Position numbers and translations under genes: made by a program
Part shown: positions 1-34,515 of the stretch, piece by piece
Layout: the number at the start of each line of letters is the position of its first letter
Position numbering within the stretch: the first letter of the stretch is position 1
NCBI GenBank assembly: GCA_902775385.1
Contig: CACYMI010000028.1
Location: forward strand, 1 to 34,515
Direction: 5' to 3'
Source: an uncultured Bacteroidales bacterium
GTDB taxonomy: Bacteria > Bacteroidota > Bacteroidia > Bacteroidales > Bacteroidaceae
DNA: 34,515 nt
Notes under the pieces: model-generated
What the model saw: only the letters and a program-made list of their open reading frames with translations
Databases searched by the model: none
Told to the model about the DNA's origin: nothing

Positions 1-434
1 ATGCGGTCAGGGTAGGTGGCACAGAGGTCGATAGTGCCATAACCGCCCATGCTCATACCATATACATATATGCGGGTAGTGTCAACGGCATAGTTCCTGA
101 TGGCCCAGTCCACAATCTTCCATACCCTTTCCGGACTCCAGCCGTTATTGGTCTGGGGAGCTATGATATAGCAGTCAATGTTCAGCCCTTTGGCAACGGC
201 GCTGATGGGGCCGTAGCGTTTCACCCGCTCCAGGTTGTTGCCGCTCAGGCTCTTGCCATGCAGGAAAATCAGCAGGGGGAAGTGTGCATTGGGGTCACGA
301 TGGTTACCTGACTCAGGATCATGAAACCAGAAGTTGTAGCCGCCCGGGACAGCACCCCGGTAAGCCTTGAAATGCTGTGCCTGGGCAAAAGCAAAGCATA
401 ACGTCACAAGAAGACAAATAATAAGCCTTTTCAT
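1..434 (-). CDS. Secreted esterase-like alpha/beta hydrolase, 5' part only
   Basis: The gene reads leftward and runs off the left edge, so only about 144 N-terminal residues are visible. It begins MKRLIICLLVTLCFAFAQAQ, a clear signal peptide probably cleaved after AQA. The mature part carries a strand followed by LLIFLHGKSLSG (oxyanion-hole region, near residue 55-65) and, near residue 130, GMSMGGYGT, the G-x-S-x-G nucleophile elbow. This pattern fits polysaccharide-associated feruloyl/acetyl esterases and PHB-depolymerase-like esterases common in gut Bacteroidales. The Asp and His of the triad would lie outside the window. The start at 434 follows an AAGAT pentamer run and a TATTTTTG box. 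The exact substrate cannot be told from this piece; a dipeptidyl-peptidase-like role is the main alternative. Confidence 0.8.
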   Translation of the reverse strand, partial: MKRLIICLLVTLCFAFAQAQHFKAYRGAVPGGYNFWFHDPESGNHRDPNAHFPLLIFLHGKSLSGNNLERVKRYGPISAVAKGLNIDCYIIAPQTNNGWSPERVWKIVDWAIRNYAVDTTRIYVYGMSMGGYGTIDLCATYPDR

Positions 435-468
435 ATCTTATCTTATCTTAATTTTACGTTTCAAGTCA

Positions 469-476
469 CAAAAATA
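469..476 (-). promoter_or_regulatory. Promoter -7 box of the esterase gene
   Basis: On the minus strand this reads TATTTTTG, a match to the Bacteroidetes -7 consensus TAnnTTTG, about 35 nt upstream of the start at 434. No clear TTTG -33 box is present at the expected distance. It is back-to-back with the promoter of the gene at 551. Confidence 0.5.
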
Positions 477-498
477 ATGAAAATCTGCGCACTTCCCC

Positions 499-528
499 TT
501 TGAATCTTACATTTAATGTGTATTTTTG
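499..528 (+). promoter_or_regulatory. Promoter of the 133-residue exported protein
   Basis: TTTG at 499-502 and TATTTTTG at 521-528, 18 nt apart, match the Bacteroidetes -33/-7 pair. Transcription would begin near 535, which rules out the in-frame TTG start at 500 (it lies inside the -33 box) and supports ATG at 551. Confidence 0.6.
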
Positions 529-550
529 TGAACATTTAACAAACAACAGA

Positions 551-952
551 ATGATACACGTACTTTTTGCCGCCCTCATGACGATGGCTGCCCCCGATGA
601 CACGATTCCCCCTACCCGGGAGCGGGTGGATACGCTGAAGGAGGTTGAGGTGATTGCCCCCGGGCGCATCGCGGGAATGGAGGATGCCCTGCGTCAGAGC
701 ATAGAGCGGATGGGCATACGCAACCCTATCACAGTCAGCACTTTGATAGACAAGATCTCGCCGGGCCTGAGTGACAAGATTCTGCATCCCTTTGCCTTCA
801 AGGACAGAAGGAGGGCCAAGAAGCGCGCAAAGGTAAAGAAGGTCCTGGACGACTTTGACAAGACCAAGACCTTTGACGAGCTGGTACGCGAAGCCCTGGA
901 ACGCGAGGGCATTGTTATTCCCGAACGAAAGGAAAATACCGGCAGCGAATAA
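551..952 (+). CDS. Small exported protein of unknown function
   Basis: 133 residues. The first 15 (MIHVLFAALMTMAAP) look like a short signal peptide, followed by an acidic/proline-rich stretch. The rest is highly charged and mostly helical: a segment with VDTLKEVEVIAPG, then a basic patch KDRRRAKKRAKVKKV around residues 85-100 and an acidic helical C-terminus ending in REALEREGIVIPE. No family is recognised. The start at 551 is chosen because the promoter at 499-528 overlaps any upstream start. The gene converges on the GH106 gene with about 10 nt between stop codons and is divergent from the esterase. A small periplasmic protein is likely; no function can be assigned. Confidence 0.7.
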   Translation: MIHVLFAALMTMAAPDDTIPPTRERVDTLKEVEVIAPGRIAGMEDALRQSIERMGIRNPITVSTLIDKISPGLSDKILHPFAFKDRRRAKKRAKVKKVLDDFDKTKTFDELVREALEREGIVIPERKENTGSE

Positions 953-962
953 TATCCCTCAA

Positions 963-3900
963 TTAAAACTGTATCAGACGCACAGGACCCAGGAGACCTG
1001 ACTCCTGAAGCTCCGAGCCCGCATCATAAGGATTTACGGTGGCATACGTCCTACGCTGCGATTCGGGCAGACGGGCATCACCGATAAGGCGGTTGCGCCA
1101 GTTGTTGACAACCTCTATACGGACACTGTTCTGCCCCTGTTTAAGGAACTGTGTTACAGGAACCCGGTAAGGACTGGTCCACACGCCTCCCGCATACTGG
1201 CCGTTCACAAAGACACGGGCCATAACCATGACACGGCCCAGATCCAGGTAAACCGGATTACGGGGCAGCCCGTCAAGACTGAACGTATTGGTATAGGTGG
1301 CCGCCCCGGCATAATACCTGACAGAATCATTCCTGCTCAGGCTCCAGTCCGTAAGCTCGCCGAACGTCTGGGGAGCTGCCGGCCCGCGCATGTCAGACTG
1401 AAAGGTAACCGTCCATGGTGTATCAATCCGCGCCAGCACCACAGGCTCAGGATAGTTGCATGAGCGGGAAACGTAATCCTCCTGAACAGGAGACTCGAAG
1501 ACGACAAACAGGCTCTGGTTAGCTTCCAGATACAGGGGGACGGTAGTCTGTCCGTTCTGCTGACTGAACTGAGGCAACATACGCCGCTCGCCGGTAACAG
1601 GATCCCAGGTCTCAGGGCGTCTGCACTGGATGCGGAATGCAGCGTCAAAGCGCTGGGGGTGATCACTCTGGTTGCTGAGAAAGTAGATATCAGCGTCCTT
1701 CAGCCGACGATGAATGAAGGAATAGGGAACGGACGGCTTCGCATAACAGTCAGGTCTGACACGCAGCGCATCGAATACAGTCTGCAGCGATGTCCCGTCG
1801 GCCCAGACGCGTCCCTTCCCGTAGCATCCGGATTTCCACATCGGTTCCGCCATACGCATGACCTCCCGGTCACATCGGGGATAGCCCTGCATGCTGGGCG
1901 AAGCCAGCGGCTGAGGGCCAAGGATATGAAGTCCCTGCCGCACCAGCCTTTCAATAACCTTCAGCACCTCCGGCCTCATCGTCTTCTGCTGCGGAAGCAC
2001 AAGCACGCGGTACCGCATGCCGCTGGGCAGAGAGAGGCAGCCCCCCTTCACCGTGCACCGCTTGAGCAACTCGGCATTGATATAGTCAAAGCTGTAGCCC
2101 CGGGGCAACTCCGGCTTGCATTCGCCCGTCATCTTCGGCGCATCCTCTCCGATGAAATAGGCCACATCGGCAATATACCGGCCCTGCTGAAGCATCAGGT
2201 TGCAGCGGCGAAGATAATCCGTAAAGACATCCATCTGCCGGAACCATGTATTCTTACGGTTGAACTCATTTCCAAACCAGGCGCTGATGCCAGGAAAGGC
2301 TGTGGTGTCCGGCTGATGGATATATACGTGCAGCAGGGTGGCATTTACACCCTCACAGAAGAACCTGTCCGTACGCTGTTTCATCACGGCAGGGTAACGG
2401 CTGAAGGCAGGGGCGCCTGCGGTACAGCTCTCGGCCCAGACTTTGCTCTTGCCGTAGATATGGGCACAGCTGCTGGCAGCGCGGTTCTCAATATCACCTA
2501 ACGAACCCTCGCTCCAGAATTCGCCGGCCACCTCATCACTTTGTCCGCCATACATCAGGAACTCGCCAGGGAATCCCCAGTGGCCATAGCATTCGAGCCA
2601 GGTTGTCAGCCCGTTACGGTTACTGACCTTACGCAATCCGCCCACATAGTCATATGCAACACGGTCAGCCACCAGTCTACGCAGGTCCCATAGGAAACGC
2701 TCACTCTGATCCTGCGATCCCACCACCTGCCCGTACATAACGGGCAACCAGGGGACAGGGTCATAGCCGTAAGTGCGGCGGAACACCTCAATCATATCGT
2801 CCGTCCAGTTCTGACCGCCCATCTCATAGCTGTCCTCAACAGTGGCAACCAGGCACTTACGGTCCCGGGCGGGGATACGCCGCAGCACCTCTCCCATAAA
2901 GGATTCAAAGTGGCCGGCCACATGTTTCCGGCTCATCTTATCCACCTCCAGCCCGGTAGCATCAGGCGAGGCCGGCCCATTGGTGACCCCCGTTGTAAGC
3001 ATGGCAGTACGGTATATCGTCCACTTTCCGTCAGGCACCTTCCAGACAAGCATACCACTCTCATCCGTCAGCCCGGTCAGGTCCGTAACCTGCGAAGGCT
3101 GCACCACTACCCCCGCCTGCATAGGTTCAGGCTGTGTGGGCCACATATACTCACCCCACATGGGCAGGGGACTCTGATACATCTTAGCCAGCGTCTTCTC
3201 CTCATAGCGCTCCACCAATGGCTGTTCGTTCAATGTAACCGTCAGCCTTGCCGGCGGCCCTCCCCCGTTCAGCGTCAGACGGAAATCCTGAGCCTTCACA
3301 TCAGGGATACTCAGACTGACAGGAGCCAGCGGATGAAAGCCTACATTCAGATTATGGTTCGTGCGGTCCAGGTGTTCCGTACGCAGTATCCTGTACGCCC
3401 CGTTCTCCTTTACCTCAAGAACAGCATCCGCAAGCAGGTGGTCATGGGGCTCGAAGAGGACGCTGCGCAGCGTCATGGGTTCTTCCAGATGAATATCCTT
3501 CGTAAACCCCGCCTCCGCATCTTTCTCTACCTGGAAGGTAACAGACTTATGGGAAAGGATAGGAACAGCCACAACACGCACATCCTGGGCATCCTTCCCC
3601 ACCACGGGCAAGGTGATATGCCGCACCTGCCCATTTCCCTCTACGCTGACCTGCCGCTGTGCCAGATAACGCATGGACTGCTGAGGCTGTATCCACGGCC
3701 CGCCGCTCTGACTCCAGCCCGGGCAGTTAAAGAGGCCTATCTGAATATCCAGCTCGGTAGCCTTCCTCAGAGCGGCATGCAGAACCTCCCACCACTGGGG
3801 AGTAAACATCCTTACGCTTCCGGGCCTGATACTGCCTTCCCAAATGTTTCCTATGAAGGCGCGGTCTATACCAGCCCTCTTCATTGCCTCCAGGTCACGC

Positions 3901-4088
3901 TCCACCCCCTCTACGGAGATATTATCCGACATCCAATACCAGTAAACCGCTACACGCTGGTTGCACCTGGCAGTCCGAAACTGTGTGTACAAAGCTTCCG
4001 GCTGCGTCTTTTCGGCGCAGGCAACAGGCAAGTTAGCGCCCCACATTCCTATAACAGGGAGTATAAGGGCTAGGAAATACCGTCTCAT
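963..4088 (-). CDS. GH106-family alpha-L-rhamnosidase, secreted
   Basis: 1041 residues with a signal peptide (MRRYFLALILPVIGMWGANL..., cleavage near the CAEK). The N-terminal domain has the GH106 landmarks YWYWMSDNISVEGVERDLEA (about 49-68), FNCPGWSQSGGPW (about 120-132) and, near residue 420, VEDSYEMGGQNW with conserved acidic residues. The next segment with WLECYGHWGFPGE (about 498) also has the family's carboxylates. The last 130 residues form a galactose-binding-like beta-sandwich (WSLSRND..., VFVNGQYAGGVWTSPY, NWRNRLIGD). The length is typical of the family. GH106 enzymes release terminal L-rhamnose from pectin or glycoconjugates. The start lies 15 nt downstream of the fucO stop, so the two are probably one transcript; FucO would reduce the lactaldehyde formed when rhamnose is broken down. 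The precise linkage cut is unknown. Confidence 0.88.
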   Translation of the reverse strand: MRRYFLALILPVIGMWGANLPVACAEKTQPEALYTQFRTARCNQRVAVYWYWMSDNISVEGVERDLEAMKRAGIDRAFIGNIWEGSIRPGSVRMFTPQWWEVLHAALRKATELDIQIGLFNCPGWSQSGGPWIQPQQSMRYLAQRQVSVEGNGQVRHITLPVVGKDAQDVRVVAVPILSHKSVTFQVEKDAEAGFTKDIHLEEPMTLRSVLFEPHDHLLADAVLEVKENGAYRILRTEHLDRTNHNLNVGFHPLAPVSLSIPDVKAQDFRLTLNGGGPPARLTVTLNEQPLVERYEEKTLAKMYQSPLPMWGEYMWPTQPEPMQAGVVVQPSQVTDLTGLTDESGMLVWKVPDGKWTIYRTAMLTTGVTNGPASPDATGLEVDKMSRKHVAGHFESFMGEVLRRIPARDRKCLVATVEDSYEMGGQNWTDDMIEVFRRTYGYDPVPWLPVMYGQVVGSQDQSERFLWDLRRLVADRVAYDYVGGLRKVSNRNGLTTWLECYGHWGFPGEFLMYGGQSDEVAGEFWSEGSLGDIENRAASSCAHIYGKSKVWAESCTAGAPAFSRYPAVMKQRTDRFFCEGVNATLLHVYIHQPDTTAFPGISAWFGNEFNRKNTWFRQMDVFTDYLRRCNLMLQQGRYIADVAYFIGEDAPKMTGECKPELPRGYSFDYINAELLKRCTVKGGCLSLPSGMRYRVLVLPQQKTMRPEVLKVIERLVRQGLHILGPQPLASPSMQGYPRCDREVMRMAEPMWKSGCYGKGRVWADGTSLQTVFDALRVRPDCYAKPSVPYSFIHRRLKDADIYFLSNQSDHPQRFDAAFRIQCRRPETWDPVTGERRMLPQFSQQNGQTTVPLYLEANQSLFVVFESPVQEDYVSRSCNYPEPVVLARIDTPWTVTFQSDMRGPAAPQTFGELTDWSLSRNDSVRYYAGAATYTNTFSLDGLPRNPVYLDLGRVMVMARVFVNGQYAGGVWTSPYRVPVTQFLKQGQNSVRIEVVNNWRNRLIGDARLPESQRRTYATVNPYDAGSELQESGLLGPVRLIQF

Positions 4089-4103
4089 CTGCCGATAACC
4101 ACT

Positions 4104-5258
4104 CTATAGTATCCGGTGATACAAGTCAATGATATCCCCTTTGGTGACAGAACGGGGATTGCCCGGTGTACACACATCATTGATGGCCTGCTCTGCCAGC
4201 GCCTCAATGTCGGATTCACCTATACCCAAATCCCTAAGGCGCTTGTTTGTGCCCACCCTTTCGCTCAGCTCCTCAATGGCCTTGCAGGCGGCCTCGGCAG
4301 CCTCATCCGTGCTCATACCTGACTGATAAACACCGCAAGCCTTGGCAATCCGCACGTATTTCTCCTTGGCAACAGGCATGTTGAAACGCATCACCGCAGG
4401 AAGCAGCATGGCACAGGCAACGCCGTGAGGCACATCAAACAGGGCCGAAAGCGGATGAGCCATACCATGGTCCACACCCAGTCCCACATTTGAGAAGGCC
4501 ATCCCCGCTACATACTGGGCCACGGCCATACCGTTGCGGCCTACAGGATTCTGAGGTTCCTCCACGGCAATGGGCAGATTGCGGTATATCATCTCAATGG
4601 CCTTTATCTCGAACATGTCAGACAATTCCCAGGCCCCTTTGGTGATAAGGCCCTCTATGGCGTGGGTCATGGCATCCATGCCCGTAGCTGCAGTAAGTGA
4701 TTTAGGCAGGGAATACATCAGCTCGGCATCGACAATGGCCACACAAGGAATGTCGTTAGGATCCACACAAACCATCTTGGCCTGTCGCTTTTCATCGATA
4801 ATGACGTAGTTAATGGTTGTCTCAGCAGCAGTACCGGCAGTAGTCGGCAGGGCAATGATGGGAAGCGATTTCTTCCTGGTGGCGGCCACACCCTCCAGCG
4901 AGACAATGTCCGCGAACTCTGGGTTGTTCATTACAATACCGATGCCCTTGGCAGTATCCATGCTTGAACCGCCGCCGATAGCAACGATAAAGTCGGCCCC
5001 GGCCCTTTTGCAGGCCTCAATACCATCCCTGACATTTGTCACGGTGGGATTGGGCTTCACATCATCGAACACCTCGTACCGGATGCCGGCCTGATCCATA
5101 ACGTCAAGCACCATCCCGGCAACGCCGAACCGCATGAGTCCCTTGTCAGTAACCACCAGGGCCTTATTGAAACCGAGTCGGGACACTACACCCGGCAGCT
5201 CCCTGCGGGCACCGGGACCGAAGTAAGAAACCTCGTTAAGAATAAATCTGTTTACCAT
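4104..5258 (-). CDS. fucO: Lactaldehyde reductase (L-1,2-propanediol oxidoreductase)
   Basis: 384 residues, the usual length for this iron-dependent group III alcohol dehydrogenase. Many segments resemble E. coli FucO as I recall it, for example MVNRFILNE at the start, AIGGGSSMDTAKGIGI (NAD-binding GGGS), PTTAGTAAETTINYVI, and CTPGNPRSVTKGDIIDLYH at the end. Metal ligands are visible: Asp195 and His199 in GMDAMTHAIEG, His264 in DHGMAHP and His278 in DVPHGVA. It reduces L-lactaldehyde to 1,2-propanediol with NADH during anaerobic fucose or rhamnose use. It is first in a likely two-gene operon with the GH106 rhamnosidase 15 nt downstream, which points to rhamnose rather than fucose as the sugar here. 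A general alcohol dehydrogenase role is a weaker alternative. Confidence 0.92.
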   Translation of the reverse strand: MVNRFILNEVSYFGPGARRELPGVVSRLGFNKALVVTDKGLMRFGVAGMVLDVMDQAGIRYEVFDDVKPNPTVTNVRDGIEACKRAGADFIVAIGGGSSMDTAKGIGIVMNNPEFADIVSLEGVAATRKKSLPIIALPTTAGTAAETTINYVIIDEKRQAKMVCVDPNDIPCVAIVDAELMYSLPKSLTAATGMDAMTHAIEGLITKGAWELSDMFEIKAIEMIYRNLPIAVEEPQNPVGRNGMAVAQYVAGMAFSNVGLGVDHGMAHPLSALFDVPHGVACAMLLPAVMRFNMPVAKEKYVRIAKACGVYQSGMSTDEAAEAACKAIEELSERVGTNKRLRDLGIGESDIEALAEQAINDVCTPGNPRSVTKGDIIDLYHRIL

Positions 5259-5288
5259 AATTCTGCATTAATTAAACATTTCACTATG

Positions 5289-5296
5289 CAAAATTA
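5289..5296 (-). promoter_or_regulatory. Promoter -7 box of the fucO-GH106 operon
   Basis: Minus-strand TAATTTTG matches TAnnTTTG and lies about 30 nt upstream of the fucO ATG. No good TTTG -33 box is seen, which would suit an activator-dependent promoter. Confidence 0.5.
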
Positions 5297-5356
5297 TGAT
5301 TTTACGTTACCGCCTTACTTGAATAATTGACATTTCTGCTATACGTATTGACATCG

Positions 5357-8263
5357 TCAGTTAACCAGGACCTTCTTCCCTCGCACTATGTAAACTCCCC
5401 GTTGGACATTAGACATTGAGGACTGGAGGCCGGACATTCTTCTGCCGCTCAGATCATAAACCTCCCCGCAAAAACGGAGGGGGGCCGTTCTTTCGGTATC
5501 CGGGCTTATTACCTCGTCTGCCATTTCCGCATTCATGGCCGGAACGGAATAGCTGCTCATGGCATTCCCGCCCTCTATGGTGGGACGAGAGAATCTGTAC
5601 AGCGGGGAACCTCCGTCAGGAAAACGGCCCACCGTCTCACGTCCGGAATGCGCACAATAGACAAGAGTATCCTGCCATGCCCCGTCAGGAGCAGTCAACA
5701 GCACCGCCGCCCCGTCCGTATCAGACAGATTGAAAGTGGCATGAAGGTACTTTTCCGCAGACATCCCATCGCACCAGATTACCTTATATCCGCCGGCCGG
5801 TATGGTGGTATGCGGCCCCTCTATCCGATACTTGAACGGCTCATGCAGGTCATCGCTCAGGAAATAGCCGCTGATATCAACCGCTGAGGGTGAAGGGTTG
5901 TAAACCTCCACCCAGTCCTTCTGCCTGAAATACTCATTCACATAAATACTGTTGCCGGCACTGACCTCGTTTATCACCACCGGCTTGCCTGTATATTCCT
6001 TGCTGAAGCAGGCCTCCAACTCCCCGCACGCCACACTGCCGGTCAGCTCCAGCGTCCGGTTTTCCGAGAGGATTTTTCCGCTCTCCACATCCCTCCACCC
6101 CACAAAGCCATAGCCATCCGGGGCCATTGCCTCCAGGGTAACGGGCAGGAACGCATACCCGTTGAACCTGCCGGCAGGAACCTGCTGCCCGTTCATCAGC
6201 AGACAAGCCTGCGGAATATTGGCCGAGAAGGACACTTCCCGCATTACCCTCCCTGCCAGAAGGGACGGCATATAGGCCTGCAAGGATGGGGATACCTTCT
6301 GCGCCCATCCGTTCAGGATTGAAATCAGCCGCCTTGCTGAAGGCCAGGGAGAGACATTGCGTCCCGGATAGCCGGACTCCAACAGCTGCACATCCTCTGC
6401 CTCCTGAGCATACTTGCTGATAAGCTGTTCACAGCGGTCAGGCCTGAACACTGACCCGCCCACCAGTGAGAACGCGTCAGCAAAACGATGAGCGAAGTCC
6501 GGCCTCTTGCAAAGATTGCCGAACAGCCTTACCAGCTCCACCTCCCTGGTGTAATTCGATACCCCGGGAACATCATACAACTGACAGAAAGTATAGTAAG
6601 ACACACCATTGAAATGACTGAGAGGACTGTCGGTGCAGAAGGTCAGGTCCAGATCATACAGCACAAAACGGAATCTTCCGTTTTCCTCCCTCGGACGCCA
6701 GCCCTTGCAGTTATTCTGCGGCCAGTCCGCATTGCCCAGATAAAACTGCACAGCCATATAGTTACAGAACTCATCCACATCTATCCTGTCCAGGATTCTA
6801 CGGTATGTGTCATCATCCGTCGCCGCAGCGCTCAACTCCAGCAATTCCTCCCAGGCATCCCTTGTTCCGCACATCTGCACATAGCCACTGTCACAGTCAA
6901 TCTCGAACATATCTATCTCATCGGCAGAGAGCCCATGATTAGCATATACATTGTGCTTATTGTTAGGTTCACGCATGTTAATGGTTCCCATAAACCTACC
7001 GTTGATATAATGAGCTACGGGCCGGTAGTCCTGCAGGTCCATGTCAATTCCGCTTGTACGTACCAATGACTGCAACGCAGCGTCCCAGATACGGCACTCA
7101 TTATCATTCCCGCCATTGCGGAACTGCAAAGCCTTGTGGCGCACGTACGGTTTGTCAGCGAAGAAGGCACAGTCCAGGGTATTCTCCCCGTCAAAGTCCT
7201 TTGAGGCATGAATCTTGAAACTCATGGGCGTAATGCCCTTGCTGTGTCCGCCGCAGCGGCTCATCCACACCTCCTGATTCAGACGGCACACATTATCCTG
7301 CGTAATATACTCCACGTTAACCGGTCTGTCCCAGTCCATATTCCAGTTACACGGCACATCCGCGCCCTTTCCGGCGCGTCCGTTAGTCCCCTGAACGAAG
7401 AAGCCTGTCATCTCATCATAAAGGTGCGCCGGATCAGTAACAACACTCACCATAGGCATATTTATAATATGCTCCTTGCGGATATAGGAGCGCGTAACCA
7501 CCGGACTGTCCAGATATCCGTCCCTGACAAGTATGAACCGAAAGACCCTGCTGGCCGTCATACGGAACAGTCCGGACGTACTGACCTCTCCGTTCGTACG
7601 CGAGGGTACAGACCCATCGGTGGTGTATATAAGCGTAGCCCCATCAGGAATATTTACCCGCACCTTCAGGATAGCAGAGAAGAACCTGCTGTCCGTATCC
7701 ACATCGGGTGCCGGCATGCGCCACTGCGTCAATGGCAGGCTACCGTTGGACGAACCAGGTGTAGGGAACGATGTATAGGTCCACTCCCCGGCCCCGTCAG
7801 TACAGCGTGCCCAGCTACAGCGCGATACGGATGGCGGATATGCGACTCTGTCCAGCACATTCCCACCAGGCGAGAAGAGCGTGAAGTACCCCCCGTCATT
7901 GTCCAGCTCAGCATCTGTCTGGGTGGGCGCCTTCCAATAGCGATGCCCGAACCATAGCACCCCATATCCGTGAGCCGGAATTACCAGGTCATAACCGATT
8001 CTTATCCGTCCCCTGTTGTCATTGCCGGTATTGATATGATATCTGTTCAGATTAATGTCCGTGGAAGAACTGTTGAATATCTCCACCCACGAGCCGAAGT
8101 TCCAGCTGGTATCCCAGAAACGGTCTATGTTAGCCACCATAATCTCGTTAATATGCAGCCGGTCCGCAGTCTGAGCCTGTGATGTCAGGGCGGATACAGA
8201 CAGGCAGAGCAGCATTGCCATTATGCCGCCCTGTAATCGGGAAATTATCTTTGCGGGAAACAC
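5357..8263 (-). CDS. Secreted CotH-kinase protein with lamin-tail domains
   Basis: 968 residues. The N-terminus (MFPAKIISRLQGG then MAMLLCLSVSALTSQAQ) is a signal peptide. A first lamin-tail-like domain spans about 35-150 (LHINEIMVANIDRFWDTSW), then a chitobiase/FN3-like module (about 175-260, ATLIYTTDGSVPS). A CotH-like domain follows (about 270-620) with the kinase signatures GNADWPQNN near 510 and RFVLYDLDLTF near 533. A second lamin-tail domain is near 765-880 (VVINEVSAGNS). The C-terminus DLSGRRM...RGVYIVRGKKVLV is a secretion/sorting-like tail. CotH enzymes are atypical protein kinases; here the catalytic acidic and Asn residues appear kept, but the substrate is unknown. The chosen start is GTG at 8263, which supplies the positively charged n-region; ATG at 8221 is the alternative. 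A terminator separates it from the upstream repeat protein. Confidence 0.82.
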   Translation of the reverse strand: MFPAKIISRLQGGIMAMLLCLSVSALTSQAQTADRLHINEIMVANIDRFWDTSWNFGSWVEIFNSSSTDINLNRYHINTGNDNRGRIRIGYDLVIPAHGYGVLWFGHRYWKAPTQTDAELDNDGGYFTLFSPGGNVLDRVAYPPSVSRCSWARCTDGAGEWTYTSFPTPGSSNGSLPLTQWRMPAPDVDTDSRFFSAILKVRVNIPDGATLIYTTDGSVPSRTNGEVSTSGLFRMTASRVFRFILVRDGYLDSPVVTRSYIRKEHIINMPMVSVVTDPAHLYDEMTGFFVQGTNGRAGKGADVPCNWNMDWDRPVNVEYITQDNVCRLNQEVWMSRCGGHSKGITPMSFKIHASKDFDGENTLDCAFFADKPYVRHKALQFRNGGNDNECRIWDAALQSLVRTSGIDMDLQDYRPVAHYINGRFMGTINMREPNNKHNVYANHGLSADEIDMFEIDCDSGYVQMCGTRDAWEELLELSAAATDDDTYRRILDRIDVDEFCNYMAVQFYLGNADWPQNNCKGWRPREENGRFRFVLYDLDLTFCTDSPLSHFNGVSYYTFCQLYDVPGVSNYTREVELVRLFGNLCKRPDFAHRFADAFSLVGGSVFRPDRCEQLISKYAQEAEDVQLLESGYPGRNVSPWPSARRLISILNGWAQKVSPSLQAYMPSLLAGRVMREVSFSANIPQACLLMNGQQVPAGRFNGYAFLPVTLEAMAPDGYGFVGWRDVESGKILSENRTLELTGSVACGELEACFSKEYTGKPVVINEVSAGNSIYVNEYFRQKDWVEVYNPSPSAVDISGYFLSDDLHEPFKYRIEGPHTTIPAGGYKVIWCDGMSAEKYLHATFNLSDTDGAAVLLTAPDGAWQDTLVYCAHSGRETVGRFPDGGSPLYRFSRPTIEGGNAMSSYSVPAMNAEMADEVISPDTERTAPLRFCGEVYDLSGRRMSGLQSSMSNVQRGVYIVRGKKVLVN

Positions 8264-8310
8264 TTTCGTTAAGTTATGGTATTTTCACTGCCGCCACGGC
8301 CTTCTTTAAA

Positions 8311-8342
8311 ATATCCCGGGCAGCATATGCCACCCGGGATAT
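8311..8342 (-). terminator. Hairpin terminator after the GLUG repeat protein
   Basis: A perfect 10-bp stem (ATATCCCGGG / CCCGGGATAT) encloses a 12-nt loop that itself contains GCATATGC. On the minus strand it is followed by TTTT. It sits between the repeat protein's stop and the CotH gene. A second small hairpin (CCCTG/CAGGG) lies at 8343-8358. Confidence 0.65.
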
Positions 8343-8369
8343 CCCTGCAAAAACAGGGAGGCAACCTTG

Positions 8370-11300
8370 TTATCTGAACAAAACCTTTTTACCGCCTATA
8401 ATGTAGATTCCTCTCTTCAGCTGGGAATTGAGGACTCTGCGACCGGTAATGTCACAGACAGCATCCCCGTCAACTGAAAGGGCGGCAGGTGTATGAGTTA
8501 TGTCATCGGGCATATTGGCAGAACCCACAAGTACGGGATAACTGTCATCCTCCATGTCACAAGACCATACCGACGCATCCCATGCCACAACGGCCCTCTG
8601 CAACTCCGCAAAGTTGGTGCTGTCATAGAATAGGACGCCCTCCCTGACATCTCCCCTGACAGTACGTCCGAAGATTTCGTAGTCATTGTTCCATACCGCC
8701 ACATTCGTGTACCTGGACGCAGGAGTATCCTTGTCCTGTCCACCGCCGACGATACCTCCGCCGCGAGTAGTGGAACCGGCCGCATAGACATTTTCCATAG
8801 TCAGGCGACCTGAGACCTGTCCTACAATTCCGCCGGTATAGGTGGATGTGGAGTTTACAGCCACATTGGCATAGCAGTTCCTGATGACTGTATGTCCCTG
8901 AATCTGGCCGAACATACCGCCGCCGAACGCACCGGCACAGGTCAGCGTTCCGTCCACATACACATGCTCTATCACGGACTCTATACGGTTATCCTCAAAT
9001 CCCACCTTGGCAGCAATCATACCCGTGCGGTCACCATCGGCAACCGTCATATTCACAAAACCAATGTTGCGGAGATTACCGTTCAGCACACCGAAGAAAC
9101 TGTTATAAGAGGATGCGGCATTACAGGTAAGATTACTGATGACATGCCCCTTACCGTCAAAGTCAATGAAGAAAGCCGTGTTATTGCAGATGGGCTCCCA
9201 TCCTGACACCCTGGACATATCCAAGTCGGTGCCTAACTCCACATAATTAACCTGATCAGCAGAAAGATAGTCGTTCAGGGACAGCAAATCATTGACATCC
9301 ATAATTATGAACGGATCATCCAGTGTACCCTTCTGTCTGGGCAACTTGCTACTACCATTTGTATAATTGCCGTAATCGTCCAGGAACACCACCTTGTGTG
9401 TGGAGTCCAGAACGGGATGGCTGTCCTGCCCCAGTGTCTGACGCCATGCGGGAGAAACCACCTTACCGGCATTCAGGTTGTAGCAGAGCTCACCTGTCGC
9501 AATAGTTGCAGCCACCTCATCACCGGCATAGGAGTTGTGAGGTGTGGCCATAGCACCTATGTTCCTGTAAGTAGTCCAGCATCCATAGAAATGGGATTCT
9601 GCAGCCTCTCCGCCAAAACCGCCCTTCTGGCTATGCGTCGTATTGATATTTATTTCACCGCACGTCCAGCAGTTATATACATTGGTCTGATGCAGCTCAC
9701 CTCCCAGTACACCGGCACGTACGCCGTCAGGGTGCGTGTTGGTGATAGTGGCATTCTCAATACCCAGATTACGGAATGTTCCGCCGGTGCTACGGCTGCA
9801 GAAGCCAGCCTCCCAGCGGTCATCCACCGTAACCTTCAGATTACGTATGACATGTCCTTGTCCGTCAAACTCGCCACGGAAATGGCGGGGATTGGGCAGA
9901 TAATCCGAGTAGCATCCTAACATGGGGAAGTTATCTATTACACTCATATCTATATCGCAGTCCAGGCGGGCCTTGGCTCTTTCGTCAACAGTATTGATAT
10001 AATTGGCGAAATAACGCAGCTGATATGCATTGCTCAGGTGGAAATAGCCATCCTCGGCAGGAGCGCACTTGCCGCCGTCGGCCCCACATACTATACAGAT
10101 TCCATCCTCGTCATACTGATGATCGGGCAGGACTGCAGTTTGCTTCTCATTAGTATAAGTCACCTCACTCACACTATTGCCGCCACAGTCCACTTCACCT
10201 TTCAGATATACCACAGCATGTGTCTGGTCCAGCACAGGATAAGCATCCTGTCCGATAGTCTGATACCATGACAGCAGGCTCTGGTCACCGTTCAGGCGGA
10301 ATGCCATCTCACCGGTAGCCATAATAGCCTCTGCCTCATCACCATAGAAGCAGTTCTCCTCTACAGTAGCGGCATTGGTCAGTTCGGGGTAGGTGGTCCA
10401 ACAACTGCGAAGAGCCGTTGCGGCACATTCACCGGCAATACCGGCATGCTGTTCGTGGTCTGTAACCACCTCCAGATTACCGGTTGTGTAACAGTTGATT
10501 ACATTAGAACGGTGAATCTCGCCGCCCAACACACCGGCACGGGTGCCGCCGTCATTCACAATGCTTGCATTTACAATACCCAGGTTCTTGGCCGTTGCAT
10601 CCAAGGCACGTCCGAAGAAGCCTGCCTCGCTACCGTCCAGAATGTACACTTTCAGATTCCGGATTACATGGCCCTGTCCGTCAAACTCTCCCACAAACTC
10701 ATTCTCATTGAAGTTATGGATATAGGTTCCGATAGGTCTGAAGTTGTTGATGGGAGACATATCTATATCGTTTGTCAGCACAGCCCTGACGCGATTCTTC
10801 CTGGCTACATTATTTATATAATATGAGAACCATACCAGGTTCTGCGGTGTAGAGAGCTGGTATACACCGTCAGTCTGCTCCGGTTCCATTCCATAGGTCA
10901 GCAGATAGAAGGGATCCTGCTTTACCTTGTCAATCCACTGCAGGACTTCCTGGTCAGAGGCGCTACCGCTCTCGTATATCTCAAACATCTGGTCAGCCAT
11001 ATCCTGCACATATTCCTCCTCCTCGCGTGAGCAATCCTGCTCATAATAGGCATCTGAGATGTCCCGAATGAGACCGGCCATTTCCAGATATACGCACTTG
11101 CTGTCATAAATGGCCTGGAACACCTCGCCCATGTCATGTATCAGGTTATACTTCTCAGTTACGGAAGAGGCAGAAGATGCCTGGTTAACCAGATTGGTAA
11201 GCTGTTTGGTCAGCTGAGCCGTATAATTAGGAGCCTCGGCATAAACATCCACAGAAGGCTCATAGTCGGCAATAACGTGATTGGCATTCTCCACCATAAC

Positions 11301-13973
11301 CTCCAGCATAGCATTCACCCCCTCTTCCGCGTCCTCCATGGAACCCAGATAGATGAGTTTGGCATCAGTATAGTATGAGGCATTAGTAAGTCCATTCATT
11401 CCTCCGTTACTAATACCAAGTGTCAATGTTCCGTCTGTCACATTGGCCAGGATACGGTTCTCGTAATACCCCCCCTGGAATGCATAAGAGACACCCTGAA
11501 CGGATCTGGGGGCATATCCCTGAAGCTCGCCATAGGAATCCCAACGCTCGGAGAAATCGGACGGATGCTCTGTCTGCATTTCTTCGGGCTGCAAGTCAGC
11601 GCGCTGCGTCTTCACGTAATTCCTGTTGTCATTGGCATATACAAAACCTGTATAGTTATAGCTGGCATCAGACGTTGCGCCGGCAAACTCGGTATAACTG
11701 CTGATACGCACCTCATAGATACCGTTTTTCAGTCCGCTCACTGTCTGGCTCAGGTCCATTGCCTTGTTAGAGTGGGCAATATTCCTGACCGTCCCCTGCA
11801 GATTGTTCCACCAGCCGTCCTGGCCGCCATAGTGATAAGTCCATCCGTTTGTCTGATCGGAAAAGTCAGCGTTTACAATCAGGGAGGAGATGTCTGCCCC
11901 GGCACTATAGCCTCTGACAATGGCTCGTTCCTGCATAGCCTGAAGATTTACAACCTCGTCCTTCAGTTCGTCCGCCAGCAGGCTTCTGTTGTTCATTATA
12001 TAGGTATAGCTTCCGTTGGGGAAAGCCTCATTGGGTTCAAATTCCTCCTCCAGGTATTCCACCAGAAGATCAACATCTTCTCCCTCCAGGCTTTGGTTCT
12101 TGTCCAGATAGGCTGTCACCTCTGCTACTTTGGCATCGTATGCGGCATAGGCACTCTCAGATTCGCTGATGGCCGTCCGAAGGCCTGCCATGGCGTTGTA
12201 AGCCTCAAAGAAGTCATCCGACAATGAGCCGCGCAGGGCATTCAGTTTCTTAACATAATTGTTAACCAGTGACTTTGTGGCCACACGTTCCTGATACTTT
12301 GCCTCTTCATCGTCAATGATACCGTTCACCATTGCGCGGAAATCATCTGCGGTAACGGCACTGGCATATTCGCCCTCACCTATAGGGTATACCACGCCGT
12401 GCGTATTGTCCAGAACAGGAAACTCATCCTCGTCCAGTGTCTGGAACCATGTGGGATGCTGGAAGTCCTGATGATTCATCATATAGCAGAGTTCGCCGCT
12501 CTGGGCCATAAGGCGGGCTTCATCACCATACCAACAGTTATTCTGCGCACGCGGTGCGGTACCTACGGACAACACATCGAATGTGGTATAGCAGTTATTT
12601 AATGTTGCCTCGGCTGCCTCGGCTGAGATACCGCCCCTCTGAGCATGACTGGTAGATACATAGATATTGCCGGCACTGAACACATTGTCCACCGTACAGG
12701 CATGAATCTCACCGGCAATCACGCCGGCACGTATGCCAGCCATATTATTGATATCGGCATTCACAACGCCGAAGTTCTTAATATAGCCGCCACCATTGAT
12801 ACGGCTGAACAGTCCGGCCTCCACCTGATCGTATACAATTACCGTAAGATTGCTGATGATGTGGTTCTGTCCGTCAAAGACTCCCTGGAAGCCTATCTTA
12901 ATGCCGTTGTCAGCATAGGTTCCCATAGGGGGGAAGTTAGGTATCCCGCTCATGTCGATGTCGTTCATCAGGCGGATTTTTACCTTATTATTACCCTTGT
13001 TCACCACCTCGCGGCTTACATAGCGGAGTTCCTCGGGCAGGGTAACATTGTACCAGCCCTCTTCATCTGGTGTGATGATACCGTTAGAGACACCGCAGTT
13101 AACGCAGTAGCCGTCCTCGTCATAGTCATGAGGGGGCAGTATCAGCTCGCTGGGCGTATTGCTGTAGGTTACGGCTCCGTTAGGAGTGCCGTCGCAATTC
13201 AGCGATCCTACGGCATATACCTGCTTATGCGATTCGCCGAACACGGGATAGGTATCTGTGCCTATGGTCTGACGGAAACGAATCACACTCTGGTCACCGT
13301 TCAGGACAAAACACAATTCGCCAGAAGCGGCAATATCCTCCACCCCATCGGCATCATAGAAATTCACAAACGTGGGATAGCCATCGGCTGTGGCAACACC
13401 CCAGAGGGCCGCAGTGGTGTAACAGTTGGTGAATGTAGTACCGCTGTTAGCATAGCCCACCAGGCCGCCGCAGTAATCATTCTCTGTCACCACTTCAATA
13501 TCGCCTGTGGTGTAGCAGTTTGTAATGTTGGCATTCTCGGCCCATGCGGCAAGTACACCCACCGGAGCGCCATAGGTGCTGACAAGACGGGCATTCTCGA
13601 AGCCCAGATTCATGACACTGCCTCCCTTAATGTGCCCGAAGAAGCCCAGGTGGAAGGTCTGATCCTCGGCCAACTCCAGATTCATGTTACGGATAACATG
13701 GCACTGGCCGTCAAACTGTCCGCTGAACGAGCAGTCCACCTCGTCGCCCCGCTTGTATGCCAGCGGCATAAAGTTCTTCACTCCAGACATATCGATATCG
13801 GCTGTCAACTTACCGCAGATACCTGTCTGACCGTTTCTGAGGAGCATGATAAACTCCTGCAACTCATCGTAATTGCTGATTTCGTACCACCCGTTCACCG
13901 GCTGCAAGTCCGCTTTGGCGATGAGGGTTGACGCCAGCATTACCATTGATAAAAGTAAACTTCTTACTTTCAT
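8370..13973 (-). CDS. Giant GLUG-type repeat surface protein
   Basis: 1867 residues with signal peptide MKVRSLLLSMVMLASTLIAKA. At least five related modules are visible at about 27-300, 305-535, 1035-1290, 1300-1530 and 1545-1810. Each has DIDMS..NF.P, a FDGQ.HVI.NL strand, a glycine-rich turn, RAGV..GE.H and CYTT, and most close with LCYxLN...QT...PVLD.TH. This GLUG/beta-solenoid pattern is typical of adhesin-like or sugar-binding surface proteins. Modules 1 and 3 end with YDEDGxCxxCG (near 284-294 and 1287), a small two-cysteine knuckle. Residues about 545-1030 interrupt the repeats with helical, coiled-coil-like segments flanking a beta-sandwich like a carbohydrate-binding module (NADFSDQTNGW...). 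The end DITGRRV...GIYIIGGKKVLF is a sorting-like tail. It is divergent from the AraC regulator at 14314. Its ligand is unknown. Confidence 0.85.
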   Translation of the reverse strand: MKVRSLLLSMVMLASTLIAKADLQPVNGWYEISNYDELQEFIMLLRNGQTGICGKLTADIDMSGVKNFMPLAYKRGDEVDCSFSGQFDGQCHVIRNMNLELAEDQTFHLGFFGHIKGGSVMNLGFENARLVSTYGAPVGVLAAWAENANITNCYTTGDIEVVTENDYCGGLVGYANSGTTFTNCYTTAALWGVATADGYPTFVNFYDADGVEDIAASGELCFVLNGDQSVIRFRQTIGTDTYPVFGESHKQVYAVGSLNCDGTPNGAVTYSNTPSELILPPHDYDEDGYCVNCGVSNGIITPDEEGWYNVTLPEELRYVSREVVNKGNNKVKIRLMNDIDMSGIPNFPPMGTYADNGIKIGFQGVFDGQNHIISNLTVIVYDQVEAGLFSRINGGGYIKNFGVVNADINNMAGIRAGVIAGEIHACTVDNVFSAGNIYVSTSHAQRGGISAEAAEATLNNCYTTFDVLSVGTAPRAQNNCWYGDEARLMAQSGELCYMMNHQDFQHPTWFQTLDEDEFPVLDNTHGVVYPIGEGEYASAVTADDFRAMVNGIIDDEEAKYQERVATKSLVNNYVKKLNALRGSLSDDFFEAYNAMAGLRTAISESESAYAAYDAKVAEVTAYLDKNQSLEGEDVDLLVEYLEEEFEPNEAFPNGSYTYIMNNRSLLADELKDEVVNLQAMQERAIVRGYSAGADISSLIVNADFSDQTNGWTYHYGGQDGWWNNLQGTVRNIAHSNKAMDLSQTVSGLKNGIYEVRISSYTEFAGATSDASYNYTGFVYANDNRNYVKTQRADLQPEEMQTEHPSDFSERWDSYGELQGYAPRSVQGVSYAFQGGYYENRILANVTDGTLTLGISNGGMNGLTNASYYTDAKLIYLGSMEDAEEGVNAMLEVMVENANHVIADYEPSVDVYAEAPNYTAQLTKQLTNLVNQASSASSVTEKYNLIHDMGEVFQAIYDSKCVYLEMAGLIRDISDAYYEQDCSREEEEYVQDMADQMFEIYESGSASDQEVLQWIDKVKQDPFYLLTYGMEPEQTDGVYQLSTPQNLVWFSYYINNVARKNRVRAVLTNDIDMSPINNFRPIGTYIHNFNENEFVGEFDGQGHVIRNLKVYILDGSEAGFFGRALDATAKNLGIVNASIVNDGGTRAGVLGGEIHRSNVINCYTTGNLEVVTDHEQHAGIAGECAATALRSCWTTYPELTNAATVEENCFYGDEAEAIMATGEMAFRLNGDQSLLSWYQTIGQDAYPVLDQTHAVVYLKGEVDCGGNSVSEVTYTNEKQTAVLPDHQYDEDGICIVCGADGGKCAPAEDGYFHLSNAYQLRYFANYINTVDERAKARLDCDIDMSVIDNFPMLGCYSDYLPNPRHFRGEFDGQGHVIRNLKVTVDDRWEAGFCSRSTGGTFRNLGIENATITNTHPDGVRAGVLGGELHQTNVYNCWTCGEININTTHSQKGGFGGEAAESHFYGCWTTYRNIGAMATPHNSYAGDEVAATIATGELCYNLNAGKVVSPAWRQTLGQDSHPVLDSTHKVVFLDDYGNYTNGSSKLPRQKGTLDDPFIIMDVNDLLSLNDYLSADQVNYVELGTDLDMSRVSGWEPICNNTAFFIDFDGKGHVISNLTCNAASSYNSFFGVLNGNLRNIGFVNMTVADGDRTGMIAAKVGFEDNRIESVIEHVYVDGTLTCAGAFGGGMFGQIQGHTVIRNCYANVAVNSTSTYTGGIVGQVSGRLTMENVYAAGSTTRGGGIVGGGQDKDTPASRYTNVAVWNNDYEIFGRTVRGDVREGVLFYDSTNFAELQRAVVAWDASVWSCDMEDDSYPVLVGSANMPDDITHTPAALSVDGDAVCDITGRRVLNSQLKRGIYIIGGKKVLFR

Positions 13974-14313
13974 GGCTCTTCTCTGTTGTTGTTAGTTTAT
14001 ATATAGTGTTGTAAAGTTCATTCCATTAGGCAGTCATAGTATGATAAGCAGACTTTACCAAACGCAAAATTCGGCATTGGCAACAAGAACTTCTTAAAAA
14101 AAATGATTTTATGATTAGACAATTTGACACATCCCACCTCTTACTACCTTATATATTACCGTAAGAAAGGGGCGAGATAGATTGAATGAAGTAACTGATT
14201 GGTTGCCAAAAACCTAAATAATTGACAAAGAGGTTTTACTTTTTGACATTTATGATACACCATACTTCATAAATACATATATTTGCACACTCTGATAAAA
14301 ATATATCAAAGGT
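13974..14313. other. Divergent intergenic region, repeat protein / AraC
   Basis: 340 bp without a gene. It is AT-rich and must hold the promoters of both flanking genes. A minus-strand GAATTTTG at 14065-14072 is an imperfect -7 box for the repeat protein, which would imply an 85-nt leader. The plus-strand box is listed separately. I see no convincing regulator site or RNA gene. Confidence 0.5.
14278..14285 (+). promoter_or_regulatory. Promoter -7 box of the AraC-family gene
   Basis: TATATTTG matches TAnnTTTG and lies 28 nt before the ATG at 14314. The expected -33 TTTG is missing at 19-21 nt; the nearest (14242-14245) is too far. Confidence 0.45.
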
Positions 14314-15192
14314 ATGGGAAGTGCAAAATACTTGATTGCGAAAGAATCCGATTACCGCTGGGGAGCGGTCATCAGCACCATCGGTATCCAGGAGACACCT
14401 GCGGGAGAATCTTATCCCTATGACGTGCATCCTAAGGAGTATATCTTTAAGGTTGAAAAGGGGCGTGTGCTTCATGACTTCCATATCCTGTACATTATCA
14501 AGGGGCGGGGATGGATCACTACGGCCCATTGCCCCAGGACCGGGCTTCGGGCTGGAGATGCCGTCGTCATATTCCCTGAGGAATGGCATAGCTACGCTCC
14601 GGACAGGGAGACGGGATGGACAGAGGCATGGATTGACTTCACTGGTGATTTCGCACACAGAATTATTGAACAGCGGTTTTTCGATATCCGGCAACCTGTA
14701 TTACGAGTGGGCATCAGTGACACTATCTGCAGTGCCTTCAACAAAGCTTTCGAGGTTGCCTATACCGAGAAGCCTGCCCATCAGCAGCAACTGGCGGGAT
14801 TTGCGGCCCTAATTGTCTGTTCCCTATATGCCAAGGCTATGCAGCAGCCATACAAGGATGACCCGGATATAGACTACATAAATCTGGCCCGGAAATATAT
14901 GCGGGAGAATCTGTCACGTTCCCTTAGCATGGAGGATGTGGCAAAGGAGGTGGGCATGGGCTACTCAAAATTCCGAAAGGTATTCCGCAACTATACGGGA
15001 TTCTCCCCGGCTCAGTATTTCATCAACCTGAAACTGGAAAAGGCCAAGGACTATCTTTCCAACACACACCTCTCCTGCAAGGAAATTGCCTTCAGGGTGG
15101 GCTTTGACTCTGCAGCATACTTCAACAAGATATTCCGTCAGCGACACAATATAACCCCTCTGGAATTCCGAGGCCAGCTTTCAAGAAAATAA
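14314..15192 (+). CDS. AraC-family transcriptional regulator
   Basis: 292 residues. The N-terminal half is a cupin-type sensing domain (about 50-115: ILYIIKGRGWI, LRAGDAVVIFPEEWHSY). The C-terminal 100 residues are the double helix-turn-helix: first HTH LSMEDVAKEVGMGYSKFRKVF (near 208-228), second SCKEIAFRVGFDSAAYFNKIF (near 250-270), then ITPLEFR. This is a soluble one-component regulator that usually senses a small carbohydrate and activates nearby genes. It is divergent from the giant repeat protein and convergent (3 nt between stops) with the FAS1 lipoprotein. The repeat protein or the fucO/GH106 operon are plausible targets, but that is inference from position. Confidence 0.88.
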   Translation: MGSAKYLIAKESDYRWGAVISTIGIQETPAGESYPYDVHPKEYIFKVEKGRVLHDFHILYIIKGRGWITTAHCPRTGLRAGDAVVIFPEEWHSYAPDRETGWTEAWIDFTGDFAHRIIEQRFFDIRQPVLRVGISDTICSAFNKAFEVAYTEKPAHQQQLAGFAALIVCSLYAKAMQQPYKDDPDIDYINLARKYMRENLSRSLSMEDVAKEVGMGYSKFRKVFRNYTGFSPAQYFINLKLEKAKDYLSNTHLSCKEIAFRVGFDSAAYFNKIFRQRHNITPLEFRGQLSRK

Positions 15193-15195
15193 AGG

Positions 15196-17313
15196 CTACC
15201 AGATGTCCTCAGGCCTCTCGGGGTTGTCATAGACCTCCTTGGCACAATACTCCAGATAATCCACATAGAATTCGCGTGTGGGATCATCCAGTACAGTCTT
15301 GAAACGCAGGTAATACGTCTTGTCAGGATCCATCCGCTCACGCAGGATGACACGCCGGATGATAAGGGGATCGGCACGTGCCATTACAGTCAGCCCCTGT
15401 GCGCCGTCGCAGTACAGTTCGGCCCCTTTCATGAACCCTTTGTTACGCATCTTCTTGTCCACCTCGGCATTTGCATCGTCATCCTCGGTGTCTGCCTCCC
15501 ATCCCACTCCACTGGGGAAAGTTCCCGCAGTGGTACGGCGCTCCAGTCCGCTCATGCGTATGTCCATAGGGATTCCCATTGCAGCCAGACGGTCACGGTC
15601 ATCCCCCCAGTAGAACTGAACCATACCCCGGTTGTACCCGTCACTCTGTATATTGAAGCGAAGCTCATAAATGCCCTTAGCAGGCACAGGCGGGAGGCGG
15701 AAGGTCACATCCACATTGCCGCGGATATTCAGTTCGTCACCCTGATAATTCTTCATGCCCTCATTGTAGCCATTGTAATAGAAGAAGTAATTGTCATCCG
15801 CTATCCAGCAGTCGGCCAGGTAGGGGTAAACGATAGAGGTGGGAATGCCCGTTCGTGTAGGACGGTAGTAATATTGCAAACGCAGGTCATTATTCATGAA
15901 TTCGGGGAACTGGGCAGTAATATCCCAGCGGATGCGCTCCCTCTGCAGGCGGGAACGCACATCGTAAGTATAGACCAACAGACGGTCCAGGGGATAGACA
16001 ATACCATTGCGCACGTTGAATTCGCCGTTCAGCTCGGGGGTATTAACGGGAATGCCAGCACAATCAGGGTCACACCCCGTCTCGTGATAAGTTCCCCGTC
16101 TGCTATTGTCGATATAGGGGAAACGGTTAATTCTGACTCCGTCGCTTTCGGCGCTTTCCAGGAATTTCATCAGCCTGCGTTTTCCCATCGTTGTGTAATA
16201 ATCGTACTGGACTACCGTGGGAACATGCTTACTGTTAGTATAGCCTTTCTCGTTCCAGTGCAGCACAAGCCGGTTAGCTGCCAGCCGCATGGGCAGGAAG
16301 TGGTAGGTGACGAACTGGTTCAGCAGGTTGTCCTCGCTGCGGAAGTTGTTGTCATCGGTAGCGTCAGGATAGATATTCTTCCTACGGAGGTAGTCCAATA
16401 CATCTTCCACGGTAATGGATGTAGCCTCCTTGCCTATCTCAGCCTGCCAGAAGTCATCGGTCTCGGCAAAGAAGGTGTAACCGTAGTAGCGGTGTTCGGG
16501 CACGGCGCCATAGGTATAGCCGATACCTGAGGTGTGCGCGAAATCCTTCACAATACCGCGCTCATACAGGTCTTCATACACGTCATCGCGGTATTTACTG
16601 AGGGTATCCAGCATACCCGCTGCCTTTGCCAGCATGGCTGCCACGTAATAACCACGCTGCCTGCCCGATACGATGGCATTGAGCAGATATCCCAGCGTAT
16701 TGTTGCTGGGAGCCACCACTGCTGTAGCACAGTGTATGATACCGTTAATGGCCGGGATGTCACGGTTCGTCTCATGAATGGGGGCGCCGTTTATCCTGAC
16801 GGTTCCGTCCGCAGGGTATTCTACTATCAGTTTGCGGTCATACATGTTGGCAAGCGGAAACTCAGCCATATTGTCTGCGGGGAAGTCCTGGGTAGCGTAT
16901 GCGCGCAGGTCATCGCCGCCGTCTATGATGCTGTTATATACGATTACCTTACGGATGGAATCAAGCGTTGTGCTGTCACGGAACCCGCTCCAGCTGGCCT
17001 GACTGATGACATTCCTGGCCGCAAGGGTATCCAGATAGGCCTGGACGGCACCGTCGGTAGGTGCGAAAACAGTATAGTTGCCCCGTGCCGAGAGTATCTG
17101 CGCCACAGAAGTCCTGCTGACTCTGCTCATCGGCACCTGATGCAATAGCTTTACGTACTGTCCGTATGTATCAGCGTGCTGCTCCAGATAATCCAGTATA
17201 GTATATTCCCTGAATACATACCGGTTGCTGACATCAGTGTTTTCCTGACAGCCCGTCATCATACATGCCGCACACAGGGGCAGGAATAGTTTGAATATTG
17301 TTTTATAGCTCAT
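15196..17313 (-). CDS. FAS1 (fasciclin) domain lipoprotein
   Basis: 705 residues from the ATG at 17313. The start MSYKTIFKLFLPLCAACMMTGC is a lipoprotein signal with Cys22 as the lipid site. A FAS1 domain at about 37-205 has the signature NYTVFAPTDGAVQAYLD and GIIHCATAVV. A second, more divergent FAS1-like unit follows to about 470 (LLNQFVTYHFLPMR...). The last 230 residues are a beta-rich domain with IYELRFNIQSDGYNRGMVQF and YYLRFKTVL, ending in FYVDYLEYCAKEVYDNP. Such proteins are usually encoded beside SusC/SusD pairs in Bacteroidales and are outer-membrane anchored, but here no SusC/D is in view. An in-frame ATG at 17349 is rejected because the promoter's -7 box (17347-17354) overlaps it. 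Confidence 0.85.
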   Translation of the reverse strand: MSYKTIFKLFLPLCAACMMTGCQENTDVSNRYVFREYTILDYLEQHADTYGQYVKLLHQVPMSRVSRTSVAQILSARGNYTVFAPTDGAVQAYLDTLAARNVISQASWSGFRDSTTLDSIRKVIVYNSIIDGGDDLRAYATQDFPADNMAEFPLANMYDRKLIVEYPADGTVRINGAPIHETNRDIPAINGIIHCATAVVAPSNNTLGYLLNAIVSGRQRGYYVAAMLAKAAGMLDTLSKYRDDVYEDLYERGIVKDFAHTSGIGYTYGAVPEHRYYGYTFFAETDDFWQAEIGKEATSITVEDVLDYLRRKNIYPDATDDNNFRSEDNLLNQFVTYHFLPMRLAANRLVLHWNEKGYTNSKHVPTVVQYDYYTTMGKRRLMKFLESAESDGVRINRFPYIDNSRRGTYHETGCDPDCAGIPVNTPELNGEFNVRNGIVYPLDRLLVYTYDVRSRLQRERIRWDITAQFPEFMNNDLRLQYYYRPTRTGIPTSIVYPYLADCWIADDNYFFYYNGYNEGMKNYQGDELNIRGNVDVTFRLPPVPAKGIYELRFNIQSDGYNRGMVQFYWGDDRDRLAAMGIPMDIRMSGLERRTTAGTFPSGVGWEADTEDDDANAEVDKKMRNKGFMKGAELYCDGAQGLTVMARADPLIIRRVILRERMDPDKTYYLRFKTVLDDPTREFYVDYLEYCAKEVYDNPERPEDIW

Positions 17314-17346
17314 AATACCAGTAGATATGATTGAATTTACCTGGTG

Positions 17347-17380
17347 CAAAATTATGAGGGATTATGGTTTTTGTCGCAAA
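17347..17380 (-). promoter_or_regulatory. Promoter of the FAS1 lipoprotein
   Basis: Minus strand TTTG (17377-17380), 22 nt, TAATTTTG (17347-17354). Transcription would start near 17340 and gives a leader of about 27 nt. Confidence 0.6.
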
Positions 17381-17467
17381 GGTTTTGATTCTCTGATATA
17401 AAATTCTGACATCAGGGACATTTTATAGGGATATCCGTACATCAGCCGGCCTGATGAGGATACGAAC

Positions 17468-17504
17468 AAGAGGGGGCCGCACCCGAAAGTGCAGCCCCCT
17501 CTTT
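17468..17504 (-). terminator. Terminator of the hsp20 gene
   Basis: A strong GC-rich hairpin just after the hsp20 stop: AAGAGGGGGC pairs with GCCCCCTCTT, with an inner GCAC/GTGC stem around CCGAAA. The T-rich flank is weak on both sides, so it may work in both directions. Confidence 0.7.
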
Positions 17505-17526
17505 ATCTTTGCATTCAGCATTCACA

Positions 17527-17952
17527 TTAGCATACTTCAATAGCCTTGGTGCATTTCTTCTCCTCCTTGGCCATCCTAGGCATGGTAACCGTCAGGATAC
17601 CGTCCTCCACCTTGGCCGAGATCTTGTCGCGTTCCACATCATCGGGCAGCGTGTAGGCCTGTTCGTAGTTAGAGTAGCTGAACTCGCGGCGCAGATAGTG
17701 GTGATGCTTATCCTCCTGCTTGTGCTCAACCTTATTCTCGATGGCAATGGTAAGGTTACCATCCTCATTGATACCTACGCGGCAATATTCTTTCTTAATG
17801 CCGGGAGCGGCAAGTTCCATTGTGTAGGCTTTCTCACTCTCCTTGACATTGACTGCAGGTGCTGTACTCTTGGCACGAGGCATAAAATCAGTGTTCAAGA
17901 AATCATCAAACAATGTCGGCATCCAACTGTTTTGAAACATTACTGGTAACAT
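17527..17952 (-). CDS. Small heat-shock protein, Hsp20/alpha-crystallin family
   Basis: 141 residues, a typical class. The N-terminal arm (MLPVMFQNSWMPTLFDDFL) precedes the alpha-crystallin domain at about 33-128, which starts APAVNVKESEKAYTMELAAPG and ends with the conserved DGILTVTMPR (GxLxxxxP motif). The short charged tail lacks an obvious I-x-I motif. It is an ATP-independent holdase that binds unfolding proteins in the cytoplasm. The start is fixed by an AGGAGG Shine-Dalgarno 8 nt upstream. The upstream region contains a perfect sigma-54 type promoter and inverted repeats, so regulation seems to differ from its neighbours. The product call is firm. Confidence 0.93.
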   Translation of the reverse strand: MLPVMFQNSWMPTLFDDFLNTDFMPRAKSTAPAVNVKESEKAYTMELAAPGIKKEYCRVGINEDGNLTIAIENKVEHKQEDKHHHYLRREFSYSNYEQAYTLPDDVERDKISAKVEDGILTVTMPRMAKEEKKCTKAIEVC

Positions 17953-17960
17953 AATTAATA

Positions 17961-17966
17961 CCTCCT
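17961..17966 (-). promoter_or_regulatory. Strong Shine-Dalgarno of hsp20
   Basis: AGGAGG on the minus strand, 8 nt before the ATG. Full-strength Shine-Dalgarno sequences are rare in Bacteroidetes and I saw no other one in this window. Confidence 0.75.
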
Positions 17967-18026
17967 AGTTATATTTTAGTTAAACATTTTGTTATTTCTG
18001 ATTGCCTTTGCTCTCGCTCCGGCTTT

Positions 18027-18040
18027 CACTAACATTAGTG
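18027..18040. promoter_or_regulatory. Palindrome at the predicted hsp20 start of transcription
   Basis: CACTAACATTAGTG is a 6-bp dyad (CACTAA/TTAGTG) around two bases. It overlaps the region from the -12 element to the predicted +1 of the sigma-54 type promoter, where a repressor or an RNA hairpin could act. Confidence 0.35.
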
Positions 18041-18054
18041 CAACAACCGTGCCA
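18039..18054 (-). promoter_or_regulatory. Sigma-54 (-24/-12) type promoter of hsp20
   Basis: The minus strand reads TGGCACGGTTGTTGCA, an exact match to the sigma-54 consensus TGGCACG-N4-TTGCW, with the correct orientation for hsp20. Transcription would start near 18028 and give a leader of about 76 nt. Matching is seen directly; use by RpoN is inference. Confidence 0.62.
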
Positions 18055-18061
18055 AAACGCA

Positions 18062-18106
18062 TACGTGCCAATCTTGCCGGATTTTCTCCTGACAGACTGG
18101 CACGTA
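18062..18106. promoter_or_regulatory. Inverted repeat upstream of the sigma-54 promoter
   Basis: TACGTGCCA (18062-18070) and TGGCACGTA (18098-18106) are perfect 9-bp inverted arms 27 nt apart, just upstream of the -24 element. This is where an enhancer-binding activator might bind. The arms share TGGCACG with the -24 element itself. Confidence 0.4.
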
Positions 18107-19205
18107 ATGTCTCTTTTCATGTCCTATTGTCTAAAACAGCGTCAATAGGCCTGTTCGTGCACTCCTTTCACAGCCCGGCCGCTGGGATCGTTCATATTCC
18201 TGAAAGCCTCGTCCCACTCCAGGGCTATGGCCGTAGAGCAGGCTACGCTGGCCTCTGAGGGTACGCTGCGGGCAGCTGAATCGCTGGGGAAGTGCTCGGC
18301 AAAGATACTGCGGTAGTAATACTCCTCCTTGTTCCCTCGGAGGTTATCTGCTTCAGGGTGTCAATCCAACTGTAGCCTACGCCATCGCTGAACTGCTCTT
18401 TCTGACGCCAGGCCACCTCATAGGGCAGCATGTCGGCAAAGGCCTCGCGGACAATGCGCTTCTCTATCTCAAAGCCGGATTCTCCGGATTTCTTAGGGCC
18501 GCACATCTTGGCTTCCGGGTTGGTACGCATGGCTACGTCCAGGAACTCCTTGTCCAGGAAGGGAACACGTCCCTCTACACCCCAGGCACTCAGGCTCTTG
18601 TTGGCACGAAGGCAGTCATAGAGGTAAAGCTTGCCCAACTTGCGCACGGTCTCCTCGTGAAAGTCCTTGGCAGACGGGGCCTTATGGAAGTAGAGGTAGC
18701 CTCCGAAAATCTCATCGGCACCCTCACCGCTGAGTACCATCTTGATGCCCATAGACTTGATGACACGGGCCAGCAGGTACATGGGTGTGGAAGCGCGGAC
18801 GGTAGTCACATCGTAGGTCTCTATATAGTAGATAACGTCGCGGATGGCATCCAGGCCCTCTTGGATGGTATAGTTGATTTCGTGGTGCACGGTGCCGATA
18901 TGGTCGGCCACCATCTTGGCCTTGGCCAAATCAGGAGCGCCCTTCAGTCCGACTGCAAAGCTATGCAGACGGGGCCAGTAGGCACGGGTCTGGGAATTGT
19001 CCTCGATACGGTGCTGACTGAACTGCTCGGCAATAGCAGAGATGACGCTAGAATCCAGACCGCCACTGAGCAATACACCGTAGGGCACATCACTCATCAG
19101 CTGACGCTTCACAGCAGCCGTAAGACCGTCGCGGATAGCCTCCACACTGGCGGGATTATCCTTCACAGCATCATAACTGAACCAATCGCGCTGGTAATAG
19201 CGTTT

Positions 19206-19309
19206 AAGTGAAGAGTGAAGAGTGAAGAGTGAAGAATCAAGTGAAGAATCTGCGCTGAAACTCTGTGCGGAAGCAAATTCTTCACTCTTCACTCTTAAAT
19301 CTTCACTCC
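19206..19309. repeat. AGTGAAG heptamer repeats inside asnB
   Basis: Tandem AGTGAAG units (four at 19206-19234, one more just after) face oppositely oriented copies (TTCACTC) at 19279-19309, forming an inverted array. They are read in frame as RVKSEEF...SSLDSSLFTLHSSL, between the glutaminase and synthetase domains. Confidence 0.8.
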
Positions 19310-19540
19310 AAAGGTAGTGGCCCGGCAGGAAGGGCTCGTAACGCTCACACTGGCCCTCAAGGGCTTTCAGTTCGCTGGCAACATATACCGTGCCGTCACT
19401 GTCGTAGCCTATATATAAAGGTATAACGCCAATGGGGTCACGGGCAATCAGGAACGCATCCCGCTCCTCATCGTACAGCGCAAAGGCGAAGATGCCGTTC
19501 AACTGTTCCAGCATAGCACAAATTTGCTCATGAGTAACAG

Positions 19541-19645
19541 AACTCCCCTCTCCAACGGAGTTCCCCTCGCCCAAAGTGTTCCCCTCGCCCACGGGAGAGG
19601 GGTCAGGGGTGAGGCCGGGGTTAGGGGTGAGGCCGGGGATAAGGC
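19541..19645. repeat. GC-rich hairpin element inside asnB
   Basis: Core CCCCTCGCCCACGGGAGAGGGG forms a near-perfect stem; beside it an 18-nt unit is tandemly repeated. It is read in frame as LTPDPSPVGEG followed by six-residue repeats GEGNTL, GEGNSV, GEGSSV. It replaces a short loop in the glutaminase domain. Confidence 0.8.
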
Positions 19646-19998
19646 TTTTGTACAGCGCCAGGACCACTTCGCAGTCGCTGCCCGTCTGAAACTCATACTG
19701 ACCGGCATAGCGGCGACGAATCTCCTGATGGTTATAAATCTCACCGTTAACGGCCAGTACCTGCCGGTTATCGGGGCTATAGAGGGGCTGCCTGCCGCTC
19801 TCAGGGTCCACGATACTCAGGCGCTCGTGTGCCAGAATGGCCGAGCCGCCACAATAGATTCCACTCCAGTCAGGTCCACGGTGGCGGATCTTCTGACTCA
19901 TCTTCAATGCCTTCTCTCGCAGTTCATGAGACTGCTGCCTGATGTTAAATATGGCTACTATTCCACACATAATGTTACAGTTTTACATAATTTGAGCG

Positions 19999-20030
19999 CA
20001 AAATTAATACATTTTGCAATTACAACCAAG
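19999..20030 (-). promoter_or_regulatory. Promoter of asnB
   Basis: Minus strand CTTG (20027-20030), 20 nt, TAATTTTG (19999-20006). The -33 box has one mismatch. The leader would be about 20 nt. Confidence 0.55.
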
Positions 20031-20113
20031 TTTTACGAATGCATTTTTACACCTAAATAGCATATTTTATTAACATAAAGCAAGTGAACGCGCATCTTCA
20101 TTGCCATAATGAC

Positions 20114-20152
20114 AAAAAAAGAGCCCCTTCTATCCGCAAACAGATAGAAAGG
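20114..20152 (-). terminator. Terminator of the 43-residue membrane protein transcript
   Basis: Minus-strand hairpin CCTTTCTATC / GATAGAAGG followed by GGCTC and seven T residues (20114-20120). It lies about 110 nt after the small ORF stop and 110 nt before the asnB promoter. Confidence 0.55.
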
Positions 20153-20260
20153 AGCCCCTTTTCATTCTTATTATAATACTGAATCACATCGCCGGCATGG
20201 GAACAGAGCGAAGGCTTAACATCACGCAGACTCAGGTCATCAATTATTCCTCATTTCCAA

Positions 20261-20392
20261 TCATGCTGCCATTGCCCCACCATTCTCATGAGTGTTCTGT
20301 TCCTTACTGACTGCACTATTACTCTCACGACGCTGTTTCTCCTCGTTTGACAAAAGGAAAAGCATAAAGAATACTGTAAATACTATCCACAT
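20261..20392 (-). CDS. 43-residue single-pass membrane protein
   Basis: The ORF starts MWIVFTVFFMLFLLSNEE, one clear transmembrane helix (about 2-15), followed by a short polar tail with EKQRRES and ending NGGAMAA. It has no recognised family. Support for it being a gene: a TAACTTTG -7 box about 28 nt upstream, a hydrophobic segment at the extreme N-terminus, a charged positive/negative tail and a terminator downstream, all on the same strand in a space that otherwise has no gene. It sits between carAB and asnB, both amidotransferase genes. Small membrane proteins often modulate a larger transporter or kinase, but nothing here identifies a partner. The alternative is a leader or small RNA of about 300 nt from the same promoter. 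Confidence 0.55.
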   Translation of the reverse strand: MWIVFTVFFMLFLLSNEEKQRRESNSAVSKEQNTHENGGAMAA

Positions 20393-20419
20393 AATTTTAT
20401 TGTTTAACGTTTTCGAATG

Positions 20420-20427
20420 CAAAGTTA
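20420..20427 (-). promoter_or_regulatory. Promoter -7 box of the 43-residue protein
   Basis: Minus-strand TAACTTTG matches TAnnTTTG. There is no TTTG at the -33 position; an inverted repeat (20437-20455) is centred there instead. Confidence 0.5.
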
Positions 20428-20436
20428 GGCGAAGCC

Positions 20437-20455
20437 TGTACCATAGGTCGGTACA
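20437..20455. promoter_or_regulatory. Inverted repeat TGTACC-N7-GGTACA
   Basis: A 6-bp inverted repeat with a 7-nt spacer lies exactly over the missing -33 box of the 43-residue protein promoter. It is a candidate activator or repressor site. Confidence 0.35.
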
Positions 20456-20557
20456 CCCGGAAGAAAAATGCAGTTTTTTTTATTTTTCTTTCAAAAATCA
20501 GCATTTTTTTCTGGCTTCAGACCCTCGAATCAGCTTTTCCGACCTGTCAGAAACAAG

Positions 20558-20584
20558 CGAAGGGAAGCAAAATGCTCCCCTTCG
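20558..20584. terminator. Hairpin after truncated carB
   Basis: CGAAGGGAAGC pairs with GCTCCCCTTCG (one mismatch, 5-nt loop). It lies 84 nt beyond the carB stop. There is no strong T-run, so a terminator call is tentative. Confidence 0.4.
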
Positions 20585-22361
20585 TCACAAATTTACTTTC
20601 TGTACCTTATAAATAAATAAACTCCGATTGTGCTTTACCTCTCAGGTTATTTGCTTAAACCCTAACGTTACACGTAAGAAAGATACAGATAATTGGTCTG
20701 AGCCGGATACTCCGCCGCCATTGTGTCTATCTGATTGACATAGGGCTTGATGCCAAGATCCTGACGCCACTTGCGGATGATGAGGCCGGCCTTCTCCATG
20801 TTCATATCACACTCTCCGAGTCCGATGGCTCGGGCAATCTGGAAGTCGGAGAAGCCATATACCTTGGCCTCGTGCAACAAGGTGGCAAACTCAGGTTCCT
20901 CGATGTACTCCAGCAACTCCAGCGGCTCCATGAACGTGTACATGTCAGACAGATGCGAGAACTCCTGCAGTCGGTCGTTGATGCGGATGATATGCTTCAG
21001 CTTCTGCAGGAACCAGCGGTCAATCTTGGTAAGGTCATGAATCTGATCAACCGTATAACCCATCATCATTGCCTTGGCAATGACAAAGATACGGGTGTCG
21101 GTGGCATGCTTGAGGGCATCAGGAACATCGGTCACGTGCTGCGCCTTATTATCCACAAAGCCGTGCATGCCCTGCCCTATCATACGCAGTCCCTTCTGGA
21201 CAGACTCCTCGAAGGTACGGCCGATGGCCATTACCTCGCCCACACTCTTCATACTGGAGCCCAACTCATGGTTCACACCGTGAAACTTGGAAAGGTCCCA
21301 ACGCGGAATCTTGCATACCACATAGTCCAGGGCAGGCTCGAAGAAGGCGCTGGTAGTCTTGGTAACAGAGTTCTTCAACTCGAACAGGCCATAGCCCAGG
21401 CCCAACTTGGCAGCCACGAATGCCAGGGGATAACCCGTAGCCTTGCTGGCCAGAGCGGAAGAACGGCTCAGACGGGCATTTACCTCGATGACACGGTAAT
21501 CCTCAGAATTGGGATCGAAGGCATACTGCACATTACACTCGCCTACAATGCCGATATGGCGGATAATCTTGATGGCAAGGGCGCGCAGCTTATGGTACTC
21601 GCTGTTAGACAAGGTCTGACTGGGAGCTACCACAATACTCTCTCCTGTATGGATACCGAGGGGGTCGAAGTTCTCCATGTTGCAGACGGTGATACAGTTG
21701 TCATAACGGTCGCGAACCACTTCGTACTCTATCTCCTTCCAGCCCTTCAGGGATTTCTCTACCAGCACCTGAGGCGAGAAGGAGAAGGCCTCCTCTGCCT
21801 GAGCCTCCAGCTCAGCCTCGTTATCACAGAAACCTGACCCCAAGCCGCCCAGTGCGTATGCCGCACGCAGGATGACAGGATATCCCAGCTCTGCCGCTGC
21901 CTGGCGAACCTCCTCGCGGGTGTTGCAGGCCTGGCTCTTGATGGTCTTTACGCCAATCTCGTCCAGCTTCTTCACAAACAGATCGCGGTCTTCCGTATCT
22001 ATAATGGCCTGAACGGGTGTTCCCAACACCTTCACACCATATTTCTCCAGAACACCTTTCTGGTACAGCTCCACACCACAGTTCAGGGCGGTCTGCCCAC
22101 CGAAACTGAGCAGGATGCCGTCAGGACGTTCCTTCTCAATCACACGTTCCACGAACTCGGGGGTTACAGGCTGAAAGTAAACCTTGTCTGCCACCCCCTC
22201 GCTGGTCTGAACGGTAGCGATGTTGGGATTGATGAGCACGCTCTCCACACCCTCTTCCTTCAGCGCTTTCAGCGCCTGTGCGCCGCTATAGTCGAACTCG
22301 CCGGCCTGCCCTATCTTCAGGGCACCAGAACCCAGGAGGAGAACCTTCTTAATAGTGGCAG

Positions 22362-22475
22362 CCTCACCCCCATCCCCTCTCCGGAGGGCGAGGGGAGCCG
22401 ATTCTTTTTCTGCCACACTCTCGCCTTGAGAATATATTCTCCCCTCGCCTTTCGGAGAGGGGCCGGGGGCTGAAC
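22362..22475. repeat. Double GC-rich hairpin element at the carA/carB joint
   Basis: Two inverted copies of the hairpin core lie here: one around CCCCTCTCCGGAGGGCGAGG, one around CCCCTCGCCTTTCGGAGAGG. It is translated as PGPSPKGEG...LALRRGDGGEAA and bridges CarA and CarB in one frame. The CarA tail after FHPEACS is lost here. Confidence 0.75.
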
Positions 22476-22969
22476 AGGCCTCGGGATGAAACTGGGCAGA
22501 GAACCAAGGGTTTGTCTTATGACGGACACCCTCGTTAGAGCCGTCGTTCATATTTACGAAGAGCGGCTCCCAGTCGGCGGGCAGGGTGCTGGCATCTACG
22601 GCATAACCATGATTCTGACTTGTGATGTAGCACTCCGTCGTGCCCACCTGCTGAACCGGCTGGTTATGGCTGCGATGACCGTACTTCAACTTATACGTCT
22701 TGGCACCGGCAGCACGGGCCAGCAACTGGTTACCCAGGCAAATACCCATCAGGGGCTTCACCTCTTTATTGTTCAGGAAGGTACGGATGTGTTCCACGGT
22801 CTTGCCGCATTGCTCAGGGTCGCCGGGACCGTTGGCCAGGAAGAGACCGTCGAACTCCAGCTCATTGAAGTCGTAGTCCCAGGGCACACGGATAACCTCC
22901 ACACCTCTCCTGAGCAGGCAACGGATGATATTGGCCTTTACGCCGCAATCCACTAAGACTACCTTCTTT

Positions 22970-23003
22970 AGTTGAGAGTTGAGAGTTGAGGGTTGAGAGT
23001 TGC
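22970..23003. repeat. GTTGAGA heptamer repeats inside carA
   Basis: Four GTTGAGA/GTTGAGG-type units in tandem, read in frame as NSQPSTLNSQL just before KKVVLVDCGVK. Confidence 0.75.
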
Positions 23004-23082
23004 CGGGCTTATAGGTGATAACCTCCTTGCAACTTACCTTCTCCACCCAGTTGACGGAACCGTAATCTTCATTCAGGTTATC

Positions 23083-23140
23083 GCTCCCCTCGCCCACGAT
23101 GTTCCCCTCGCCCACGGGAGAGGGGTTAGGGGTGAGGCAG
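23083..23140. repeat. GC-rich hairpin element inside carA
   Basis: Same core as in asnB (CCCCTCGCCCACGGGAGAGG), with one extra 18-nt unit. Read in frame as LTPNPSPVGEGNIVGEGSDN after HGVMRGRIC. Confidence 0.8.
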
Positions 23141-23384
23141 ATTCTGCCCCTCATCACACCGTGCTCACGCAACAGCTTGGTGAGACGGCGGGTATCAATG
23201 CCAGAGATGGCAGGGATGCCCTCACGCTTCAGCCAGCTGCTGAGCGACTCCTTGGCATTCCAGTGACTATATTCCCCGCTATAGTCGGCAACAATCAAAC
23301 CCTTAGGGTGAATACGGTCACTCTCCATAAACAAGGGCAGACCGTCTGCGCCAATACCCGTGCTTGGCACGCCATAGTTACCTA

Positions 23385-23507
23385 TCAGCGGAAACCCATC
23401 ATAGCTGTATTGAAAACCACCTCGCCTACAGTATTCACCTCGGCACCGAACGACCAGCCGCTGTATACCGTTCCGTTATCCAATATCAATCTTGCTTCTC
23501 TCTTCAT
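23385..23507 (-). pseudogene. carA: Amino-terminal fragment of carbamoyl-phosphate synthase small subunit
   Basis: 40 codons from ATG at 23507, four bases after the purF stop: MKREARLILDNGTVYSGWSF, then GEVVFNTAMMGF, after which the frame hits TGA at 23385. Relatives continue with about 18 residues (a YPESLTDPSY-like segment) before PLIGNYGVPST. Here PLIGNYG follows at once but in another frame (from about 23391). This shows a deletion whose length is not a multiple of three. The remaining carA continues in the 900-codon frame downstream. Confidence 0.8.
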
Positions 23508-23511
23508 ATTC

Positions 23512-25234
23512 TTATTTTCGTAGCTTTAAATTCTGTTCAACGTAATTTACGAAAGCCTCATTCACCAGCTTATTGCCGCCGGGAGTTGGGTACTGACCGG
23601 TAAAATACCAGTCGCCCTGATGTTCGGGACAGGCTGCATGCAGCCCCTCTATGGTCTGGAAGACGAATTCCACCGGTGCCTGCATACCTACAGGACGCAG
23701 CATCTCTGCCATCTTGCGGTTGATGTCATCCACCGTGAAAGGCTTATACAGGCCACAGACACAATTGCGTTGTTCCGCTTTCGGCTTGCGCAGTTCCGCA
23801 TAGCATGCCTCGTAGGTATCGCTAACCAACTGCCACAGGCCGCGCTCTGTCAGCAAGGCTATGGTAGCACGGAAGGCTATGAACTCCTCCAGTCGGGCCA
23901 TATCTATACCATAATAATCGGGGTAGCGAATCTGGGGCGAGCTGCTTACCATCACAATCTTCCTGGGGTGCAAACGGTCCAGAATCTTGAAGATGCTCTC
24001 CCTAAGCGTAGTGCCGCGGACAATGCTGTCGTCAATGATTACCAGATTGTCAACATCAGGCTCCAGGGAGCCGTAGGTGATATCATAGACGTGCAAACGT
24101 ACGCAGCTTAATATCCTTCCAGGCCACCTTCTCGCTTCGGACATTCAGTCCCTTGTTGCGCAGACCTTCCACCATACCGTAGAAGGCAACCTCGGCCGTA
24201 TTGGGAATGAAGGAGAAAACGCTGTGGTCCGTTTCCCCGCCGATGGCTTTCAGGATAGGCTCCGTCAGCTGCTGACCCAACTGCTTGCGCTCACGGTAGA
24301 TGTCACGGTCGGAACCTCGGCTGAAATATATTCGCTCGAACGAGCAGCGCGCCTGCTCTTTGGCCTCCAGGATGGTTTCCAGACAGGAGGAGCCGTCCTT
24401 ATGCACAATCAGCGCCTTGCCGGCCGGCAGTTCCCGCACATCATCCACCTGCAAGTCAAAGGTCGTCTGCAGCACAGCCCGCTCGCTGGCCAATGCCATC
24501 ACCTCATCATCCATATAGTAGAAAGCCGGACGGATGCCCCAGGGATCGCGCATGGCAAACATCTCGCCTGAGCCCGTCATGCCGCACATCACATAGCCGC
24601 CGTCATAGTCGGACATCGTGGTGCGCAGCACATTGGCCATCTGCACGTTGTCCTCAATGTACCGTGTCACAGCCCTGTTCTCCAATCCCTTCTCCTTAGC
24701 CTCAGCATAGCAGCGCTCCACCTCACGGTCCAGACGGTGTCCCATCAGCTCCAGGGTGATATAGGAATCACTATAGATACGTGGTGACTGGCCCTGTTGG
24801 ACAATCTTGTCGAATATCTCATCGATGTTGGTCATGTTGAAGTTGCCGCACAGGCACAGGTTTTTGGCCCGCCAGTTGTTACGGCGCAGGAAGGGATGCA
24901 CGTACTGCAGACCGCTCTTGCCTGTGGTGGAGTAACGGAGGTGGCCCATGTATAATTGGGCCTCGGTCCACTCGGGTGTTATGCGGTCGAAAATCTCTGT
25001 AATGGCATCCTTGCCCAGCGCCTTCTCACGCAACATATATTCCGTACCCACGGCGGCATCCATATTCACACAGGCAATACCCGCACCTTCCTGGCCGCGG
25101 TTATGCTGTTTCTCCATCATCAGATAGAGTTTGTTCAGACCGTACGACTGCGTTCCGTACTTCTGCGTATAATAGCTCTGCGGTTTCAGGAGGCGAACCA
25201 ATGCCACACCGCACTCATGCTTCAGTTGTTCCAT
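23512..25234 (-). pseudogene. purF: Amidophosphoribosyltransferase-like PurF, frameshifted
   Basis: The 5' frame (24083-25234, 383 codons) begins MEQLKHECGVALVRLL; Cys8 is the likely nucleophile after propeptide removal, and EKQHNRGQEGAG, GHLRYSTTGKSG and RDPWGIRPA follow. It ends at a joint near 24094 after KDIKLRTF. The 3' frame (to 23512) resumes with HVYDITYGSLEPD, the PRPP-binding LVIIDDSIVRGTTLRES, then SSSPQIRYPDYYGIDM. About 12 residues between LRTF and HVYDI in relatives, as I recall them, are missing, giving a frameshift. PurF makes phosphoribosylamine from PRPP and glutamine, the first purine step; this Bacteroides-type form is a distant paralogue whose exact role I cannot confirm. 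It is followed at 4 nt by carA and preceded by pyrG, so the three probably share a transcript. Confidence 0.8.
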
Positions 25235-25243
25235 ATATTATAA

Positions 25244-25273
25244 ATGAAGAATGAAGAGTGAAGAATGAAGAAT
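25244..25273. repeat. GAAGAATGAAGAGTG heptamer repeats between pyrG and purF
   Basis: About four ATGAAGA/GTGAAGA units fill nearly all of the gap between the pyrG stop and the purF start. Confidence 0.75.
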
Positions 25274-25275
25274 TA

Positions 25276-27045
<1,770 letters not shown>

Positions 27046-27098
27046 TTATCGAACAAAAAGAACACCACGAACGCACATGAGAATGAACCGGCCCCCTC

Positions 27099-27809
27099 TT
27101 ACAGATGAAAACCAAGGCCGCAGAGCAGGTACATCTTGCCGCTGTCCGGGTTGGCGTTGAGGCCAACGAAGATGGGCAGGTGGTACTTCTCCTTAATAAC
27201 AAAGTCCTTGGTAGCCTTCAGCCCTACACTGGTGCAGGCAAAGCCGGTGGTACCGTATATGGTAGTGGCCCAGGGCACAATGCCTACGCTACCCTCCCAA
27301 TCCAACTTAGCCAGGCGGAAGGGCGCTTTCAGTTCGATATAGCTGCTGTAAGCCCGGTTCAGGCTGTTGTTCAGACCATCGTCGCCGGCAAAGTTGGTGT
27401 ACCATGTGGCAGTAAAGTACTTGAAGTCATACCCCACGAATCCTTCCCAGATATGGGTGGTCTTACCCGATTTATACTGGAAGTAGCTGCCGTTAGAGAA
27501 CCAGTAATCGGTCAGACCTACCGTAAAGCCTTTTGTACTATAGCTGAGGGTAATATCCAACTCCTTGGTATCCTCGGCACGGGTAATGCCTACACTTCCC
27601 CAAGCCGATAAGCTCAGGCCTTTCCACGATACACCAAGGGTCGGCTGTAACGACACATTCCCTAAGTCCTGGCCACGCCAGATGTACTGGTTTACGAGGT
27701 CAACGCCCAAGTTTGCCTCTACTTTATCCTGGGCACAAAGAGGTGTTGATACAGATAATATGGTCACTAGCCCTATGACAATAGAGCCTACTTTAGATAT
27801 AGTTTTCAT
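27099..27809 (-). CDS. TorF-like outer-membrane beta-barrel protein
   Basis: 236 residues. MKTISKVGSIVIGLVTILSVSTPLCAQ is a signal peptide. The mature protein is an alternating beta-strand barrel with VDLVNQYIWRGQDLGNVSLQPTLG, the RGxD/LGN signature of Gcw_chp/TorF-type putative porins, repeated amphipathic strands (LSLSAWGSVG, GFTVGLTDYWFSNG) and a hydrophobic aromatic-poor C-terminus MYLLCGLGFHL. In Bacteroidales such genes are often found next to amtB-glnK, as here (downstream of amtB, same strand). It may admit ammonium or small nitrogen compounds across the outer membrane; that is inference from context only. The gap before it is filled by repeats. Confidence 0.75.
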   Translation of the reverse strand: MKTISKVGSIVIGLVTILSVSTPLCAQDKVEANLGVDLVNQYIWRGQDLGNVSLQPTLGVSWKGLSLSAWGSVGITRAEDTKELDITLSYSTKGFTVGLTDYWFSNGSYFQYKSGKTTHIWEGFVGYDFKYFTATWYTNFAGDDGLNNSLNRAYSSYIELKAPFRLAKLDWEGSVGIVPWATTIYGTTGFACTSVGLKATKDFVIKEKYHLPIFVGLNANPDSGKMYLLCGLGFHL

Positions 27810-27840
27810 AAAAAAATCTTTAAATGATTAATAAACAAGA

Positions 27841-27943
27841 GCCTCACCCCGGCCCCCTCCCGTGGGAGAGGAAGAATTTAGGGGGTTAGAGGTTAGAGGT
27901 TAGCAAACTTATATTTTTCACTTTTCACTCTTTCACTCTTCAC
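27841..27943. repeat. Mixed repeat block between amtB and the TorF-like gene
   Basis: A hairpin-family copy (CCGGCCCCCTCCCGTGGGAG, 27849-27868) is followed by tandem AGAGGTT units and then TTTCACT/CTTCACT heptamers ending at the amtB stop. Both repeat families meet here in non-coding sequence. Confidence 0.75.
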
Positions 27944-29209
27944 TTAATTATAGCACAACTCGCCATGCTCGTAAACATCCAGGCCCTCATCCTCGATACG
28001 GGCAGGAACGCGCAAGCCGTGAATCTTCTTAATGGCAAAGAAGAGGACGATACCGCAGGCAGCAGCCCACAGGTCAATCATCAGAATGCCAAAGCACTCG
28101 GCCCCGAAGAAGCCCCAGCCATGACCATACAGAGCACCGTTGCTGGTGGAGAGCAAACCCGTCATCAGCGTACCCAAGATACCGCACACACCATGAACCG
28201 AGCTTGCGCCCACAGGGTCATCGATGTGCAAACGGTGATCAATAAACTCAATAGAGAATACCAGCACCGTTCCGCAAACCAGGCCGATAATCACGGCACC
28301 CAGCGGAGACACCAGGTCACAGCCGGCCGTAACACCTACCAATCCGGCCAGCACACCGTTCAATGTCAGGGAGAACGAAGGCTTCTTATACCTGAGCCAG
28401 GTCAGGAACATCGTAGCACAGCCACCAGCTGCGGCAGCCAGGTTCGTTGTCAGGAACACATGGCAGATAGCCGTACGGTTAACGGCACCAGAGGCAGCCA
28501 GCTGAGAACCGGGATTGAAACCGAACCATCCCATCCACAGGATAAACACACCCAGCGCAGCCAGCGTCAGAGAGTGACCGGGGATAGCCCTGCTCTTACC
28601 ATCCTTACCGTACTTACCCCTACGGGCACCCAGCACAATAGCACCTATCAGCGCCAGCACGCCGCCCACACTATGCACAATGGCAGAGCCCGCAAAGTCA
28701 TGAAACACATCTCCGAAGGTTGTCATCATGAAACCGTCGGCAGCATCGTTGCAAAGCCAGCCGCCGCCCCAGGTCCAGTGACCCTCGATGGGATAAATCA
28801 GCAGAGAGATAATGGCGCTGTAAATAACGTACATCGAGAACTTGGTACGCTCGGCCATGGCACCGCTCACAATCGTAGCACTGGTAGCACAGAACACCGT
28901 TTCAAAGATCAGGAAACCCTCTACGGGCAGGTCTCCCTTGTAGAAAGAGAGGTCGCCCCAGTTGGGCAGACCCACAAAGCCTCCCAGCACATCACTTCCG
29001 AACATAAGTCCGAAGCCCACCAGCCAGAACAGCAAGGAGCCGAACATAAAATCCACAAAATTCTTAAACAGGATGTTCACCGTATTCTTACTGCGCGTAA
29101 AACCAGCCTCACAAAGGGCAAAACCCGGCTGCATGAAAAACACCAGCATCGCAGCCAACAACATCCATACCGTATCTAAAGATAAAGACAAACTATCCAT
29201 AATCATCAT
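27944..29209 (-). CDS. amtB: Ammonium transporter
   Basis: 421 residues and about 11 hydrophobic segments. Motifs of the Amt/Rh family are GFALCEAGFTRSKN (near 31-44), FHDFAGSAIVHSVGG (pore His region, near 168-182), LWMGWFGFNPGS and DPVGASSVHGVCGILGT (second pore His). It imports ammonium across the inner membrane. There is no cleaved signal peptide. Its ATG overlaps the glnK stop (ATGA), so translation of the two is likely coupled. GlnK blocks the AmtB pore when nitrogen is ample. The TorF-like porin lies downstream on the same strand. Identification is firm. Confidence 0.95.
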   Translation of the reverse strand: MMIMDSLSLSLDTVWMLLAAMLVFFMQPGFALCEAGFTRSKNTVNILFKNFVDFMFGSLLFWLVGFGLMFGSDVLGGFVGLPNWGDLSFYKGDLPVEGFLIFETVFCATSATIVSGAMAERTKFSMYVIYSAIISLLIYPIEGHWTWGGGWLCNDAADGFMMTTFGDVFHDFAGSAIVHSVGGVLALIGAIVLGARRGKYGKDGKSRAIPGHSLTLAALGVFILWMGWFGFNPGSQLAASGAVNRTAICHVFLTTNLAAAAGGCATMFLTWLRYKKPSFSLTLNGVLAGLVGVTAGCDLVSPLGAVIIGLVCGTVLVFSIEFIDHRLHIDDPVGASSVHGVCGILGTLMTGLLSTSNGALYGHGWGFFGAECFGILMIDLWAAACGIVLFFAIKKIHGLRVPARIEDEGLDVYEHGELCYN

Positions 29210-29553
29210 TTTTTATCACGTAAAACAACATCACCATGCTCACCCGTACGGATGCTCCAGGTATCAATCATATCACTCACGAAGATACGTCCGTCGCCAA
29301 CCTCTCCGGTATGCGCCGTCCGGATAATCACCTTAATGGTAGAATCCACAAACTGTTCGCGGCACACAATACTGATAGCCACACGCTCAATAACGTCAGT
29401 AGAATACTGGACACCACGGTAGATACGCTCCTGGCGGCTCTGGCCAATGCCATGCACGTCATGGTACTCAAACCAGTCAATGTCAGAGGACAACAACGCC
29501 TCCTTGACATCCTCAAACTTTGTCTTTCGGATAATCGCTTCAATCTTTTTCAT
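29206..29553 (-). CDS. glnK: P-II nitrogen regulatory protein
   Basis: 115 residues from ATG at 29553 (MKKIEAIIRKTKFEDVKEAL). The T-loop IGQSRQERIYRGVQYSTD has Tyr50 at the place of the uridylylated Tyr51 of E. coli GlnB. The B-loop is RTAHTGEVGDGRIFV (near 81-95). It is a cytoplasmic trimer that binds ATP/ADP and 2-oxoglutarate and controls AmtB. An in-frame extension to 29757 is rejected because the promoter at 29631-29663 lies inside it. It overlaps amtB by 4 nt and faces away from dapF-dapL-gltB. Naming it glnK rather than glnB rests on the amtB pairing. Confidence 0.93.
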   Translation of the reverse strand: MKKIEAIIRKTKFEDVKEALLSSDIDWFEYHDVHGIGQSRQERIYRGVQYSTDVIERVAISIVCREQFVDSTIKVIIRTAHTGEVGDGRIFVSDMIDTWSIRTGEHGDVVLRDKK

Positions 29554-29630
29554 AAGACATCTGTTTTTTTCGAAGATTAATAATGTTAATAAATGAGCGT
29601 CCTGTGTGTCACATTGCAATGTTTTCGGTG

Positions 29631-29663
29631 CAAAGGTATGGCAAAATGTTGCTATCGGCCAAA
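29631..29663 (-). promoter_or_regulatory. Promoter of glnK-amtB
   Basis: Minus-strand TTTG (29660-29663), 21 nt, TACCTTTG (29631-29638). It is a near-consensus Bacteroidetes promoter giving a leader of about 70 nt. No sigma-54 motif is seen here. Confidence 0.7.
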
Positions 29664-29776
29664 TTTTTATTGCAAAAAGACGCATCCAAGACAACAACAA
29701 TTGATGTATGTCAATAAAAACAACAGTTAAGACATCTTTTTGAAACAAAAATATCAATTAATCTGCCTAAAAGCAA

Positions 29777-29784
29777 TACCTTTG
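29777..29784 (+). promoter_or_regulatory. Promoter -7 box of dapF-dapL-gltB
   Basis: TACCTTTG, the same core as in the divergent glnK promoter, 49 nt before the dapF ATG. There is no TTTG at the -33 distance. Confidence 0.5.
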
Positions 29785-29833
29785 TGTCAGAAATAAGCAA
29801 AGTGACAACAAAGAAGAAAGATTCATTCGCAAA

Positions 29834-30688
29834 ATGAAAGATAAAATCCGTTTTACCAAAATGCATGGGGCAGGCAACGACTACATCTACGTTGACAGTA
29901 CCTTATATAATATAAAGGACCCTGCCGCTGCCGCCCGCCTCTGGAGCGACCGCCACAAAGGCATCGGCTCAGACGGACTGGTACTGATCGGACGATCCAG
30001 GATGCCCGAAGCCGACTTCACCATGCGCATCTTCAATGCCGACGGCTCAGAGGCCATGATGTGCGGCAATGCCAGCCGTTGCATCGGCAAATACCTGTAC
30101 GAAAGGACCCACCCCTGGCCCCTCCCTGTAATGGAGGGGGATGGTTGCAAAGAAACAGCAATAAGGCTATTGACCATGTCCGGAATTAAAATACTTCACC
30201 TCCATATTGTCAATGAGATTGTTGAGAGCGTAACCGTTGACATGGGCGAGCCCGTTTTCCAGGACGAAAGCCAGTTCAACCCGGCCTACGCCCCCATCGC
30301 CCCCCATACTGAGGCTCTGTTTGTCAGCATGGGCAATCCTCACTACGTAATCTTCACCGATGACGTAGATGCCGTTGAGACATCAGGAAAAGAATTAGAA
30401 CACCACAACGCGTTTCCCCAGCGCGCCAACATCGAATTTGCCGATTTGCGTCCTGAAGGCATTCGGGTGCGCGTCTGGGAACGCGGCAGTGGTATCACCC
30501 AAGCCTGCGGAACAGGCGCCTGCGCCACGGCAGTAGCCGCCTGCAAGACAGGACGGGCAGGACGCAAGAGCCGTATCATCATGGACGGCGGCACCCTGGA
30601 GATAGAATGGAACGAGGCCGACAACCATGTGTATATGACAGGTCCGGCCGAGTTCGTGTTTGAAGGAGAGATAGAAAGTCATGAGTGA
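29834..30688 (+). CDS. dapF: Diaminopimelate epimerase
   Basis: 284 residues. It interconverts LL- and meso-diaminopimelate for lysine and cell-wall synthesis. Landmarks are [13 protein letters not shown] at the start, the first catalytic Cys in [15 protein letters not shown] (near 76-90), [10 protein letters not shown], and the second Cys in [14 protein letters not shown] (near 220). An extra proline-rich stretch [13 protein letters not shown] follows KYLYER; it is a repeat-element insertion into a loop just after the first Cys. The last residues ESHE and the stop are formed by the direct repeat flanking the palindromic element downstream. It is followed at about 95 nt by dapL, the preceding step of the same pathway. 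Confidence 0.93.
30105..30146. repeat. GC-rich hairpin element inside dapF
   Basis: CCCCTCCC-TGTAAT-GGAGGGGG hairpin core, read in frame as [11 protein letters not shown] diverged copy of the family. Confidence 0.65.
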
Positions 30689-30771
30689 AGGCTGCGATTA
30701 AGCGAGAGGAGAGTGAAGCTTGCTTCAACTTTCCCGAGCGTGAGCAGGCTCGACCGCAGGTCAAGAGTGAA
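30678..30771. repeat. Palindromic element flanked by direct repeats, dapF/dapL gap
   Basis: GTCATGAGTGAA (30678-30689) and GTCAAGAGTGAA (30760-30771) flank about 70 bp. Inside are the terminal inverted CTGCG/CGCAG, a GAAGC-TT-GCTTC dyad and a CGAGC...GCTCG hairpin. It looks like a small REP/MITE-type element. The left repeat contains the dapF stop. Confidence 0.6.
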
Positions 30772-30782
30772 TAATTAAGATT

Positions 30783-32009
30783 ATGAAGATAAACAAGCAT
30801 TATACAGAATTATCGGGCAACTATCTGTTTGCCGAGATTGCCAGGAAGGTACAGGCCTTCAAGGCAGAGAATCCCCAGGCGGATGTCATAAGCTTAGGCA
30901 TTGGCGACGTAACACAGCCGCTCTGTCCGGTAGTTGTGGAAGCCTTGCACAAGGCAGCCGACGAGATGGCAGTTGCCGCCACCTTCCGCGGGTACGGTCC
31001 CGAGCGGGGATATGACTTCCTGCGCAATGCCATTGTAGAGAACGACTACCGTTCCCGCGGCATAGACATCGATGCCGACGAGGTCTTCGTCAGCGACGGA
31101 GCCAAGAGCGACACCGGCAACTTTCAGGAACTGCTGGCTGAGGACTGCGTAGTAGCGGTCACAGACCCCGTCTATCCCGTCTATGTGGATTCCAATGTGA
31201 TGGCAGGCCGGCGTATCGTAAAGCTGCCCTGCACGGCAGAGAACGGTTTTGTGCCAGAGCTGCCCGCAGAGCACGTGGACGTCATCTACCTGTGCTATCC
31301 CAATAACCCCACCGGAACAACACTCACCAAGGAGCAGCTGAGGAAATGGGTGGACTATGCACTCCAGAGCGGCGCGATCATCTTCTACGATGCTGCCTAC
31401 GAGGCTTTTATCCAAAGCGAAGATGTACCGCACAGCATCTACGAGATACCCGGTGCCAAGGAGTGTGCCGTGGAGTTCCATAGCTACAGCAAGACTGCCG
31501 GGTTTACAGGTATCCGCTGCGGCTACACCATCGTACCCAAAGGAGTGAAAAGTGAAGGAGTGAAAAGTGAAAAATATGATTTAGCGGGAACTGTATCACT
31601 TAATGCACTCTGGAGCCGCCGTCAGAGCACCAAGTTCAACGGCACCAGCTACCTCAGCCAGCGGGCTGCCGAGGCCATCTATACCCCTGAAGGCAAGCAG
31701 CAGATCCGTGCCACCATCGACTACTACATGCAGAATGCGCGATTGATGCGCGAGGCATTGACCGATATAGGATTCACCGTTTATGGCGGAACAGACGCCC
31801 CCTATCTATGGGTAAAAGTGCCTGGCCTCACCCCCGTTGGCGAGGGGAGCTCATGGGGCTTCTTTGACTGGATGCTCCAGAATGCCCACGTAGTATGCAC
31901 ACCCGGAGCCGGCTTCGGCCCTAGCGGAGAAGGGTATGTAAGACTGACCGCCTTCGGCACCCATGAGAACACAGAAAAGGCAATTCGCCGTATAACCAAC
32001 AGACTGTAA
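30783..32009 (+). CDS. dapL: LL-diaminopimelate aminotransferase
   Basis: 408 residues, a class I/II PLP enzyme. It makes LL-diaminopimelate from tetrahydrodipicolinate and glutamate, the one-step lysine route used by Bacteroidetes. Seen are [53 protein letters not shown], and the PLP-lysine in [15 protein letters not shown] (near 238-252). Two in-frame repeat insertions disturb the family pattern: [14 protein letters not shown] (near 254-264) and [11 protein letters not shown] (near 350). It is co-directional with dapF and with gltB (25 nt downstream); glutamate made by GltB is its amino donor. Confidence 0.94.
31541..31575. repeat. AGTGAAAAGTGAAGG repeats inside dapL
   Basis: Two GGAGTGAAAAGTGAA units in tandem, read in frame as [10 protein letters not shown] in a surface loop after the PLP-lysine segment. 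Confidence 0.75.
31824..31850. repeat. Partial GC-rich element inside dapL
   Basis: GCCTCACCCCCGTTGGCGAG and following bases match half of the hairpin family. Read in frame as LTPVGEGSS. Confidence 0.65.
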
Positions 32010-32034
32010 AAAAAAAGAAAAGGACGTAAATCAT

Positions 32035-34515
32035 ATGAGACAGAAAGGATTGTACAACGAAGCCTACGAGCACGACGCCTGCGGCGTAGGCATGGTAGTA
32101 AACATCCACGGCGGCAAGAGCCATGAGCTGGTGGACAACGCACTGAAAGTGCTGGAGAACATGGAGCACCGTGGAGCCGAGACACGCGACAAAACCGGCG
32201 ACGGTGCCGGCATCATGGTACAGATACCCCACGAGTTTATTCTGTTACAGGGCATACCCGTACCCGAAAAGGGTCGCTACGGAACAGGATTGGCATTCCT
32301 TCCCAAAGACGAGAAGGCACAACAAGAGATCCTGGCCGTAATGATTGAGGAGATAGAACGCGAGGGTTTGCAGTTGATGCACATGCGTTCCGTTCCCACA
32401 TGCCCCGAAGCATTGGGAGCAGCTGCCCGCGAGGTAGAGCCCGAAATCAAACAAATATTTGTGACTGGCGTATCTGAGGACAAAGCAGGAAACTTTGACA
32501 GTATCCTCTACAAGGTAAGAAAGCACATTGAAAACAGAATCACAAACGAGGATTTCTACATCTGTTCACTTTCCAACAAGAACATTATCTACAAAGGAAT
32601 GCTCACCAGCGGACAGCTCAGACGCTATTTCACCGACCTCTCCAATCCCTACTTTACCAGCGGATTGGCCCTGGTACACTCACGTTTCTCAACCAACACC
32701 TTCCCCAAGTGGAAACTGGCCCAGCCCTTCCGCCTGTTGGCCCACAATGGTGAGATCAACACCATCCGTGGTAATCGCGGTTGGATGAAGGCACGCGAAA
32801 GTGTACTCAGCAGCGAGGCTTTAGGAGACATCAAGGACCTCCGTCCCATTGTTCAGGAAGGCATGAGCGACTCTGCCAGTCTCGATAACGTATTCGAGTT
32901 CCTGATGATGAGCGGACTCTCATTACCTCAGGCAATGGCCATCCTGGTTCCCGAGAGCTTCAACGACAAGAATCCCATCAGCGAGGACCTGAAGGCCTTC
33001 TACGAATATCACTCCATCCTGATGGAGCCTTGGGACGGCCCTGCCGCCCTGCTATTCTCCGACGGACGTTATGCAGGTGGTATGTTGGACAGAAACGGTC
33101 TTCGTCCCAGTCGTTACACCATCACCAAGAGCGGCATGATTGTGGTAGCCTCCGAGGTGGGCGTCATGGACTTCGAGCCCGGAGATGTGGTAAGCAAGGG
33201 ACGCCTGCAGCCCGGTAAGATTCTGCTCATAGACACTCAGGAAGGCAAGATATACTACGATGGCGAGATTAAGGAAAAACTGGCCAAGGCACACCCCTAT
33301 CGCGAATGGCTGAGCACCAACCGTATCCAGCTGGAGAAGCTGAAGAGCGGTCGTCACGTAGAGAACTCCGTGGAGAACCTGGAACGCAAGCTCGTAGAGT
33401 TCGGATACGGTCAGGAAGACATAGACAAAACCATCATCCCCATGGCCACCGCCGGACAGGAACCCGTAGCCGCCATGGGTAATGACACGCCCCTGGCTGT
33501 CATCAGCGACCGTCCGCAGGTGTTCTTCAACTATTTCCGTCAGCAGTTCGCGCAGGTCACCAACCCGGCCATCGACCCCATCCGCGAGGAACTGGTGATG
33601 AGCCTTACAGAGTACATCGGTGCTGTAGGAACCAACATCCTGACCCCCGATGCCAGCAACTGCAAGATGGTTCGTCTGCCACAGCCCGTGCTGACGAATA
33701 CACAGTTGGATATATTATGTAATATCCGCTATAAGGGTTTCAATACGAAGAAACTGTCCATGCTGTTCGACATAAAGAAGGGCGAGAGCGGTCTTCGTCA
33801 GGCTATCGACGACCTTTGTAAAGAGGCAGAAGCCAGTGTGGACGAGGGTGTAAACTACATCATCCTCTCTGATAGAGACATCGACAGCAAACACGCAGCT
33901 ATCCCCTCGTTGTTGGCCGTTTCTGCCGTTCACCATTACCTTATTGGTGTAGGCAAGCGTGTACAGACCGCCCTTATTGTAGAAAGCGGCGAGATACGCG
34001 AGGTTATGCACGCAGCCCTTCTTTTGGGTTACGGTGCCAGCGCCATCTGTCCTTACATGACCTTTGCCGTGCTGGACGACCTGGTGAAGAAGCACAAGAT
34101 TCAGGAGGATTATGCAACGGCCGAGGCTCATTATATCAAGGCTGTCGACAAAGGCCTGAAGAAGATTATGAGCAAGATGGGTATCAGCACCATCCGCAGT
34201 TATCGCGGCGCCAAGATATTCGAGAGCATCGGACTGAGCGAAGACCTGTTGAAACGTTACTTCGGCACAGAGATGAGCACCATTGGCGGTATTGGACTGA
34301 AGGAGATCGCCCGCGACGCTATCCGTCTGCACGACGAGGCATTCAAGCCTGCGGAAATCAACGAGTTCCTTCCCAACAATGGTCAGTTTGCATGGCGTAA
34401 GGACGGTATCAAGCATGCTTGGAACCCAGAGACAATTGCCAATCTGCAGTTGGCCACTCGTCTGGGCAGCTACAAGAAATATAAGGAATGGGAAAAGATG
34501 GTCGACGAGAAGGAA
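32035..34515 (+). CDS. gltB: Glutamate synthase large subunit, N-terminal 827 residues
   Basis: Starts at ATG 32035, 25 nt after dapL, and is open to the right edge. After a short propeptide the glutaminase domain begins at Cys16 (EHDACGVGMVVN), with MEHRGAETRDKTGDGAGI, HSRFSTNTFPKW and LLAHNGEINTIRGNRGWM. The central domain follows (LTPDASNCKMVRLPQPVL, IILSDRD, AIPSLLAVSAVHHYL, GYGASAICPY). The FMN/TIM-barrel part has only begun (MGISTIRSYRGAKIFESIGL, FGTEMSTIGGIGL). The full protein would be about 1500 residues. It makes two glutamates from 2-oxoglutarate and glutamine, with reductant through GltD, which is likely beyond the edge. No repeat insertion or frameshift is seen in this part. Confidence 0.95.
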   Translation, partial: MRQKGLYNEAYEHDACGVGMVVNIHGGKSHELVDNALKVLENMEHRGAETRDKTGDGAGIMVQIPHEFILLQGIPVPEKGRYGTGLAFLPKDEKAQQEILAVMIEEIEREGLQLMHMRSVPTCPEALGAAAREVEPEIKQIFVTGVSEDKAGNFDSILYKVRKHIENRITNEDFYICSLSNKNIIYKGMLTSGQLRRYFTDLSNPYFTSGLALVHSRFSTNTFPKWKLAQPFRLLAHNGEINTIRGNRGWMKARESVLSSEALGDIKDLRPIVQEGMSDSASLDNVFEFLMMSGLSLPQAMAILVPESFNDKNPISEDLKAFYEYHSILMEPWDGPAALLFSDGRYAGGMLDRNGLRPSRYTITKSGMIVVASEVGVMDFEPGDVVSKGRLQPGKILLIDTQEGKIYYDGEIKEKLAKAHPYREWLSTNRIQLEKLKSGRHVENSVENLERKLVEFGYGQEDIDKTIIPMATAGQEPVAAMGNDTPLAVISDRPQVFFNYFRQQFAQVTNPAIDPIREELVMSLTEYIGAVGTNILTPDASNCKMVRLPQPVLTNTQLDILCNIRYKGFNTKKLSMLFDIKKGESGLRQAIDDLCKEAEASVDEGVNYIILSDRDIDSKHAAIPSLLAVSAVHHYLIGVGKRVQTALIVESGEIREVMHAALLLGYGASAICPYMTFAVLDDLVKKHKIQEDYATAEAHYIKAVDKGLKKIMSKMGISTIRSYRGAKIFESIGLSEDLLKRYFGTEMSTIGGIGLKEIARDAIRLHDEAFKPAEINEFLPNNGQFAWRKDGIKHAWNPETIANLQLATRLGSYKKYKEWEKMVDEKE

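Follow-up and report, generated by a model that had tools for sequence, protein, structure and literature searches.

The window analysed here, a stretch of 34,515 nucleotides from an uncultured Bacteroidales bacterium, is one contig of a 2.49 Mb genome that is 80% complete. Two kinds of dispersed repeat lie within and between its asnB, carA, carB, pyrG, amtB, dapF and dapL genes: a GC-rich palindromic repeat, and heptamer-type arrays, which are in frame in asnB, carA and dapL and were absent from the first-pass annotation of this DNA. The copies are as follows.

19198-19316, minus strand: TTCACTC-family heptamers in an inverted array that keeps the asnB frame; the sister genome G095 lacks it
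19541-19633, minus strand: GC arm in asnB; its head is duplicated (GLTPNPGLTPDPSPVGEG), and it has three GEGxxx units of 18 nt
22361-22469, minus strand: inverted doublet (two arms and a spacer) forming the CarA-CarB linker
22968-23000, minus strand: heptamer-type array in carA (NSQPSTLNSQL)
23083-23139, minus strand: GC arm in carA (LTPNPSPVGEGNIVGEGSD)
26478-26552, minus strand: insert in pyrG, related GC-rich subfamily, 24-residue segment; several relatives are short there
27839-27875, plus strand: degraded non-coding arm, upstream of the ORF 27099-27809 and downstream of amtB (judged by eye)
27903-27944, minus strand: intergenic heptamer-type array
30105-30147, plus strand: insert in dapF, related subfamily, 14-residue segment
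31544-31585, plus strand: heptamer-type array in dapL, 12-residue segment; inverted copy of the 27903-27944 array
31821-31850, plus strand: shortened arm in dapL (GLTPVGEG; judged by eye)

Each arm of the GC repeat reads AGCCTCACCCC-NNN-CCCCTCNCC-loop-GGNGAGGGG, followed by A, and the full-length copies are inverted doublets. Four exact matches to the hairpin core (CCCCTCNCC N2-8 GGNGAGGGG) lie in the window, at 19581-19602, 22374-22395, 22441-22462 and 23104-23125. The seven copies to which the first-pass annotation had assigned one core are not uniform. This core is exact at 19581, 22374 and 23104; the copy at 31824 is shortened, that at 27841 is degraded, those in pyrG (26481) and dapF (30105) belong, by eye, to GC-rich subfamilies that are related but lack the core in question, and the exact copy at 22441 had been missed. 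Open frames run through the inserts in asnB, carA, the carA-carB linker, pyrG, dapF and dapL, in agreement with the six in-frame enzyme copies described earlier. The first 18 kb of the window, also described as free of copies, contained no hairpin at two mismatches or fewer. A search of the window against Rfam at gathering thresholds gave no match.

Compared with 200 shuffles, the window doublet 22361-22469 folded better than all of them (z -6.2), as did the heptamer array 19198-19316 (z -7.1); the single asnB arm with its expansions folded like the shuffles (z 0.1). Among the copies seen in genome G018, 17 form inverted doublets, which measure 117-156 nt with the AG...CT ends counted. These doublets, situated at unrelated places, have in common their arms, their ends and parts of the spacer, and inspection by eye revealed no target site duplication. 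The doublet ends, also read by eye, are AGCCTCACC...GGTGAGGCT. The in-gene doublets of other species measure 84-98 nt at their shortest and up to 168 nt.

By its sequence, the arm corresponds to the published intrastrand-triplex motif (TM/PIT/BoxC) in a shifted register. Three arms of the window have the block arrangement that would permit a class II triplex, defined as three 9-nt blocks with at most one mismatch, with 8/9 Watson-Crick pairs and 9/9 third-strand triads. According to the available part of Holder et al. 2015 (PMC4666352), TM_ECO/PIT/BoxC is an intrastrand triplex motif with one C-rich block and then two G-rich blocks, the order found here, and with a second loop of 3 nt of the TTA or CCG type, likewise shared; close inverted pairs are frequent and the copy number varies strongly among relatives, again as observed here. 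However, the register is shifted, with CCCCTCNCC here and CCCTCNCCC there. The exact TM_ECO consensus (CCCTCNCCCN3-6GGGNGAGGGN3GGGNGAGGG) was found neither in the window nor in any of 130 genus loci; it was present at 9 of the 118 loci that scanning named genomes had brought up. Furthermore, one third to one half of the classified genus arms lie in coding frames, whereas the same source describes the motif as always intergenic in E. coli MG1655.

The repeat, which the first-pass annotation described as scattered through this gene cluster, is not confined to it: the window's own genome contains 18 core places against none for the reversed control pattern, and across 139 genus genomes, with counts of 0 to 50 arms per genome, 82 carry at least one arm (control 0). 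The genomes compared were mostly incomplete. Single genomes tend to have one loop variant in common among the matches listed in the genus scan. The core is present in 20 of 41 genomes of the genus and the order. The scan of named genomes yielded at least 118 stretches, and the 80 matches listed come from Bacteroidota, Chloroflexota, Cyanobacteria, Planctomycetota, Proteobacteria, Acidobacteriota and others. Prevotella veroralis, P. conceptionensis, Hymenobacter negativus and Xanthomonas cannabis are among the named isolates with the repeat. The same scan led to a Prevotellaceae contig (L091) whose CarAB and AsnB are 73% and 76% identical to the window proteins, and on this basis we call the genus Prevotella-like.

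The placement of the repeat was analyzed on 145 genus arms that differed in their left flank and had sufficient sequence to either side (four arms were dropped), using coding-score thresholds that we set ourselves and calibrated on three window genes. By these thresholds, an open coding frame runs through 69 arms; coding sequence flanks another 50 on one side and 19 on neither; in the other 7, both flanks score as coding on one strand without an open frame joining them. A stricter score left 53 of the 145 arms in frame, and counting by site gave 51 of 119, or 38 of 119 with the stricter score. Sense arms were read as LTPxPSP in 32 cases, as ASPPTPL in 5 and as PHPxPL in none (22:5:0 with the stricter score). 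Antisense arms gave GGEA in 20 cases and GVR in 12, the third, TGA-containing frame being unused. With fuzzy arms, the LTP frame was counted 34 times against 9. In a smaller first listing, the LTP frame had stood almost alone. Outside the genus, arms also occur in some long, putatively coding ORFs, with more mixed frames.

Of the 30 doublet sites in genes, 24 had a length divisible by three and none a length of 1 mod 3; for other doublet sites the counts were 12 and three of 21. With the stricter score, multiples of three made up 17/23 in genes and 19/28 elsewhere. Since multiples of three are almost as common outside genes, the length mostly reflects the element itself; it does not prove selection, and we dropped it as a sign of selection. 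In genes, the LTP frame was open in 23 of 27 doublets and the other strand in 25 of 27, against 6 and 7 of 21 outside genes, where most doublets contain stops; openness is itself part of the in-gene call, so this comparison shows filtering at most. The in-gene set for this count was taken from the 145-arm classification, and one doublet in the count (L380 2339) was admitted through a wildcard. Among 34 sense-LTP arms, deviations from the consensus fell at the third codon position in 2 of 12 cases, without bias, which leaves selection at the peptide level unsupported. The idea that the element is tuned for stop-free translation finds no support here, given the stops of most non-genic doublets, the third-position count and the similar lengths outside genes.

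When each protein was aligned with its 6 to 20 relatives, inserts in AsnB, PyrG, DapF, PurF and CarAB proved to be present in some species and missing in others; the same alignment listing gave no gap cluster for DapL. The dapF insert, for example, is present in G015 and absent in the five other relatives compared. Several orthologues being without the stretches, these are not universally conserved loops, the outcome that the occupied/empty comparison proposed earlier had been meant to decide. The inserts of AsnB, PyrG, DapF and DapL coincide with alignment gaps relative to solved homologues, that of AsnB falling between residues 109 and 113 of 1ct9, and the insert spots are probably surface loops. 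Comparison with G095 bore out the expansion of asnB in 18-nt steps: three GEG units are found in the window and one in G095 (36 nt missing). The window asnB also has an extra 30-nt head unit and an extra 84-nt heptamer array, all three differences being multiples of three. The insert sites are not clean, since adjacent residues are lost too, as in the CarA tail (GPTDTEWMFDEFV or a variant), which is kept in the 18 relatives read and missing in the window.

The CarA-CarB linker is the clearest case of different repeats at one spot. It was readable in 19 of 21 species, and 11 of the 19 linkers fold as hairpins with z below -2.5; control windows in carB had mean z values of -0.8 to 0.3, single windows reaching -5.3, and one control window each in G018 and G099 folds as well as the linker. 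The 11 hairpin linkers belong to three sequence families.

G000, G074, G015, G087 and G086: GC triplex family and its subfamilies
G016 and G099: another GC palindrome
G018, G075, G005 and G003: array of the octamer GTCAACTY

Counting overlapping matches among those listed, the octamer occurs 78 times in G018, 38 in G010, 28 in G003 and 19 in G075, and not at all in G000 and seven other genomes; the TTCACTC array is commonest, among the matches listed, in G000 (20) and G008 (16). The linkers of G018, G003 and G075 are built of the octamer. The linker of G010 is not, despite its 38 matches, and G005 and G096 have octamer-type linkers with 2 and 0 exact matches; because of these exceptions, the agreement between genome and linker is incomplete. 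An origin of the carA-carB fusion itself by insertion was rejected: a fusion with a half-length CarB is common to the closest relatives, and other members of the genus have a longer fusion.

We searched for an enzyme that could mobilize the repeat. The Y1/RAYT transposase family (PF01797) was absent from G000 in a search of 25 genomes, from 10 of 29 genomes sampled by way of 30 loci picked from the named-genome scan (at least 118 loci), and from 6 of 20 genus genomes picked as arm-bearing. Of 78 PF01797 loci scanned, one (L431, below the family cut-off) had a related arm at three mismatches or fewer, distant from the gene. Arm-like stretches at two mismatches were seen in L161, L204, L431, L437 and L438; arm and hairpin together, at three mismatches or fewer, occurred only in L431. 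In G013 (L157), the repeat flanking the Y1 gene is a different one. A resident Y1/RAYT transposase was therefore rejected as the mobilizer, being missing from several repeat-rich genomes and unlinked to the arms at the loci scanned.

Palindromic repeats in frame are already known from the available portions of the literature, as RPE, intragenic REPs and ERIC-type elements. The likeness to Rickettsia palindromic elements noted in the first-pass annotation is real: a dispersed palindrome lies in frame in conserved proteins, and relatives have empty sites. As far as the available text of PMC2229807 and PMC3733652 describes them, RPE are palindromic units of 105-146 bp found in frame in conserved protein genes and between genes; by that description they are set apart from our repeat, whose arms are the triplex repeat and whose spots also receive unrelated families. 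The intragenic REPs (GTAG, CGTC) of Di Nocera et al. 2013 are likewise palindromes of uneven distribution, with ORF-internal dimers encoding 20-30 residues, in the accessible part of PMC3733652. The TIR motif GGGGWSAS (TIRYT) given there fits GGGGTGAG of our arm by eye, while no GTAG or CGTC tag is visible here, and no TIRYT-like flanking of a Y1 transposase gene was found in the 78 PF01797 loci. PARCEL repeats are likewise DNA palindromes that have spread among taxa, and they are translated, as ours would be, but the portion of PMC2996958 available describes tandem 25-residue domains in proteins of unassigned function, whereas the inserts here are in metabolic enzymes. The heptamer arrays recall the TAACTGA arrays, 7-nt tandem arrays scattered among genomes including some Bacteroidetes in the text available from PMC4679880; here the heptamers are others, partly form inverted doublets and lie in genes.

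We consider it likely that the GC repeat is a non-autonomous REP/REPIN-like palindromic element, a TM/BoxC register variant, whose in-frame genic copies are those surviving at tolerant spots. A palindromic arm and its inverted doublets are present in many dispersed copies, some in open frames; orthologues have empty and occupied sites, tandem expansion has occurred, and several families are found per spot. The repeat would multiply within genomes as single arms or inverted doublets, perhaps moving as a single-stranded hairpin on which an enzyme acts in trans. Copies landing in genes would survive if they have an open frame in a tolerant spot. The host enzyme would then be made with an extra Pro/Gly-rich segment (LTPxPSPxGEG...), which it presumably tolerates, and slippage may account for the expansions and perhaps also for the arrays. 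A broader proposal, which we advance tentatively, is that core enzymes have a small number of loops and linkers that serve as standing landing sites, where the linker of one and the same enzyme may be rebuilt in frame from whichever palindromic (selfish) repeat is active in the lineage, a different one in each species, the GC triplex repeat favouring one codon phase.

The segments could instead have been made locally by slippage and template switching, with nothing mobile and only a dispersed look. The 18-nt and head-unit expansions between sister species fit such an origin, as do the slippage-prone heptamer and octamer arrays, the unrelated families at the same spots and the want of a linked transposase. 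However, the identical set of 25 specified bases turns up at unrelated sites and across genomes and phyla (control 0 where run), and the G018 doublets agree in arms, ends and spacer parts at unrelated places, which makes a purely local origin unlikely. Ribosomes skip the byps elements of yeast mitochondria, and an element skipped in this way would leave its segment untranslated. Stable hairpins within coding sequence, and doublet lengths that do not distinguish genes from non-genes, would suit skipping; yet 53-69 genic arms keep an open frame against 7 that do not, a need that skipping would not impose, and we hold it to be very improbable.

The own genome is fragmented and its asnB and purF contain frameshifting deletions, but an artefact of metagenome bins is extremely unlikely given that so many genus genomes and the named isolates carry the repeat. 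That we are dealing with normal conserved loops, or with GC-rich sequence alike by chance, has a probability close to negligible: Pro/Gly-rich linkers are common and the pyrG and dapF copies divergent, but empty orthologue sites, different families per spot and control counts of 0 already tell against it for the main copies.

In the literature searched (subscription papers and preprints excluded), the triplex motif was nowhere reported within genes of Bacteroidota. As far as this search extends, the triplex family in Bacteroidota proteins is new, and so are unrelated repeat families at the same spots across species. Such repeats mimic species-specific protein segments, which calls for caution in annotation. 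A triplex motif that has been studied biophysically, its biology being obscure, is now tied to protein evolution. The same enzymes with empty and filled spots form a natural series for testing what translated repeats cost and how they insert.

The window carries at 20668-23370 a half-length CarB fused to CarA. The same form, CarA plus a half-length CarB, was found in close relatives in open frames of about 940-1025 aa, and the corresponding frames of other members of the genus span about 1450-1520 aa. A separate CarB-like match was located in the window's own genome (G000:C19). Among solved structures, human CPS1 gave the best match.

Comparison with the sister genome (G095) revealed that 58 nt are missing from asnB at position 18334 of the window and 35 nt from purF at position 24094, and that the reading frame is shifted in both genes. 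These frameshifting deletions reflect either true decay or an assembly error. At the sister locus L240, opposite window positions ~25240 and ~27824, the gaps separating the same genes contain different short tandem repeats, among them GGTTAGY and AGGAAGTTAAAT.

The Y1 transposase gene of a further genome (G013, locus L157) is flanked by a different palindromic repeat with CCCAGGGC...GCCCTGGG. Long ORFs containing arms, the GC-rich hairpin repeat units, were observed at loci L037 and L106; judging by their motifs, these ORFs presumably resemble the leucyl-tRNA synthetases of Cytophagales and Ferruginibacter. At loci L290, L294 and L302, arms situated at gene starts seem to provide the initial residues directly ahead of a signal-peptide-like segment.
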